A stretch of DNA of 63,161 nt, taken from positions 1 through 63,161 of the forward strand of contig JAGYNO010000005.1 in assembly GCA_018399955.1 (NCBI GenBank), given 5' to 3'. How positions within the stretch are numbered: the stretch's first letter is position 1; every line of letters starts with the position of its first letter. Below are positions 1 to 63,161 of this stretch, piece by piece. A program made the position numbers and the translations under genes. This stretch comes from Halanaerobium sp. GTDB taxonomy: Bacteria > Bacillota > Halanaerobiia > Halanaerobiales > Halanaerobiaceae. The notes under the pieces were generated by a model that was not told the DNA's origin, searched no databases, and worked only from the letters and a program-made list of their open reading frames with translations.

Positions 1-77
<77 letters not shown>

Positions 78-85
78 AAATAAAA

Positions 86-162
86 TGGTCGGAGCGAAAG
101 GATTTGAACCTTCGACCCCCTGCTCCCAAAGCAGGTGCGCTACCAAACTGCGCCACGCTCCG
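86..162 (-). tRNA. tRNA-Pro (anticodon TGG)
   Basis: Complete cloverleaf on the reverse strand. Acceptor CGGAGCG pairs with CGCTCCG, followed by discriminator A and encoded CCA (86-88). The anticodon loop TTTGGGA gives TGG, and the T loop is GTTCAAATC. It is the first gene of a two-tRNA unit. Confidence 0.95.
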
Positions 163-213
163 ACACTATTCTGCCGGTGAAAACAACTAGTTTTTCTGCG
201 ACAGCAATTAATA

Positions 214-242
214 GTATATAGTAAATGACGGCAACGGTCAAA
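214..242 (-). promoter_or_regulatory. Promoter of the tRNA-Pro/tRNA-Gly unit
   Basis: On the reverse strand TTGACC (237-242) is followed after exactly 17 bases by TATACT (214-219), a near-consensus sigma-A promoter about 50 bases upstream of tRNA-Pro. Start point not verified. Confidence 0.75.
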
Positions 243-297
243 AAAGAAAAGTATATATATTAGCCATTAAAATATATTAGAGTATTTATACTTCTTA

Positions 298-900
298 TTA
301 CTCTGTATATCTCTTTATTAATACAGCTTTCATTTTTTTAAGAGCTCGAGCTCTATGACTAATTTTATTCTTTTCTACTTGAGAAATTTCGGCCATTGTT
401 TTATTATATTTAGGTAGATAAAAAATGGGATCATAACCAAATCCATTAGCTCCAGAAGGCTCTTCAGCTATAAATCCTTCACAGCGACCTTCTACTACTA
501 TTTCTTCATTTTTAAAAGGATCTACTAATGCAACTGCAGATATAAATGCTGCTTTTCTTTTTTCTAATGGGACACCATCTAAAATAGATAAGATCTTAAG
601 ATATTTTTCTTCATCATCAAGGCCTCCACCACCAAATCGTGCAGAATAAATCCCTGGTGCACCATCTAGATAATCAACTGATAACCCTGAGTCATCTGCC
701 AGTACTATCTCATTAAGCTCTAATGCTCTCTGACGGGCTTTTTTCAGAGCATTTTCTTTATAACTTTTTCCATCTTCTACAACCTCAGTCAAATTTCTAT
801 GCTCAGGCAGAGCTTTAAAATCTATTTTAATTTCACTAAAAAAAGCTTTAATCTCTTCAATTTTATGCTGATTTCCACTACCTATTATAATTTGGTTCAC
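298..900 (-). CDS. rdgB: XTP/dITP diphosphatase (RdgB/HAM1 family)
   Basis: House-cleaning enzyme that hydrolyses dITP, XTP and related non-canonical purine triphosphates to monophosphates, keeping them out of DNA and RNA. The 200-residue length is normal. The N-terminal substrate loop SGNQHKIEE, the DDSGLSVDYLDGAPGIYSAR core (about residues 68-88) with its metal-binding acidic pair, and the GFGYDPIF motif (about 152-159) are all present. The start is GTG at 898-900, two bases after the rph stop, so translation is probably coupled to rph; no strong separate Shine-Dalgarno is visible. The rph-rdgB pair is common in Firmicutes and Deltaproteobacteria. Confidence 0.95.
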   Translation of the reverse strand: MNQIIIGSGNQHKIEEIKAFFSEIKIDFKALPEHRNLTEVVEDGKSYKENALKKARQRALELNEIVLADDSGLSVDYLDGAPGIYSARFGGGGLDDEEKYLKILSILDGVPLEKRKAAFISAVALVDPFKNEEIVVEGRCEGFIAEEPSGANGFGYDPIFYLPKYNKTMAEISQVEKNKISHRARALKKMKAVLIKRYTE

Positions 901-902
901 TA

Positions 903-1622
903 TTATTCACCAGCCAGACTCAATTTCTGTTCTTCAATTAGTTCCCTAATCCCTTTTTCTGCAAGATTATATAAAGCTTCTAATTCGTCTTTAGAAAAAG
1001 GCTTTTCTTCTGCTGTTCCTTGAATTTCAACAATCTTACCCTTTTCTGTCATAGCAATATTCATATCCACTTGAGCATTGAAATCCTCTTCATAACAAAG
1101 ATCTAACATTGGCTCACCATTAACAATTCCTACACTGGTAGCTGCCATAAAATCATTTAACGGACTTTCTTCAAGCTTTTTTTCTGAGATCAGATAATTA
1201 ATCGCATCAACTAGTGCAACATAAGCACCAGTAATAGCAGCAGTTCTTGTACCACCATCTGCCTGTAAAACATCACAATCGACCCAGATTGTTCTCTCAC
1301 CAATTTTATTTAAATCAACAACAGCCCTTAAACTTCTACCAATTAATCGCTGAATTTCTTGGGTTCTGCCGCTTAATTTTCTTTTTGCAGCTTCTCTGAT
1401 ATTTCTTTCCTGAGTTGCTCTGGGAAGCAGAGAATATTCTGCTGTTAACCAGCCAGTATTTTGTCCCCTTAAAAAATATGGTACACTATCTTCTATAGAA
1501 ACATTACACAAAATCATAGTATCTCCAGTCTCTACTAATACAGACCCTTCAGCAAATTTTGTATAGTTTCTCGTAATCTCAACATCTCTTATTTGGTTAT
1601 ATTTTCTTCCATCTGTGCGCAT
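903..1622 (-). CDS. rph: Ribonuclease PH
   Basis: Phosphate-dependent 3'-5' exoribonuclease that trims tRNA 3' ends; works as a cytoplasmic hexamer. At 239 residues it is full length. It begins [12 protein letters not shown], carries the RNA-binding Arg-rich stretch ([20 protein letters not shown], about residues 70-90) and the phosphate-site motif [18 protein letters not shown] (about 116-133). It sits between murI and rdgB on the same strand with short gaps, so one transcript is likely. Two tRNA genes lie just beyond rdgB, which is contextual only. Confidence 0.96.
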
Positions 1623-1638
1623 TATCTTAATTGCCTCC

Positions 1639-2487
1639 TCATTTTTTTACAGCATTAAAAATATTATTTTCTTTAAAATTTAAGTTTTCAAGCTTTAAGA
1701 ATCTTCTTCCATGTTCTAAAAATGATCTGGAAATTCTATTTTTATCACTTACAATAAATTCATGTTTTCCTTTAAAAAGTCCCAGGCTTTTTATATTATT
1801 TTTCAGCAGATCCAAGCTATATAATTCTTTTTTAACCTCCAAAGCCATCTCTTCTGCAGGATTGACCAGTGTAACATTACTGCCCATTACCTCAGCCAAA
1901 ACAGGCATTAAATATGGAAAATGCGTACAGCCCAGTATCAAAACATCAACATCTGCATTTATCAGATGGCTCAAATATTTATAAGCAGTCTTATCAACCT
2001 CATCTCCATAAAATTTACCATCTTCAACAAGATCAACAAATTCTGGACAGGCCTGAGAAAAAATCATGCTTTCAGGAGCTTGTGCTTTTATTGCTTTTTG
2101 ATAAGCTTGGCTGTTAACAGTACCTTTTGTACCAATAACTGCAATTTTTTTATTTCTGCTCACCTCAACTGCTTTTTTAGCAGCACTATCTATCATTCCA
2201 AATATTGGTATGTCAAATTTTTGCTTAACATATTCTAAAGCAGCCGAAGTCGCAGTATTGCAGGCAATTACAACCGCCTTCACTTTTTTTTCTTCTTTTA
2301 AATAATCAACTATTTTTTCTGTATAGCTTTTTACCACAGAAAGATCTTTAGGTCCATATGGTAGATGCAAAGTATCACCATAATAGATAATATCTTCTTC
2401 AGGTAATAGACTAAATATTTCTCGAGCAACAGTTAAACCGCCAACTCCTGAGTCTAGAAGGCCTAATGCTCTATTTGAATCATCCAA
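1639..2487 (-). CDS. murI: Glutamate racemase
   Basis: Makes D-glutamate for peptidoglycan in the cytoplasm. Hallmarks visible: [15 protein letters not shown] near the N-terminus, the catalytic cysteine motifs [10 protein letters not shown] (about residue 75) and LGCTHFPYL (about residue 187), and the [10 protein letters not shown] substrate segment. An upstream in-frame TTG at 2494-2496 sits one base from the GGAG box, so the TTG at 2485-2487, nine bases downstream of that box, is the likelier start (282 residues). It follows the GerMN and amidase genes on the minus strand, all cell-wall related. Confidence 0.94.
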
Positions 2488-2521
2488 AAAGACCAACTCC
2501 TACTGCAATAATTATTAATTA

Positions 2522-3064
2522 TCATTCTTCCATAACTAGTTCTTGATTGTACATCAGAGGTTCACTTAAGTCAAGATGTCCCACAAGGGTATTAACTTCT
2601 TCTCCTTCCAATATTATTGATACACTATCAATCTCTTTGAAGAAAGTATAACTGTTAACTATAGAATAGACAGTTAACATTTCTCCTGCACTACCACCCC
2701 AGTGATTTTCTCTCAATTCATTATTAAAATTCAATGTAATGTTTTTACCCTCTATATTATAATCCAATAGCTTAACTCCATCAGGTATAGTGGCTCTTAA
2801 TCCTTCAGATTCAGGGCCAGCCAATAATTCCTCTATAATTTGATAATGAAGATCTTTTTCCTGATCAATATCTCTTGTCTCTGATTTTAAATACATCGCA
2901 TCTTCAGTGGAAAAATAAACTTCAATATAATCTTGAACTCCAAAAAAATTATTACTCAAAAAGAAGATCAAATATATTACTGCAGCTGTCAGAACAAGGA
3001 TTCTCAAAACAGCAAGTATTTTACGTTTATCTATAAGCTCCATAAATCTATCTTTAAAATTCAT
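2522..3064 (-). CDS. GerMN-domain membrane-anchored protein
   Basis: About 180 residues: one N-terminal membrane helix (about residues 14-36), then a GerMN domain (IIEELLAGPESEGLRATIP, ITLNFNNEL, LTVYSIVNSY). GerMN domains occur in the Bacillus spore germination protein GerM and in envelope lipoproteins linked to amidases; molecular function is not settled. The start ATG at 3062-3064 falls one base after the amidase stop and is preferred over an upstream in-frame start inside the amidase gene. Extracytoplasmic location is inferred from the single helix. Tight coupling to the amidase suggests a shared role in septal or spore wall remodelling. Confidence 0.8.
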   Translation of the reverse strand: MNFKDRFMELIDKRKILAVLRILVLTAAVIYLIFFLSNNFFGVQDYIEVYFSTEDAMYLKSETRDIDQEKDLHYQIIEELLAGPESEGLRATIPDGVKLLDYNIEGKNITLNFNNELRENHWGGSAGEMLTVYSIVNSYTFFKEIDSVSIILEGEEVNTLVGHLDLSEPLMYNQELVMEE

Positions 3065-3065
3065 T

Positions 3066-5333
3066 TTATCTGCCCCCGTTCTCTCTGAGATAATCGATAA
3101 TACCATCTGCAATCAAAGCCGCTGCTTTGGAATGAAATTCAGGTGACCTGAGCAATTTTTCTTCTCTAGGATTAGAAAGAAACGCTGTTTCGATCAAAAC
3201 TGAAGGCATTTTTGTATATTTTATTACATAAAAATTATCCTTTTTAATTCCACGATCAATTATGCCAAGACTTCTAGATAATTTATCGTGAATTTTTTCT
3301 GCAAAAAGACGGCTGTTGTTATTATTGCCGTTATAGTAAGTTTCTACCCCACCTGCAGTATTATTATTAATGGAATTCGCATGAATACTAACAAAAAGTT
3401 CTGCATCAGCTTCATTGGCAGTGCTGACACGTTTCTGTAATGATATGAATTTATCTCTATTCCTTGTTAATAGAGCTTTTTGTCCTTTATTGTCTAAAAT
3501 CTCTGCTAGTTTTTTTGCAATAGCTAAATTTGGTTCTTTTTCCTGCAGCCCAGTATACCCAATAGCTCCAGGATCAAATCCTCCATGACCAGCATCAATA
3601 ATAATTAGATTATTTTTAGGTGCAGCAATAAGCATCGGTTCATCTGGTGCAGCATCAGCACTTTTTGCTAAAGCTATATTAATTAATCTGCCGTCATCTG
3701 ATTTTTTAATAGTATGGCTGAAATATTTATCCAATTCAAATACAAGTCTTGTAACTTTTTCTCCTTCAAGCTCATAATTGCTGCTGCGAATTTCTTTTAT
3801 TAAGCCGCCATTGGCAGGCATGTCCAGCTCATCCAAATTATTGTAAGCATTTTTAACATCTATCACTATTCTGTGGGGATGAGTAAATTTTTTAACCTCA
3901 TAATCTGTACTTCCTGTTAAAGCAATATTTAAATTTTTAAAATCTGCAGTATCTTCAGTGCTAACCTTCGAAAATTTATTTTGGAGACTAATTATATAAC
4001 TATAGTAACCCTCCTCCTGTTTTTCAGATATTTGATAACCTGTCAACTCTTTGAGGTCAGCAACCAATCTAACTGTTTTTTCATCAAATCTGGCAGTTCT
4101 AATTTTTTCAATTTGAGAATCATCCACATTAATCTCATCTAGAATATTATCTCCTCGCTGAGCGTTAAAAAGATTAACTACCAACCTCGGAGGTTGAGAA
4201 AGCAAAAAAGCCTCAGGATCGATATGAGCTGTAGATTTAAAGCTCAGCTGACCAGAATTATATGCCAGGTCTCTTATAATTGTTTTTTCTCCTTCTTTAA
4301 AGCTTAAAACATTGTTTTTTTGTTTTTGAGGATCAATTATAGGCTGAAGAGGTTTGTTTCCTAAAGTCTCCACTTCTATCCTTAATACAACAGGGTCTAA
4401 ATTATGTTGTCTTACACTTACATCTTTTATAAATGAATTCTTTTCAATATCAAGCTCATATTCACCAATTACTATTGACGGAATATCAATAATCATTTTA
4501 CGGACATCAGAAAGATATTCAATATCAGCTTCTGGTATTTTTCCAGTAGCCTCAACTGCAAAAGTATTATCCTCATCGATATAAATCTTTTTAAGCTGAG
4601 GTAAAAAGCTTAATATTAGAGCATCCTCTTTTTCATAAACACCACCATCAATTTTAAATGGTATTGAATTTCTGCTCCTAATTATTAAACGCAAAAGAGC
4701 TTTATCTGGAACATTTACCACTTTGAGGTAATAATTATTATTAGAAATATTGTCGCTGAATTCTTCATCTATTTCTGCCTTGTCTATTTCTACTGTTAAT
4801 TCTTTACCATCATCACTATGTAAAATCCGATAAGGAGTTATCTCGTCCATTTTTATCTGAAGTTGGTTGCCGTCTTCCTGCCAACTGACATTACTTATTG
4901 TTGTTTCCGGCTGAAAAATATATAGTTCTTCATTATCACGCTGATATTCTAAAAGATAACCAAAAGCTTCTATAGCTTTAGCAAGAGGAAGATAAGCCTG
5001 GTTATCGATTAACTGCAGTCCTGCTTTTGTTCTGATAGCATCATTTTTAATCTGTATATATGAGCTGTTTGCCATTAACTTTATTTTTACATCATCTGCT
5101 TCCATCTCAAGTAATTTGAGGGCCGGCTGCCATTTCAGATCAGCATTAAGCATTTCGGCAAGGTCAGTTGCTTTAACTAAAAGTTCTCCCTTTACACTAA
5201 CAGTAGAAATATTACCGCTAATATTTTCTCCATTAAAATATATTGTGTTTTGAGCATAAATAGAAGTTGATCCCATAATAAATGAAAATATAAAAATGAA
5301 AAATATTATTAAAAATTTATGTTTTAAAGACAA
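3066..5333 (-). CDS. N-acetylmuramoyl-L-alanine amidase with AMIN domains
   Basis: Secreted zinc amidase that cleaves the stem peptide from peptidoglycan glycan strands. Order: signal peptide (about residues 5-27), a copper-amine-oxidase-N-like wall-binding domain (FNGENISG to LPLAKAIEAFGYLLEY), repeated AMIN-type modules (about 150-540), then Amidase_3 in the last 175 residues. Zn ligands and catalytic residues show as DAGHGGFDPGA, the Glu of LQEKEPN, SIHANSI and LIETAFLSN. I place the start at TTG 5331-5333 because GAGGAGGAG lies five bases upstream and the signal peptide begins there (755 residues). Resembles AmiC of diderms, consistent with an outer membrane. Confidence 0.9.
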   Translation of the reverse strand: MSLKHKFLIIFFIFIFSFIMGSTSIYAQNTIYFNGENISGNISTVSVKGELLVKATDLAEMLNADLKWQPALKLLEMEADDVKIKLMANSSYIQIKNDAIRTKAGLQLIDNQAYLPLAKAIEAFGYLLEYQRDNEELYIFQPETTISNVSWQEDGNQLQIKMDEITPYRILHSDDGKELTVEIDKAEIDEEFSDNISNNNYYLKVVNVPDKALLRLIIRSRNSIPFKIDGGVYEKEDALILSFLPQLKKIYIDEDNTFAVEATGKIPEADIEYLSDVRKMIIDIPSIVIGEYELDIEKNSFIKDVSVRQHNLDPVVLRIEVETLGNKPLQPIIDPQKQKNNVLSFKEGEKTIIRDLAYNSGQLSFKSTAHIDPEAFLLSQPPRLVVNLFNAQRGDNILDEINVDDSQIEKIRTARFDEKTVRLVADLKELTGYQISEKQEEGYYSYIISLQNKFSKVSTEDTADFKNLNIALTGSTDYEVKKFTHPHRIVIDVKNAYNNLDELDMPANGGLIKEIRSSNYELEGEKVTRLVFELDKYFSHTIKKSDDGRLINIALAKSADAAPDEPMLIAAPKNNLIIIDAGHGGFDPGAIGYTGLQEKEPNLAIAKKLAEILDNKGQKALLTRNRDKFISLQKRVSTANEADAELFVSIHANSINNNTAGGVETYYNGNNNNSRLFAEKIHDKLSRSLGIIDRGIKKDNFYVIKYTKMPSVLIETAFLSNPREEKLLRSPEFHSKAAALIADGIIDYLRENGGR

Positions 5334-5352
5334 ACTGACTCCTCCTCTCAAA

Positions 5353-6567
5353 TTAAAGATTATATATATCACTAAACTCAATTTCTATTTTGTCTAATAA
5401 ACTAGCAGGAGAGTAGCTCTCTTGTTCAACAGTGTCTTTATCAATTATTTTATCGGGAAGACAAATTTTAAACTCAGTATATTCCCCAAATTTGCTAGCT
5501 AATTCTACTCTGCCTCCATGCATTTCTATTATTGATTTGACCAGATATAAGCCAATCCCACTTCCTTCTCTTGTTTTCTTAAAACTCTGGTCAACCTGTC
5601 TGAATTGATCAAATATAACTTCATAATTTTCTTCTTTTATTCCTATTCCTGTATCTATAACAGAAATAATAATTTCTTCAGCTTCTCTACTTAATTTTAA
5701 GTCAATGTTATCACCTGGGTGAGTAAACTTAACAGAATTAGAGATCAAATTTAAGATAACTCTTTCTATATTAAAAGGATCAAATGCGATAATAGCTTTA
5801 TCAATATCTGTTTTATAAGAAAAATTTCTATCCTTCTCTTCAATATAGTCTTCTATAGAATCGACTACAGCTTCAGAGAGTTTTACAATATCAAAGTTAC
5901 CCCTGCTTAAATTAAAAGAATTCACATCAATTCTTGTAATATCTATCACATTATTTACAAGCCTCAACAGTCTATAGCCATTGATCTTGATAGAAGAAAG
6001 ATACTTATATATTTTATCTTTTTTCTGCTGCAGATTTCCATTATTAAAATGAAAATTGATCAGCTGCAGGCTGGAAAAAATTAAATTCAAAGGGGTTTTT
6101 AGTTCATGTGAAATGTTTGCAAAAAACTGTGTTCTAAGCTGATTATATTTTATTTCCTCTTTCTGGTTCTTGATTTTTTCTTCACCTTCAAGTACCTTAG
6201 TTTTATCACTTATAATAGAAATTATTTCTATTATATTATTTTGACTATCTTTTATCACTTCAGTATTCCATTCACAATATTTTTCGCTGCCATCTTTAGA
6301 TATATTTTTAATTAATTTATTTTCGATTTTTTCTCCTGAAAAAACCTTTTCAATTCTCTCTGTATTTTCTGCATAATCTTCTTCAGGTATAATTATATTT
6401 AAACTCTGATTAATTACTTCTTCTTTTAACCAACCAAAAATATCCTGAGCTTTATCATTCCAGTCAATAATAATATTCTCTCTATCTGTAATGATTATTG
6501 CAAGTGGAGCCTGCTCAAAAACTGCTCTACATCTTTCTTTGTAATTTAATATAGTATCATCTGACAT
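5353..6567 (-). CDS. PAS-domain sensor histidine kinase, soluble
   Basis: 404 residues with no membrane helix, so a cytoplasmic sensor. An N-terminal PAS domain (about 10-130; IIITDRENIIIDWNDKAQDIFG) is followed by a HisKA dimerisation helix with the phospho-acceptor in FANISHELKTPLN (about residue 155). A HATPase_c domain follows with N box NLISNSVKFTH, G1 box DTGIGI and G2 box GSGIGLYLVK. No response regulator is adjacent, so it is an orphan. The amidase start lies just inside its 3' end region. Start ATG has GGAGG upstream. Confidence 0.88.
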   Translation of the reverse strand: MSDDTILNYKERCRAVFEQAPLAIIITDRENIIIDWNDKAQDIFGWLKEEVINQSLNIIIPEEDYAENTERIEKVFSGEKIENKLIKNISKDGSEKYCEWNTEVIKDSQNNIIEIISIISDKTKVLEGEEKIKNQKEEIKYNQLRTQFFANISHELKTPLNLIFSSLQLINFHFNNGNLQQKKDKIYKYLSSIKINGYRLLRLVNNVIDITRIDVNSFNLSRGNFDIVKLSEAVVDSIEDYIEEKDRNFSYKTDIDKAIIAFDPFNIERVILNLISNSVKFTHPGDNIDLKLSREAEEIIISVIDTGIGIKEENYEVIFDQFRQVDQSFKKTREGSGIGLYLVKSIIEMHGGRVELASKFGEYTEFKICLPDKIIDKDTVEQESYSPASLLDKIEIEFSDIYNL

Positions 6568-6586
6568 TTATATGGCCTCCAATTGA

Positions 6587-7516
6587 CTAAGAATTTATTT
6601 CTTTAAAAACTCTCTGAAGATTGGCTTCTTCTCTATTTACTTCCATAAATTGATAGTCTCTGCATAACTGATCAGCTCTTTTAAAAACATATTGATCTAT
6701 AAATAGAAGTATAGAAAATCTTCTTTTATCAATCTTAAAACTCTCATTATTTTTTATAAATCTATTTAATTTTATTTTTAATTTATCTAATGATATTTTA
6801 TCTTTTTGCAGAGAAAATTGCAATTCTAAAAAATTTTTACTTATTTTATCTTTAAAAGAATTTGGTGTATTAAATGCAATAACTCTACCATTATTTACAA
6901 AAGCAATTTTATCACAAAGCCTATCTGCTTCTTCCAAATAGTGAGTGCTTAAGAGTACAGTTTTACCCTGCTTTTTCAGATTCAATAATTTTTCTCTGAT
7001 GATTTCTGCAGAAATTGGATCTAATCCACCTGTTGCTTCATCAAAAATAAGGAGTTCAGGCTCAGCAAGGAGTGCACGACAGATCATCAATCTTTTTTTC
7101 ATTCCTTTAGAAAAATTCTTTACTTGCTTATCTCTAACTTCATATAACTCATATTCTTTGAGCAGCGTTTTTACTCTATTTAATTTCACACCATTAATAT
7201 TTGCAAAAAGCTTGAGATTGTCCAGAGCAGAAAGTCTTAAGTATAAATTGCTTTCTTCAAATACAACCCCAATTTTAGCTTTAATTTCAGCTTCAACAGC
7301 ACTACTTGTTTTGTTTCCGAATAGACTGACCTCACCATGATCAGCTTTCAATAAGCCAGTTATGATTTTTATAGTTGTAGTTTTTCCGGCACCATTAGGA
7401 CCCAATAACCCCACTATCTCTCCTTTTTTTACTCTAAGACTAATATTTTTGAGCGCTTCAAACCCAGAAAAAATTTTATTTAAACCTTCTATTTTAAGCA
7501 CATATTTATCTGTCAT
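6587..7516 (-). CDS. ABC transporter ATP-binding protein (ABC-2 export type)
   Basis: 309 residues. Walker A LLGPNGAGKTTTIK (about 36-49), signature FSKGMKKRLMICRALL (about 136-151), Walker B ELLIFDEATGGLDP, and the H-loop STHYLEEAD. It is of the NatA/CcmA-like class that energises ABC-2 permeases. The C-terminal 90 residues are an extension typical of drug or sodium exporters. Translation is coupled to the secreted-protein gene four bases upstream, and the permease gene follows next in the operon, so the three genes probably make one exporter. Substrate unknown. Confidence 0.9.
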   Translation of the reverse strand: MTDKYVLKIEGLNKIFSGFEALKNISLRVKKGEIVGLLGPNGAGKTTTIKIITGLLKADHGEVSLFGNKTSSAVEAEIKAKIGVVFEESNLYLRLSALDNLKLFANINGVKLNRVKTLLKEYELYEVRDKQVKNFSKGMKKRLMICRALLAEPELLIFDEATGGLDPISAEIIREKLLNLKKQGKTVLLSTHYLEEADRLCDKIAFVNNGRVIAFNTPNSFKDKISKNFLELQFSLQKDKISLDKLKIKLNRFIKNNESFKIDKRRFSILLFIDQYVFKRADQLCRDYQFMEVNREEANLQRVFKEINS

Positions 7517-7520
7517 CAGC

Positions 7521-8048
7521 TTAATTCACACTTTCGGAGTCTTCATTTTTGACAATAGGTTCAGGATCCCAAAACAGATGGAACTTCTTAGTGGTTTCAT
7601 TATTTATATCAGAATTATTTTGACGCAAATAAACTCTTTTTTTTGTCTCTTCTTCTCTCGCTCCAAGTCTTTGGAACTTCAATAAATAGCTCACTTCAAT
7701 TGAATAAAAATTGCCCTTAGATTCTACAAATGAAAACTTATTTTTAAACTCTTCATAACTTAATTCTTCAAGATTATTTACATCTATGCTGCTGTATTCA
7801 AGACTATATTTATTAAAGTTTCTCTTTTGAAATTCAATATATTCTTCTTCTGAAATTATTTTTTTTAATTCATCTGCAAAATTAGCATATACTTCTTCGA
7901 AGTTTTCAGAGGCATAATTTGCATATATATACTCTGTAAACTTTTCAGGAGTTTGCTGTTCTTCAGCCTTAAGAGAAAAGCTGCATAAAGTAAATCCAAG
8001 TAAGATGAAAATTATAAGTGTTATCTTAAAAACATTTTTATTCAACAA
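7521..8048 (-). CDS. Predicted secreted protein of unknown function
   Basis: 175 residues with an N-terminal signal peptide (hydrophobic about residues 8-25, ending near SLKAEEQ) and an otherwise soluble, acidic and aromatic-rich chain (EEVYANFADELKKIISEEEYIEF). No family recognised with confidence; the layout resembles small NTF2-like or DUF4878-type periplasmic proteins. The TTG start overlaps the end of the permease gene, with AAGGA nine bases upstream, and the gene is wedged between the permease and ATPase of an ABC exporter. That suggests an accessory of that exporter, an inference from position alone. Confidence 0.7.
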   Translation of the reverse strand: MLNKNVFKITLIIFILLGFTLCSFSLKAEEQQTPEKFTEYIYANYASENFEEVYANFADELKKIISEEEYIEFQKRNFNKYSLEYSSIDVNNLEELSYEEFKNKFSFVESKGNFYSIEVSYLLKFQRLGAREEETKKRVYLRQNNSDINNETTKKFHLFWDPEPIVKNEDSESVN

Positions 8049-9099
8049 AAGAATCAGTCCTTTTTATATAAATAAATATAATAATATAAAATAATACTGC
8101 AAAACATAGAAGAATAAATAGTTCAAAATTAATATCAATCTTAGAACCACTATAAACAAGGGTTTTATCTAAAGCTTGATAAAGATAATGAGTTGGGAAA
8201 AAAACGGCTAATTTTTTAGTTAATGGAGAAACATCAGCAACCAGAGCCGGAAAAATAATAGGGAAATATAAAACAGTAGAAATTGAACGTGCAGATGCTT
8301 GAGAATCAGTCAAAAGACTAATTAAAATACCAAGACCACTAAAAACAAATGCTGCAGTTGAAATTATTATTAATGCTGCAAATAAGCGGCCTGCTGATAG
8401 TGAAAAAACATTATTAAGTGCACCCATTAAAAATGAGGTTATTATTGTTAATAATAAAGCAAAAATACTTTTGGAAATTATTATATGCTGTGCCTTAACC
8501 CGGCTTACCAATAAAGCAGCAAGGGTATAATTGTCTTTTTCCTCAGATAATGATCCTGAGATAAGCATTAATCCAATCATAGTAACCGTAACAGTAATCC
8601 AAACTGGAAAGATAGAACTGGCAGCTTTAATATCTGCAGCACTATTAAAAGAAAATTGAACTTCATCTTCAATATTATGAAACCCCTTTAAAAGTACAGC
8701 AATATTTTCGCGCAAAATAAAATAATTGATTGTATCTCTGCTGTCTAAATAAATTTCATATTTATCTTCAATATTTTCCTGCTGATAATTATAAGCAATT
8801 ACTGCATCAATATTCCCAGATGATGTGTCTTTAATTCCTGTTTCTAAATTTTTGTATTCTTTTACAGAAAAGTTTTGGAAATTCGATTCTATAAAGGAAA
8901 CTATTTTTTGAGATGATTTTCCACTTATACCAATCTCAAAATTTCTAACCAGCTGCTGAGTATCAATTATTGAAAACATTAATGAAGCAAATAGAGGCAG
9001 CATGATTATCATCAGTGCAGTACGATTTTTTAAAGATTCTTTGAGATCTTTTTTTATCAAAATAAAAATTATATTTAAATTAATAAAAACATTATCCAT
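8038..9099 (-). CDS. ABC-2 type transporter permease
   Basis: About 353 residues: one N-terminal helix (MIIMLPLFASLMFSII), a large extracytoplasmic loop (about 40-170), then five hydrophobic segments and a closing helix, the standard ABC-2 permease plan (NatB/YhaP-like). The start at ATG 9097-9099 is chosen because GAGGAGAG lies five bases upstream; a longer in-frame start at 9114 would swallow that box. First gene of a three-gene exporter operon with the secreted protein and the ATPase. Substrate unknown. Confidence 0.85.
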   Translation of the reverse strand: MDNVFINLNIIFILIKKDLKESLKNRTALMIIMLPLFASLMFSIIDTQQLVRNFEIGISGKSSQKIVSFIESNFQNFSVKEYKNLETGIKDTSSGNIDAVIAYNYQQENIEDKYEIYLDSRDTINYFILRENIAVLLKGFHNIEDEVQFSFNSAADIKAASSIFPVWITVTVTMIGLMLISGSLSEEKDNYTLAALLVSRVKAQHIIISKSIFALLLTIITSFLMGALNNVFSLSAGRLFAALIIISTAAFVFSGLGILISLLTDSQASARSISTVLYFPIIFPALVADVSPLTKKLAVFFPTHYLYQALDKTLVYSGSKIDINFELFILLCFAVLFYIIIFIYIKRTDSFVE

Positions 9100-9186
9100 A
9101 TATTCTCTCCTCAAAACAATTACTTATTATATTTTAAATTTTTAAAAGTAATTTAAATTTCTAACTATAATTTGCTATCATAAAAA

Positions 9187-9220
9187 ATTTTATGGGAGGA
9201 ACAGCAATCCCTCCCATAAA
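9187..9220 (-). terminator. Terminator of the microprotein gene
   Basis: A perfect 11-bp stem TTTATGGGAGG/CCTCCCATAAA (9189-9199 with 9210-9220), 10-nt loop, followed on the reverse strand by a T-run. It ends eight bases after the microprotein stop and separates that gene from the ABC operon. Confidence 0.85.
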
Positions 9221-9227
9221 TAATATT

Positions 9228-9299
9228 TTAAGGTGCCATTCTTTCAAAAAAGTAAACTAAAGCCCAGATGATTACAATAATTCCAACTAATTCAGCCAT
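9228..9299 (-). CDS. 23-residue single-pass membrane microprotein
   Basis: Reverse-strand ATG at 9297-9299 opens a 23-codon frame starting MAELVGIIVIIW and ending FFERMAP. The middle is one hydrophobic helix (about residues 4-18), an acidic residue sits before it, and a charged ER pair follows. Support: a strong AAAGGGGG box seven bases upstream, a TAA stop, and an immediate intrinsic terminator, so it is a self-contained unit. No homologue recognised; size and shape recall KdpF or CydX-type subunits, but no matching complex is encoded nearby. It lies between the ABC exporter operon and the divergent chromate transporter pair. Confidence 0.7.
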   Translation of the reverse strand: MAELVGIIVIIWALVYFFERMAP

Positions 9300-9571
9300 G
9301 ATAAGCCCCCTTTCTGCAGTCAAACTTAAAATTCTTTAATAAAAACCATAATATAAAAAAATATCTATTAATAATAATTCTCTAAAAATTTAAAATTCCC
9401 TCTTTTGATTACCATTATATCTTAAATTCTTACTACTTTTAATTATTCCTGCAGATTTGTTTAATTTCAAGTAATTTATTATATATGATATAATAAAAAT
9501 CAGTTAATTATATCTTTACAAAAATATCGAAAAAGAATTAAATAATTATTATATCTGAGATGGAGGTTAAT

Positions 9572-10138
9572 ATGATAGGCTTATTTAAAATATTTATTAT
9601 TTTTTTTAGAATAGGATCTTTTACCTTTGGTGGTGGTTATGCAATGCTCCCCATAATAAAAAGAGAACTAGTTGATAATCTTGGTTGGGTTAAAGAAGAA
9701 GATATTTATAATTATTATGCTATTGGTCAGAGCACACCTGGTATTATTGCAGTAAACACAGCAACAATGACAGGCTATAGTCTTAATGGAATAAAAGGTT
9801 CTCTTGCTGCTACAACAGGTTTTATTATGCCTTCTTTAATTATTATAACCTTTATCGCTTCTTTCTTTAAGCGTTTTCAGCAAATCCAATTGTTTCAGCA
9901 TGCTTTTGCTGGTATTCAAATTGCTGTGGTAGCTCTAATTTTAGACATTGTAATAAAAATGTGGCAGAAATCAGATAAAAGCGAAATAAGTTTTATAATT
10001 TTTACAACAGCCTTTATATTACTTGCTGTTTTTAGTGTTTCTCCAGTATTTGTTATACTTTCTGCTGCTGCTGCTGGATTTATAATGCAAATACTTCGTC
10101 AGGACATAAATGATAACTCAAAAGGTGATTTTCAATGA
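9572..10138 (+). CDS. chrA: Chromate transporter, first half-size subunit (CHR family)
   Basis: 188 residues, mostly hydrophobic, with the CHR hallmarks FRIGSFTFGGGYAMLPIIKR near the N-terminus, GQSTPGIIAVNTATMTGY (about 58-75) and GFIMPSLIIITFIA. Short-chain CHR proteins work as pairs of half transporters that export chromate or related oxyanions across the inner membrane. I use ATG 9572, five bases after GGAGG, instead of an in-frame ATG 12 bases earlier that overlaps the box. It overlaps the next gene by four bases (ATGA). Confidence 0.9.
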   Translation: MIGLFKIFIIFFRIGSFTFGGGYAMLPIIKRELVDNLGWVKEEDIYNYYAIGQSTPGIIAVNTATMTGYSLNGIKGSLAATTGFIMPSLIIITFIASFFKRFQQIQLFQHAFAGIQIAVVALILDIVIKMWQKSDKSEISFIIFTTAFILLAVFSVSPVFVILSAAAAGFIMQILRQDINDNSKGDFQ

Positions 10139-10698
10139 TTTACATAACAATATTTTTTGAATTTTTTAAAGTTGGCCTTTTTTCACTAGGTGGTGGATTG
10201 GCCGCTCTTCCTTTTTTACAGGAATTAATAACTAAATATGGCTGGATAACTTCTGAGGAGCTGCTCAATATGATAGCTGTATCTGAATCTACTCCAGGTG
10301 CAATTGGGATAAATACAGCAACCTTTATCGGATATAATACAACAGGTATCTTAGGAGCTGTCACAGCAACTGCAGGTTTGGCTGCCCCATCTATAATTAT
10401 TATTATTATAATTGCACATTACTTTCAAAGATTTAATGAACACCCAATAGTTCAATCAGCTTTTACTGGTATCAGACCAGCTGTAGCAGGCTTAATCGCT
10501 TCAGCTGCTTTTGAGTTAAGTAAAGGTGAAATATTTGTTCTTGAAAATTTTCATTTAGATAGTAAAATCCTATCTCTAATAGATCTAAAAGCTTTTTTGT
10601 TTTTTATAATAATTTTTATTGCTGTACGAAAATACCAGAAACACCCAATTTTCTATATAATTACTGCTGCTTTAATTGGTATTATCTTTAAATATTAA
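10135..10698 (+). CDS. chrA: Chromate transporter, second half-size subunit (CHR family)
   Basis: 187 residues, about six hydrophobic segments. FFKVGLFSLGGGLAALPFLQ and SESTPGAIGINTATFIGY are the same two CHR motifs as in the upstream partner, with divergence typical of a co-evolved pair. The start ATG overlaps the partner stop, so translation is coupled. It ends tail to tail with the DUF503 gene, overlapping it by four bases. Substrate in this organism may be sulfate or another oxyanion; chromate is the family label. Confidence 0.9.
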   Translation: MIYITIFFEFFKVGLFSLGGGLAALPFLQELITKYGWITSEELLNMIAVSESTPGAIGINTATFIGYNTTGILGAVTATAGLAAPSIIIIIIIAHYFQRFNEHPIVQSAFTGIRPAVAGLIASAAFELSKGEIFVLENFHLDSKILSLIDLKAFLFFIIIFIAVRKYQKHPIFYIITAALIGIIFKY

Positions 10699-10991
10699 AA
10701 AATCTCATCTGATTTTATCTCAATATTATAATCTGTAACAGAAAAATCGGGATAAGATTCAACAAAATTTAAATATTTATCCATTACACTCTGCAGATAT
10801 CTATAGTCATTTCCTACAGTTACAACCCCCAAAACAGCTGTTTGTAGATAATCCTGTGCATCTACTTCTGCTGCAGCTAGATTAAATTTATTTTTACTTT
10901 TTTGAAGCAGACTTTTAATTATTTTTCGTTTATCTTTAAGTGAGACAGCACCAGGCAGATAAAGTTTTAATTTACAGCTGGCAGTAAGCAT
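10695..10991 (-). CDS. DUF503 family protein (YlxP-like)
   Basis: 98 residues matching the small DUF503/YlxP family, usually found near infB and rbfA in Firmicutes and suspected in ribosome biogenesis; its role is unproven. Signature: start of strand one (MLTASCKLKLYLPGAVSLKDKR), then KIIKSLLQKSKNKFNLAAAEVD and AVLGVVTVGNDYRYLQ. The ATG at 10989-10991 has GAGGAGG six bases upstream and is preferred over a start 24 bases earlier. It is a singleton here between chrA and mscS, away from the usual infB context. Confidence 0.85.
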   Translation of the reverse strand: MLTASCKLKLYLPGAVSLKDKRKIIKSLLQKSKNKFNLAAAEVDAQDYLQTAVLGVVTVGNDYRYLQSVMDKYLNFVESYPDFSVTDYNIEIKSDEIF

Positions 10992-11038
10992 ATTATTCCT
11001 CCTCAAAATAGGCAATTAAAATTATGAAAATAAGTTAA

Positions 11039-12151
11039 TCAATCATTTTTACTTGAATTAATTTCAAGATTATTATTTGATTTATCATTTAAGCTATCTT
11101 TTTTATCATTTAGATATATTGTACTAGTAGGGAACGCAAATTTTACATTAAGTTCATCAAACTTTTCCTTAAGTTTAAAGTTTATCTGCTGCTGTATATC
11201 CATATATATTGTATAATCACTGTCCAGAACATAATATACAACCTGAAAAACAAGACTAAAGTCTGCATATTCATTAAAATGTGCTCTTGCAAACTCTGTT
11301 CTTTCAATATTGTTAATAATTTCCTCTATGACAGCAGGAATCTTTTTTAATTTCTCCAATGGAGTATTATATGTAACACCAAAACTAAAATTAATTCTTC
11401 TCCTATCCATCCGCTTATAATTACTTACTCTGGAATTAACCAGATCTGTATTTGATATAATAAGCTGTTCACCACTTAAACTTCTAATTCGAGTTGTCTT
11501 AATACCAATATGTTCAATATTACCCTTATAATCTCCGACAATAACAAAGTCTCCTATATCAAAAGGCTTATCAAAATATATTGTAAAATAATTAAAAAGA
11601 TCATTAAGAATATTTTGAGCGGCAAAAGCAACTGCTATACCACCAATTCCTAGACCTGTAATCAAACCAGTTATCTGGATATTTAAATTATCTAAAACAA
11701 ATAGTATAGCTATACTCCAGAGTATAATTTTAAACAGCATTAATATTATGCTCAATAATTTCTGCTGCTCTTCACTTTTCTGTGTTTTATCCCAATACTT
11801 TTTTATCAGATAAGAAAGAAAATCCTGTAAAACCAAAACAAAATAAAATACCGCAAATATTATTAAAAAGATTCTAATAATATTATCAATAAATTCTATA
11901 GTTTTAAGTTGATTAAAAATAAAATAAAAAGTCAAAAAATATATAAGTGGATACAATCTTTTATCAACAATATTACCAAACAGCACTGAAAAAGATTTTG
12001 AATATCTGTTTATGAGTCCTTTAATTCTCTTTAATATAATACTATCAAAAAACCTTATAATAATATATACTGCAAAAATTATAACTAATGCTCTAAGATA
12101 ATTACCCAAAGGATTATTAAATATCATAGTATTCAAAGTTAGTTCTTCCAT
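11039..12151 (-). CDS. mscS: Small-conductance mechanosensitive channel (MscS family)
   Basis: 370 residues: four to five N-terminal membrane helices (about 15-175), then the pore-lining helix with GLGIGGIAVAFAAQNILNDLF and the beta domain beginning DKPFDIGDFVIVGDYKGNIEHIGIKTTRIR. The cytoplasmic C-terminal domain ends in a polar Asn/Asp/Ser-rich tail. It opens on membrane tension to release solutes at hypo-osmotic shock, a useful function in a halophile. The ATG has GAGGGAG upstream. Monocistronic; downstream DUF503 follows after 47 bases. Confidence 0.9.
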   Translation of the reverse strand: MEELTLNTMIFNNPLGNYLRALVIIFAVYIIIRFFDSIILKRIKGLINRYSKSFSVLFGNIVDKRLYPLIYFLTFYFIFNQLKTIEFIDNIIRIFLIIFAVFYFVLVLQDFLSYLIKKYWDKTQKSEEQQKLLSIILMLFKIILWSIAILFVLDNLNIQITGLITGLGIGGIAVAFAAQNILNDLFNYFTIYFDKPFDIGDFVIVGDYKGNIEHIGIKTTRIRSLSGEQLIISNTDLVNSRVSNYKRMDRRRINFSFGVTYNTPLEKLKKIPAVIEEIINNIERTEFARAHFNEYADFSLVFQVVYYVLDSDYTIYMDIQQQINFKLKEKFDELNVKFAFPTSTIYLNDKKDSLNDKSNNNLEINSSKND

Positions 12152-12279
12152 TAATATTGCTCCCTCTTTAGATTAAATTATTAATTTAATCTATATTTTC
12201 CTAATAATTTTATAATTTCTACTATACTTCATATATTATATACTAAGTAAAATTTTCCTGCAGCAATTTTTATATACAT

Positions 12280-12325
12280 AAAAAAAAGAAAGTCCTAAGA
12301 CCAGATTAAAGTCTTTAAAACTTTC
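12280..12325 (-). terminator. Terminator of tmRNA
   Basis: Reverse-strand hairpin with outer stem GAAAGT/ACTTTC (12288-12293 with 12320-12325) and inner pairing AAAGAC/GTCTT, followed by an eight-base T-run (A-run at 12280-12287). It lies about 60 bases past the tmRNA 3' end. Confidence 0.75.
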
Positions 12326-12384
12326 AATTAAAATATTATTTAAAATTTACTGTCAACAATTAAATATTATTAAGTATATCTAAT

Positions 12385-12740
12385 TGGTGGAGGTGGTGGG
12401 AGTCGAACCCACGTACTAAATGGCTCACCCAGTAGTTTCTACGAGCGTAGTTCAGTTTTTAGTTTCACAGTAAACACTCCGCTGAACAAGATTATTTACT
12501 GCTAGCCTGTTAAGTGTCCTTTCTCCCTACAGACTTCAGAAGAAAGTTAGCCTGTTTTGTATGGCACCTAAAACGACTCCACAGACAGGATCCGCTTAGG
12601 CGTTAACTGCCTACGCGGCAGCTAAAGCGTAACTATTATCGTTTGCAGATAATTTTATATTTCCAGTGTTTAACGAGTGAAAGGAAATCCTCGACCCGCT
12701 TCCAAAAGGTTCACCATCCAGGCGAAGCCAGAACACCCCC
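12385..12740 (-). ncRNA. ssrA: Transfer-messenger RNA (tmRNA)
   Basis: About 356 nt. The 5' end GGGGGTG pairs with 3' CACCTCC, followed by discriminator A and encoded CCA (12385-12387), forming the alanyl acceptor arm. The T arm reads GGGTTCGACTCCC. The tag frame runs from resume codon GCA (12644-12646) to TAG (12611-12613) and encodes ANDNSYALAAA, a protease-recognition tail ending in ALAAA. It rescues ribosomes stalled on broken mRNA together with SmpB, encoded immediately upstream. Confidence 0.97.
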
Positions 12741-12824
12741 GAATATTTGTTTTACCTTTATTGCATAATTATTATAACTTAAAGGTCAGGAAATGTCAAA
12801 CTTTAATTAATATTTTTTTAAAAC

Positions 12825-13307
12825 CTAATAATCGCCTTTCTGCCGCCTATTAAAGGCTTTTTCCATTTCTCTTTTTGCAGTCTTTTTTGCAATATCTCTT
12901 CTTTTATCGTGTTTTTGTTTACCCTTTGCAACTGCAAGTTCAATTTTGCAAATATTTTTTTTCAGGTAAAGAGTAAGTGGTACAAGGGTATAGCCTTTTT
13001 GATTTGTATATCCAATTAATTTTCGTATCTGACTTTTATGAAGAAGTAATTTCCGCTTGCGTTCAGGTTCATGATTAAATCTATTCCCTTGTTTATAAGG
13101 ACTGATATGCATATTGTGCAGATATACTTCACCATTTTCTACTATAGCAAAACTATCTTTAAGGTTTACCCTATGGCTGCGTATAGATTTAATTTCTGTA
13201 CCCTTCAAAATAATGCCAGCTTCATAGACCTCTTCTATATAAAAATCATGTCTTGCTTTTTTATTCCTGGCCACAATCTCTATATCTTTATCAGGCAATA
13301 CTATCAC
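12825..13307 (-). CDS. smpB: SsrA-binding protein SmpB
   Basis: Binds the tRNA-like domain of tmRNA and delivers it to stalled ribosomes. 157-160 residues with family marks [55 protein letters not shown], the KLLLHKSQI helix, and a basic C-terminal tail ([20 protein letters not shown]) that occupies the empty mRNA channel. Two starts are possible: GTG 13305-13307, directly after AAGGAA, or TTG 13296-13298 with better spacing. Gene order rnr-smpB-ssrA places the three trans-translation partners together. Confidence 0.96.
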
Positions 13308-13373
13308 TTCCTTATTTAAATCTATTTAAAATGATAATCTTTTTCCATCATTTAATAATTACTATACTTTATA

Positions 13374-15527
13374 TCATTTTTCATTCTTTTTTTCAATAAG
13401 TTTAAAATCAAGCTCTCTTTCTTCGAGATTAACACTATCTACTTTTATCTTTACTTCATCACCTATACGGTATATTTTCTTAGTCCGCTCACCTATAAGA
13501 TGATATTTTTCTTCATCATAATGATAATAATCATCTTTAAGGTTTTTTATATGCACCAAACCTTCAACAGTATTTTCTAACTCTATAAAAATACCAAATC
13601 CAGTTATTCCACTTATTATACCCTCAAATTTTTCACCAATCTTATCCTGCATATATTCAATTTTTTTGAGATCTACTGAATCTCTTTCTGCATCAACAGC
13701 TCTTCGTTCCTGAAGAGAACAGTGATCAGCAATTTTTGGCAGTTTATTATCAAATTCTTCCTGCCTCTTTTCACTTAAATAACCTTTAGCTGCTGTTTCT
13801 TTGATTATCCTATGTGCTGTCAAGTCCGGATAACGCCTAATTGGAGATGTAAAATGACTGTAATGAGTTACACCTAATCCAAAATGACCAATATTTTTTT
13901 CAGAATAGACAGCTTTTTTTAATGAACGCAGCATTACCGTTTCAATTATTTTTTCTTCTTTACTTCCCCTTACCTTTTTAAGTATTTTCTGTAAAGATCG
14001 TGGATGAACTCCATTTTTTATCCCCTTTAAACTATAACCGAAATTATGAATGAATTCATTAAACTGCTGCATTCTATCTAAATCTGGTTCTTCGTGTACT
14101 CTATAAATAAAAGGCATCTCTTTCCATGACATTTCTGCAGCAACAACTCTATTTGCAGCAATCATAAATTCTTCAATAAGCTGTTCTGCTTCTCTATGAC
14201 TTCTTTTAAGCAAATCTATTGGCCTACCTTTATCATCAAGCTCAACCTTTACTTCTGTAAAATTGAAATCCATACTACCTTCTTCAAAACGTTTCTCCCT
14301 TAGTCTTTTTCGTAATTTATTCATCATGTTTAATTCATCTATAAAATCACTATATTTATCTTTAACAGCTTTATCAGTATTTTCTAAAATAGCCTGAACT
14401 TCATCATAGGTCATCCTGTGATTTGATCTTATAACTGATTTGGTCATTTTATGATCTACTATTTCTATACCCTTTTTTCCGCGTAATCTATAATCAATAA
14501 AAACTGTTACAGTTAAACGGTCAACATGTGGATTCAAACTGCAGATTCCATTAGAAAGTCTCTGAGGAAGCATCGGAATTACTCTATCTACTAAATATAT
14601 ACTTGTTGCTCTCTCAAAAGCTTCATTGTCAAGAGTTTTACCTTCTTCTACATAATGGCTTACATCAGCAATATGAACCCCAAGTCTATATTTGTTTTCT
14701 TCAAGTTTTTCTATTGAAACAGCATCATCCAAATCTTTAGCATCAGCACCATCAATTGTCACTAATTTCAGATCACGCAAATCAACTCTTTGATCATCAC
14801 TCTTTATAAGCTCTTCACTTACCTGTTCAGGTACACTTTCAGCAGCACTCAAAACTTGGTCTGAAAAATCACCAGGTAAGTCTAGCTGTCTGATAATTGC
14901 TTCTATATCAACTCCTGCCTCACCTTTAAAACCTAGTATCTCAATTATTTCGCCTTCTGGATTTCGGTTCTTTTCAGGCCAGCGGGTAATTTTTGCTACA
15001 ACTTTGTGCCCATTTTTGGCATCATTTAGTCCAGTTGGGGGTATAAATATATCATTACAAATTCTTTTATTATCAGGTATAATAAAACCATAATTTTTAT
15101 ATAGTTCCAAGTTTCCAACAATTTTTTTGTTACATCTTTCTATAATCTCTGCAACTTCCCCAGCCTGACTCCTGCCTCTATCTGAGTGAACAGGTCTTAC
15201 AAAAACCTTATCATTATGCATTGCACCATTCATATTTGAAGAAGATATATATAAATCTTCTTTTTCAGGATCATCTGGTATTAAAAAACCATTACCAGAA
15301 GCGGTTTTTTCAAGCCGACCACCAATTAAATTAAACTTCTCTGGAACACCATATAACCCACTTGAATTTTTAAATAGATGACCTGTCTTTATTAAGTCAT
15401 TCAGCAGTTCAGAAAATAATTTTTCCTGTCCTTTTGCTATATCAAACCGTTTAAAAATCTCTTCTTTTGTTAAAGGGTGATGGACATCCTCACGTAATTT
15501 TCTCAAAAGTTCTTTTCTGGCACTCAT
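13374..15527 (-). CDS. rnr: Ribonuclease R
   Basis: 717-residue hydrolytic 3'-5' exoribonuclease that degrades structured RNA and, with tmRNA-SmpB, non-stop mRNA. Order: N-terminal winged helix (LTKEEIFKRFDIAKGQ), cold-shock-like domains (about 65-190), the RNB catalytic domain with VTIDGADAKDLDDAVSIEKL metal-binding aspartates (about 253-272), and a C-terminal S1 domain (FEGIISGITGFGIFIELEN). Start ATG follows GGGGAT. It is upstream of smpB and tmRNA on the same strand, matching their shared function. Confidence 0.96.
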   Translation of the reverse strand: MSARKELLRKLREDVHHPLTKEEIFKRFDIAKGQEKLFSELLNDLIKTGHLFKNSSGLYGVPEKFNLIGGRLEKTASGNGFLIPDDPEKEDLYISSSNMNGAMHNDKVFVRPVHSDRGRSQAGEVAEIIERCNKKIVGNLELYKNYGFIIPDNKRICNDIFIPPTGLNDAKNGHKVVAKITRWPEKNRNPEGEIIEILGFKGEAGVDIEAIIRQLDLPGDFSDQVLSAAESVPEQVSEELIKSDDQRVDLRDLKLVTIDGADAKDLDDAVSIEKLEENKYRLGVHIADVSHYVEEGKTLDNEAFERATSIYLVDRVIPMLPQRLSNGICSLNPHVDRLTVTVFIDYRLRGKKGIEIVDHKMTKSVIRSNHRMTYDEVQAILENTDKAVKDKYSDFIDELNMMNKLRKRLREKRFEEGSMDFNFTEVKVELDDKGRPIDLLKRSHREAEQLIEEFMIAANRVVAAEMSWKEMPFIYRVHEEPDLDRMQQFNEFIHNFGYSLKGIKNGVHPRSLQKILKKVRGSKEEKIIETVMLRSLKKAVYSEKNIGHFGLGVTHYSHFTSPIRRYPDLTAHRIIKETAAKGYLSEKRQEEFDNKLPKIADHCSLQERRAVDAERDSVDLKKIEYMQDKIGEKFEGIISGITGFGIFIELENTVEGLVHIKNLKDDYYHYDEEKYHLIGERTKKIYRIGDEVKIKVDSVNLEERELDFKLIEKKNEK

Positions 15528-15583
15528 TTTTAATCATCCCCTCATTTAAACTTCATTAAAATAATATTTATGCAAATCTAAAT

Positions 15584-16135
15584 TTATAAACCTAAATCAT
15601 CTGAAATAGTCTGCATGGCTCTTAAAGAGATTTTTATAAATTCCTCCAGCTCTAAATCCATTTCTTTACATGATGCTATTACCTCTCTATCAGCACCTTT
15701 TGCAAATGAATTATCTGAATAGCGGTTTAAAATAAATTCGGTATCTAATGATGCAAGCTTCTTATCTGGATGAATTAATGCAGAAGCAACTATAAGACCT
15801 GTTAAAGGATCAGCTGCATAAAGTGCTTTAGCCATTAAAGATTCTCTCGGAAGTTCATGTATTCCATTATGGGCTCTAACTGCTTTGACAATTTTATCTT
15901 CCAGCCCCATCTCTTCAAGTATTTCTGCTCCTATTAAGCTGTGTTTTTCTGGCTCATCTGCAGTATCTTCATAATCAATATCATGCAGCAGCCCGGCCAG
16001 CCTCCACTTATTCTGCTCTTTCTCAAAATAATCTGCTAACTCTGCCATAACTGCTTCAACAGCCAGACAGTGTTTGCGTAAATTTGTCTGTTTAATATTT
16101 TCTTCCATTAAATTTAAAGCTTCTTCTCTTTTCAT
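15584..16135 (-). CDS. HD-domain phosphohydrolase of unknown substrate
   Basis: 183 residues forming a compact HD domain: the first metal His in LRKHCLAVEAVM, the HD pair in LAGLLHDIDYED (about residues 46-57), then EKHSLIGAEILEEMG and the VRAHNG motif. Such small HDIG-type proteins hydrolyse nucleotides or phosphate esters, but the substrate cannot be read from sequence. Strong GGAGG before ATG. It sits between a thioesterase gene and rnr in the same direction. Confidence 0.82.
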   Translation of the reverse strand: MKREEALNLMEENIKQTNLRKHCLAVEAVMAELADYFEKEQNKWRLAGLLHDIDYEDTADEPEKHSLIGAEILEEMGLEDKIVKAVRAHNGIHELPRESLMAKALYAADPLTGLIVASALIHPDKKLASLDTEFILNRYSDNSFAKGADREVIASCKEMDLELEEFIKISLRAMQTISDDLGL

Positions 16136-16154
16136 ATTAAAAACCTCCTCAAAA

Positions 16155-16559
16155 TTAAGCTTCCATAAATTTTGCTTTAGCTCTGGCTTTTAATTCTCCA
16201 TTTTCATCATATATTTCAGCTGAAGTATAATGGACAGTGCCAATACTTCTTTTTGTACAGTCATCATACTTCCCTTTAATTAAAACCTTTTTTCCAATTT
16301 CTAAAGCCTTTTTAAATCTTACGTTTAATTCTGCTGTAAAAGCCTTTATATCCCTATATCCTACTGAATATGCCATTGCTTCATCAAGAAGAGTTGCAAC
16401 TAGACCTCCATGCATAATCCCGTCATATCCCTGGTGAAATTCCCCAGGAATAAATTCAGCTTCAACTTCTGACTCACTGACAGCTCTAAATTTTAATTTT
16501 AAAGATATAGGATTTTCTTCTCCACAGGCAAAACACATGCCATCATCAACTTCCGGCAT
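16155..16559 (-). CDS. Hotdog-fold thioesterase (PaaI/YigI-like)
   Basis: 134-residue single hotdog domain. The helix and catalytic loop read GIMHGGLVATLLDEAMAYS (about residues 48-66) and the beta strands ELNVRFKKAL and GKVLIKGKYDD fit the 4HBT/PaaI family, which hydrolyses acyl-CoA thioesters. The N-terminal MCFACGEENP pair of cysteines is typical of a common subfamily. Substrate unknown. It lies downstream of the pyrophosphatase terminator, so it has its own transcription start. Confidence 0.82.
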   Translation of the reverse strand: MPEVDDGMCFACGEENPISLKLKFRAVSESEVEAEFIPGEFHQGYDGIMHGGLVATLLDEAMAYSVGYRDIKAFTAELNVRFKKALEIGKKVLIKGKYDDCTKRSIGTVHYTSAEIYDENGELKARAKAKFMEA

Positions 16560-16577
16560 TCTACCACACCTTTCTGC

Positions 16578-16615
16578 AAAAAAACCCTCCCGCAGTAATC
16601 AGCTACAAGGAGGGT
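16578..16615 (-). terminator. Terminator of hppA
   Basis: Reverse-strand stem ACCCTCC/GGAGGGT (16584-16590 with 16609-16615), followed by a seven-base T-run. It lies about 30 bases after the pyrophosphatase stop. Confidence 0.85.
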
Positions 16616-16643
16616 AATAAGTCAATTTACTACTATATTAATT

Positions 16644-18596
16644 TTACATGAATAATGGAGCAAATACAAGTGAGACAATAGTCATTAACTTAATAAGTAT
16701 ATTTAATGATGGACCTGAAGTATCTTTAAAGGGGTCCCCTACTGTATCTCCAACAACTGAAGCTGCATGAGTATCTGTACCTTTACCTCCAAATGCTCCA
16801 GATTCAATATATTTTTTAGCATTATCCCAGGCACCACCAGCATTAGCCATCATTATAGCTAATAAAACACCGGAAGATAAAGAACCTGCAAGCAGTCCAC
16901 CAAGAGCCTTAACATCCCAAAGACCGACAACCACTGGAACAACTACAGCTAAAAGACCTGGCAAAATCATTTCTTTTAGAGCAGCAGTCGTACTAATATC
17001 AACACATCTTCTGTGATCAGGTTTTTGAGTGCCCTCCATAATACCCGGCATTTCTTTAAACTGTCTTCTTACCTCTTCTATCATTTCTCCTGCTGCTTTA
17101 CCAACAGCTTCCATAGTAATAGCTGAGAATAAGAATGGAAGCATAGCTCCAATAAATAATCCAATAATAACCTGAGGATTTGTTAAACTAATTGAATCAA
17201 GCTCTACAGCCTGAGAAAAAGCAGCAAAAAGCGAAAGTGCTGTTAAAGCAGCAGAACCAATTGCAAATCCTTTTCCAATTGCAGCTGTAGTATTACCAAC
17301 TGAATCTAATTTATCTGTAATGTCTCTAACTGAAGAATCAAGCTCAGCCATTTCTGCAATTCCACCTGCATTATCAGCAATAGGACCATAAGCATCAACA
17401 GAAAGTGTAATCCCAGTTGTAGAAAGCATCCCTACAGCAGCCATCGCAATACCATATAGACCACCAAAATTATATGCCAAATATATCGCAAGGGCAATAA
17501 CCAAAATTGGGAACATCGTACTTCTCATACCAACTGCGATACCACTAATAATATTAGTTGCTGTCCCTGTCTGGGATTGACGAGCAATATGTTTAACTGG
17601 CCCATAATGTTCAGAAGTATAATACTCTGTTATTCTACCAATCAAAGTACCGGCAACTAGACCAGAAACTAATGCAATAAATACTCCCATATCTCCAATT
17701 AAGCTAGAAACTAAAAAATATGCTCCAATAACAGTAATTCCACCAGCAGCCAGTGTACCTCTTTCTAAAGCTTTTGCTGGATTGCTGCCTTCTTTTGCTT
17801 TGACAAATCTAGTTCCTATAATAGCTGCAATTATTCCTAAAGCTGCAAGCAGCATCGGCAGCATAACATAATTTTTACCCATTACTACTCCAAGAGTCAT
17901 AGCAGCAACAATTGAACCAACATATGATTCAAATAAATCCGCTCCCATACCTGCAACATCACCGACATTATCACCTACATTATCAGCAATAACAGCAGGG
18001 TTGCGGGGGTCATCTTCTGGAATTCCAGCTTCTACCTTACCAACAAGATCTGCCCCAACATCTGCAGCTTTAGTATAAATACCTCCACCAACACGTGCAA
18101 ATAGAGCTATAGAACTTGCTCCAAAGGCAAAACCACGAATAAATTCTACATTATTAGCAAAAAATATGTAGAGAATCCCAAGACCTAATGTTCCTAAACC
18201 AACAACAGACATTCCCATTACTGAGCCACCAGAAAAGGCTACATCTAAAGCTTCATTAAGTCCTGTCTGAGCAGCATTGGTTGTTCTTGCATTTGCTTTA
18301 GTAGCTATCTGCATACCAAGAAAACCTGCTAATGCAGAAAAGAAAGCACCTAAAATAAAAGATACTGCTGTCTGCCAGCCTAAACTAGGAACAAATGACA
18401 TAATAACAGCTACTACAATAACAAAAATAGACAGCATCCTATATTCGCGTCCCAAAAAGGCCATAGCCCCTTCATTGATTGCTTGCGATAATTCTGCCAT
18501 TCTATCACTACCAACACTTGCTTTATTTACTTTTCCTGTTAGAATAAATGCAAAAATAAGGGCAATTATTCCAGCCAGGGGTGTATAAAAACTCAT
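16644..18596 (-). CDS. hppA: Membrane-bound ion-translocating pyrophosphatase
   Basis: 650 residues and about 16 helices. Pumps H+ or Na+ out of the cytoplasm using pyrophosphate. Substrate-site motifs: [20 protein letters not shown], the [20 protein letters not shown] aspartate cluster (about 207-226), and the C-terminal [29 protein letters not shown] carries Ala where K+-independent enzymes have Lys, placing it in the K+-dependent class by family rule. Na+ versus H+ specificity is not decided here, though Na+ would suit a halophile. Strong GGAGG before ATG and a clear terminator make it monocistronic. Confidence 0.95.
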
Positions 18597-18880
18597 GCAC
18601 CAACCTCCTTATAAATTGATAATTCTCTTATAATAATTATATTTGAGCATAATTTAAAATAAATTAATCAAACTATTAATACAAATAATTAAATACAAAA
18701 CTCTAATAAATTCTAAATTTAATAAAATCTAAAATAAATAATATTTTTTTAATTACTATAAAATTCCTTAAAAATGATATTAATTATTCTATTGGCTGAA
18801 TTTAAATCTATCCTAGTGTATATGAGCTTAAATTAATAATAAGTATTAGCTTTAGAACAAAATCTAATTAATATAAAGTA

Positions 18881-19102
18881 TTATAATATCGCTAAAATCA
18901 AAGAGTTAAGCATAAATAATACTGCTGCTACAGTTGTAGCCTTACTAATTTTATCTTCCATCTTTCTGCCAGACTTACCAAAAAAAGTTGTTGCACCACC
19001 ATCAATAGCTCCTGAAAGACCTGCGCTTTTACCAGATTGAAGTAAAACTCCCACAATTACAGCAATAGCTATAATAAAATGGATTACTTTAAGAACAAAC
19101 AC
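18881..19102 (-). CDS. secG: Protein-export translocase subunit SecG
   Basis: Small SecYEG component with two membrane helices. The 73 residues match the usual SecG size: first helix VIHFIIAIAVIVGVLLQSG, cytoplasmic loop with the family GGATTFFGKSG motif, and second helix AAVLFMLNSLILAIL. I start it at GTG 19100-19102, six bases after GGAGGTGAG; the longer in-frame reading would add 28 residues with no ribosome site. SecG is often next to rnr and smpB in Firmicutes, and here hppA and two small genes intervene. Confidence 0.93.
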   Translation of the reverse strand: MFVLKVIHFIIAIAVIVGVLLQSGKSAGLSGAIDGGATTFFGKSGRKMEDKISKATTVAAVLFMLNSLILAIL

Positions 19103-19213
19103 TTTAATCTCACCTCCACAAATAAATCTTAATTTTACCATTTTCAGCACAGCTTTAATTTTAACATAATAAATTAAAAAATACAATAATAAGAGTAGAA
19201 AAACTAAAGCAAA

Positions 19214-19248
19214 GTCCAGTACTGCTGTTTAAAACAGCATTACTGGAC
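19214..19248 (-). terminator. Hairpin after the RND efflux operon
   Basis: Long inverted repeat GTCCAGTACTGCTGTT/AACAGCATTACTGGAC with one mismatch (19214-19229 with 19233-19248). On the reverse strand the T-rich TTTGCTTTAGTTTTT follows, so it likely ends acrB transcription; the T-run is interrupted. Confidence 0.65.
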
Positions 19249-19277
19249 ATATTTACTTTATTAAGAAAACTTTTGTA

Positions 19278-22200
19278 TTATATTCTTTTTTGAGCTTCTT
19301 CTCTATCTATTCCTTTGATTTTGCAAATTATTATTTCTCTCAAATCTGTTAAGAGTGAATAAAAAATTGGAATGATAAAGAGAGTTAAGATAGTAGCAAA
19401 ACTCAATCCACTAACCACCACTACTCCGATTGGTTGTGACATTTCTGCGCCTTCACCAATACCAAGAGCAATTGGAATGAGTGCCAGAATAGTTGTTAGT
19501 GCAGTCATCATAATCGGCCTAAATCTTACTGCACCTCCAGTTATGATTGCCTCTAATTTATCTTTGCCACTTCTGCGAAGTGTATTTATATAATCGACCA
19601 TTACTATAGCATTATTAACAACAATACCTGCAAGAGTGATAAGACCTATTAATGATGATACTGAAATAACACTACCACTAATAAAGAGGCCTAAGATTAC
19701 ACCAATTATTGCAAGCGGAATAGAAAACATAATGATAAATGGATGAATCAATGACTCAAACTGTGAAGCCATAACCATATAAACGAGTACTATTGACAGT
19801 AGAAATGCATAGCCAAGGCTTGTAAAAGATTCTTGAAGATCTTGAAACTCTCCTTCATAACTAACCTCATAACCATCAGGCAGCTCAAAATCATCTAAAC
19901 TAGCTCTAATATCTGTCATCACACTACCAAGATCTCGATTAAAAAGATCAGCAGTTATCTCTGCATATCTTTCCTGATTTATTCTTAAGATTTCAAAAGG
20001 TCCTTCTACTGTTTCTAGCTCTGCAAATCTATCTAAAGGAATTCTTGAACCAGATGGAGTAGAAATATTTAAGTTGGTCAATTTATTATAAGAATCAATC
20101 TCTTCCTCTTCAAGCTGAACCCTAATATCATATTCTTCTCCTTCAATCTCATATCTGGTTGTTACAATACCTGAAACAGCATTTCTGACAGTAGAAGCAA
20201 CCTGGCGTGCATTTAAACCAAATTGACTGGCTATTGAGCGGTCAATTTTAATCTGAAGTTCAGGCCTTCCTTCTTCAAAACTATCTTCTATTTCTCTTAA
20301 ACCCTCCACACTGTTTATCTCTTCAACAGCAAGTGCACTATATTCTTTTAAGACATCAAGTTCAGGACCCTTTATTTTAACATTAACTGGTTTATCATTT
20401 CCACCCATTCCACTCTGAGTAGCAACCTCAAGATTCAAATCTGGTATTCTCACTCGCTGTCTTACTTCTTCCATAATTTCTTCAATAGAGCGATCTCTCT
20501 CAGATAAGCTGACGAGATCTACATTAATAGATCCAGTATTACTGCTGCCTGCACCCTGCATCATATTTTCTGTTCCTACACTTGTCATAATGGTTTTTAC
20601 TTCAGGAATATCCGCAAGTACTTCTTCTATTTTTTTTGCAGTTTCATCAGATGCAGATAGACTACTGCCAACTGGAAGATTATATACTATGGAAAAAGCG
20701 CCCTGATCAGCTGCCGCCATAAACTCAAATCCTAATTGAGGTACTAAAAATAAACTACCAACTAGTGCCAATATAAGCAGTCCAACCACTATCCAGCGGT
20801 GATTTAATGCATTCTTTAACACTTTTTTGTATGTGCTTATAATTTTTCCTTCTTTTTTCTGACGCTTGATCTCTTCTTTTGTAATCTTTAATATTTTTGA
20901 AGAAAGCATGGGAATTAAAGTTAAAGCTACTACCAGAGAAGCTAAAAGAGAAAACCCTACAGTAAGAGCAAGATCTTTAAAAAGTTGTGCAGCAAGGCCT
21001 TCAACAAATAATACAGGTAAGAAAACGACAACTGTGGTCATTGTAGAAGCAAAAATTGCTGTTCCAACCTCAGAACTACCCTCACGTGCAGCTTCTATTT
21101 TACCTTCACCAATACTCCGATAGCGGTATATATTTTCTAAAACAACAATTGCATTATCTACCAGCATACCAACTCCAAGAGCTAATCCACCAAGAGATAT
21201 AATATTTAAATTGATATCAGCAAAATACATAAGTAAAAATGTAGAAATTATTGAAACTGGAATTGCAGTTGCGATAATTAAAGTACTTCGTATATTCCTT
21301 AAAAATAAGAATAATATAATTACAGCAAGCAGTCCACCGATAACCGCATTTCTACTTACATTATCTATAGAATTTTGAATAAATTCTGCCTGGTCAAAAC
21401 CGAGGTAAACATTAAAACCACTATAATCATCTTTAATATTTTCCATTTCTGCAGCAATTCTATTTGAAACTTCTACAGTGTTTGCATCAGTCTGTTTCTG
21501 TATTGAAATTCCAATACTTCTATTACCATTCGAACGAGAAATAGTTTGGAGATCAGCAAAACCATCTTTTACATCTGCAAGTTCTTTAAGTTTGATCTGT
21601 CCTCTCGAACCAACTGGTATATTGATATTTCTAATGTCATCAAGTGTTTCAAATTTACCAATTGTTCTGACAAGCAGTTCCTTGTTTCCCTGATTAACCT
21701 CTCCAGCAGAAACATTTACATTTTCTCCAGCAAGTAGATTTGCTACACTATTAAAATCAATATTATAATGGTTCATTTGATTTCTATTTAAAGCAACAAT
21801 AATTTCGCGCTCCATACCACCCTGCAAATTCACCTGAGCCACTCCAGGCAGCCTTTCCAATCGCGGAGCAATATTATCTTCTATTTCACTTTTCAGCTCA
21901 TCTATTTCAAGATTATCTGAAGTAACCCCGTATATCATAATCGGCAGCATAGCAGGATCAAATTTAAAGATGAGCGGACTTTCGGCATCATCTGGCAGTA
22001 CAGCACTACTTATCAAATCTGTCTGTTCTCTTAAGTTTTGAACTGCAAAATCCATATCTGTACCCCAGTTAAATTCAGCAACAACTGTTGACTGCCCCAT
22101 TGAAGAACTTGAACTGATATTTTTTACACCTTCAACAGTAGAAATCGAACTTTCAATGGGTCTGGTAATCAAATTTTCTATTTCCTCAGAACCTACACCT

Positions 22201-22355
22201 TCATAAGTTGTGACAATCGCTGCACCAGGAAAAGTAATATCAGGATAGAGATCAATATTTAAATTAGTAAATGCTACCAAACCAATTATAACAATTAATA
22301 AGATTAACATTGCTGTGGTTACAGGTCTAGAAATCGAAAAGTCTGAAACTTTCAT
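19278..22355 (-). CDS. RND efflux transporter, HAE1/AcrB type
   Basis: 1025 residues: inner-membrane proton-driven pump with 12 helices in two repeats and two large periplasmic loops. N-terminus MKVSDFSISRPVTTAMLILL and IDLYPDITFPGAAIVTTYEG are AcrB-family hallmarks. Helix 4 carries GGLALGVGMLVDNAIVVLEN with the aspartate of the proton relay, and the second repeat has LITLAGIVVNNAIVMVDYIN. It overlaps the adaptor gene by four bases (ATGA). With adaptor and TolC it spans both membranes, strong evidence for an outer membrane. Substrate unknown; TetR control suggests drugs or toxic metabolites. Confidence 0.95.
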   Translation of the reverse strand: MKVSDFSISRPVTTAMLILLIVIIGLVAFTNLNIDLYPDITFPGAAIVTTYEGVGSEEIENLITRPIESSISTVEGVKNISSSSSMGQSTVVAEFNWGTDMDFAVQNLREQTDLISSAVLPDDAESPLIFKFDPAMLPIMIYGVTSDNLEIDELKSEIEDNIAPRLERLPGVAQVNLQGGMEREIIVALNRNQMNHYNIDFNSVANLLAGENVNVSAGEVNQGNKELLVRTIGKFETLDDIRNINIPVGSRGQIKLKELADVKDGFADLQTISRSNGNRSIGISIQKQTDANTVEVSNRIAAEMENIKDDYSGFNVYLGFDQAEFIQNSIDNVSRNAVIGGLLAVIILFLFLRNIRSTLIIATAIPVSIISTFLLMYFADINLNIISLGGLALGVGMLVDNAIVVLENIYRYRSIGEGKIEAAREGSSEVGTAIFASTMTTVVVFLPVLFVEGLAAQLFKDLALTVGFSLLASLVVALTLIPMLSSKILKITKEEIKRQKKEGKIISTYKKVLKNALNHRWIVVGLLILALVGSLFLVPQLGFEFMAAADQGAFSIVYNLPVGSSLSASDETAKKIEEVLADIPEVKTIMTSVGTENMMQGAGSSNTGSINVDLVSLSERDRSIEEIMEEVRQRVRIPDLNLEVATQSGMGGNDKPVNVKIKGPELDVLKEYSALAVEEINSVEGLREIEDSFEEGRPELQIKIDRSIASQFGLNARQVASTVRNAVSGIVTTRYEIEGEEYDIRVQLEEEEIDSYNKLTNLNISTPSGSRIPLDRFAELETVEGPFEILRINQERYAEITADLFNRDLGSVMTDIRASLDDFELPDGYEVSYEGEFQDLQESFTSLGYAFLLSIVLVYMVMASQFESLIHPFIIMFSIPLAIIGVILGLFISGSVISVSSLIGLITLAGIVVNNAIVMVDYINTLRRSGKDKLEAIITGGAVRFRPIMMTALTTILALIPIALGIGEGAEMSQPIGVVVVSGLSFATILTLFIIPIFYSLLTDLREIIICKIKGIDREEAQKRI

Positions 22356-23869
22356 CGATTAATCACCTCAACCTCAGCATCAGGTTCAATCCTGTTCTGC
22401 CCCTTAACTATTACTTTTTTTCCAGCTTCTAAGCCTTTTAAAACTTCAACCTGTGTATCAGTAATTATTCCAATTTCTATCTCTTTTCTAACAGCACGAT
22501 TATTTTCTACAACAAAGATAAAGGGAGAATCTGTATTTAGGTCAACAACACTGTCTATTGGAACAATAACTGCATCTCCAGCTTCACCTTTAGTAAGTTG
22601 AACAGCTGCAAACATTCCAGCTTTAATTCTACGATCAAGATTATCAATTTTTACTTCAACCCTAAAAGTTCTGCTCTCAAGATCTGCTGCAGGACTAATA
22701 CTGCTGATTTCACCTTCAATATAATGCTGCATTATTTCGGGTCTAACATTAACTTTATCTCCTAAAGTAATACGTGAAACAGATTCCGCAGTCAAATCTA
22801 TTTCTACCAACATTTCTTCTAAATTAATTACCCTCAGCAGCGGCTGCCCTGCAGATACAAGCTCACCTCTTTCAATATTCAACTGAGAAACAGTCCCATT
22901 AATTGGGCTTTTAACTAGACTATCCTTTAAATTGATTTCTACTTCTTCTAGTCCAGCTTCTGCCTGCCTTACCTGAGCCAAAGAAGCTCTTTTTTGTTCT
23001 TCACGGGCACCTCTTTTTACTTCAGATAAATTTGCCTCTGCAACTTTCAAGTTAGTCTCAGCACTTTTATACTGACTTTTAGCATTTTCCAGCTGTTGTT
23101 CTAATTCTATTGGATCATTATAATTTTTTTGACTTAATTTATATAATTTTTCAACTGTTTCAAATGCCCTTTCTGCCTGTAGAACTGCAGATTCAGCATT
23201 ATTTAAATTTGATTCAGCATTTTTATAAGCACTTTCTGCATCTTCAAAATCTTTTTGAGAAATTATATTATCACTGTATAATTTCTCGGCCCTCTGATAT
23301 GCTCTTTTTGCCTGTTCAAAATTTGTTTCAGCCTGCTTAAAATTTTCTTTCGATGTTTTAAGCTGCTGCTCAGCTCCATCCATCTGCTGTTCCGCGTTTA
23401 AAAGCTGCTGTTCCAATGATCTTTTTTCAATAAATATTTCTTCCATCAATTCTAGGTTAGTTTCTGCACTTTCTAAATTCTTTTTTGCTTCTTCATATGA
23501 AGCTTCAACTCGTTTTATTTCTTCTGCTGTAGCACCATTAAGCAGCTGGTCATAATTTGCCTGAGCACTTTCAAGTGCAGCTTCTGCATTTTTCTTCTGC
23601 ACCTTTAATTTTTCCTGATTTAAAAGCACCAGCTCCTGATTTTTTTTAACCTTATCACCAACATCTACCAGTACTTTATCTGCAACTCCACTTAATTCAA
23701 TAGGAACATCAACACTTTTTGCTGCACTAATTGTTCCAGTTAAGTTCTCACTTAAACTTATATCATCTCGTATTGATTCTGTAACTTCAACAACCTCAGC
23801 TGCAGAAGTATAAGCAGCTGCAATAAAAATAATTAAAGCCATTAATATAATTGTTTTATTTCTCATCAT
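22352..23869 (-). CDS. RND efflux periplasmic adaptor (membrane fusion protein)
   Basis: 505 residues, about 100 longer than typical AcrA. Signal peptide (about 1-22), biotinyl-lipoyl half motif SGVADKVLVDVGDKVKKNQE, then a very long Gln/Glu/Ala-rich coiled-coil hairpin (about 80-305), the second lipoyl half (DSLVKSPINGTVSQLN), beta-barrel and membrane-proximal domains (GLEAGKKVIVKGQNRI). The extended hairpin would reach further toward TolC. The start overlaps the tolC stop region. Signal peptide lacks a clear lipobox Cys. Confidence 0.92.
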   Translation of the reverse strand: MMRNKTIILMALIIFIAAAYTSAAEVVEVTESIRDDISLSENLTGTISAAKSVDVPIELSGVADKVLVDVGDKVKKNQELVLLNQEKLKVQKKNAEAALESAQANYDQLLNGATAEEIKRVEASYEEAKKNLESAETNLELMEEIFIEKRSLEQQLLNAEQQMDGAEQQLKTSKENFKQAETNFEQAKRAYQRAEKLYSDNIISQKDFEDAESAYKNAESNLNNAESAVLQAERAFETVEKLYKLSQKNYNDPIELEQQLENAKSQYKSAETNLKVAEANLSEVKRGAREEQKRASLAQVRQAEAGLEEVEINLKDSLVKSPINGTVSQLNIERGELVSAGQPLLRVINLEEMLVEIDLTAESVSRITLGDKVNVRPEIMQHYIEGEISSISPAADLESRTFRVEVKIDNLDRRIKAGMFAAVQLTKGEAGDAVIVPIDSVVDLNTDSPFIFVVENNRAVRKEIEIGIITDTQVEVLKGLEAGKKVIVKGQNRIEPDAEVEVINR

Positions 23870-25193
23870 TAATCACTTCCTTAAAATATTCACTGAGTCT
23901 ACCACTTTCATAAAGAACTCTAAATTTTTCAATTTCGTAATTATATTCTGTCTGAAGCAGAGATATTTTTTCCTGTCTATAAGTGCTCTGAGCATTTATT
24001 ACATCAATATTCTTTGCTACACCTGCCTGATAGCTTTTATTAGCAATCTCAAGATTTTCTTCAGCATTTTCTAGAGAAAGCTTTGCGAGCTCAATTTTAT
24101 TATTAAGCTCTTCAACATTTAGCAGTGTATCTTCTACTTCTATATCAATATTTTTTAATAAATCTTTGATAGAATTATTTATTTTTTCAATTTCTTTTTG
24201 CTGTTTTTCAGATTCGATTTTTGATTTTCCCCCATCATAAAGAGGTATTGAGCCGGTAATCGAAACAGACCAGCTTTCTTCATCAAAAAACTTTTCACCT
24301 TCCCAATTATAAGCACCATTAATATTTATTCTTGGTCTCTGTGGTATATCTTTTATTCTTTTATTAACTTCAACAATTTTCTTGTTCAGCTCAAGTGCCA
24401 ACAGCTGATTGCTGTTTTCAAGAGCTGTTTTATATAATTCATTCTGATCAAGTGTTAAGTCAAGCTGAATTTCCGGCCGCTGCAGTTTATATTCTTCATC
24501 AGATGTAATTAACTGTTTAAACCTTCTTTTTACTATCTTTAAATTATTTTCTGCTGCCTGCAGTTCTTCCTGAGCTCTCCGCTGCTCAATCTGACTCTGA
24601 AGTAGGTCCTGTTTAATTACCAACCCAGCTTCAAAGTTATTTTCTACAATCCTTAAATGTTCATTTGCTATTACAAGTGCTTCATCTCTGATACCCATAA
24701 CTCCTTCTGCCTGCAGTACTCCATAATATGATTGAATCAGAGAATAAATTTTATCTTCAAGCAGAGATTCATAATTTGCTCTTTCAGCTTCTATTCTATA
24801 TTCAGCAATATCTTTATTTAAAAGAATCTCATTACCATACCAGATAGGTTGAGTTAACCTGAGTGAATTTGAATATGTTGTATCTGAACCCTCAGATCTT
24901 ATAAAATTAAATTCACCTGAATTATTAGACTCCAAACCAGTTATTTCACTTCTTCCCTCATCCACTTTAGTATAGGTGCTGTCCAAAGTAATAGTGGGAA
25001 AAAATGATCTGAAAGCAAGACCAATATCTGCTTCAGCATTTTCGATATCTTTTCTAGAATTTTCAAGCTCTCTATTTTCTTCAATTAAAATCTCTACAGC
25101 TTCTGTTAAAGTAATTTTTTCAGCTGCAGCAGATGTTAAAGGAAAAACCAATAACATTAAAAGGGCAAAAAAATATATATAATTTTTTTTCAA
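23856..25193 (-). CDS. TolC-family outer membrane efflux channel
   Basis: 445 residues with a signal peptide cleaved near TSAAAEK and two OEP repeats of long helices (heptad-rich Glu, Asn, Leu) separated by beta strands (DSTYTKVDEGR and NINGAYNWEGEK). ENLEIANKSYQAGVAKNIDVINAQ near residue 385 is a strong TolC-family match. Forms a trimeric channel through the outer membrane and periplasm. Start TTG at 25191-25193, with AAGGAGAA upstream inside the end of tetR, so translation is coupled to the regulator. First structural gene of the pump operon. Confidence 0.93.
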   Translation of the reverse strand: MKKNYIYFFALLMLLVFPLTSAAAEKITLTEAVEILIEENRELENSRKDIENAEADIGLAFRSFFPTITLDSTYTKVDEGRSEITGLESNNSGEFNFIRSEGSDTTYSNSLRLTQPIWYGNEILLNKDIAEYRIEAERANYESLLEDKIYSLIQSYYGVLQAEGVMGIRDEALVIANEHLRIVENNFEAGLVIKQDLLQSQIEQRRAQEELQAAENNLKIVKRRFKQLITSDEEYKLQRPEIQLDLTLDQNELYKTALENSNQLLALELNKKIVEVNKRIKDIPQRPRININGAYNWEGEKFFDEESWSVSITGSIPLYDGGKSKIESEKQQKEIEKINNSIKDLLKNIDIEVEDTLLNVEELNNKIELAKLSLENAEENLEIANKSYQAGVAKNIDVINAQSTYRQEKISLLQTEYNYEIEKFRVLYESGRLSEYFKEVINDEK

Positions 25194-25194
25194 T

Positions 25195-25776
25195 TTAATT
25201 CTCCTTCCTTCTTATACCATTCATCACAAAATCGTAGGTAAATTCTATCTGTTTTTCAATATCTGCAAATTCTTCTAAAAGCCAGTCTGCATGAGAGGTG
25301 AATAATACTGCAAGCATCATAACTGCAGTATTACGAGGATTGCAGTCTTTGATAGTCTCCTCTTTTATGCCCTGCTCAAGTATTTTTTTAAATATGTCGA
25401 TACTTTGATTATGTTTTTCTTCTACTTTCTCTTGAAACTCAGAGCTAATCAGTTCTACATTATTCCTTAAAATATTAGCTGTTTTTGCATTTTCTACTAA
25501 TACCTCAACCCCAAATTTTATAATTTTATATATCTTCTCATCTGCACTAATATCTTCTACAGCTACTTTTTCAAAATTACTGCTAAACATATCAAGTCCA
25601 TTCAAAAGCAGTTCTCTAAATAATTCTTCTTTACTGTTAAAATGCCAGTAAAGAGTTCCTTTACTTACACCTGCTTCTTCGGCAATCATCATCATCGAAG
25701 TAGTATGGTAATTATTTTGAGAAAATATATTTAAAGCTGCTTTTAATATCTCACCTTTAGTATCTTTTTTTTTCAT
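25195..25776 (-). CDS. TetR/AcrR family repressor of the efflux operon
   Basis: 193 residues. N-terminal HTH: ILKAALNIFSQNNYHTTSMM then IAEEAGVSKGTLYWHFNSKEELF (about residues 10-55), a classic TetR DNA-binding motif. The C-terminal ligand domain is AcrR-like, with ISSEFQEKVEEKHNQ. It leads the operon tetR-tolC-adaptor-RND, all tightly spaced, and a palindromic operator overlaps its own promoter start region, so it probably autorepresses the whole operon until an inducer binds. Confidence 0.93.
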   Translation of the reverse strand: MKKKDTKGEILKAALNIFSQNNYHTTSMMMIAEEAGVSKGTLYWHFNSKEELFRELLLNGLDMFSSNFEKVAVEDISADEKIYKIIKFGVEVLVENAKTANILRNNVELISSEFQEKVEEKHNQSIDIFKKILEQGIKEETIKDCNPRNTAVMMLAVLFTSHADWLLEEFADIEKQIEFTYDFVMNGIRRKEN

Positions 25777-25791
25777 CTAATCCCCCCTATC

Positions 25792-25806
25792 GACTAACCA
25801 GTCAGT
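25792..25806 (-). promoter_or_regulatory. Candidate TetR operator
   Basis: Reverse strand ACTGACTGGTTAGTC contains the palindrome GACT-GGTT-AGTC and a repeated ACT/GACT element, much like known TetR/AcrR boxes. It lies about 10 bases downstream of the -10 hexamer and 15 bases before the tetR start, ideal for autorepression. Confidence 0.7.
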
Positions 25807-25814
25807 TTACAAGT

Positions 25815-25843
25815 ATTATAACTCAAAAAAAATACTTATGCAA
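25815..25843 (-). promoter_or_regulatory. Promoter of the tetR-tolC-adaptor-RND operon
   Basis: Reverse strand TTGCAT (25838-25843), 17-base spacer, TATAAT (25815-25820). The -35 hexamer lies inside the 3' arm of the upstream gene's terminator hairpin. Confidence 0.8.
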
Positions 25844-25862
25844 GTTAAAAACTTACATAAGT
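25825..25862 (-). terminator. Terminator of the HD-GYP gene
   Basis: 13-base arms, ACTTATGTAAGTT and AACTTGCATAAGT (25850-25862 with 25834-25846, one mismatch), with three-base loop, followed on the reverse strand by a run of eight T. It overlaps the tetR promoter -35 element. Confidence 0.75.
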
Positions 25863-25957
25863 TAAATGTTTTTGTAAATATATATTCAATTATATTTATC
25901 CTATAAAAAATAAGCCTAGATTATTTGTTCAGAGAGTGTTCTTTTAGATATAATTAT

Positions 25958-27139
25958 TTAGAGAAATTCAATATCATCTTCTTCAATCAGCTCTAAAAGA
26001 TGCTCCACTATTTCTGGATCAAAATAATTACCCCGATTATCACAAATAAATTCAACTGCTTCAGAAACCTTAAGTGCCGGTCTATAAGCACGGTGAGAAA
26101 TCATTGATTCAAAAACATCAGCAACTGCAATGATTTTAGATTCTAATAATATTTCATCTTCTTTAAGACCATAAGGATAACCAGAGCCATCATTTCTTTC
26201 ATGATGCTGAATCACTATTTTTTTAATTTTTTCATTAAATTTAATTTCTTTTATTATTTGATATCCCATTTCTGGATGTTTTTTTACCATTTCAAACTCC
26301 AGTTCCGTTAAACTGCCCGGCTTAAAAAGTATACTTTTGGGAACATTGATTTTACCAATATCATGCAGTTGAGCCCCTGTTTTCAATATTGATAATCTCT
26401 TTTTATCAAATCCCATTTTTTCTGCTATCTTTATTGATATCATAGAAACACGTTTACAGTGCTGTTTTGTATAAGGATCCCTCTCAACAGTTATATTTGC
26501 TAGAGTATTAATAATAGAATCAACTGTTTCCCTTAACTGCTTATTTGTTTTAACTAATTCCTGCTGCTGTATTATCTTATCCCAATAAGAAAGAATAAGA
26601 TTGCTGGCAGCATTTAAAAGCTGAACATCTTCTTCACTCCATTTTCTAACTGACTCAGTATCATCAAAACCCATAAAACCTATTAATTCATTATTATATA
26701 TTGGTATAACAAGTACCGATTTTATCATCTGTTCTTCCAGTATTGCTTTTTCGTTTTTGCCTATTTCTGGTATTTGAGAAACATCTTCAATGATTATCGG
26801 GTTATTATTTTTTAAATTCTCCATCCACCAGGGAAACATGCTGCTCTCAAGATCAGTTAAATAATCAATCTGTGCTTTTGTACCTTCAGCACACCATTCA
26901 TATGTATTATCCATAATTCTTAAATCATCTTTAAATTCAAATATATAAACACGATTTGAATGAGTTATCTTAGCTAATCTTGCAAGCACTCTGTTGATAT
27001 TATTTTTATTATTTTTGGTAAGCATTGCGGTGATTTGATTCATTTCCTGCTCAAAATTAATCCTATAGTCCAGCTTTGATTTATAATCTTTAATAATCTG
27101 AGCTGAATTAACCTGATAACTATCATAGCTTGTTTTCAA
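25958..27139 (-). CDS. GAF and HD-GYP domain protein (putative cyclic-di-GMP phosphodiesterase)
   Basis: About 393 residues from a TTG start (27137-27139) that has GGAGG eight bases upstream; a longer in-frame start would prepend a hydrophobic stretch but has no ribosome site. A GAF-like domain (about 50-195; ITHSNRVYIFEF, SVLVIPIYNNELIGFMGFDD) precedes an HD-GYP domain with RDPYTKQHCKRVS, HDIGK, HHERNDGSGYP and ADVFESMISHRAYR. HD-GYP enzymes linearise cyclic di-GMP or related dinucleotides; activity here is inferred from intact motifs. Divergent from the HPt gene. Confidence 0.87.
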   Translation of the reverse strand: MKTSYDSYQVNSAQIIKDYKSKLDYRINFEQEMNQITAMLTKNNKNNINRVLARLAKITHSNRVYIFEFKDDLRIMDNTYEWCAEGTKAQIDYLTDLESSMFPWWMENLKNNNPIIIEDVSQIPEIGKNEKAILEEQMIKSVLVIPIYNNELIGFMGFDDTESVRKWSEEDVQLLNAASNLILSYWDKIIQQQELVKTNKQLRETVDSIINTLANITVERDPYTKQHCKRVSMISIKIAEKMGFDKKRLSILKTGAQLHDIGKINVPKSILFKPGSLTELEFEMVKKHPEMGYQIIKEIKFNEKIKKIVIQHHERNDGSGYPYGLKEDEILLESKIIAVADVFESMISHRAYRPALKVSEAVEFICDNRGNYFDPEIVEHLLELIEEDDIEFL

Positions 27140-27215
27140 TTTATTAACCTCCAAATATGCTATTATCTTTATGTTTATATTATAAACTATGATTAGAATA
27201 ATTGAAAACCTAATT

Positions 27216-27238
27216 ATGGCCGTTAGTTTAACGGTCAT
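27216..27238. promoter_or_regulatory. Palindrome between HD-GYP and HPt genes
   Basis: ATGGCCGTTA-GTT-TAACGGTCAT, ten-base arms with one mismatch, in the divergent intergenic region. Its position upstream of both genes suggests an operator for a dimeric regulator; the regulator is unknown. Confidence 0.5.
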
Positions 27239-27244
27239 TTGATA

Positions 27245-27273
27245 TTGATAAAATTTACTATTAATGATAAAAT
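27245..27273 (+). promoter_or_regulatory. Candidate promoter of the HPt-receiver-regulator genes
   Basis: TTGATA (27245-27250), 17-base spacer, TAAAAT (27268-27273), about 90 bases before the HPt start. It begins seven bases after the palindrome at 27216-27238. Confidence 0.55.
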
Positions 27274-27363
27274 TATTATAAATAGATACAATAATTTAAA
27301 TTGTAATACAAGCTGTTATATTAAAATAATAATGCATAAAATTTTATATCAGGAGGTAAGAAA

Positions 27364-27705
27364 TTGACTAAACAATCTTTTTATAACAATGGAGATCAAA
27401 TGATTAATAAATGGTTGAACAGTGATCCTCAAATTAAACACCTAACTTTAAGAGCAGTAAAAAGTCTGCCTCATAAATTAAGTGAGATTTCAGAAGCATT
27501 AGAAAATAATTCCTATAAAAAAGCAGCTTTTAAAGTTCATAATTTAAAAGGTCTGGCTCTTAACTTTAATCTAAAAGAAGTATATATAATCACTGATAAA
27601 TTAAATAAAGAATTAAAAAAAGAAAATTATGACCTTGAAAAAATCGAAAACTTATATCAAGAATTAGATGAACTTATTAAAACGATTCCAGAATCATATT
27701 TATGA
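27364..27705 (+). CDS. Free-standing histidine phosphotransfer (HPt) protein
   Basis: 113 residues, nearly all helical. AAFKVHNLKGLALNF (about residues 58-72) is the HPt phospho-acceptor motif HxxKGxA/S in a four-helix bundle. It relays phosphate between receiver domains in multistep phosphorelays. TTG start at 27364 has AGGAGG seven bases upstream. Next gene is a lone receiver domain, and a hybrid kinase is encoded 2 kb away, so all relay parts are local. Confidence 0.82.
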   Translation: MTKQSFYNNGDQMINKWLNSDPQIKHLTLRAVKSLPHKLSEISEALENNSYKKAAFKVHNLKGLALNFNLKEVYIITDKLNKELKKENYDLEKIENLYQELDELIKTIPESYL

Positions 27706-27730
27706 TTTTATTCACAGTGAGGAGAATTTT

Positions 27731-28135
27731 ATGGAATTAAAAAATAAAAATGTATTGTTTGTAGATGATGAGATACTTATTTTAGAGAAAATAAAATTAA
27801 AACTTGATGACAGTTCATTAAATCTTTTTTTTGCTGAAAACGGTAAAACAGCACTAAAAATTCTAGAAAGTGAAAAAATTGCGGTAATCGTTAGTGATTT
27901 AAACATGCCTAATTTTACAGGTATTGAATTTCTTAAAATTACAAACAGCAAATATCCTAAAATCCCAAAAATTATTTTTTCTATCTATTCTGAAAAAAGA
28001 TTTATAAATACTGTTAAAAAGGAAAAGATTTTTTATTATCTTCCCAAAAATGAAATTATAAAAGAGTCTGACTATCAAGATAAACTACTTCCATTTATAA
28101 AAAAAGCACTACAAAAATATAATGAGATTAATTGA
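27731..28135 (+). CDS. Single-domain response regulator (receiver only)
   Basis: 134 residues of CheY-like receiver. Acidic pair in VLFVDDEILIL, phospho-acceptor Asp in IVSDLNMPNFTG, the conserved Lys in YYLPKNE. No output domain follows. ATG at 27731 has GAGGAG six bases upstream; a longer in-frame reading overlaps the HPt gene and is not supported. It probably shuttles phosphate via the HPt or signals by binding a partner. The lysine-loop segment is less conserved than in CheY. Confidence 0.85.
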   Translation: MELKNKNVLFVDDEILILEKIKLKLDDSSLNLFFAENGKTALKILESEKIAVIVSDLNMPNFTGIEFLKITNSKYPKIPKIIFSIYSEKRFINTVKKEKIFYYLPKNEIIKESDYQDKLLPFIKKALQKYNEIN

Positions 28136-28158
28136 ATATATTTTAAAGGAGAAGTATA

Positions 28159-29733
28159 ATGCCCCAGAATATTACAAGCAGACAGATAGAAATCTTATAT
28201 GAGTTACTAAATATTGAAGAAGAGCACAAATATATAACAAACAGTAAATTATCAGAGCAGATAGGAGTTTCCAGAAGAACTATCAGAAGAGAATTAAAAA
28301 TATTAGCGGAATATTTTAAAAATAGGGATAATATCCGTTTAATTAAAAAAAGAGGTCAAGGGACAAGATTATTAGTAAATCAAAAACAAAAAATGCAGCT
28401 TATTGAACTTTATCAAAAACGTCAAAAAAATTTAATTTATATAGAACCAGAAAAAAGGAAAATTAAAATCATCTATTATCTTCTAAATAATAGTACTTTT
28501 AATGATATAAATCTCTTAGAAAAAGAATTAAACATCAGCAGCTCAACCCTAAATAGAGATCTAAAAGAAGTAGAAAAATTTCTAAAAAAATATGATTTAA
28601 TATTAATTAGTAATGATAAATCCAGAAAAATATATGGGAGTGAATTTAAAAAGAGAATACTTACTGTTAATATTATACTTGAAATTCTACCTGAAGAAAA
28701 ACAGTATAAGCTTCTCGGTAAATTAAAAAACGGGAAATCTTTGAAAATAGAAAATTATAATCTTCTAGAAGAATTGAATCTTTTATCTAATCTAAATAAA
28801 TTATCTGTTCTAATTTTTGATGTTCAGAAAAATTATGACCTTTATTTTACAACAAATTCATTCTTATTTCTATTAATTTATCTAGCCTGCAGTATTGAAA
28901 GAGGTTTAAAAAATAAAAGAATAGAAAGTATAGATAATTTATCAATATTTAACAACAAATTAGTTTTCCCTAAAAGTTTTGTTTCTCTAATATCTCAATT
29001 TTATAAAGAATTTCCACAATTTAACGAAGATAATGAAAAATCAGCACTTTTTATTCTATTTTTATTTTTTACAAACTTTAATAAAGACGAGCAAAAACTC
29101 TCATATCTAAATAGCAAAATAAAAAATATAATTAAAGTCACTTCTGCAAAAATAATAAATACTTATAAAGATAAATTGTCTAAAAATATAAAATTTGATA
29201 ATCAATCTGCTTGTGTGCATTTACAAAACTACTTAATTAATATTATTTTAAATAATAAATTTAACTTAAATGCTGATTTTTTTTCTATTCAAAAACATGA
29301 ATTAAAAAAAATAATTGATAATAATCCCTACACTTTTTATCTTGCAGAATCACTTAAAGATATTATAGAAAAAAATTTGTCCAGCAAATTAAATGATATT
29401 GAACTTTATTATCTGGGAATACTATTTTTAAAATTTATGGAGTCTGAAATTCAAACTTTCAGAGCTTTATTAATTCATGACAATAATTTTAATATTAGTA
29501 ATTTAATTAAAAATAGACTGCAGAACTCATTTAAAAATATTACCTTTAATTCTAAAAATTATTTTTCGACTATGCAGTCTGATTTGAAAAAATATGATTT
29601 AATTATTTCCACTAAATATTTTGCAGAACTGGAAACTGCAATAGTAATAAGTCCCCTTATAAATACAGCAGATAGAAAAAAAATTGAAGATAAAATAAAG
29701 GTCATAAGTGATTTAAAAAGATTAATCAACTAA
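28159..29733 (+). CDS. BglG/MtlR-like transcriptional regulator with degenerate PRD and EIIB-like domains
   Basis: 524 residues. N-terminal HTH_11 (SKLSEQIGVSRRTIRRELKIL, about 24-48), a second winged helix (INISSSTLNRDLKEVEKFL-like, about 108-130), then two PRD-like helical regions (LLIYLACSIERGLKNKRI and NDIELYYLGILFLKF) and a C-terminal EIIB-like fold (about 428-520). The usual phosphorylatable PRD His in 'HL..AI.R' reads Tyr-Leu here and the EIIB cysteine motif is not visible, so PTS control looks lost. No PTS genes are near. Lysine- and asparagine-rich composition. ATG preceded by AAAGGAGAAG. Confidence 0.72.
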   Translation: MPQNITSRQIEILYELLNIEEEHKYITNSKLSEQIGVSRRTIRRELKILAEYFKNRDNIRLIKKRGQGTRLLVNQKQKMQLIELYQKRQKNLIYIEPEKRKIKIIYYLLNNSTFNDINLLEKELNISSSTLNRDLKEVEKFLKKYDLILISNDKSRKIYGSEFKKRILTVNIILEILPEEKQYKLLGKLKNGKSLKIENYNLLEELNLLSNLNKLSVLIFDVQKNYDLYFTTNSFLFLLIYLACSIERGLKNKRIESIDNLSIFNNKLVFPKSFVSLISQFYKEFPQFNEDNEKSALFILFLFFTNFNKDEQKLSYLNSKIKNIIKVTSAKIINTYKDKLSKNIKFDNQSACVHLQNYLINIILNNKFNLNADFFSIQKHELKKIIDNNPYTFYLAESLKDIIEKNLSSKLNDIELYYLGILFLKFMESEIQTFRALLIHDNNFNISNLIKNRLQNSFKNITFNSKNYFSTMQSDLKKYDLIISTKYFAELETAIVISPLINTADRKKIEDKIKVISDLKRLIN

Positions 29734-29744
29734 GCATAGAATAT

Positions 29745-31619
29745 TTAAATGTATTCTTCAAAAAGATTATTTAATTTATGCCTTGTAATTGGTTTTGCAA
29801 CAAAATCATCAAAACCAGCTTTGATTGCTTTTGCTTTTTCTTCTGAAGTTGCTGCAGCAGATACAGCAATAATTTTTAAGTCTGATTGTTGCTTATTATT
29901 TTTAATTCTTTTCAATACACTGTAACCATCTTCTTCTGGCATTTTAAGGTCCATCAATATTAGATCAGGATTCTCCTTAATAAACTTGTTATATGCAGTT
30001 TTCCCATTTTCTGCTTCAACTACTTTTATACCCCTTTTTTCAAGCTTTATCCTTAATAGTTCTCTATTCAACTCTTCATCATCAACAATAAGTACTTTAA
30101 TATTACTACTGCTTTGTTCTACAAATAATTTTTCACTGCTGATTTTATACTCTTTAATCTTTCTTGCCGGAAATATAAGATGAAATTTACTCCCCTGATT
30201 AATTTCACTTTCTAATTTTATTTCACCTTCCATCTGCTCTACTAATTTTTTCGTTATTGTTAAACCAAGACCGGTACCATCATGTTTTTCTATATTTTCC
30301 AGCTGAGTAAATGGTGCAAAAATATTTTCCTGCTTATCTACAGCAATTCCTATACCTGTATCTTCTACTAAAATATATAGATCAGCTTTTTCCTGACTTT
30401 GATCAATGTTATCTATTTTTAATTGAAGCTTAACAAAGCCTTTATCCGTAAATTTTATTGCATTATTTATTAAATTTATTAATATCCTTCTTATAATATC
30501 TATATCAAAAAAAACAAAAAACTCAATCTCTGGAATTTCAATCTTAAACTCAAGCTCTTTTTTATGCAATTTTTCTTTAAAAAGATAATTCATTTCTTCT
30601 GCTAATGACGATATATCAATATATTCATTTTTGATAGTAAATGTATCTGATTCAATTTTAGATATATCTAAAATATCATTTATCAAAGAAAGTAGTGAAT
30701 CACCCGCTATTTTAATTGCATCTAGATATTTTTTTTGTTCTTTCTCAAAATCTTCTTCTTCCAATATTTCGGTAAAACCAATAATAACATTCAGTGGTGT
30801 TCTTATCTCATGAGAAATATTTGCTAAAAATAAACTTTTCATCTTATTTGCTTTTTCTGCATCTTTTTGAGCCTTTTTTAATTTAGTTATATCTCTGCCA
30901 ACAGACTGTATTTCGAGAATTTTATCATTTTTATCAAAAATAGCATAGTCTGTCCATTCCTGATAAGAAATTCTTCCTTCAGCACCTATAGCTTTATGGC
31001 TGTAAGTCTGAATAGGATTATCTTTACTGAGACTATTTATTTTTTCATAAACATCATTATGCTCATCTTTAGGTATTAAATCAATAAATTTTTCTCCCAA
31101 AAGTTCACTTTTTGTTTTATCAAAAATACTGCAGTAAGCATCATTGACAAATGTCAGTGTAGTATCAGTTTTAAACCTGCAGATCATATCATTTTGTGTC
31201 TGCACAACAGAATTATATCTCTGCTGACTTTTATCTAGTTTTTGCTTTTGTTCATATATGTAATCTATACTTTTGGCAATTACAAATGCCGTTAAATAAA
31301 TCACTATATAATTTAATATAAATGGATTTTTAAAACTTAGATATAATGTCTGTGCTGGCACAAAAATAATCGTATTTAAAAAAATTATAGTGATCCAGAT
31401 TAATGAAAAAATTGCTCCCCTTGAACCAAAAATAATACTTGATAAAATAACTATCATTAAACCGGGAATTGCAATATAGCGGCTGGGTACTAGAAAAGAC
31501 AAAGTTGTTAAAACAAAACCTATAATTGATATCATTAATAGAAATAGATTATTTTTAAAAAAATCTAATTTAATATGTTGATATAATTTTTGTTTTAAAA
31601 AATCAACTGCTTTTTTCAT
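29745..31619 (-). CDS. Membrane hybrid histidine kinase (PAS-HisKA-HATPase-receiver)
   Basis: 624 residues. Four N-terminal helices (about 20-125) form the sensor, then PAS (about 135-250; NDMICRFKTDTTLTFVNDAYC), HisKA with FLANISHEIRTPLNVIIG (about 268-285), HATPase_c (NLINNAIKFTDKG, DTGIGIAVD, GTGLGLTITKKL) and a C-terminal receiver (LIVDDEELN, phospho-Asp in LILMDLKMPEEDG, Lys in FVAKPIT). Hybrid kinases need an HPt, and one is encoded 2 kb away. It converges on the PRD-like regulator gene with 11 bases between stops. GGAG six bases before ATG. Confidence 0.92.
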   Translation of the reverse strand: MKKAVDFLKQKLYQHIKLDFFKNNLFLLMISIIGFVLTTLSFLVPSRYIAIPGLMIVILSSIIFGSRGAIFSLIWITIIFLNTIIFVPAQTLYLSFKNPFILNYIVIYLTAFVIAKSIDYIYEQKQKLDKSQQRYNSVVQTQNDMICRFKTDTTLTFVNDAYCSIFDKTKSELLGEKFIDLIPKDEHNDVYEKINSLSKDNPIQTYSHKAIGAEGRISYQEWTDYAIFDKNDKILEIQSVGRDITKLKKAQKDAEKANKMKSLFLANISHEIRTPLNVIIGFTEILEEEDFEKEQKKYLDAIKIAGDSLLSLINDILDISKIESDTFTIKNEYIDISSLAEEMNYLFKEKLHKKELEFKIEIPEIEFFVFFDIDIIRRILINLINNAIKFTDKGFVKLQLKIDNIDQSQEKADLYILVEDTGIGIAVDKQENIFAPFTQLENIEKHDGTGLGLTITKKLVEQMEGEIKLESEINQGSKFHLIFPARKIKEYKISSEKLFVEQSSSNIKVLIVDDEELNRELLRIKLEKRGIKVVEAENGKTAYNKFIKENPDLILMDLKMPEEDGYSVLKRIKNNKQQSDLKIIAVSAAATSEEKAKAIKAGFDDFVAKPITRHKLNNLFEEYI

Positions 31620-31710
31620 TTTGACTCCTTAAAAAAGTTATTTTAAAATATATATTCAAAAAACTAAATTTATAATTTTCACAAATCTTTTTTTAAAAAG
31701 TGTAAGAATA

Positions 31711-31760
31711 AATCAAGAAAAGAACAAGGAAGCAGAAAAATTTCATTCTACTTCCTTGTT
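31711..31760 (-). terminator. Terminator of the glycolytic block after eno
   Basis: Stem AACAAGGAAG/CTTCCTTGTT (31723-31732 with 31751-31760), 18-base loop, followed on the reverse strand by CTTTTCTT. About 80 bases after the eno stop. Confidence 0.75.
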
Positions 31761-31837
31761 AAATTTCAGCTTTATGCTGACTGTATTTATATTTTACTAA
31801 ACTAATCTATATTTTGCAAGATAAATATATTTAAGAT

Positions 31838-33139
<1,302 letters not shown>

Positions 33140-33170
33140 TTAGGAATTTGAAAAAATATTTAATCTGATC

Positions 33171-33194
33171 CCCGGATATCTTCAAATATCCGGG
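33171..33194 (-). other. Stable hairpin between gpmI and eno
   Basis: CCCGGATAT-6 nt-ATATCCGGG, nine perfect GC-rich pairs with flanking GAT/ATC-like pairing. Lies about 20 bases after gpmI and about 45 before eno. T-run only after 15 bases, so it is a poor terminator; an RNA-processing or stability element is as likely. Confidence 0.6.
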
Positions 33195-33213
33195 TAATCA
33201 GCAGTTATTTAAT

Positions 33214-34755
33214 CTATTTTTTATCAATAATGAGTGATTCACCTGTCATTTTAGTAGGTTTATCTATATTAAGAATATCAAGCATAGTTGGCGCAATATC
33301 TGCAAGTATACCTGATGCTATGCCTTTATCTTCTGGACCACCTACATAGTAAAATGGTACTAAATTAGCAGTATGGGCAGTAAAAGGATCATCCTGACCA
33401 CCCATCTGTTCACTATTACCATGATCAGCTGTAATCAACGCCTGACCTCCCTTTTCAAGTATTGCTGGTACTAATTTTGAGAGACAGTCATCGACAGTTT
33501 CTACAGCTTTAACTGCAGCATCCAAATATCCAGTGTGTCCAACCATATCTGCATTAGCATAGTTTAAGATAATCACATCATAGTCATCTGCTTCAATTTT
33601 TTCAAGAAGTGTATCAGTTACTTCATATGCACTCATTTCTGGCTGCATCTCATAAGTTGCAACCTGAGGTGAAGGTATCAAAATTCTATCTTCATTTTCA
33701 TTTGGTTCTTCAACTCCACCATTGAAAAAGAAAGTTACATGTGCATATTTTTCAGTTTCTGCTATACGGAGCTGTTTTAAACCTTCTCTACTTAATACCT
33801 GACCCAAACCATCTTCTATTTCTACAGGCTCAAAAGCAACTGGTAGATCAAAGGTTTCATCATATTCTGTCATTGTGACATAATAAAGATCTTTAGGGTG
33901 TGATTCAGCACGTTCAAATTCATCAAAACCATCAATTTTTAATGCTCTTGTAATCTGACGAGCTCTATCAGCTCTAAAGTTGAAGAAAATTACAGAATCA
34001 TGATCTTTCATTGCAGCCACAGGTTCCCCATTTTCTTTGATTACTGTGGGTAATAAAAACTCATCTTCAATGTCCTCTTTATATGATTTTTCAACCGCAG
34101 AAACTGCATCTTCTGCTTCAACACCCTCTCCTAAAACAAGTGCATCATATGCTTTCTTAGTTCTATCCCAGCGGTTATCACGATCCATTGTATAATAGCG
34201 GCCGCTTACAGTTGCAATTTTACCAATCCCTACTTCTTTAAGTTCTTCTTCCAATTCTTTTAAATACCCGACTCCACTTGTAGGTGGTGTATCACGACCA
34301 TCAAGAATTGGATGAATATATACTTTTTCTAAATCTGCACGGTCAGCCATTTCTATCAATCCAAAAAGATGTTTTATATGACTGTGAACTCCACCATCAG
34401 ATAAAAGACCAATTAGATGAAGAGCACCATCATTATCTTTGGCATGCTGTACAGCTTTTTTTAGTACCTCATTATCCAGAAGGTGCTTTTCTTCAACTGC
34501 TTTGTTTATCCTGGTAAAATCCTGATAAACTATTCTACCTGCACCAATATTTAAGTGCCCAACTTCTGAGTTGCCCATTTGACCTTCCGGCAGTCCAACT
34601 GATTCTCCTGATGGTTTTAAAACAGAATGTGGATATTTTTCAGACAATTTATCAAGATAAGGAGTATCTGCTAAATAAACAGCATTCCCCTCTGCATTTT
34701 CATTTATTCCCACACCATCCATAATAATTAGGGCTAGTGGTTTAACTCTATCCAT
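33214..34755 (-). CDS. gpmI: 2,3-bisphosphoglycerate-independent phosphoglycerate mutase
   Basis: 513 residues. Interconverts 3- and 2-phosphoglycerate using two Mn ions. [19 protein letters not shown] (metal Asp), [19 protein letters not shown] with the catalytic Ser (about residue 62), [19 protein letters not shown], and the C-terminal metal sites [12 protein letters not shown] and [14 protein letters not shown] preceded by AAGGAGG. Order tpiA-gpmI-eno is conserved in Firmicutes. Confidence 0.97.
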
Positions 34756-34853
34756 GTCTTAACCTCCTTATATAATTATTTACGATTATAGGCTCATTAT
34801 TTAACAACTAATGTATAAATTACTGTAATATTATAAAAGACTAAATTTACAAT

Positions 34854-35618
34854 CTATTTATATAATTCTGCAGTTTTTAATATGATTTCAGAAAAAGATT
34901 CAGCTTTTAAGCTGGCTCCACCAACTAAAGCACCATCAATTTCTTCTTGAGCCATTATTTCTTCAACATTGTGCGGCTTAACACTGCCACCATATTGTAT
35001 ACGGATTTTATCAGCAGCTTCAGGATGCTGTTCTCTAATATTATCGCGAATAATTCCAATCACGCGATTTGCTTCCTCTGCAGAAGCAGTTTCTCCTGTA
35101 CCAATCGCCCAAATAGGCTCATAAGCAATTACAACATCTTCTAACTGCTTTTCCTCTAAACCCGCAAGTGCTGCATTAACCTGAAAGTTTACTTTTGCTT
35201 CAATTTGATCAGCTTTTCTTTCTTCTAATGTTTCTCCAACACATACAATAGGTTTTATTCCAAGTTCCAGAGCAGAACGAACTTTCATATTTACTTCATA
35301 ATCACTTTCTCCAAAAATTTCTCTTCTTTCAGAGTGACCAACTATAGTATATTCAATATTACTATCTGCCAGCATTTTAGCTGAAATTTCTCCAGTGTAA
35401 GCACCAGAATCTTTCCAATAAATATTTTCAGCACCTGTTACAATATCACTGCCTTCTGCAGCATTTTTCACTGTTGTAAGACAGAGAGCAGTTGGGCAGA
35501 TACCCATTTCTACATTATCTACACCTTTTACTTTATCTTTAAGATCTGTAATCATCTCTTCAGCTTCTTTAACATTTTTATTCATCTTCCAGTTACCACA
35601 AATAAATGGTTTACGCAT
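34854..35618 (-). CDS. tpiA: Triosephosphate isomerase
   Basis: 254 residues. Lys in CGNWKMN, electrophilic His in IVGHSERREIFGE (about residue 95), catalytic Glu in VIAYEPIWAIGTGETA (about residue 167), and the phosphate loop YGGSVKPHN/GALVGGASL. Interconverts dihydroxyacetone phosphate and glyceraldehyde 3-phosphate. Between pgk and gpmI in the same direction; spacing under 100 bases each side suggests one transcript. AAGGGGG box before ATG. Confidence 0.97.
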   Translation of the reverse strand: MRKPFICGNWKMNKNVKEAEEMITDLKDKVKGVDNVEMGICPTALCLTTVKNAAEGSDIVTGAENIYWKDSGAYTGEISAKMLADSNIEYTIVGHSERREIFGESDYEVNMKVRSALELGIKPIVCVGETLEERKADQIEAKVNFQVNAALAGLEEKQLEDVVIAYEPIWAIGTGETASAEEANRVIGIIRDNIREQHPEAADKIRIQYGGSVKPHNVEEIMAQEEIDGALVGGASLKAESFSEIILKTAELYK

Positions 35619-35657
35619 TTTATTTTTCCCCCTTATATCTTAATCTCATTATTCAAT

Positions 35658-36842
35658 TTATTCAACATCATCTAGAGCAGCTACACCTGGTAATTCTTTA
35701 CCTTCAAAAAACATTAATGAAGCTCCTCCACCAGTTGAAATGTGGCTCATTTTATCTGCAACACCCGCAATATTAATTGCTGCTGCAGAATCTCCACCAC
35801 CTATAACTGAATGTGCATCAGACTCAGCAAGTGCTTTTGCAAGTTCTATAGTTCCGTGAGCAAACTTTTCCATTTCGAAAACACCAAGTGGACCATTCCA
35901 GATTACAGTCTTTGCATTTTTTATAATCTCTTTATATTTTTTTAGGCTTTCTGTTCCACCTGAATCTAAAGCCTGCCAGCCAGCAGGTATTTGATCAGAT
36001 TTAACTATTCTACTTTCTGCATCTTCAGCAAAATCATCTGCAATAACTACATCTTCAGGAATTACAATATCTACACCTATCTTTTCAGCTTCTTCCATTA
36101 ATTCTTTAGCTAATTCCACTTTATCTTCTTCTACAAGTGAATCTCCAACCTCATAACCCTTTGCTAAAAGGAAAGTATTAGCGATTCCACCTCCAACAAT
36201 CAAATAATCAACTTTTTTTATTAAATTTTTAATTACATCTATTTTATCTGAAACTTTAGCTCCACCCATAATTGCAACAAATGGCCTTTCGGGATTTTCC
36301 ATTACTTCTCCTAATGCATTTAATTCTTTCTGCATCAAAAATCCAGCAGCAGATGGTAAATATTCTGTTACTCCAACTGTTGTTGCATGTGCTCTATGAG
36401 CAGCACCAAAAGCATCATTTACATATAAGTCAGCAAGTGAAGCAAGAGCTTTTGCATATTCAGGATCATTTGCTTTTTCTCCTGCATGAAATCTGCTGTT
36501 TTCCAGCAGTAATACTTCTCCATTTTTCAAATTATCAGCAGCATTTTTTACATCTTCACCTATGCTGTCATCTGCTTTTTTAACTTCTTTGTTAAGTAAA
36601 TTAGCTAATTCTTTTGCTGCAGGATCCATTCTTAAATCTTCCTTAACTTCTCCACCAGGTCTACCAAGATGAGAAATCAAAAGAACTTTAGCCTCTTCTC
36701 TAATTAAATATTCAATGGTAGGTAAAGCAGCTTTAATTCTTGTGGTATCAGTCACTTTTCCATCTTTAAGCGGAACATTAAAATCAACTCGAACCAGTAC
36801 TTTTTTCCCTTTGAAGTCCATATCTTTAAGCGTTTTTTTCAT
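35658..36842 (-). CDS. pgk: Phosphoglycerate kinase
   Basis: 394 residues. N-terminal substrate domain [13 protein letters not shown] and [19 protein letters not shown]-terminal nucleotide domain with [28 protein letters not shown] and GGGDSAAAI. Makes ATP from 1,3-bisphosphoglycerate. Separated from gap by a terminator-like hairpin (36965-36989), so part of its transcription may come from a local promoter or from read-through. Confidence 0.97.
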
Positions 36843-36955
36843 AATTTCATACCTCCATCTTAATGAACCGAATCTTAAAATTAATTATTAATAATTAATT
36901 AAACTATTTTGAAAATATAATTATCTATTTCTACATAATAAGCGCTTATTTTGCA

Positions 36956-36989
36956 GAAAAATTCCAGGGACAGGAAAATCCTGACCCTG
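36956..36989 (-). terminator. Terminator-like hairpin between gap and pgk
   Basis: CAGGGTCAGGA-3 nt-TCCTGTCCCTG on the reverse strand (36965-36989, one mismatch), followed by GAATTTTT. It lies about 20 bases after the gap stop and would partly uncouple cggR-gap from pgk onward. Confidence 0.75.
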
Positions 36990-37007
36990 AAATTAATATA
37001 TAATAAC

Positions 37008-38003
37008 TTATAGTTTTAGTGTTAAGTCAACAACTCTATTAGTGTAGCTCATTTCATTATCATACCAGGAAATCACTTTAACCATGTTTCCATTAACTAC
37101 CATTGTGGATTTTGCATCGACCATAGAAGATTCAAATTGTCCCATTATATCTCTGGAAACAAGTTCTTCTTCAGTATAGCCTAGAACACCTTTCATTTCA
37201 CCTTCTGCTTTTTCTTTAAACATTGCATTTACTTCTTCTACTGTTACATCTTTGCCTAAAGTGAATACTCCATCTACACAAGATCCATTAGGTACTGGAA
37301 CACGCATAGCCATACCATCAATTTTGCCTTCTAATTCTGGAAGAACTTTTGTTGTAGCAATTGCTGCACCTGTTGTTGTTGGGATAATATTTTCAGCAGC
37401 AGTTCTACCTCTTCTAATTTTTGAAGAAGGCATATCTAAGATACCCTGACTAGTTGTATAACCATGAATAGTAGTAATTAATCCTTTTTCAATACCAAAT
37501 TCATCATTTAATGCTTTAGCTAAAGGTGCTAAACAATTTGTTGTACAGGATGCATTTGAAACGATGAGATCATCATCAGAAAGATCATCATTATTTACAC
37601 CTAATACAATTGTATTATCAATTTTATCTTTTGCAGGAACTGTTAAGATAACTTTCTTTGCACCAGCATCAATATGTTTCATTAACTGCTCTTTATGACG
37701 GAATACACCAGTTGATTCGATAACTACATCGATATCATTTTCTTCCCAGGGAAGTTCAACAGGATCTTTAACAGCAGTTACTTTAATTTTTTTGCCGTTA
37801 ACTACTAAATTGCCAGCTTCTACTTCAACTGTTCCGTTGAATCTTCCGTGTACTGAGTCATATTTAAGTAAGTAAGCTAAGTTCTCAATATCTACAAGAT
37901 CATTGATTGCCACAATTTCTATATCTGCATCTCTACCTTCCACGAGTCTTAAATACCCGCGTCCAATTCTACCAAATCCATTAATTGCTACTCTTTTTGT
38001 CAT
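37008..38003 (-). CDS. gap: Glyceraldehyde-3-phosphate dehydrogenase
   Basis: 331 residues. NAD-binding NGFGRIGRGYLRL at the N-terminus, catalytic SNASCTTNCLAPLAK (Cys about residue 151) and the S-loop region PSSKIRRGRTAAENIIPTT, TGAAIATTKVLPEL. IVAINDL around the adenine-ribose site with Asp fits NAD preference. Follows cggR as in Bacillus, with AGGAGG before ATG. Confidence 0.97.
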   Translation of the reverse strand: MTKRVAINGFGRIGRGYLRLVEGRDADIEIVAINDLVDIENLAYLLKYDSVHGRFNGTVEVEAGNLVVNGKKIKVTAVKDPVELPWEENDIDVVIESTGVFRHKEQLMKHIDAGAKKVILTVPAKDKIDNTIVLGVNNDDLSDDDLIVSNASCTTNCLAPLAKALNDEFGIEKGLITTIHGYTTSQGILDMPSSKIRRGRTAAENIIPTTTGAAIATTKVLPELEGKIDGMAMRVPVPNGSCVDGVFTLGKDVTVEEVNAMFKEKAEGEMKGVLGYTEEELVSRDIMGQFESSMVDAKSTMVVNGNMVKVISWYDNEMSYTNRVVDLTLKL

Positions 38004-38093
38004 TTAAAATTCCTCCTTTTGTGTTTGAAAAAATTAATAGTTTAGTTAATTTACTAAACAAAGAATTTAAGAAAATTAGTTAACTGCTGATTT

Positions 38094-39143
38094 TTAATTC
38101 GCCAGCCTTCCTCCGGCCTCACCCCCCTTAAGAGAGATAATCTTTTTGGCTGTAATTTCATCTGTAATTAAAATATCCTGGTATACAGGAGAAACAGCAG
38201 CAAGAATTGCTTCTGCTTTATCTTCTCCTCCAGCTACAACTATTACCTTATCTATATTTCTTAAATCATCAAGGTTTAAGCCAACACTTGTTGTTGAATG
38301 AATAATTTCTCCTTTAGCATTGAAATAAAAGCCAAATGCCTCACTAACTGCACCAGCTTTTAATAATTCCTTTATTTCTTCTCTGTTCTTACCCCTTCTA
38401 CCAGCCATATCTTCTGCAGTTCCAACTCCATGTATCAAAATATTTGCTTTTTTTAAAATCTTTAGAGTTTTCTTTATGGTTGGCTCTTTGGTTATTCTAT
38501 ATATATTTTCCTCTGCCATATTATCAGGTATCTGAAGCAGGTGATAACTGCCGCCTAGTTTCTTTGCAAACTTAGCAGCTATAGTATTTGCCTGAATCTC
38601 AACACTTTCTCCAAGCCCACCTCTACCTGGTACCACAGTTATGTTTCTTCTTTCAGAACTATGTGTCATTTCTTGTGCAACCTGGGCCAGTGTTGTCCCG
38701 CCTGTTACAGCAAGTATGTCTCCATTTTTAATTTCCTGTTTTAAAAGCTGTGCTGCTGTTCTTCCAATTTCAGCTTTTATATTACCAGCAGGGACTGCTC
38801 CATTAACCAATTTTATTTTTTTGAGACCTAAAATATTCTTAAGTTTATTTTCAAGCTGACTGATATCTCTTAATTCTTTTATATATTCATCTAATTCTAT
38901 CAAAAATCTTTCGCCAATTCTAGTAATTTGAGTACCAGCAGGACTAATCTCAATAAAACTATTTTTTTCAAAAAAATCCAAATCATTTCTAATCGTTCTC
39001 TCACTGAGGCCCAAAATTTTTGCAAGAGCTCTCCTACCTACAGGCTGATTATAATATATACCGCGTAATATGTTATATCTCTGCTGAGCTTTTTTTACTA
39101 TTTCTGGTACGATTTTTTGCTGTACTTTAAATAGATTTTCCAT
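38094..39143 (-). CDS. cggR: Central glycolytic genes regulator CggR (SorC family)
   Basis: 349 residues from ATG 39141-39143, six bases after GGAGG; a start 42 bases earlier would overlap the operator. N-terminal HTH VGRRALAKILGLSERTIRNDLDFF (about 36-59), then a sugar-phosphate-binding SorC domain with GDILAVTGGTTLAQVAQEM, VPGRGGLGE and GVGTAEDMAGRRG. In Bacillus CggR represses gapA-pgk-tpiA-pgm-eno and is released by fructose 1,6-bisphosphate. The same gene set follows here, so the role transfers well. Confidence 0.93.
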   Translation of the reverse strand: MENLFKVQQKIVPEIVKKAQQRYNILRGIYYNQPVGRRALAKILGLSERTIRNDLDFFEKNSFIEISPAGTQITRIGERFLIELDEYIKELRDISQLENKLKNILGLKKIKLVNGAVPAGNIKAEIGRTAAQLLKQEIKNGDILAVTGGTTLAQVAQEMTHSSERRNITVVPGRGGLGESVEIQANTIAAKFAKKLGGSYHLLQIPDNMAEENIYRITKEPTIKKTLKILKKANILIHGVGTAEDMAGRRGKNREEIKELLKAGAVSEAFGFYFNAKGEIIHSTTSVGLNLDDLRNIDKVIVVAGGEDKAEAILAAVSPVYQDILITDEITAKKIISLKGGEAGGRLAN

Positions 39144-39159
39144 GTTAAGCCTCCAAGTT

Positions 39160-39195
39160 GGAACGTTTTTGTCCAAATGGAACATAATTGTCCCG
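39160..39195 (-). promoter_or_regulatory. CggR-type operator in the leader of the glycolytic operon
   Basis: Reverse strand carries two direct elements, CGGGAC-N6-GTTCC then TTGGAC-N6-GTTCC, 19 bases apart (39179-39195 and 39160-39176). This closely matches the Bacillus CggR operator pattern CGGGAC-N6-TGTC repeated at about 20 bases. It lies directly before the cggR ribosome site. Confidence 0.8.
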
Positions 39196-39202
39196 ATACA
39201 GC

Positions 39203-39231
39203 CAAAAATAAAGCTGACTGAATATCAGCTG
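39203..39231 (-). terminator. Small hairpin with T-run between whiA and cggR
   Basis: AGCTGA-7 nt-TCAGCT (39225-39230 with 39212-39217) followed on the reverse strand by TTTATTTTT. It could end the whiA transcript or act as a leader attenuator, because a good promoter lies upstream of it. Confidence 0.55.
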
Positions 39232-39271
39232 CTTAAAAAATTTGTACTTGTTTATTATGTTCACCATCTAT

Positions 39272-39299
39272 ATTATATCATCTATAAAAATTATTTCAA
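39272..39299 (-). promoter_or_regulatory. Candidate promoter of the cggR-gap operon
   Basis: Reverse strand TTGAAA (39294-39299), 16-base spacer, TATAAT (39272-39277), starting 40 bases after the whiA stop. The operator would then lie about 70 bases downstream of the start point, a roadblock position as in Bacillus. Confidence 0.65.
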
Positions 39300-39338
39300 G
39301 TCAATTTATCATAATTTATCAAAAATATTCAATTTATT

Positions 39339-40259
39339 CTATAATTGATCTGCAATCTTTTTAATTCTTCGCAGCCTGTGGTTTACTCCCGACTTGCTCA
39401 AACCCAGAATTTCCCCAAGTTCTTTAAGAGAGGCATAAGGATTTTCTCTACGTATCTCTGCCATTTCCTGTAATCCACTTGTTAAAGTATCAAGTCCTCT
39501 CTCTCTTTCAATTAAACGGATATTTTCCAGCTGATCCATTGCAGCAGAAACTGATTTCTCTAAATTGGCTGTTTCAAAATTAACTCTTCTATTGACATTA
39601 TTTTTTAATTCTTTAACTATATGATCATTTTCCATTTTAAGCATTGCCTGATGAGCCCCAATTATATTTAATATTTTAATGACATCAGAATAGCTCTTAA
39701 AATATATCACATAATTACCCTTATGTCTGGTCCGATGTGCCTTTAAATTGAATTTAGAAAGTAACAAACTCAGGTCATCAGCAAGACTCTCCCTCTCACA
39801 GCGGAATTCAAGATGGTATTCACTTTTGGGACTATTTACTGAAGCTCCAGCAAGAAACAGTCCTCTTAAATATGCCTGTGAAAGCTTTCGAGACTCCATA
39901 TATTCTTCTTTAATATTAAATACTAATTTATTTTTTGGAGTTAAAAAGCCAAGCTCAAGTAAAAACTCTCTCACACCTGGTTGAGGGGTCACCAGTATCT
40001 CATATGTGCGGGTCAGGTTAAATTTTTTATCACGTCTAACTCTAATCTCAATATTAAAACCAAATCTATCTTTAATTAAAGAATAAATTCTTCTTGCTAA
40101 ATTACCATGAAAAAGTTTCACTTTTACAGCAAGATGTTGATTTGAAATTTGAATTGACCCATCTACTCTGATAAGAGCAGATAATTCAGTAAGCTGTTCT
40201 TGATAATCCCCTCTATTTTTGCGTGTTAGTTCTTCCTTAACCTGATCAGTATATGACAT
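39339..40259 (-). CDS. whiA: WhiA family regulator (LAGLIDADG-like plus HTH)
   Basis: 306 residues. N-terminal homing-endonuclease-like domain (YLRGLFLAGASVNSPKSEYH, about 130-150) and C-terminal HTH SLKELGEILGLSKSGVNHRLRRI (about 275-298). WhiA links cell division and growth in Bacillus and sporulation in Streptomyces. Order rapZ-yvcK-whiA on one strand with gaps of about 40 bases is the classic arrangement. Confidence 0.95.
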   Translation of the reverse strand: MSYTDQVKEELTRKNRGDYQEQLTELSALIRVDGSIQISNQHLAVKVKLFHGNLARRIYSLIKDRFGFNIEIRVRRDKKFNLTRTYEILVTPQPGVREFLLELGFLTPKNKLVFNIKEEYMESRKLSQAYLRGLFLAGASVNSPKSEYHLEFRCERESLADDLSLLLSKFNLKAHRTRHKGNYVIYFKSYSDVIKILNIIGAHQAMLKMENDHIVKELKNNVNRRVNFETANLEKSVSAAMDQLENIRLIERERGLDTLTSGLQEMAEIRRENPYASLKELGEILGLSKSGVNHRLRRIKKIADQL

Positions 40260-40298
40260 ATTAACACCTTCTCAATAAATAAATTATAAGTTTATATT

Positions 40299-41570
40299 TT
40301 ATTTGATTAAGCTATAAATCAATTCCGCTAAAACTTGAGGGTCATGACGTAAATAGCTGTTTTTTTTCAACAAATCTGCTTCTATTATATTTAAACCGAG
40401 TTTTTTAAGCCTTTTGTGATCTATTTTAACTGAATATGCTCCTTCTTCCTCATATTTTTTCTGTAGTTCTGGAGAACCAGGCTGATTATTAACAATTATA
40501 TGCTCAAATACTCCTGCTCCACAGTGATTTATTATTGCTTCAGCATGATCTGCCGCAGTATAATCATCTGTTTCACCGGGCTGAGTCATGACATTACAAA
40601 CGTATATTTTCAAAGCATTACTTTTTTTTATAGAATCGACAATACCATCAACAAGCAAATTCGGTAAAATGCTTGTATATAGACTTCCAGGTCCAATTAT
40701 TATCAGATCAGCATTTTCTATAGATTCTTTCACCTCAGGTGTAGTTTCTGCATTATCTGGAGCTAAAAATACTCTCTTTATTTTTTTATCATAAACAGGA
40801 ATGGCAGATTCCCCAATTTTTTCTTCATCATCAGTATAAACTGCTCCCAGAGCTATATTCTTATTAGTAGCAGGCAGTACCTTACCTCGTATTGCTAAAA
40901 TCTTACTTGAAGCTCGAACAGCCTCTTCAAAATCACCAAGAACTTCTGTCACTGCTGCAATATAAAGATTACCAAAACTATGTCCTTCCAATCCACCTTC
41001 AGATTGAAATCTGTGCTGAAATAATCTTTCCATTAGAGGTTCTCTATCAGCTAAAGCAACAAGGCAGTTCCTTATATCTCCCGGCGGCAAAATACCCATT
41101 TCATCTCTAATACGGCCGGAACTACCACCATCATCTGCTACAGTGACAACAGCTGTCAAATTATCGCTTTTCTTCTTTAATCCTCTTAATAAATTTGATA
41201 ATCCTGTACCTCCACCAAATGAAACAATTTTTGGGCCTCTATTTGAACGCCTTTTTTCATATAATAGATCAAGTATTTCTGCATTTGGTGTAATATGGGT
41301 ATTCAATTCATCTCTAATTTTAAGCAGAGAGTAATAAACGAGGGCAAAACCAAATAAAATTATAAAGACCGAAATGATTTTTACCGCAAGTTCAGATTGA
41401 AAAGCAAAAATAACATTTATTAATTCAACCAGTTTTGTTGAAAGATAAACGCTTAAATCAAAACCAAAAAGTGGTGTTATACCAATTGTGATAATAATAA
41501 AAGCAAATATAATCAGGACAAACCATCTTTTTACACCTAGACCCGGAGAAAACCATTTAGGCAGGTTCAT
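40299..41570 (-). CDS. yvcK: YvcK/MgfK gluconeogenesis factor with N-terminal membrane helices
   Basis: About 423 residues from ATG 41568-41570 (AAGGAAGTG upstream). The core fold starts KIVSFGGGTGLSNLLRGLKK (about 112-131) with VADDGGSSGRIRDEMGILPPGDIRN and IGPGSLYTSILPNLLV, the UDP-sugar-binding CofD-like domain. Ahead of it are two hydrophobic helices (about 13-38 and 50-78) absent from the Bacillus protein, so the enzyme-like domain is probably tethered to the inner membrane. YvcK is needed for growth on gluconeogenic carbon and for wall synthesis. Confidence 0.92.
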   Translation of the reverse strand: MNLPKWFSPGLGVKRWFVLIIFAFIIITIGITPLFGFDLSVYLSTKLVELINVIFAFQSELAVKIISVFIILFGFALVYYSLLKIRDELNTHITPNAEILDLLYEKRRSNRGPKIVSFGGGTGLSNLLRGLKKKSDNLTAVVTVADDGGSSGRIRDEMGILPPGDIRNCLVALADREPLMERLFQHRFQSEGGLEGHSFGNLYIAAVTEVLGDFEEAVRASSKILAIRGKVLPATNKNIALGAVYTDDEEKIGESAIPVYDKKIKRVFLAPDNAETTPEVKESIENADLIIIGPGSLYTSILPNLLVDGIVDSIKKSNALKIYVCNVMTQPGETDDYTAADHAEAIINHCGAGVFEHIIVNNQPGSPELQKKYEEEGAYSVKIDHKRLKKLGLNIIEADLLKKNSYLRHDPQVLAELIYSLIK

Positions 41571-41625
41571 AATTACACTTCCTTGCATAATATAATGAAT
41601 TGAGTATCTTAGAAAAAATAAAAAA

Positions 41626-42474
41626 TTATTTTTCTATATCACGATGTTCAATATTAATATTATAAGGCAGATCTTTTAAACTTTCTGCTAACTTTAATAC
41701 AGTCGTTACAGAACGATGTTTACCACCTGTACAACCAAGTGCAATTGAAAGATGACTTTTTCCTTCATTTTTGTATTCAGGCAGTAAAAATTCAATTAAA
41801 TCAAAAAACTTATTATAAAATTTATTAGTAACAGGCCATTTCATTACATAATTTTGAACAACTGTATCCTCACCAGTCTTATTTTTTAATGAATCTACAT
41901 AATAGGGATTTGGCAGAAATCTTACATCAATTACTAAATCAGCATCTCTTGGTATCCCATATTTAAATCCAAATGATATAAGGCTAATATGCAGGGTGCT
42001 TTTATTTGTCTCTGCAAAATAACAGTTATTTAGTTCTTCCTGTAGTTCTGATTTTTTTAATTCACCAGTATCAATAATTTTTGTTGCCCGACCTCTAATT
42101 TCTTCAAGTATTTTTCTTTCCTGTTCTATTGCATCTAATATTCTTCCAGCTTCATCAAGTGGGTGTCTTCTTCTGCTTTCTTTATACCTTCTTATCAACA
42201 CTTCGTTTGAAGCCTCCAAAAATAATACGTTGTAATTCAGATTTAAATTTTCCAGTTTTTCTAATTCTACAAAAAGCTCATTAAAAAACTCCCGCCCTCT
42301 AATATCGCTGACAAGAGCAATTCTATCTAAATCAGACTGTATACATAGTTCGGCAAACTTAGAGATTAAAGCAGGTGGAAGGTTATCCACACAAAAATAG
42401 CCTCTATCTTCAAAATAATTTAATGTAAGGGATTTTCCTGCACCTGACATACCAGTGATTAACAAAAATTCCAT
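41626..42474 (-). CDS. rapZ: RapZ/YvcJ nucleotide-binding protein
   Basis: 282 residues. Walker A LITGMSGAGKSLTLNYFEDRG at the N-terminus, VDNLPPALI, Walker-B-like region LVSDIRGREFF, and the C-terminal RapZ signature IALGCTGGKHRSVT. In E. coli RapZ guides RNase E to a small RNA; the Firmicute YvcJ binds GTP and its role is less clear. Forms the usual rapZ-yvcK-whiA cluster. Confidence 0.95.
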   Translation of the reverse strand: MEFLLITGMSGAGKSLTLNYFEDRGYFCVDNLPPALISKFAELCIQSDLDRIALVSDIRGREFFNELFVELEKLENLNLNYNVLFLEASNEVLIRRYKESRRRHPLDEAGRILDAIEQERKILEEIRGRATKIIDTGELKKSELQEELNNCYFAETNKSTLHISLISFGFKYGIPRDADLVIDVRFLPNPYYVDSLKNKTGEDTVVQNYVMKWPVTNKFYNKFFDLIEFLLPEYKNEGKSHLSIALGCTGGKHRSVTTVLKLAESLKDLPYNINIEHRDIEK

Positions 42475-42511
42475 TTACAAACTAACTCCTTTCAGGCTGA
42501 GAATATTAGTA

Positions 42512-43468
42512 TTAAATTTGTTTTAAAAAATATTTCTCTGGAGCTCTTATTATATTTAAAAAAGTAAGTTTACTTACCTTGACTGCCTTATTACCGTAAA
42601 AAACTTCAGGATTATTATTCAGTTTATCTAAAGTAGCTAGACCTAATGCATTATTTACAGAAAAAAATCTTTTGTAACCACTTAAACTATCAGGTAAAGC
42701 AAGATAATATTTTTTTAATCCAGCAGTATGTTTCTTCAAATCATCAAGCATAACTGAAAGTGCCTCTAATGCTTTATCTTTATATTTGGAATCAGAAAGT
42801 TTTTCTTCATTTATTCCTAATTCTTTTAAAGGCCAGAAATTTTTATTTCTGTTTTCGAGGTCATCTCTAATATCTCTAATCAAATTAATTTTCTGCAGAA
42901 ATAGACCAGCATCAATAAAGTTTTCTTCTAAAACTTTTTTTCTATCTCCTTTAAGCTTTTTTTTGTAAATTATCAGTTCAGTTAAAAAACCTCCTACGGT
43001 TCCCGCTACATAATAACAGTACTCATCAAGTTCTGCAAAAGTTTCGACTTTTTTATCGAGATATTTCTGCATTCCATTATTCATCTCAACAAGCCATTTA
43101 TGAGAAATCTGCTTAACCTTTAAATCAAAATTATCATATACTTCATATATTATTTCTATGTTTTTATTCAGCTTCTGAAGAGCTTCTTTTCCAATTAAAT
43201 TGCTTTTTTCTTTAACAGCCTCAAAATCAGCTCTGCGGTCATAATCTTCTGGAGAAAAGATACGGCTTACCTTGTCCATCATATTTTTCTGGAGCTCCAA
43301 GTCTACTGGATATATCTCATCTTCAAAATTGTCAAGAATCCTATCCTGCAGATAGGTTAATAAAACCTCATCTTTTATTTCTTTATCCAGCATAGGAATT
43401 GTAAGAGCAAAACTTCTGGAGACATCTTTTAAAATTTCTCTTGAAAACTTCATTGGATTAGCTTTCAT
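42512..43468 (-). CDS. Squalene/phytoene synthase family protein
   Basis: 318 residues, all-helical head-to-head prenyl transferase. SREILKDVSRSFALTIPMLD and the first Asp motif LQDRILDNFEDE (about 40-51), then GLFLQKINLIRDIRDDLENR plus NFWP (about 187-212), which resembles the eukaryotic-type squalene synthase second Asp motif followed by FWP. It has no C-terminal membrane anchor. Expected reaction: condensation of two farnesyl or geranylgeranyl diphosphates. No oxidosqualene or hopene cyclase is in view, so the product is open. Rich in Lys and Asp. ATG with AGGTGG upstream. Confidence 0.82.
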   Translation of the reverse strand: MKANPMKFSREILKDVSRSFALTIPMLDKEIKDEVLLTYLQDRILDNFEDEIYPVDLELQKNMMDKVSRIFSPEDYDRRADFEAVKEKSNLIGKEALQKLNKNIEIIYEVYDNFDLKVKQISHKWLVEMNNGMQKYLDKKVETFAELDEYCYYVAGTVGGFLTELIIYKKKLKGDRKKVLEENFIDAGLFLQKINLIRDIRDDLENRNKNFWPLKELGINEEKLSDSKYKDKALEALSVMLDDLKKHTAGLKKYYLALPDSLSGYKRFFSVNNALGLATLDKLNNNPEVFYGNKAVKVSKLTFLNIIRAPEKYFLKQI

Positions 43469-43543
43469 TGTTCCACCTCAAAGTCTTATTTGTTTTTTAA
43501 GTATTATACCACAAGTTCAGCTTAAATAATTATTTTTCAAAGC

Positions 43544-44485
43544 TTACTTTTTTTCTCTATAGTAATAAATTATTCCCATGATAAATATAATATAAATAAT
43601 AAATAAAAGATCTGCAGTTCTACTAATATTATAAGTTTTTAAGTCTTCAGCCTCTTTACCTGCTGAACTTTTAACTGCAAATGAGGGTATTTCAGCAAAT
43701 TCTTCAGTCAAAATTTCTCTTTGGCTCATACCTTCAGGGACAAGAATATCCATAACTCTAGGTATTTTATTTAAATCAAGTTCTGTTTCTGCATATATCT
43801 GCCAGGATCTTTTTTCCTCGCTAAAAGAGCGAAAATGATCATAGCCAAAAGGATCAAAACTGCCAATTAAAAGCACAAATTTGCTATTATCTAGTGAAGC
43901 AATTTCTGATTTTGAAATTTTAATATCTATTGTATTATTCTCAACAGAAACTTCTGCTGTATCAGCCTCATATGGATCTTCTGCAGAAATCTCACTTAAG
44001 TCAAATACTGCTCTTGCTGTGCTGTCAGGATTAAAAATCCTTACCCACCAGCCGCTAATTTTTAAAAATTTATTCCAACTAAAATCTTCTTCAAAAGAAA
44101 TATTTGCCCCTTTATAAAAAGGAGTGCTGTTTCCCCCCTGGTCATTATCAATATAAAGTTCAAGCAGGGGAAGTGAAAATCCATATTTTGCATTCCAGGG
44201 ATCAGTTAGATTGCTGAATTTAAATTTAAAGAGATATTCATTATCAGATTCTAAAATTGTAAAAACTCTAATATCAAAAAGATTACCCTTGTTTTGAAAA
44301 ATTTCATTTTGTGGATATTGATAAGTACCCGGACCAAAATCATCTTTTCCAGCATCTCGGTAATTATAAATAACATCATAATCCACTTCTGCTGCATTAA
44401 CACCTGTAAAGAACAGAAATAAAATTAAGATAATAATAAAAATTATTATTATTTTCTGTCTAAATTTTCGCATTAATAATGTCAT
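43544..44485 (-). CDS. Secreted, membrane-anchored protein with glucodextranase C-terminal-like domain
   Basis: 313 residues: signal peptide (about 11-33), one beta-rich extracytoplasmic domain, and a C-terminal helix (LLFIIYIIFIMGIIYYY) with basic tail. Phrases such as YRDAGKDDFGPGTYQYPQN, PLLELYIDNDQGGNS and GWWVRIFNPDS recall the C-terminal sugar-binding domain of glucodextranase and pullulanases (Glucodextran_C). No catalytic domain is present, so it may be a stand-alone binder of glycans at the cell surface. It lies between hprK and a squalene-synthase-like gene. Confidence 0.65.
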   Translation of the reverse strand: MTLLMRKFRQKIIIIFIIILILFLFFTGVNAAEVDYDVIYNYRDAGKDDFGPGTYQYPQNEIFQNKGNLFDIRVFTILESDNEYLFKFKFSNLTDPWNAKYGFSLPLLELYIDNDQGGNSTPFYKGANISFEEDFSWNKFLKISGWWVRIFNPDSTARAVFDLSEISAEDPYEADTAEVSVENNTIDIKISKSEIASLDNSKFVLLIGSFDPFGYDHFRSFSEEKRSWQIYAETELDLNKIPRVMDILVPEGMSQREILTEEFAEIPSFAVKSSAGKEAEDLKTYNISRTADLLFIIYIIFIMGIIYYYREKK

Positions 44486-44520
44486 TATAAAATCACCCTA
44501 ACTTAATTTATATATATATT

Positions 44521-45441
44521 TTACTTCTTTCTCATAATATTTTCGGTAAAATCAACAGCAGCATTATACCCCATCGTTTTCATTCTGTAGTTCATTGCAG
44601 CTACTTCTAAGACAAGGGCCAGGTTTCTACCTGGCTTTACAGGAATCACGATTTCATCTATCTTTAAATCCATAATTTCAGTTTTATTATCATCAAGCCC
44701 TAACCTTTCATATTCTTCATTTTCACGCCATCTTTCTAAACGCACTGTAAGATCAATAGGTGAAGAATGTTTTACAGAACCAGCACCAAAAAGATTTTTT
44801 ACATTTATGATTCCAATTCCCCGCATTTCTAAAAAATAACGAGCATTTTCTGGAGCAGTACCAGAAAGATGGAGTTCACCAATTTTTTTGATTTCAATTA
44901 TATCATCTGCAACAAGGCGGTGTCCACGTTTAACAAGTTCTATCGCTGTTTCACTTTTACCAATTCCACTTTCACCTCTAATTAAAACACCAATTCCATA
45001 TATATCAACAAGCACTCCATGAATAACCTTAACAGGTGCAAGCTTTTCTTCAAGATAGTTTAACAGCATACTGCTAAACCTAGTGGTTGATGTCTGTGTT
45101 GACAAAATAGGAATATTTTTTTCCTCAGCTCGCTCTATTAGATACCCAGGAACATCCTCACCTCTGGCAATGATAATACAGACTGGATTAAAATCAACAT
45201 ATTCATCTATCCTCTGGTAAAACTCTTCTTCATCCAGCCCCCTTAAAAAGGACATTTCTGTTGTTCCCAGCAAATTAATTCTTTCTGGATAAAAATGTTT
45301 CCAAAAACCTGCAAGTTCTATTCCTGGTCTTTTTATATCACTGACTTCTATCTCTCTCTTTATTCCACAGCGGCCGGCTATGATATCAAGATCAAATTTA
45401 TTAAAAATATCAAGTACAAGAACTTTATCATCTTCAATCAT
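44521..45441 (-). CDS. hprK: HPr kinase/phosphorylase
   Basis: 306 residues. Walker A RGESGIGKSETAIELVKRGH (about 152-171) and the HprK signature ARYFLEMRGIGIINVKNLFG. N-terminal domain binds no known ligand. It phosphorylates HPr Ser46 to mediate carbon catabolite control in Firmicutes. ATG 45439-45441 overlaps the glucokinase stop by eight bases, preferred over TTG six bases earlier. No HPr or EI gene is in the window, so their presence elsewhere is assumed. Confidence 0.93.
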   Translation of the reverse strand: MIEDDKVLVLDIFNKFDLDIIAGRCGIKREIEVSDIKRPGIELAGFWKHFYPERINLLGTTEMSFLRGLDEEEFYQRIDEYVDFNPVCIIIARGEDVPGYLIERAEEKNIPILSTQTSTTRFSSMLLNYLEEKLAPVKVIHGVLVDIYGIGVLIRGESGIGKSETAIELVKRGHRLVADDIIEIKKIGELHLSGTAPENARYFLEMRGIGIINVKNLFGAGSVKHSSPIDLTVRLERWRENEEYERLGLDDNKTEIMDLKIDEIVIPVKPGRNLALVLEVAAMNYRMKTMGYNAAVDFTENIMRKK

Positions 45442-46408
45442 GAGCAATCAACCTGTCTTCCATTGCAACAGCAACTGCGCCCATCAGACCAATATCTGAC
45501 CCTAATTCCGATTCTCGTACTTCAACTATTTCTAATGGCCCAGGAAGAGCTATCTCTTCCATTTTTTCTATAGCTTTATCTAGAAATAAATCAGAGGCCT
45601 TCATTACTCCTCCACCAAGTACAATCATTTCTGTATTAAAAATATTTACAAAATTGCCAAGTCCAATACCAAGATAAAATGCTGCAGTATCAAAAATTTC
45701 CTGAGCTGTTTTATCTCCTCTGTATGCAGCCTGAGCACAAATAACAGCATCTATATCTTCTATTTTATTATCTGCAAGTTCTAAGATTACTCTACTTTTA
45801 CCAGCTTCAGCTGCTTCTCTGGCCATCCTGCCAATTGCAGTTCCTGAAGCAAAAGACTCCAGACATCCATGATTACCACATCCGCAGAGAGGCCCATCAG
45901 GATCTATAACTGTATGTCCTAATTCACAGGCATTATCATTAACACCTGTAAATAATTTTTTATTAATTACTGCTCCACCACCAACACCAGTAGAAATTGT
46001 TAAATATACCATGTTGTCAACTTCTCGCCCAACTCCAAACCATTTTTCGCCTAGTGCAGCAGCATTTGCATCATTTTTTAAGATTGTATTAATATTCAAT
46101 TTTTTTTCCATTTTAGCTTTTATCGGCACATTTTTCCAGGGAAGATTAGAATTCTCGATAATTATTCCTTTTTGAGAATCTAGCGGTCCTGGACTACCTA
46201 TACCTAGTGTTTTTACATCTTCTCGACTTAACCCAGTTTTATGAAGAACATCCTCAACTGTTTCAATCATATTTGCAATTATTTTTTCTTCACCTAAATC
46301 AGCTTCTGTTTCTCTGCGAGAGCGGGCTAAAATTTTACCATTTTTATCTGAAAGACCTGTAAGTATTTTGGTCCCTCCTAAATCCAAACCAAGATAATAT
46401 TCTCTCAT
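45434..46408 (-). CDS. ROK family glucokinase
   Basis: 324 residues. ATP-binding YYLGLDLGGTKILTGLSD at the N-terminus, catalytic Asp region NTILKNDANAAALGE, ROK signature and zinc site CELGHTVIDPDGPLCGCGNH then GCLESFASGTAI. Phosphorylates glucose to glucose 6-phosphate, feeding both the glycolytic block and zwf in this window. Overlaps hprK downstream. GGAG before ATG. Sugar specificity could also be N-acetylglucosamine or similar, but the position near glycolysis favours glucose. Confidence 0.9.
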   Translation of the reverse strand: MREYYLGLDLGGTKILTGLSDKNGKILARSRRETEADLGEEKIIANMIETVEDVLHKTGLSREDVKTLGIGSPGPLDSQKGIIIENSNLPWKNVPIKAKMEKKLNINTILKNDANAAALGEKWFGVGREVDNMVYLTISTGVGGGAVINKKLFTGVNDNACELGHTVIDPDGPLCGCGNHGCLESFASGTAIGRMAREAAEAGKSRVILELADNKIEDIDAVICAQAAYRGDKTAQEIFDTAAFYLGIGLGNFVNIFNTEMIVLGGGVMKASDLFLDKAIEKMEEIALPGPLEIVEVRESELGSDIGLMGAVAVAMEDRLIAHD

Positions 46409-46438
46409 TAATAAAATCTCCTCTCTTCAAAATCGATA

Positions 46439-47101
46439 TTAGTATTTAGCCAGCATTTCTTTGCTTCCTTTTAATATCAGTGTACCTATAATTCCAATAA
46501 AAGCTGTTGGAATACCTATTCCTAAAACAGCTAAAATTAAAGTTATTAATAAAATAAATAAAAACCAGAATAGAGAAAACGCAATATTATCAAGGCTGAT
46601 AATTAAAGCATTTTTTAATATATCTTTTAAATTTTTATCCTCCTGAATAACAAGCAGTGACCATAGATAAGCCTGGTAAATACTAAAATAAATTAATAAA
46701 TAAGCAAATAGAAAAGCAAATGCAAGCAGCCATAAATTTTCCTGACCTTTTAAGAGAAAAAAACGCAAATCAATAATAAATACAGCATAGACAATTATTG
46801 AAGCAAAATACATAAAAATACTTTTCCAAAAAACCCTTTTAAAATATTTATAAAGAATTATAGTTGAAAATTCTTTATATTCTAAAAGCCGATTAACAGC
46901 ATAAAGAGCTGTCAAAAAAGTTGGTCCTAAAAAAAATAATGGAATTAAAAGCATAATAAACCAGCCTGTTGAAACTGAAACTAGAGCTATCAACAAAAGC
47001 AAAAATGTAACAATAAACCATACCAAACCCAATATAACAAATTTAAATAAATGTTCATAAAAATTTTTAAATGTATATTTCAAAACTGAAAATATTTCCA
47101 A
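46439..47101 (-). CDS. Six-helix membrane protein, YesL/DUF624-like
   Basis: About 220 residues with roughly five or six hydrophobic segments (for example VILGLVWFIVTFLLLLIALV and WFLFILLITLILAVLGIGIP). Start TTG 47099-47101 lies seven bases after GGAGG; the longer in-frame reading covers that box. The layout and FLTALYAVNRLLEYKE resemble the DUF624/YesL membrane family often near sugar genes, but I am not sure. It precedes the glucokinase gene by 30 bases and is probably co-transcribed with it. Confidence 0.7.
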   Translation of the reverse strand: MEIFSVLKYTFKNFYEHLFKFVILGLVWFIVTFLLLLIALVSVSTGWFIMLLIPLFFLGPTFLTALYAVNRLLEYKEFSTIILYKYFKRVFWKSIFMYFASIIVYAVFIIDLRFFLLKGQENLWLLAFAFLFAYLLIYFSIYQAYLWSLLVIQEDKNLKDILKNALIISLDNIAFSLFWFLFILLITLILAVLGIGIPTAFIGIIGTLILKGSKEMLAKY

Positions 47102-47246
47102 GGAGATCCCTCCAAAAAACAAAAGTCTTTGGATAATAATGCTCTAATATATCAAGAAATTAATATTTATGTTCTCAATAATTATAACATAAATAACTCA
47201 AAAAGTAGAATTCAAGGCTGTTATAACTGCTATTCTATTCAAGAAA

Positions 47247-48062
47247 TCAAGAAAAATCTAGTGCAAGATCAAAATATTGTTTTAAATATTTTGCTACACC
47301 GAGTTCTATATGACTTTGAGCTATATCATCTGCAGATTCACGTAATTTTGGATGGGCATTTTCCATAGCTATACCCCTGCCTGCCCATTCAACCATTGTA
47401 AGATCATTGAGTCCATCACCAAAAACCATAATTTCTTCTCTTTTTATATTATATTGATCAGCTAATTTTTTAAGAGGTTCTGCTTTAGATATTCCTTTTT
47501 TTGTGATTTCAATAAATGAAGGATAAGAACCAGAAATCTCGATCTCATTTGAAAAATTACTGGATAAAAATTCAACAATTTCTTTTTGAATATCTTCATC
47601 TTCTTCTATTATCAGCATTTTTGTTGGCCCTTTATCCATAAAACTATTCAAACTACCTACAGTTTGAGCTACTACTCCAGCAATATGTTCATATTTTTTG
47701 GTATATTCATTTTTTTCGGAAACATAAAGAGTGTCATCTAAAAATGCCTGCAGATAATAGCTGCTCTTTTCTACTTTTTTGCTAATTTTATCTGCTACAG
47801 AAAATGGTATAGGCGAATGATATATCTCTTTATTTTGAACAGGGTTCATTACCAGTGCACCATTATAAGTAATTACTGGGTCAGTCATTTCTAATTTATC
47901 AATATGTGGTTTAGCAGAAATATACATTCTACCTGTAGCAACAAGTGTTTTGATGCCTTTTTTCCTTACAGCATCAACAGCTTCTATAGTTTTTGCATGT
48001 AGTTGATGATCACTATCTAAAAGCGTACCATCTAAATCAAAAGTAATTAATTTTATTCCCAT
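47247..48062 (-). CDS. Cof-type HAD hydrolase
   Basis: 271 residues. Motif I DLDGTLLDSDHQ with nucleophile Asp, motif II ATGR, motif III Lys in KGISKAEPLKKL and motif IV FGDGLNDLTMVEWAGRGIAM, plus a C2B cap domain in the middle (about 85-190). These soluble phosphatases act on sugar phosphates, FMN or similar; substrate not decidable. ATG 48060-48062 preferred, since GGTGGGG is four to five bases upstream. Follows glyA after a terminator. Confidence 0.9.
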   Translation of the reverse strand: MGIKLITFDLDGTLLDSDHQLHAKTIEAVDAVRKKGIKTLVATGRMYISAKPHIDKLEMTDPVITYNGALVMNPVQNKEIYHSPIPFSVADKISKKVEKSSYYLQAFLDDTLYVSEKNEYTKKYEHIAGVVAQTVGSLNSFMDKGPTKMLIIEEDEDIQKEIVEFLSSNFSNEIEISGSYPSFIEITKKGISKAEPLKKLADQYNIKREEIMVFGDGLNDLTMVEWAGRGIAMENAHPKLRESADDIAQSHIELGVAKYLKQYFDLALDFS

Positions 48063-48081
48063 TTTTCCCCACCTTTTCATA

Positions 48082-48106
48082 TGAAAACAGCCGGGTTTCC
48101 CCGGCT
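48082..48106 (-). terminator. Terminator of glyA
   Basis: AGCCGGG-GAAA-CCCGGCT tetraloop hairpin (48089-48106) followed by GTTTTC on the reverse strand. About 30 bases after the glyA stop; the T-run is short. Confidence 0.75.
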
Positions 48107-48135
48107 CATTTCTAAAATTTTAATATAATAATAAA

Positions 48136-49365
48136 TTAATCCATAAATTGAGCTGAAAAAGTATGGACCTCTTTTTTTATGTCTTTTAATTTTTCTTCAT
48201 CATCAAGATTCTTTAGAGCCTCAAAAATAAATTCTGCTATTTTACCCATATCTTCTTCTTTCATGCCAATAGTTGTAACAGCTGGAGTTCCAATTCTGAT
48301 ACCACTTGTTACAAAAGGGCTTTTTGTTTCAAATGGAATTGTATTTTTGTTGACTGTAATTCCCACTTTATCTAAAGCTTCTTCTGCTTCTTTACCAGTA
48401 ATTTTCATATTAGTTAAATCAATAAGAATCAGATGATTATCTGTACCACCAGATACCAGCCTCATACCATAACTTTTTATTTCTTCAGCTAATCTTCTGG
48501 CATTATTAATAATCTGCTGCTGATAATCTAAAAATTCATCACTTAAAGCTTCTTTAAAAGAAACAGCCTTTGCTGCAATAATATGCATTAATGGACCTCC
48601 CTGAATACCAGGAAAAATTGCTTTATCAACTGCCTTAGCATATTTTTCTCTGCAGAGAATCATACCACCTCTTGTTCCACGTAAAGTTTTATGAGTTGTA
48701 GTTGTTACAAAATCAGCATATAGAACTGGATTAGGATGTAAATCTGCAGCAATTAAACCAGCAATATGGGCCATATCAACCATAAATAAAGCTCCTACAT
48801 CATCAGCAATTTTTTTAAATCTTTTGAAATTAATTACTCTTGGATAAGCACTTGCTCCTGCTACAATCATATCAGGTTCATGTTCTTCAGCTAAATTTCT
48901 AACCTGTTCATAATTTATTATCTCTTCATCTTTTGTAACACCATAATGAATAAAATTATAGTAGTCTCCTGACATGTTTACAGGACTTCCATGAGTCAGG
49001 TGGCCGCCGTGAGTTAAATCCATTGCCAAAATTGTACCACCAAGAGGAATTTGTGAAAAATATACTGCCTGATTAGCCTGAGAACCAGAATGGGGCTGAA
49101 CATTAACATGTTCTGCACCAAATAGTTCTTTTGCTCTTTTAATAGCAAGTTTTTCAGCCTTATCGATAACTTCACAGCCACCATAATATCTTCTTCCTGG
49201 ATAACCTTCAGCATATTTATTTGTCAATACAGATCCAGCTGCTTCCATAACAGCTTTACTAACAAAATTTTCTGAAGCAATCAGTTCAATGTTTTGCGAC
49301 TGCCTTTTTTCTTCCTCTTTAATAATATCTGCTAGTTCAGGGTCTACCATTTTCAGTTCATCCAT
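48136..49365 (-). CDS. glyA: Serine hydroxymethyltransferase
   Basis: 409 residues. PLP enzyme interconverting serine and glycine with tetrahydrofolate. [20 protein letters not shown] near the start, [15 protein letters not shown], the PLP-Lys signature [17 protein letters not shown] (about 222-238). It has strong AAGGAG before ATG. A perfect 18-base palindrome lies about 35 bases upstream. Confidence 0.97.
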
Positions 49366-49400
49366 ACAGGGTTCATCTCCTTATTAGTAGGTACCAAATA

Positions 49401-49418
49401 CCATAATCATGATTATGG
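49401..49418. promoter_or_regulatory. Perfect palindrome upstream of glyA
   Basis: CCATAATCATGATTATGG is identical on both strands, 36 bases before the glyA start and in its leader or promoter area. Candidate binding site of a dimeric regulator or a short RNA hairpin; no matching regulator known. Confidence 0.45.
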
Positions 49419-49564
49419 GCTCCGGTTATAATTAAATTTCTTTATTATATTTTATCAAAATTTACTCCTGATAATCAAATAAATATTTATGTATATAGAT
49501 TCAAATAAAAATATTAAAGTAAAAAGTGGATAATAATACTTAATATTTACTTAATTGCTGTTTT

Positions 49565-49601
49565 ATAAAGAAAAAGACCGGAGTAAGCACCCCGGTTTTT
49601 T
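49565..49601 (-). terminator. Terminator of the ferredoxin gene
   Basis: ACCGG-10 nt-CCGGT (49577-49581 with 49592-49596) flanked by T-runs on both strands; on the reverse strand CTTTTTCTTT follows. Starts about 15 bases after the ferredoxin stop. Confidence 0.8.
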
Positions 49602-49614
49602 TCAAAATATCAAT

Positions 49615-49785
49615 TTACGCTGGGCTGATTGCATCAACAGGACAAACAGATACACATGCTCCACAATCTATGCATTCATCAGCATCTATTACATATTGTG
49701 TATCACCTTCACTAATACACTCTACAGGACATTCTGGTGCGCATGCACCACACATAATACAATCATCAGAAATTACATGAGCCAT
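49615..49785 (-). CDS. 2[4Fe-4S] ferredoxin, clostridial type
   Basis: 56 residues. Two cluster motifs, CIMCGACAPECP (about 9-20) and CIDCGACVSVCP (about 39-50), with linker VIDADE, the classical electron carrier for hydrogenase and pyruvate:ferredoxin oxidoreductase in anaerobes. Strong AGGAGGTG upstream of ATG 49783-49785, a consensus promoter, and its own terminator make it a highly expressed monocistronic gene. Confidence 0.95.
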   Translation of the reverse strand: MAHVISDDCIMCGACAPECPVECISEGDTQYVIDADECIDCGACVSVCPVDAISPA

Positions 49786-49845
49786 TATTGTTCACCTCCT
49801 GAGATTCATCATTATCAATTAGTTTTTGTAAAAGTTCACAAAACT

Positions 49846-49874
49846 ATTATAACCAGCATATAACTAATTGTCAA
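49846..49874 (-). promoter_or_regulatory. Consensus promoter of the ferredoxin gene
   Basis: Reverse strand TTGACA (49869-49874), exactly 17 bases, TATAAT (49846-49851): both hexamers are perfect consensus. The ATG follows about 60 bases later. Confidence 0.88.
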
Positions 49875-49945
49875 CTATTTTACAATTTTCTTTATAGAGA
49901 TATTTTCATAACTAAAAAAGTATGATTTAACTGCTTAAATACTTA

Positions 49946-51313
49946 TTAAAAACTATATTCTAAAGCAAATGAACTATAATCATTATTTTCAAACTGACCA
50001 AAGGTGGTATCTGCATCTCCTTCATATATCTTATGAGCAAATATTAAGTTTAAGTCCTGCTGAATTTCATAGTCAACTTTTGCCTCTAGACTGTAGTCAT
50101 TGTCTCTCAGATTGTATACCCAGGTTAACTTAGGAATGATTTTTTCGTTTTGATAACTATCTTCTAAAACTACGATGGCTCGATGACTGCTGTATTCTCC
50201 ATCATCTCTGTACTGTAAATCTAAGTTATTAGAATCAATTTGATCATCATCAAATATTTTTTCTCCTGTAAATTGAATGTTTAAATTTAAATTACTAAGT
50301 TCAAGATCTTTATCTCCACCAATAATCCAGCCAATTTTATTGTTTCTAACTCTTGGATTATTACCATCTGTATCATCTGTTCTATAATAAGCAAGCTCAA
50401 AACGGCTGTTAATTCCTGCAATTACTCGGGCCAGCTCGAAGCCAAATATATCTACCTCATCATAATGCAGCTCTGCCTGATCTAAAAGTAGATCAAAATC
50501 CTGCTGATTATTAATTTCACCTTCAAAAAATCTTTTATCATAACTTGGTTCTCTCAGATAACCCTTATAATAACTGAAGCCATAATCTGTTCCACCTCTG
50601 CTGTCGGTAAAGCGTAAACCAAACTGATTATCTTCTTCTTTAAAAGCGTTCTTTACTTTATTGATTATTTCTTTTTGCTCATATCCTAGAGAAGCTGAAA
50701 TTTGATCAAGAGTTAAGCCCTCAGCTGCTAAAGGATTAATTACCCAATTACCGAGTGGGCTATCTGGGTCATCTGCTGTTTTATCTGGAGTGAATTCTGG
50801 AGTGTAGACAAATTCTAAATTCGCACTACCACCGCGAAAATACCTGTCAATTTTGATCATCTCTTCTCCAATCTGTCTGTCAAGATAATCAGGATTGATA
50901 AAATCACTTAAATCTTCTCCATTTAAATTATCAACAACATGCACCTTATCACCTTTACCCCAGACAAGGCGATTTTTACCAATGAGATAATTATATTTAT
51001 CACCATAATATTTATAATAAAGCTCATTAAACTCTATCTGATCTGCTGCACCAATTTGATAATCCATTAAAATCTTAAATTGATGTTTATCTCCCGGATA
51101 AATAAGATCCAGTTCCCCTTTTAAATTTTCCTCAATATCTCCATCTGAAAAAATCCTAAACTCAGGATATATATTTCCACTAAGAGAAGTCTTTGTTTTT
51201 TCACCACTGCTGTAAAAACTACCCCCACCAAAATCCTGTGCTGCAGCATTTATGCTAAATATGAGCAGTAATACAGCTAAGAATAAAGCGGTATTATTTT
51301 TGGATAACATCAT
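49946..51313 (-). CDS. Outer membrane beta-barrel protein, DUF1302-like
   Basis: 455 residues. Signal peptide (to about AAAQ, residue 25), then alternating beta strands rich in Asp, Tyr and Gly, and a C-terminal strand ending SSFALEYSF, the terminal-Phe signature for outer-membrane insertion. YLIGKNRLVWGKGDKVHVVD and INPDYLDRQIGEEM resemble DUF1302-type barrel proteins found with MMPL and LolA-like proteins. Last gene of that operon here. GGAGG upstream of ATG; an in-frame second ATG follows directly. Function likely envelope lipid or solute passage; unproven. Confidence 0.78.
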   Translation of the reverse strand: MMLSKNNTALFLAVLLLIFSINAAAQDFGGGSFYSSGEKTKTSLSGNIYPEFRIFSDGDIEENLKGELDLIYPGDKHQFKILMDYQIGAADQIEFNELYYKYYGDKYNYLIGKNRLVWGKGDKVHVVDNLNGEDLSDFINPDYLDRQIGEEMIKIDRYFRGGSANLEFVYTPEFTPDKTADDPDSPLGNWVINPLAAEGLTLDQISASLGYEQKEIINKVKNAFKEEDNQFGLRFTDSRGGTDYGFSYYKGYLREPSYDKRFFEGEINNQQDFDLLLDQAELHYDEVDIFGFELARVIAGINSRFELAYYRTDDTDGNNPRVRNNKIGWIIGGDKDLELSNLNLNIQFTGEKIFDDDQIDSNNLDLQYRDDGEYSSHRAIVVLEDSYQNEKIIPKLTWVYNLRDNDYSLEAKVDYEIQQDLNLIFAHKIYEGDADTTFGQFENNDYSSFALEYSF

Positions 51314-51358
51314 TAGTAACCTCCAATTTTAAATTTATATATCATTATTTTTCTCAAC

Positions 51359-52180
51359 TTATCTACCTGTTTCTAAAAACTGCTGAGTAAATAGCTTATC
51401 ACTTACATCCGTATTATATTCAATTAGATAATTACCATCCCGCTGTTTAACATACATCACTGTACTGTGGCCTGTATCTAAGTTTTCCATCTTTGTAGAG
51501 AAAATAGTCCAGATGCCATTTACCTTTTTTATATTCTGTTCAACTATCATTTCCTTATAAAGATCTCCTGTATCTTTATCATACATTTCTAATTTCACCG
51601 GAATATAATGTTCTTTTGTAATCCAAGAAATTGTCTTTTTATACTGTTCTTCTTCAGGATTCTTAGGCAGAGCCTCTATAACATATGTTTCATAATTACC
51701 TAAATCTTCTTCTCTTAAAAGTTCATATTCAAAATCATCAATATTCCTTGATTTCAAATCATCATATGTGAAATCAGAACCCATAAATGAACTGCTTCCC
51801 TGAGAACCAGAAATCCTGCGCACCCTTCCTAGATCAGGCAGATAAATCCACTGGTCATCATCAGCATCTTCATTTTCCTTCTGCAGAAATCTTGTATCTT
51901 TTACAGATGAAGGTTCATAAAAGACCATTACAGATTGATTTAGATCAGAATTTTTTTCCTGTTTTTTAGACCACACTTCAATAACCCTTTCTCTCACTTC
52001 ACCATTTTCATCAATTAAATCCATACCCATAAGTGCATGTCTTGTATCTCCAGTCTCTCTGTCATCTACTTCTTCCATTACTTCTCTACCAGTAACTGCT
52101 GAAACACTAAAACTAAAAAATAAAATTAACACAGCAGCCATTAAAATCAACTTATTATTTTTAAATAAATTTCTTAACAT
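51359..52180 (-). CDS. Outer membrane lipoprotein-sorting (LolA-like) protein
   Basis: About 273 residues from ATG 52178-52180 (GGAGG eight bases upstream). Signal peptide to about SVSAVTG, then a LolA/LolB-like antiparallel sheet: RVIEVWSKKQ, VMVFYEPSSVKDTRFLQ, DQWIYLPDLGRVRRISG, GSDFTYDDLKSRN and YETYVIEALPKN. This subfamily travels with RND/MMPL transporters and is thought to carry lipids or lipoproteins across the periplasm. Lies between the MMPL and beta-barrel genes in one operon. Confidence 0.82.
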   Translation of the reverse strand: MLRNLFKNNKLILMAAVLILFFSFSVSAVTGREVMEEVDDRETGDTRHALMGMDLIDENGEVRERVIEVWSKKQEKNSDLNQSVMVFYEPSSVKDTRFLQKENEDADDDQWIYLPDLGRVRRISGSQGSSSFMGSDFTYDDLKSRNIDDFEYELLREEDLGNYETYVIEALPKNPEEEQYKKTISWITKEHYIPVKLEMYDKDTGDLYKEMIVEQNIKKVNGIWTIFSTKMENLDTGHSTVMYVKQRDGNYLIEYNTDVSDKLFTQQFLETGR

Positions 52181-52198
52181 AATTATTACCTCCAATTA

Positions 52199-54916
52199 TT
52201 ATAGTTCTTTTTTTATAAACTTAGGTTCAAAAATATTTAAAAGCACAGGTAGTATCGTTAGTGCTCCTATAGATGATGTAAACATCGTCACTGCAATCAG
52301 CAGTCCAAGATAAACAAGCGGATAGAAATTAGAGAAAACAAGTACTAAAAATCCAGCAGCAACAGAAATTGCATTAAATATAACTGCTTTACCTGTTGAA
52401 GTTAATGTTCTTTTACTTACTAAAAACAAATCTTTTTCTTTTTGAATTTCTCTATTATAACTGTGTAGAAAATGAATAGTATAATCTACACCAATACCTA
52501 TTGCGATAGAAGCTACCATAGCTGTTCCAACATCTAGTTTTATACCAGTATAACCCATCAATGCAAAGTTAATAATTAAAGAAAAAGCAAGTGGTATAAT
52601 CCCATATAAACCAGCAAGCAGTGATTTGAATGAAAAAGCTACAATTATAAAGACTACAACAAAAGAAATTAAAATACTTCTAATCTGACTGCTAATAATT
52701 AAATTATTAGCTGCAAGTGCCATTCTAGCATTACCAGAAATAGTTGTTTTATAACCTTCTGGGAAATTACTATCAGCATAATTTACAAGCTCTTTTCTTA
52801 CTCTGTCAGCTGTAATGGTACTTGGTGTATTAAGCTGAATAATTATTTGAGCCTTATCGGGCTCTAAAGAATCATTAATCAAATCATCAACACTTCCTGA
52901 ATACAATAATAGGTATTGAGATATTAAATTTTGTAGGTTTTGCTCAGATTCAGCACCATATTTTTCTTTATTAGCTGGTATTTCATAATATTGAGCTGCT
53001 TTATAATTCATCTCTTTATTTAGAAGCTCAATTAACTCGTCACCACTTATATTACTTTTTTCTGCTCTTCTAAGTGCCTGATTCAAAAAGATGAGAAAAT
53101 CAAGTTCAGAAAGACTTTTTTCTTGATCAGGGCCAGAAATAATAGATTTATTACCATTCTCATCCTGTTCTACATCATTTTCTGTATCTGTTTCACCATA
53201 ATAAAAACTAGTCTGAGAAGTACTTTCAGATTCATCTTCGTCTGACTGATAAAAGCTTTTGGCCGAATCATCTTCATTTTCAGATTCACCCTCTTCATTA
53301 CTTTGATAAAAACTGTCTGTTTGAGGTGATTCATCAGCACTAGAACTGCTTTCAACATTTTCTTCCTGCTCTAAAATTTCTTCTGGATAATGCATTACCT
53401 GATTCATCCGCTTAATGAAATCAGCAATAGAATACATCTTCCCTACTTCCGAAAAATCATCAGATATATATTTCTGCATGTTATCCATTTCTTTAAGTAT
53501 ATTTGGATTATTTAAGCTGCCTCTACCTTCACCTTCAATCAGAACATTCATAATTGTAGTGCCGGCAAAATTATTGTTAATAAATTTATCTGAGATTCTA
53601 ATTTCACTGTCTTCTTTAAACATTTCTATAAGTGGTGTATCAATAATTATCTTGTTCAGTCCAAAGAAAGATAAAACAACTATGACCAAAACAAAAATCA
53701 ATATATAAAACTTTCGCTTACTGTAAAAATGATGTAGATCAGTTATTATTGACTCAAAATGTTCAGGCTGTTGAAAATCTCCAGCATTTTTATTCTTTTT
53801 ATATTGATAAATAATTAAAAGAAGTGAAGGAATTAAAAATAAAGCCACCAAAAATGCAGCTGTAATACCTACTGCAGTAAAAATACCAAAACTCCTTATA
53901 GGAACAATCTCACTAGAAGCAAGAGATCCAAAACCAACTGCTGTTGTTAAAGCAGCCAGAAAAACTGGTTTACCAAGTTTATTCATAGTTTTAATCACAA
54001 TTTTTTTGTGCTCAGATTCATCTATGTTTTCATTATAGTCAGAAAGATAATCATAATAATGGCTTAATATATGAATACCATAAGCACTACCCACTGCAAT
54101 TAATAAAACTGGAATAACTGTTGAAACTAAAGTTAAGTTAATACCCAGATAAGCCATCAAACCAACTGCCCAGATACTGCTAATTGAAACAGTTATTAAG
54201 ATCAATATTACAGGTAATATTTTATGAAAAAAGAAAAACAATGTAAGGATTAAAATAATTATCACAAAGGGTATTAATAACTTAATATCCTGCAGCATGC
54301 TGTCTCCCATTCTTACATTTATAGCAGCAGCACCCGCAATATGTGTTTCAAATCTATTATTCTCATAGTTTGCTGTAATATTTTCTATTTTATAATATAC
54401 CTCACTCTTTTGTTCTGGATTTAAACCTTCATCAAGTGTTATCAAGATCTGACTAGCCTTAAAATCATCTGAATAGAGGTTATTTCTATAAAAATCCCAG
54501 CTTATCAATTTTTCTTTAATTTTAAATTTATCCTCTTCTGATTCAGGCAGATCTTTTACTAATTCTTCGACCAGCATTCCTTCTGAAGTTCCCTCAATAA
54601 AATCTACATTGGTAATTGAAGTTACTTCATCAACTCTACCAATCTGTTCTAACTGCTTAGTTAAACTATTTATTTTTTCTATATTATTTTTATCAAATAT
54701 TGTTCCTTCATTAAGACTAAAAGAAACAACAAGGTTTCCTGTTTCTCCGAAAATATCCTCAATTTTTCTATTACTCTCTTTAGATACATGATCATCAGGT
54801 AAAAATACTTCAATATCATTATTAATTTCTACTTTTGGAATTTGAAAAAGAAAAAATAATGTTATAATAGTAATAAATGTTATTATCCATTTATTGTATT
54901 CTAATATTTTCTTCAT
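52199..54916 (-). CDS. MMPL/RND-superfamily transporter with acidic repeat insert
   Basis: 905 residues and about 12 helices in two repeats, each with a large external loop (about 35-205 and 420-690). VPVLLIAVGSAYGIHILSHYYDYL and VASIAIGIGVDYTIHFLHSYN are the MMPL helix-4 and helix-10 motifs. The second loop carries an unusual acidic, Ser-rich insert (about residues 510-590) with three SFYxx repeats (DSFYQS, KSFYQS, TSFYYG). Predicted lipid export across the inner membrane. Ahead of LolA-like and barrel genes; stop-to-start spacing suggests one operon controlled by MarR. Confidence 0.88.
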   Translation of the reverse strand: MKKILEYNKWIITFITIITLFFLFQIPKVEINNDIEVFLPDDHVSKESNRKIEDIFGETGNLVVSFSLNEGTIFDKNNIEKINSLTKQLEQIGRVDEVTSITNVDFIEGTSEGMLVEELVKDLPESEEDKFKIKEKLISWDFYRNNLYSDDFKASQILITLDEGLNPEQKSEVYYKIENITANYENNRFETHIAGAAAINVRMGDSMLQDIKLLIPFVIIILILTLFFFFHKILPVILILITVSISSIWAVGLMAYLGINLTLVSTVIPVLLIAVGSAYGIHILSHYYDYLSDYNENIDESEHKKIVIKTMNKLGKPVFLAALTTAVGFGSLASSEIVPIRSFGIFTAVGITAAFLVALFLIPSLLLIIYQYKKNKNAGDFQQPEHFESIITDLHHFYSKRKFYILIFVLVIVVLSFFGLNKIIIDTPLIEMFKEDSEIRISDKFINNNFAGTTIMNVLIEGEGRGSLNNPNILKEMDNMQKYISDDFSEVGKMYSIADFIKRMNQVMHYPEEILEQEENVESSSSADESPQTDSFYQSNEEGESENEDDSAKSFYQSDEDESESTSQTSFYYGETDTENDVEQDENGNKSIISGPDQEKSLSELDFLIFLNQALRRAEKSNISGDELIELLNKEMNYKAAQYYEIPANKEKYGAESEQNLQNLISQYLLLYSGSVDDLINDSLEPDKAQIIIQLNTPSTITADRVRKELVNYADSNFPEGYKTTISGNARMALAANNLIISSQIRSILISFVVVFIIVAFSFKSLLAGLYGIIPLAFSLIINFALMGYTGIKLDVGTAMVASIAIGIGVDYTIHFLHSYNREIQKEKDLFLVSKRTLTSTGKAVIFNAISVAAGFLVLVFSNFYPLVYLGLLIAVTMFTSSIGALTILPVLLNIFEPKFIKKEL

Positions 54917-54934
54917 AAAAAACCTCCATCTAAG

Positions 54935-55369
54935 CTATGTTATTTCGTTAATCACAATATTATACATTTTTTTTAATGTTTCTATCACTTTTTTCTGATC
55001 TTGATTAGAGATTTTATTATCAAAAATATCAAACCATTTTTGATAAATATCATCTATAACAGACTCCATTTCTTCTGCTTTTGGAGTCATGAAAATCAAA
55101 TTAATTCTTTTATCCTCAGGTGAAGATTCTTTTTTTAAATATCCTTTTTTAAGTAAAGTGCTGACTGACCGAGAGACAGTTGCCTTATCAACTGCTAAAT
55201 TCTCTTTTAAATTTTGCTGACTTATTCCATCTCCATCTTTATAAATATAAAATAACAGATTGGCTTCACTGTGATTTAAATTATAAGATTCTAATCTCTC
55301 ATCAACAAATTGATCATGATGTTTGTAAAGTTTTGCTATCCATTTTCCAATTGGTTCATTTATTTGCAT
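54935..55369 (-). CDS. MarR family transcriptional regulator
   Basis: About 144 residues from ATG 55367-55369, six bases after GAGGTG; a GTG nine bases earlier is inside that box. Winged helix: ISQQNLKENLAVDKATVSRSVSTLLKKGYLKKE (about 54-86) and the wing SSPEDKRINLIF. It leads the MMPL-LolA-barrel operon, and a perfect palindrome overlaps the promoter, so autoregulation and operon control are expected. Confidence 0.92.
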   Translation of the reverse strand: MQINEPIGKWIAKLYKHHDQFVDERLESYNLNHSEANLLFYIYKDGDGISQQNLKENLAVDKATVSRSVSTLLKKGYLKKESSPEDKRINLIFMTPKAEEMESVIDDIYQKWFDIFDNKISNQDQKKVIETLKKMYNIVINEIT

Positions 55370-55417
55370 TAATATCACCTCTTTTTAATTGCAGCTGCAG
55401 CAATCTATAAATAGAAT

Positions 55418-55438
55418 AACACATTTTAGTTGCGCTTG
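55418..55438 (-). promoter_or_regulatory. Candidate promoter of the marR-MMPL operon
   Basis: Reverse strand TTGCAA, 17-base spacer, TATTCT. The -35 hexamer lies in the centre of the MarR palindrome; only the approximate interval is given for the spacer and -10, which sit about 50 bases before the start codon. Confidence 0.6.
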
Positions 55439-55448
55439 CAACTAAAAT
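55423..55448. promoter_or_regulatory. MarR operator palindrome
   Basis: ATTTTAGTTGC-GCTT-GCAACTAAAAT: two perfect 11-base arms around four bases, 55 bases before marR. It covers the -35 region of the likely marR promoter, as expected for autorepression. Known MarR boxes have the same TTGC-type core. Confidence 0.75.
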
Positions 55449-55452
55449 TATA

Positions 55453-55483
55453 AAAAAAATAACCCCTCTCTTAAAGGGGCTAT
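55453..55483 (-). terminator. Terminator of the trpP pair
   Basis: Reverse strand AGCCCCT-TTAAGAG-AGGGGTTA hairpin followed by an eight-base T-run. About 15 bases after the second trpP-like stop, just ahead of the MarR operator. Confidence 0.88.
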
Positions 55484-55499
55484 TTGAAATAATTATTAC

Positions 55500-56027
55500 T
55501 TAGACTGCTTCATTTTTAGGTGAGCTGTATTCTATATCCATTGCAAAGTCAACTACACTGAAAATCACCACTGCTGCCGCTGTATTTAATCCAGCTGCAG
55601 GTAAAACAACAGTTGTAAATAAAATACCAAATGGAGCCGGTAGACCAACTAAAAAAGTTGCTATACCTAAAAATAAACTTCCACTAATTATTGTGCCAAC
55701 TGCTGTAGTAATTCCAGCAGTAACTCGTTTTGAGGCAAATTTAGTGATTAAAGGTATCAAATTGTAAACTATTACAAAAGTAAGTAATTTGTCTACTATA
55801 TTTGGTATCTGTCCCCCCGGAAAAGTAGTGGTTAAAGCTGTGAATAAACCTGTGGATAAAGCTACTAAAAAACCAAGTTTAATATCCCTTTTAATAATCA
55901 GAATAATAAACATCATGGTTAAAGTAAGATCAGGTTTCATTCCCATAACCAATGGAGGTGTCAAACTCCTCAAAATCATTGCAACTGCCACCAACAAAGC
56001 CGCCTGTGCTAAATCTCTAATACTCAT
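55500..56027 (-). CDS. trpP: TrpP-type tryptophan transporter, downstream copy
   Basis: 175 residues, five to six hydrophobic segments. PPLVMGMKPDLTLTMMF, TTTFPGGQIPNIVDKLLTF, FLVGLPAPFGILFTTVVLPA and GLNTAAAVV match the Bacillus TrpP (YhaG) pattern. Imports tryptophan across the inner membrane (family knowledge). The leader has (G/U)AG triplets in 5-nt register over the ribosome site and start codon (see regulatory entry), strong support for the assignment. Adjacent paralogue lies 76 bases upstream in the same direction. Confidence 0.85.
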   Translation of the reverse strand: MSIRDLAQAALLVAVAMILRSLTPPLVMGMKPDLTLTMMFIILIIKRDIKLGFLVALSTGLFTALTTTFPGGQIPNIVDKLLTFVIVYNLIPLITKFASKRVTAGITTAVGTIISGSLFLGIATFLVGLPAPFGILFTTVVLPAAGLNTAAAVVIFSVVDFAMDIEYSSPKNEAV

Positions 56028-56075
56028 CTCAACTAATCTCTCCTTTTTATTTATTTGCTATTCTCAACTAAGCTA
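56009..56075 (-). promoter_or_regulatory. TRAP-type (G/U)AG repeat leader of the downstream trpP copy
   Basis: On the reverse strand, triplets TAG, TAG, GAG, TAG begin at 56075, 56070, 56065, 56060, and GAG, TAG, GAG, GAG begin at 56040, 56035, 56030, 56025, each block in exact 5-nt spacing. Two further TAG triplets begin at 56019 and 56011. The second block runs from the Shine-Dalgarno through the start codon, so bound TRAP would block translation. Confidence 0.75.
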
Positions 56076-56103
56076 AATTTTTAAAAATAAAATTAATTAT
56101 ACA

Positions 56104-56613
56104 TTATTGGACTTCCTCTACATCCATTGCAATATGAACAACACTAAATACAATAACAGCTGTTACTGTATTGACTGCTGCTGCCGGAAGTACTACTGTA
56201 GTAAATAATACTACAAATGGTCCAGGAAGACCAACAATTAAAGCTGCTGTTCCAAGAAAAATTATACCACTTATTATAGTTCCTAATCCTGTTATAATAC
56301 CTGCTGTTACTCTGTGAGGCATTAAATCAATTACATATGGTATTAGTGGATAAACTATTAAAAATGTCAATAATTTATCAACAATATTAGCTATCTGTCC
56401 ACCAGGAAAACCAGTTGTCAGTGCTGTAAATATACCAGTCGAAACTGCAACTAAAAACCCTAACTTGAAATCTCTTTTGATAATCAATAAAATAAACATC
56501 ATCGCTAAAGCAAAATCAGGTTTCATTCCCATAACAAGTGGTGGAAAAAAAGCGTGTAAAATAAATCCAACTGCAACTAATAGAGCTGCTTGTGCTAAAT
56601 CTTTTGTACTCAT
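56104..56613 (-). CDS. trpP: TrpP-type tryptophan transporter, upstream copy
   Basis: 169 residues with the same landmarks as the neighbouring copy: PPLVMGMKPDFALAMMF, TTGFPGGQIANIVDKLLTF, LIVGLPGPFVVLFTTVVLPA and VNTVTAVIV. The copies are clearly paralogous and differ mainly in loops and the C-terminus. This gene is first in the pair, with a perfect consensus promoter and the strongest TRAP-like repeat set. Both probably import tryptophan; one could have shifted to a related indole or aromatic compound. Confidence 0.87.
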   Translation of the reverse strand: MSTKDLAQAALLVAVGFILHAFFPPLVMGMKPDFALAMMFILLIIKRDFKLGFLVAVSTGIFTALTTGFPGGQIANIVDKLLTFLIVYPLIPYVIDLMPHRVTAGIITGLGTIISGIIFLGTAALIVGLPGPFVVLFTTVVLPAAAVNTVTAVIVFSVVHIAMDVEEVQ

Positions 56614-56667
56614 CTAAACTCATCTCCTTTTTTTGTCTGCTAAACTCATCTTTTCTCAACTCAACTA
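56609..56667 (-). promoter_or_regulatory. TRAP-type (G/U)AG repeat leader of the upstream trpP copy
   Basis: Reverse strand triplets in perfect 5-nt register: TAG 56667, GAG 56662, GAG 56657, AAG 56652, GAG 56647, TAG 56642, then after an A-rich gap GAG 56626, GAG 56621, TAG 56616, GAG 56611. Nine fit (G/U)AG. The second block covers the Shine-Dalgarno and overlaps the ATG. The binding rule (about 11 triplets, two-base spacers) is the established TRAP rule. Confidence 0.82.
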
Positions 56668-56682
56668 AGATTTATAAATCTT
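56667..56682 (-). other. 5' leader hairpin ahead of the TRAP-type site
   Basis: AAGATTTATAAATCTT is a perfect palindrome that folds as AAGATT-TATA-AATCTT at about 10-25 nt from the predicted transcript start and abuts the first triplet. Bacillus trp leader RNA has a 5' stem-loop at the same place; the parallel is suggestive only. Confidence 0.5.
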
Positions 56683-56695
56683 TTAGATTGATATT

Positions 56696-56724
56696 ATTAT
56701 ATATTATATGCAAATTTATGTCAA
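56696..56724 (-). promoter_or_regulatory. Consensus promoter of the trpP pair
   Basis: Reverse strand TTGACA (56719-56724), exactly 17 bases, TATAAT (56696-56701), both perfect. Predicted start near 56689, leaving a leader of about 75 nt that contains the hairpin and all the triplets. Confidence 0.85.
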
Positions 56725-56755
56725 AATTATAAATAGAAAAATCTATCTAAATCAA

Positions 56756-56784
56756 TTGATAATAAAGGGTATTCTAATTATATC
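56756..56784 (+). promoter_or_regulatory. Candidate promoter of the glutamine cyclotransferase-LUD pair
   Basis: TTGATA (56756-56761), 17-base spacer, TATATC (56779-56784), divergent from the trpP promoter and about 40 bases before the first start codon. Confidence 0.5.
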
Positions 56785-56822
56785 AAGAAATTATATATAA
56801 GAAAAATTATAAGGTGATAAAA

Positions 56823-57626
56823 ATGAAAGTAAGGAAAAAAATGTATTTAATTTTAACGTTAATTCTTTTTTATTTATTCAGTTCTGCTGTATTCAGTACA
56901 ATTGTTTTTACAGTAGACAACACAGCTAGGAAAATTGATTATAGAGTTATAAATACTTATCCACATGACAGAAATTCCTTTACTCAGGGCCTTGAATTAT
57001 ACGATGGTTATTTATATGAAAGCACAGGTCTATATGGCCGTTCATCTCTAAAAAAAATAGACCTTAAGACAGGTGAAGTCTTAAAAAAGATAAACTTAGA
57101 TGAAAAGTATTTTGGGGAAGGTATTACAATTTTAAATAATAAAATTTATCAGCTAAGTTGGCAGAATAATACCATGTTTATCTATGATCTTGAGTTTGAT
57201 TTACTTAAAAAAGTTAATTATTCTGGTCAAGGATGGGGGCTAACTAATAATGGAAAAAATCTGATGATGAGTAATGGTAGTGAATATATTTATTATAGAG
57301 ATCCTGAAACCTTTGAAATAACAAAAATAATTAAAATCACATTTGATAATAAAGCTCTTAAAAATATAAATGAACTTGAATACATTAATGGTTATATTTA
57401 TGCAAATCTTTGGGGTAAGGATATCATTGTTAAAATAAATCCAGATTCTGGTGAAGTAAAAGCCTATCTCGACCTGAAAGATATTTTAGATAAAGATAAG
57501 TATGATTATAAAATAAATGTATTAAATGGAATTGCCTATCTTGAGGAAAGAGATCATCTTCTAATAACAGGGAAATTGTGGCCAAAAATATTTGAAATTG
57601 AATTAATAAATATGAGAGGAGATTAA
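56823..57626 (+). CDS. Glutamine cyclotransferase (bacterial type)
   Basis: 267 residues from ATG 56823, after AAGGTGAT; the in-frame GTG at 56814 is part of that box. Signal-anchor helix (about 8-27) then a five-bladed propeller: YPHDRNSFTQGLELYDGYLYESTGLYGRSSLKKIDL, YFGEGITILNNKIYQLSWQN, NELEYINGYIYANLW. This family cyclises N-terminal or free glutamine to pyroglutamate and acts outside the cytoplasm. Followed by the LUD gene after two bases. Role here unknown. Confidence 0.88.
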   Translation: MKVRKKMYLILTLILFYLFSSAVFSTIVFTVDNTARKIDYRVINTYPHDRNSFTQGLELYDGYLYESTGLYGRSSLKKIDLKTGEVLKKINLDEKYFGEGITILNNKIYQLSWQNNTMFIYDLEFDLLKKVNYSGQGWGLTNNGKNLMMSNGSEYIYYRDPETFEITKIIKITFDNKALKNINELEYINGYIYANLWGKDIIVKINPDSGEVKAYLDLKDILDKDKYDYKINVLNGIAYLEERDHLLITGKLWPKIFEIELINMRGD

Positions 57627-57628
57627 AA

Positions 57629-58264
57629 ATGAATCCAAAAAAGAAATATTATCAAAAGAAAGCGGAAAATATCATCAAAAACTTTGAAAAACGGAATATA
57701 AAAGCTTTTTACTGCCCGAGTGCAGAAAAAGCATCAGCAAAAATATTAGAAATTATAGAAGATAATTCTTCAGTTTCCTGGGGTGGTTCTATGACTTTAG
57801 AAGCGATAAATATTTTTGATAAACTGAAAAATAGAAATCTTGAATTACTTGATAGGTCTAAAGCTAAAAACTCGAAAGAAAAAGAAGAGATTTATCACAG
57901 AGCATTAAATACTGATTATTATTTAATGAGTTCTAATGCAATAACTCAATCTGGGAAACTTATAAATATTGACGGCACAGGTAATAGACTGGCTGCTCTC
58001 ATATATGGACCTAAAAGTGTGATTATAGCAGCAGGTATGAACAAAGTTGTTATCGATGAAGAAACAGCACTCAAAAGAGTAAGAAACCAAGCTGCTCCTG
58101 CAAATGTAACCCGCTTAAATAAAAACACTCCCTGTGCAGAAACCGGATACTGTCATGAATGTCAGGTAGATGATACTATCTGCTGTCAAACAGTTATTAC
58201 AAGAAGATCGGGCAGCAAAAATAGAATCAAAGTTATTTTGATTGGTGAAGAATTAGGCTATTAA
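57629..58264 (+). CDS. LUD-domain protein (LutC/DUF162 family)
   Basis: 211 residues. SVSWGGSMTLEAINIFDKL, DYYLMSSNAITQSGKLINID and GPKSVIIAAGMNKVV match the DUF162/LUD family, whose LutC members take part in lactate oxidation. The C-terminal region has a cysteine-rich stretch, CAETGYCHECQVDD, then a CC pair, which may bind metal or an iron-sulfur cluster. No lutA or lutB beside it, so lactate use is not supported by context. Coupled to the cyclotransferase gene. Confidence 0.83.
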   Translation: MNPKKKYYQKKAENIIKNFEKRNIKAFYCPSAEKASAKILEIIEDNSSVSWGGSMTLEAINIFDKLKNRNLELLDRSKAKNSKEKEEIYHRALNTDYYLMSSNAITQSGKLINIDGTGNRLAALIYGPKSVIIAAGMNKVVIDEETALKRVRNQAAPANVTRLNKNTPCAETGYCHECQVDDTICCQTVITRRSGSKNRIKVILIGEELGY

Positions 58265-58411
58265 TTAAGCTCTCCCCAGTAAAATCAGCTGCATGTAATC
58301 TCTTAATTGTATTTATATAATATCGTGTAGTGTAATTTTTTAACTGAAAATTTAAATAGACTATGATAAATTTTTAATATGTAATGTTAGATTAATGGGG
58401 AGGTTTTAATA

Positions 58412-59932
58412 ATGAATACTAAAACACTAGAAAGATTATACAATAATCCACATGAAAAAAATATTGATGGTAATTTTCAATTTATTCTTTTTGGTGGTAC
58501 AGGTGATTTGGCACATAATAAGATAATGCCAGCTTTTTATAATCTTGTAGAAAAAGATATACTACCTCAACATTTTACACTCCTAGCAACAGGACGCAGA
58601 TACAGCTCAAAAAAAGAATATCTTGATGCTATTTATGATTCACTTAATAGTAAAAAAAAGGAAGTAGACAATAGAGTATGGCAGGTGCTTTCAGACAATA
58701 TAGAGTACTTCGAATTGAATTTTAAAGATGATAATGATTTTATGAAGCTAAAAAAATACTTTGCAGACCAATCGAAAAATAATAAAATTTACAATAGAAT
58801 TTTCTACATGGCTACAGCACCTGAGTTTTTTGGTGAAATTGCTGAAAAACTCAAAAAATTTGATCTGCTTAATGTAGGTTTTGAAGACAATGATTCTAAG
58901 CTTGTAATTGAAAAACCTTTTGGTCATGATCTAAAATCAGCTGAAAAACTGAATAATACATTAACAAATATTTTTCAAGAAAAAAATATTTATCGTATTG
59001 ATCATTATTTAGGTAAAGAAATGATCCAGAATATAATGGTAATCAGACTCAGCAATCCAATTTTTCGCTCACTCTGGAACACTGGAGAAATAGATAATAT
59101 TCAAATATACATCAATGAGTCCGAAGGGGTTAAAGATAGAGGTAAATATTATGATGATGCAGGTGTAATCAAAGATATGTTCCAAAACCACATGCTGCAA
59201 ATTCTTTCTTTAATAACTATGGAAGAGCCTGATGATCTCAGCTCAAAGTCAATATCTACAAGAAAAGTTGAAGTTTTAAAAGAACTTTCTAAAATTGATA
59301 TCGAGAGTATAGATGAGCACATTGTTAGAGGTCAATATATTTTCAATAAATATGGAGATGATGAGATTAAAGCATATCAGGATGAAAAAAATATACCTGA
59401 TGATTCTGAAACTGCAACTTTCATTGCATTAAAATTATTTTTAGATAATGAGCGATGGAATGATGTACCAATCTATCTTAAATCTGGCAAAAGACTTAAG
59501 AAAAAAGAAGCGGGGATTGCAGTTGAGTTTAATCATGATTTTCATAACTCATATTCTGAAAATAGCGAAGTGCAGAGTAATCTCCTTAAAATAATGATCC
59601 AACCTGATGAAGGAGTATCTCTTCGTTTTAATACAAGAAAACCAGGAAGTAACAATAAAATAGTACCTGTAGAGATGGAGTTCTGTCACAGTGCTCATCA
59701 GCTATTTAACTCACCTGAAAATTACGAAGGTTTAATTCATGATATGATAGAAGGTGACAAAACTCTCTTCACCAGCTGGGAAGAAGTATATTATTCATGG
59801 AAGTTCATCGATAAATTTCAGACAAAGTGTAATAATGAAGATTTAAAACTTTACAAATATCCAGCATTAAGCAAAGGACCAGAGGCTGCAGATGAACTTC
59901 TTAAAAATGATGACAGAATCTGGTGGGATTAA
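58412..59932 (+). CDS. zwf: Glucose-6-phosphate dehydrogenase
   Basis: 506 residues. NADP-binding FILFGGTGDLAHNKIMPAFYNL (about 25-46), the active-site RIDHYLGKEMIQN (about 196-208), LVIEKPFGHDLKSA and the GVIKDMFQNHMLQIL substrate helix. First oxidative pentose phosphate step, giving 6-phosphogluconolactone and NADPH. It is first in an operon with the cyclase-family gene and gnd. GGGGAGG before ATG. Confidence 0.95.
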   Translation: MNTKTLERLYNNPHEKNIDGNFQFILFGGTGDLAHNKIMPAFYNLVEKDILPQHFTLLATGRRYSSKKEYLDAIYDSLNSKKKEVDNRVWQVLSDNIEYFELNFKDDNDFMKLKKYFADQSKNNKIYNRIFYMATAPEFFGEIAEKLKKFDLLNVGFEDNDSKLVIEKPFGHDLKSAEKLNNTLTNIFQEKNIYRIDHYLGKEMIQNIMVIRLSNPIFRSLWNTGEIDNIQIYINESEGVKDRGKYYDDAGVIKDMFQNHMLQILSLITMEEPDDLSSKSISTRKVEVLKELSKIDIESIDEHIVRGQYIFNKYGDDEIKAYQDEKNIPDDSETATFIALKLFLDNERWNDVPIYLKSGKRLKKKEAGIAVEFNHDFHNSYSENSEVQSNLLKIMIQPDEGVSLRFNTRKPGSNNKIVPVEMEFCHSAHQLFNSPENYEGLIHDMIEGDKTLFTSWEEVYYSWKFIDKFQTKCNNEDLKLYKYPALSKGPEAADELLKNDDRIWWD

Positions 59933-59968
59933 TAAATTGAATAAAGATAATTTTGAGGGGGCAAATTT

Positions 59969-60631
59969 ATGTACGATATTTCAATGACAATTCAAAATGA
60001 TATGCTTGTTTATAAAGGTAGAGATGAAATAAGACCAGAGATTAATGCTTATAGAGATTTTTCAAATGGTGATGTTCATGAAAGCGAATTAAAGATGCCG
60101 CTTCATACTGGTACTCATCTTGACGCACCACTGCATATGCTTGAAGATGGTGCAGACAGCAGCATATTTTTTGCAGAAAATCCATTTTATAAAGCTCAAC
60201 TTTTAGATTTAATGCACATTGAAGACAAAATAACAGCAGATAATCTAAAAAAATTTGATATTGAAGAAAATACCTTTTTATTATTAAAAACTAAAAATTC
60301 AAGACCTGGATATTTAGAAAACACTCCGGAAAAATTTATCTATTTAGAACATTCAGGTGCTGATTATTTGCTCAATAATAATATAAAAGGTATTGGAATA
60401 GATTCAAACGGTATTGAAAGAGATCAAGCTGAACATCCTACTCATAAAAAATTATTGAAAAATGATGTAAAAATTTTAGAAGGTATCAGATTAAATAATG
60501 TACCTGAGGGTAGATATGTGCTCCTCCTCTCTCTGCTCAAAATAGCAGAAAGCGATGGAATCCCGGCCAGGGCATATTTATTTGAAAATGGAGAGATTGA
60601 TGTGCTTCTAGAAGCTATTGACAGGAGGTAA
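59969..60631 (+). CDS. Cyclase-family metal hydrolase (kynurenine formamidase-like fold)
   Basis: 220 residues. The cyclase motif HTGTHLDAPLH (about residues 47-57) supplies metal ligands His, His and Asp, and GIGIDSNGIERDQAEHPTHK supplies later active-site residues. Family members hydrolyse amide or lactone-like bonds. It lies between zwf and gnd, in the place where a 6-phosphogluconolactonase would act, and no pgl gene is in the window. Strong GAGGGGG before ATG. Kynurenine formamidase itself is unlikely in an anaerobe lacking tryptophan dioxygenase. Confidence 0.8.
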   Translation: MYDISMTIQNDMLVYKGRDEIRPEINAYRDFSNGDVHESELKMPLHTGTHLDAPLHMLEDGADSSIFFAENPFYKAQLLDLMHIEDKITADNLKKFDIEENTFLLLKTKNSRPGYLENTPEKFIYLEHSGADYLLNNNIKGIGIDSNGIERDQAEHPTHKKLLKNDVKILEGIRLNNVPEGRYVLLLSLLKIAESDGIPARAYLFENGEIDVLLEAIDRR

Positions 60632-60637
60632 TTAGTA

Positions 60638-62035
60638 ATGGGAAAATATGAAATTGCTTTAATTGGACTTTCAGTAATGGGACAGAATCTTAGTTTAAAT
60701 ATAGCTAAAAATCATTCTATTGCTGTTTATAACCGGACAAGCTCTAAAACCGAAAATTTTATGAATAATAAGGTTAAAAATGAAAATATTAAAGCTACTT
60801 ACAGTATCGAAGAGCTGCTTGATTCTCTTGAAAAACCAAGAAAAGTAATGCTGATGATAAAAGCTGGTAAACCCGTTGATTTAGTAATAGAAGAACTTAA
60901 ACCTCATCTTGAATCAGGAGATATTATTATTGATGGAGGCAATTCATACTTTGAAGATACAAATCGCCGTAATAAAATATTAGCAGAAGATGGCATTCAC
61001 TATCTGGGTGTCGGTATCAGTGGTGGAGAATACGGAGCTTTACACGGTCCTTCTATAATGCCTGGTGGTGATCAAGAAGCATATGCTGAAGTTGAAAAAA
61101 TATTCGAAGATGCAGCTGCTAAAACAGAACATGGAAACTGTGTAAGCTATCTCGGACCAAATTCTGCTGGACATTATGTAAAAATGGTCCATAATGGTAT
61201 AGAATACGGAATTATGGAATCCATAGCTGAAGTATATGATTACATGCGGAAGGTTATTAAATTAAACCCTGAAGAAATGAGCAGAGTTTTTGCTGATTGG
61301 AATGAAGAATTTAAATCATATCTTATCGAGATAACAGCTGAAATACTACAAAGAGATGATTTAGAAACAGATGAGAAATTGATTGATATCATTTTAGATA
61401 AAGCAAAACACAAAGGGACTGGAAAATGGAGTGTTCAGAGCGCTCTGGATCTCGGCACTGCAGTTCCTACAATAAATGCTGGAGTAAATGCTAGACTTAT
61501 GTCTGCACTTAAAGTTGAAAGAATTGAAAACTCTGCATTATTTGATCAGCCAAAAAAGGCTAAGGTAAATATAGAAAAAATACTGCCAAAACTAAAATCT
61601 GCATTATATCTTACTTCACTAAGTGCTTATGCAGAGGGATTTAAACTTTTAAAAGCAGCTTCAGAAGAATATAATTATGATCTAAATTATCAAGAAATAG
61701 CAAGAATCTGGGAAGATGGCTGTATTATTCGTTCAGGTTTATTACAGCCGATTCAAAAAGCATTTGCAGAAAATAAAAATCTAAAAACATTAATTACTGC
61801 TCCTCAGTTTAGAATCAAATTATATCAAGATGCAAAGAATACCAGAGATGTTATTAATACTGCAGCAGAATCAGAACTCCCATTACCAGCTGTACATTCT
61901 GCATTGGACTACTTTTTCAGTCTCAAATCAAAAGAACTTCCAGCTAATTTAATCCAGGCTCAGAGAGATTTTTTTGGAGCTCACACTTATCAGCGCAGAG
62001 ATAAAGAAGGCAGCTTCCATACTGAATGGGAATAA
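60638..62035 (+). CDS. gnd: 6-phosphogluconate dehydrogenase, decarboxylating
   Basis: 465 residues. NADP-binding ALIGLSVMGQNLSLNIAKN, the NRTSSKTENF cofactor loop, VGISGGEYGALHGPSIMPGG (substrate loop, about 127-146), catalytic Lys in GHYVKMVHNGIEYG, and the C-terminal IWEDGCIIRS and FGAHTYQRRDKEGSFH. Forms ribulose 5-phosphate, CO2 and NADPH. Its sequence lies seven bases after the cyclase gene with AGGAGG, so the three genes form one operon. Confidence 0.96.
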   Translation: MGKYEIALIGLSVMGQNLSLNIAKNHSIAVYNRTSSKTENFMNNKVKNENIKATYSIEELLDSLEKPRKVMLMIKAGKPVDLVIEELKPHLESGDIIIDGGNSYFEDTNRRNKILAEDGIHYLGVGISGGEYGALHGPSIMPGGDQEAYAEVEKIFEDAAAKTEHGNCVSYLGPNSAGHYVKMVHNGIEYGIMESIAEVYDYMRKVIKLNPEEMSRVFADWNEEFKSYLIEITAEILQRDDLETDEKLIDIILDKAKHKGTGKWSVQSALDLGTAVPTINAGVNARLMSALKVERIENSALFDQPKKAKVNIEKILPKLKSALYLTSLSAYAEGFKLLKAASEEYNYDLNYQEIARIWEDGCIIRSGLLQPIQKAFAENKNLKTLITAPQFRIKLYQDAKNTRDVINTAAESELPLPAVHSALDYFFSLKSKELPANLIQAQRDFFGAHTYQRRDKEGSFHTEWE

Positions 62036-62090
62036 TGGTTTTTCTATTCATAAAAATGAACTCACTTAGTTAAATATAAAATTCTTTGCT

Positions 62091-62124
62091 ATAATCCCTC
62101 TTTTAAAAGAGGGATTATTTTATT
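62091..62124 (+). terminator. Terminator of the zwf-cyclase-gnd operon
   Basis: Perfect 14-base inverted repeat ATAATCCCTCTTTT/AAAAGAGGGATTAT (62091-62118) followed by TTTATTT. It starts about 55 bases after the gnd stop. Confidence 0.92.
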
Positions 62125-62211
62125 TAAAGAGAATTTAATTAATATACAGTATAATTTATTATGGTATTTTTTTACATTTATAAAATTAAAGAGTTGAAGG
62201 AGGTTTGTAAT

Positions 62212-62574
62212 TTGAAGGTCAAAAATATAATGACAAAAAATCCAATCACTATTGAACTGGATAATAAAGTTAAAGAAGCAAAAAGGCTTCTATCCTATCA
62301 TAATATAGGAAGGCTGCTTGTTACTAAAAATGCTGAATTAATTGGAATTGTAACTGATGGAGATCTAGTTATAGAACATGACCAGAATGCAGAACTCGAA
62401 GATTTTGTGACTGAAAATTTGATAACAATAAATGAAAACGAAAGTATAATCGATGCGGCTAAAGTTATGGCAGAACATCAAATCAGTGGTCTCCCCGTAA
62501 TGAATGATAATAATAAAATGGTAGGTATACTAACTGTTGAAGATATAATTTATCGCTATCTAGCTAAAAAATAG
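62212..62574 (+). CDS. CBS-domain pair protein
   Basis: 120 residues from TTG 62212, eight bases after AGGAGG; an ATG 51 bases earlier would enclose that box. Two CBS domains: VKNIMTKNPITIELDNKVKEA with LIGIVTDGDLV, and FVTENLITINENESIID with MVGILTVEDIIYRY. Binds adenosine nucleotides as an energy or metabolite sensor. No fused catalytic domain, so it regulates a partner. It is followed after five bases by a glycosyltransferase-like gene. Confidence 0.85.
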   Translation: MKVKNIMTKNPITIELDNKVKEAKRLLSYHNIGRLLVTKNAELIGIVTDGDLVIEHDQNAELEDFVTENLITINENESIIDAAKVMAEHQISGLPVMNDNNKMVGILTVEDIIYRYLAKK

Positions 62575-62588
62575 GAAGGATGAATAAC

Positions 62589-63140
62589 ATGGCCAAACTT
62601 GCCTTGGGTGCTATAGCCAATTATTTGAATTCTGTTCATCCATATATTGATTTTATTGCAAATGCTAGGGCTCATGGTTATGAATTAGAAAAACTTATTA
62701 TCTGCTATTCTCATGGTTATAAAGAAGAATGTCTAGAAAGACTTCAGCAGACGGTAGATACTGAATTAGTCCAAATTAATTTTGATCCAGATTTCAAAGA
62801 TGAACTCAGAGATTTTTCTCTCAGCAAAAAAGAAATAGATTTTTTTCTGCGTACTCCAGAGTTTGATTATCATCAGTTGATTCCTTATGGCAAAAGAAGA
62901 AACCTTGTACTTTTAAAAGCTCTTATATCTAAACCTAAAATAGATTATCTATTTTTTATAGATACAGATGTTAAACCCAGACTGCTCCTCTCAAAAACAG
63001 GCAGAACAAAAATGATAGATTTTTTTGGCCGACATCTCCACTATTTAGAAAGAGAAAATGTTATTGTAACAACCAGTGACTATTCTGGTTATTATATTAT
63101 TCCACCTCTTGACTTCAATGAAAGCAAAATTCTTCTCTGA
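62589..63140 (+). CDS. Glycosyltransferase-like protein, possibly frameshifted at its end
   Basis: 183 residues to the first stop. KLALGAIANYLNSVHPYIDFI at the N-terminus, an acidic DxD-type motif FFIDTDVKPRL (about 130-140) as in GT-A fold enzymes that bind nucleotide-sugars, and YIIPPLDFNESKIL just before the stop. I do not recognise the family with certainty. In the frame one base earlier the sequence continues SETGGHLG to the window edge, so either the stop is real or there is a frameshift near 63130. ATG 62589 follows AGGAAGG by eight bases; the ATG at 62580 abuts the box. Confidence 0.5.
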   Translation: MAKLALGAIANYLNSVHPYIDFIANARAHGYELEKLIICYSHGYKEECLERLQQTVDTELVQINFDPDFKDELRDFSLSKKEIDFFLRTPEFDYHQLIPYGKRRNLVLLKALISKPKIDYLFFIDTDVKPRLLLSKTGRTKMIDFFGRHLHYLERENVIVTTSDYSGYYIIPPLDFNESKILL

Positions 63141-63161
63141 AACTGGTGGACATCTTGGCAG

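Follow-up and report, generated by a model that had tools for sequence, protein, structure and literature searches.

A probable pair of split TRAP operators on tandem tryptophan transporter genes in Halanaerobium, and candidate TRAP targets across Halanaerobiales

Main finding

Two tandem genes for the tryptophan transporter TrpP in a Halanaerobium genome are each preceded by NAG triplets that extend over the Shine-Dalgarno sequence and the start codon. Each of the two leaders is very probably an operator for TRAP (MtrB), at which tryptophan-loaded TRAP would block translation. From sequence comparison, we infer the binding, its dependence on tryptophan and the block of the ribosome. The genes lie in a stretch of 63,161 nt (contig JAGYNO010000005.1), which is referred to as the window. 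A first-pass annotation of this DNA had proposed a TRAP-type site on one trpP gene. This proposal is supported by an mtrB gene in the same genome, by conservation of the triplet register in relatives and by the co-occurrence of triplets and mtrB.

A TRAP site is defined by about 9-11 NAG triplets with short spacers of 2-3 nt (PMC4347634, PMC3184956). In B. subtilis, TRAP directly blocks ribosome binding at trpG, trpP and ycbK (PMC11255114); such a block is also described for TRAP in general (PMC4347634). TRAP control of trpP is thus known from B. subtilis; the present case is a further member of this kind, to which it adds a split site and candidate new targets.

The two trpP leaders

The features of the tandem locus are as follows, in the direction of transcription.

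56719..56724, minus strand: -35 box TTGACA of trpP copy 1
56696..56701, minus strand: -10 box TATAAT, with a 17-nt spacer from the -35 box
about 56688-56689, minus strand: predicted transcription start of the copy 1 leader
56667..56682, minus strand: possible 5' hairpin AAGATT-TATA-AATCTT, 6 bp, -2.5 kcal/mol
56640..56667, minus strand: upstream run TAG GAG GAG AAG GAG TAG, 2-nt spacers
56627..56639, minus strand: A-rich gap of 13 nt between the copy 1 runs, with similar gap lengths in relatives
56609..56626, minus strand: downstream run GAG GAG TAG GAG over the Shine-Dalgarno sequence and ATG
56613-56611, minus strand: ATG of trpP copy 1, from the open reading frame
56104..56613, minus strand: trpP copy 1, tryptophan transporter TrpP, 169 aa (PF17099, E 8.5e-46)
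56058..56075, minus strand: copy 2 upstream run TAG TAG GAG TAG
56017..56045, minus strand: copy 2 downstream run AAG GAG TAG GAG GAG, with a TAG after 3 nt, over the Shine-Dalgarno sequence and ATG
56027-56025, minus strand: ATG of trpP copy 2
55500..56027, minus strand: trpP copy 2, TrpP, 175 aa (PF17099, E 1.1e-45)

The copy 1 leader has ten triplets, nine of which are GAG or TAG, and all spacers within its runs are 2 nt. It agrees with the definition given above and has a single gap of 13 nt. The count of nine and the perfect TTGACA-17-TATAAT promoter (56724-56719 and 56701-56696, minus strand) agree with the first-pass annotation. A strict 5-nt register of six and then four triplets had also been described. 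This holds inside each run, but the gap breaks the continuity: the starts of triplets 6 and 7 are 16 nt apart. The 5' hairpin that had been part of the proposed element can form, but 34 of 300 shuffled sequences are equally stable, which is within chance, and it is not found in all relatives. It is the weakest part of the copy 1 element, and we do not retain it as a defining part on the basis of the window alone.

The site of copy 2 was not part of the first-pass proposal, and it is as good as that of copy 1. A 12-nt gap lies between its two triplet runs. Copy 2 starts 76 nt downstream of copy 1, and no promoter was found before it by the pattern used for the trpP leaders. Thus, both copies are likely carried by one mRNA as two separately repressed genes.

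Compared with B. subtilis trpP (yhaG), the gene and the regulator family are the same, and the site likewise lies in the translation initiation region. The details of the yhaG site used for this comparison are general background. The Halanaerobium case differs in that it comes from another bacterial order, has two runs with a 13-nt gap, may have a hairpin in front and consists of two tandem copies, each with a site.

The triplet register compared with chance

The first-pass annotation had argued that such a register would rarely arise by chance, and the following scores bear this out. GAG and TAG were scored as 1, AAG as 0.5 and CAG as 0.25, with spacers of 2 or 3 nt, and the best two chains within 103 nt were taken. 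Copy 1 reaches 9.5 and copy 2 reaches 9.25, while the next best place on either strand of the window has 4.75 and the other gene starts scored in the window have at most 4.0. None of 2000 dinucleotide shuffles attains the score of copy 1 (shuffle mean 3.2), and none of 2000 attains that of copy 2.

The available 1.87 Mb of the own genome (75.9% complete) was searched with patterns. On both strands together, six DAG triplets with strict 2-nt spacers occur once, in the copy 1 leader; the reversed control has no match. The less demanding pattern of four KAG triplets has five matches, as has its reversed control. Four of the five are in the leaders of trpE, trpP1 and trpP2.

Across the order, the six-DAG pattern was found at 42 places in 16 of 38 genomes when overlapping matches in one run are counted separately, compared to 11 in the reversed control. 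By position or by reading, 29 of the 42 precede a gene for trpE, trpP, trpB, trpD or DAHP synthase. The remaining places are within coding frames (e.g. G008:C39, G024:C3 and G026:C25) or before genes that lack an identification. Among the latter, two identical runs were seen in genome G005.

The TRAP gene and the search for anti-TRAP

The TRAP gene on which the proposal depends is present. It was found in the own genome (G000:C78) as an open frame of full profile length, matching PF02081 with E 1.3e-37 and 128.7 bits (cut-off 21.3). All 15 PDB sequences matched by its product are MtrB/TRAP. The RNA-binding residues of TRAP have been tabulated as F32, E36, K37, D39, K56 and R58 (PMC3184956). 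All six are conserved in the Halanaerobium protein (mapped by eye). When 30 of the 33 MtrB matches of the order were aligned, leaving out three without a locus, the sole change among these residues was at R58, in G023 (also mapped by eye).

Within Halanaerobiales, mtrB is present in 32 of the 38 genomes. TRAP control outside Bacillales had been called little described. The gene itself is not rare in the phylum, as it is present in 200 of 398 sampled genomes and 142 of 266 genera, a sample that may include Bacillales. In the literature, nothing was recognised on TRAP in Halanaerobiales; this search fell short of key subscription papers, and a prior mention is possible in the comparisons of trp regulation in Trends Genet. 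2005/2007.

Anti-TRAP (rtpA) had also been suggested as a partner to look for, and a PF15777 search produced no convincing small free-standing protein in the 38 genomes of the order. There are matches in 33 of the 38 genomes, 7 of them above the cut-off. However, 37 of the 38 matches are in open frames of 340-404 aa, which we take to be DnaJ-type proteins. The match in the own genome is of this kind (386 aa, below the cut-off), and the control set gives PF15777 matches too, E. coli among them. One frame of 78 aa in G032 matches below the cut-off. Because the matches lie in long frames, they were dropped and anti-TRAP is not claimed.

Six genomes (G014, G021, G022, G001, G031 and G032) have mtrB and no match to trpE. 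In some genomes, TRAP thus seems to outlive the trp operon for which it is known.

trpP leaders across the order

There are 30 trpP loci in the order, and 29 leaders were scored. L054 was dropped, being a fragment of the broken gene in G036. The trpP of this genome (L054/L060/L142) has stop codons within the frame and is either a broken gene or an assembly error.

The register is kept across Halanaerobiales, where its loss in close relatives would have spoken against the proposal: in genomes with mtrB, 25 of 26 leaders score at least 5.0. The exception is G006, which has mtrB, a divergent TrpP (E 1.4e-11) and a leader with a score of 4.0, reached by 140 of 2000 shuffles. The three leaders from genomes that lack mtrB all belong to family f7 and score at most 3.0.

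In most leaders of the order with mtrB, the downstream triplets start at -18, -13, -8, -3 and +2 relative to the A of the ATG. Both runs could be placed next to each other in L038, L041, L043, L046-L048, L050-L052, L056-L058 and copy 1 of the window. In these leaders, the triplets that flank the gap start 13 to 16 nt from one another, so that about two triplets are missing, and the complete site takes up about 10 to 12 positions of the register. The scorer placed the runs differently in L035, L044 and L049. In L044 (trpP of G010), a long extra stretch was seen by eye between the runs, perhaps a natural insertion into the site. In L031 (trpP of G008), triplets are followed by a terminator-like hairpin and by further triplets over the start, as read by eye. 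This mRNA may possibly combine attenuation with a translational block.

A promoter of the copy 1 shape was found by pattern search in 19 of the 29 leaders. In the g5 leaders L036, L039 and L040, the predicted transcription start is 26-27 nt before the ATG, and the mRNA would hold only the downstream run. A 5' hairpin for which at most 12 of 300 shuffles are as stable is present in L035, L041, L043, L046, L047 (the same sequence as L046), L048, L050 and L056. L049 was left out of this comparison. There is no hairpin of note before the triplets in L037, L038, L051, L052, L053 and the g5 leaders.

Tandem trpP pairs occur four times (window 55500-56613, G015, G016 and G019). In the tree, one member of each pair belongs to a clade of six rows (support 100/100), and the other groups among the remaining g1 and g3 rows (89/85). 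The order of the members varies. Naming the copies by position as two lineages was rejected, as there is no clade by position (3 changes each). A single old duplication plus reordering would fit.

T-boxes in genomes without mtrB

TRAP and T-boxes are alternatives for the control of trp genes in Gram-positives. A T-box (RF00230) with a UGG specifier on trpP would serve the same gene and the same amino acid as the TRAP site described here. It senses uncharged tRNA, whereas TRAP senses free tryptophan via a protein.

In family f7, mtrB is absent from all five genomes, two of which are more than 90% complete. Three of them have trpP, and the leaders (L032, L034 and L142) carry T-boxes above the Rfam gathering score, with a UGG codon at what we take to be the specifier position. 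In all three, a short frame in which two Trp codons stand next to each other (MKILHKNYFNMDTWWQISL in L034) was seen between T-box and trpP; its start is less clear in L142. It resembles the peptide encoded in the leader of the anti-TRAP operon in B. subtilis and is a possible second sensor of tRNA charging.

The association was then examined in the phylum, where 111 of 398 sampled genomes have TrpP matches. The test covers 68 leaders from 67 genomes with TrpP at E 1.6e-30 or better; seven previously covered genomes were excluded, and 37 with weaker matches are outside the test. All 36 leaders from genomes with mtrB score at least 5.25, and 31 of the 32 from genomes without an mtrB match score at most 3.75. 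The remaining one (G119) scores 10.75. By leader, this is 36/36 against 1/32 (Fisher P 1.5e-18); by family, it is 19/19 against 1/13 (P 6e-8), with f51 on both sides, and kinship is not fully corrected for in either value. The G119 assembly has 450 contigs and its genus mate G154 has mtrB, so that the gene was likely overlooked in G119.

T-boxes at the gathering score were found in none of the 36 leaders with mtrB and in 19 of the 32 without. A looser pattern adds five to the latter; the rest show neither. In this sample, T-boxes on trpP thus occur only in genomes without an mtrB match. All 28 T-boxes inspected (26 before trpP and two on an operon in G033 and G037, see below) have TGG after AA at match position 82-93. 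In L250, a TwoAYGGAY match is located between T-box and trpP.

Named records provide 14 trpP loci outside Halanaerobium, of which L144 was dropped (54 nt of leader). Those with mtrB all score 6.0-10.0 (8/8), and those without all score 1.5-3.5 and have T-boxes (5/5). One of these records, L142, is order genome G036 again, and overlap of the named records with the phylum sample is possible.

The trpE leader

The trpE leader of the own genome (L085) is outside the window. Like the TRAP attenuator of the B. subtilis trp operon, it combines NAG triplets (eleven, with spacers of 2-3 nt) with a terminator and an alternative fold that competes with it. The terminator (-9.5 kcal/mol) follows the triplet chain. 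When its 3' arm is omitted, the 5' arm instead forms pairs with bases of the triplet chain (-10.0 kcal/mol). The minimum-energy fold of the whole leader already contains the terminator, and the antiterminator appears only when the 3' arm is left out.

Visual inspection of 26 trpE loci showed triplets ahead of the gene in 25; none was seen in the 420 nt viewed at L081. The position varies by eye as well, the run being further upstream in L085 and over the start in L095 (G006). At about 1340-1385 of L085, a second terminator-like hairpin of the type GGTCAGGC...GCTCTGGCCGTTTTTT was seen by eye near trpE, downstream of the TRAP attenuator. It recurs at a like place in other g1 trpE leaders (also by eye). 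No Rfam match was obtained for it in L085, L077 and L092.

Candidate further targets

Triplet runs were found before trpB in L100, L126, L167 and L260 (gene by TIGR00263, above cut-off) and before trpD in L107, L114 and, by reading, L115 (gene by TIGR01245, above cut-off). Genome G031, to which L167 belongs, has mtrB and no trpE or trpP match. In L120 (G005), six in-register triplets cover the Shine-Dalgarno sequence and start of a DAHP synthase gene (PF00793, 271 bits), the entry gene of the aromatic pathway. A triplet run before nadA was read by eye in G011 (L262).

In G021, eight GAG/TAG triplets (score 7.75) and a terminator-like hairpin precede an operon (L259, G021:C5, reverse strand). 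Its first gene codes for a TIGR04076/ferredoxin-type protein. The operon also codes for an aldehyde:ferredoxin oxidoreductase (AOR; PF01314, 418 bits) and an NhaC-like transporter (below cut-off). To our knowledge, no such operon is known as a TRAP target. G033 and G037 hold homologues of this first gene, 60-61% identical and followed by an AOR-like frame. In these two genomes, which lack TRAP, the homologous operon carries UGG T-boxes. Genome G032 has mtrB and a homologue that is 64% identical, and no triplets were seen by eye in the 420 nt viewed before its AOR operon. The operon was therefore rejected as a more general target and is a candidate in G021 only.

Taken together, we lean towards the following broader reading, with some reserve. 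TRAP would be common well beyond Bacillus, and trpP would be controlled by either of two interchangeable tryptophan sensors, TRAP where mtrB is present and often a UGG T-box where it is absent. The regulon of Halanaerobiales would be wider than that of Bacillus, with split operators, and would extend to trpB, trpD, DAHP synthase and the AOR operon of G021.

Proposed mechanism and alternatives

When tryptophan is plentiful, rings of tryptophan-loaded TRAP would bind the NAG triplets of the leaders. Since the last four triplets of copy 1 cover the Shine-Dalgarno sequence and the ATG, a bound ring would exclude the ribosome, and the transporter would not be made. When tryptophan is scarce, the ring would release the RNA, and both trpP copies, each repressed through its own site, would be translated.

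Triplets might also arise as a by-product of a purine-rich Shine-Dalgarno sequence and coding start (GGAG, ATGAG), with no regulator involved. A GAG is indeed part of a good Shine-Dalgarno sequence, and the counts of four KAG triplets and of their reversed control in the own genome are equal (5 and 5). This reading predicts equally good runs in the absence of TRAP, which were seen in one of 32 such leaders of the same gene, the other 31 being those with scores of at most 3.75. The upstream run of copy 1 is clear of the Shine-Dalgarno sequence, and the other scored gene starts of the window remain at or below 4.0. We therefore consider it very improbable. Even less credit is due to the idea that trpP is under a T-box or some other RNA element, with the triplets as relics. 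Relatives that lack TRAP do carry T-boxes on trpP, but no RF00230 match reaches the gathering score in the window, nor does one in the 36 phylum leaders with TRAP. Moreover, the register is conserved, and the open frame of mtrB covers the whole length of the profile.

TRAP might control trpP by transcription attenuation, instead of the ribosome block or besides it. The trpE leader of the own genome holds the parts of an attenuator, the trpP leader of G008 appears to have a terminator-like hairpin between its runs, and TRAP of B. subtilis can induce termination without an attenuator (PMC3913778). In the trpP leaders of the window, however, no terminator-like stretch was seen by eye between triplets and ATG, and the final triplets lie on the Shine-Dalgarno sequence and the ATG itself. 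Attenuation at trpP thus appears unlikely, and a translational block by TRAP is the preferred reading.

How TRAP accommodates the gap is less certain. TRAP rings can have 11 or 12 subunits (PMC3184956). In the g1 leaders with both runs placed, runs and gap together correspond to about 10 to 12 positions of the register, which is what one ring would cover, and a gap of about two triplets would fit a ring that bridges the linker or loops it out. From this, we infer one ring over both runs. It is possible, with a lower but appreciable probability, that no single ring spans the gap, and that two rings bind or the downstream run alone matters. The g5 mRNAs, which are predicted to lack an upstream run, would fit this, as would the runs of G010, which by eye are far apart.

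Significance

The finding opens a textbook case from Bacillus to tests in anaerobic halophiles and, through comparison, in the whole phylum. TRAP sites and T-boxes exclude each other almost completely at trpP, which is a natural experiment on how a cell replaces a protein that senses free tryptophan by an RNA that senses tRNA charging. TRAP in an order without a convincing anti-TRAP also raises the question of how tRNA charging is sensed there.
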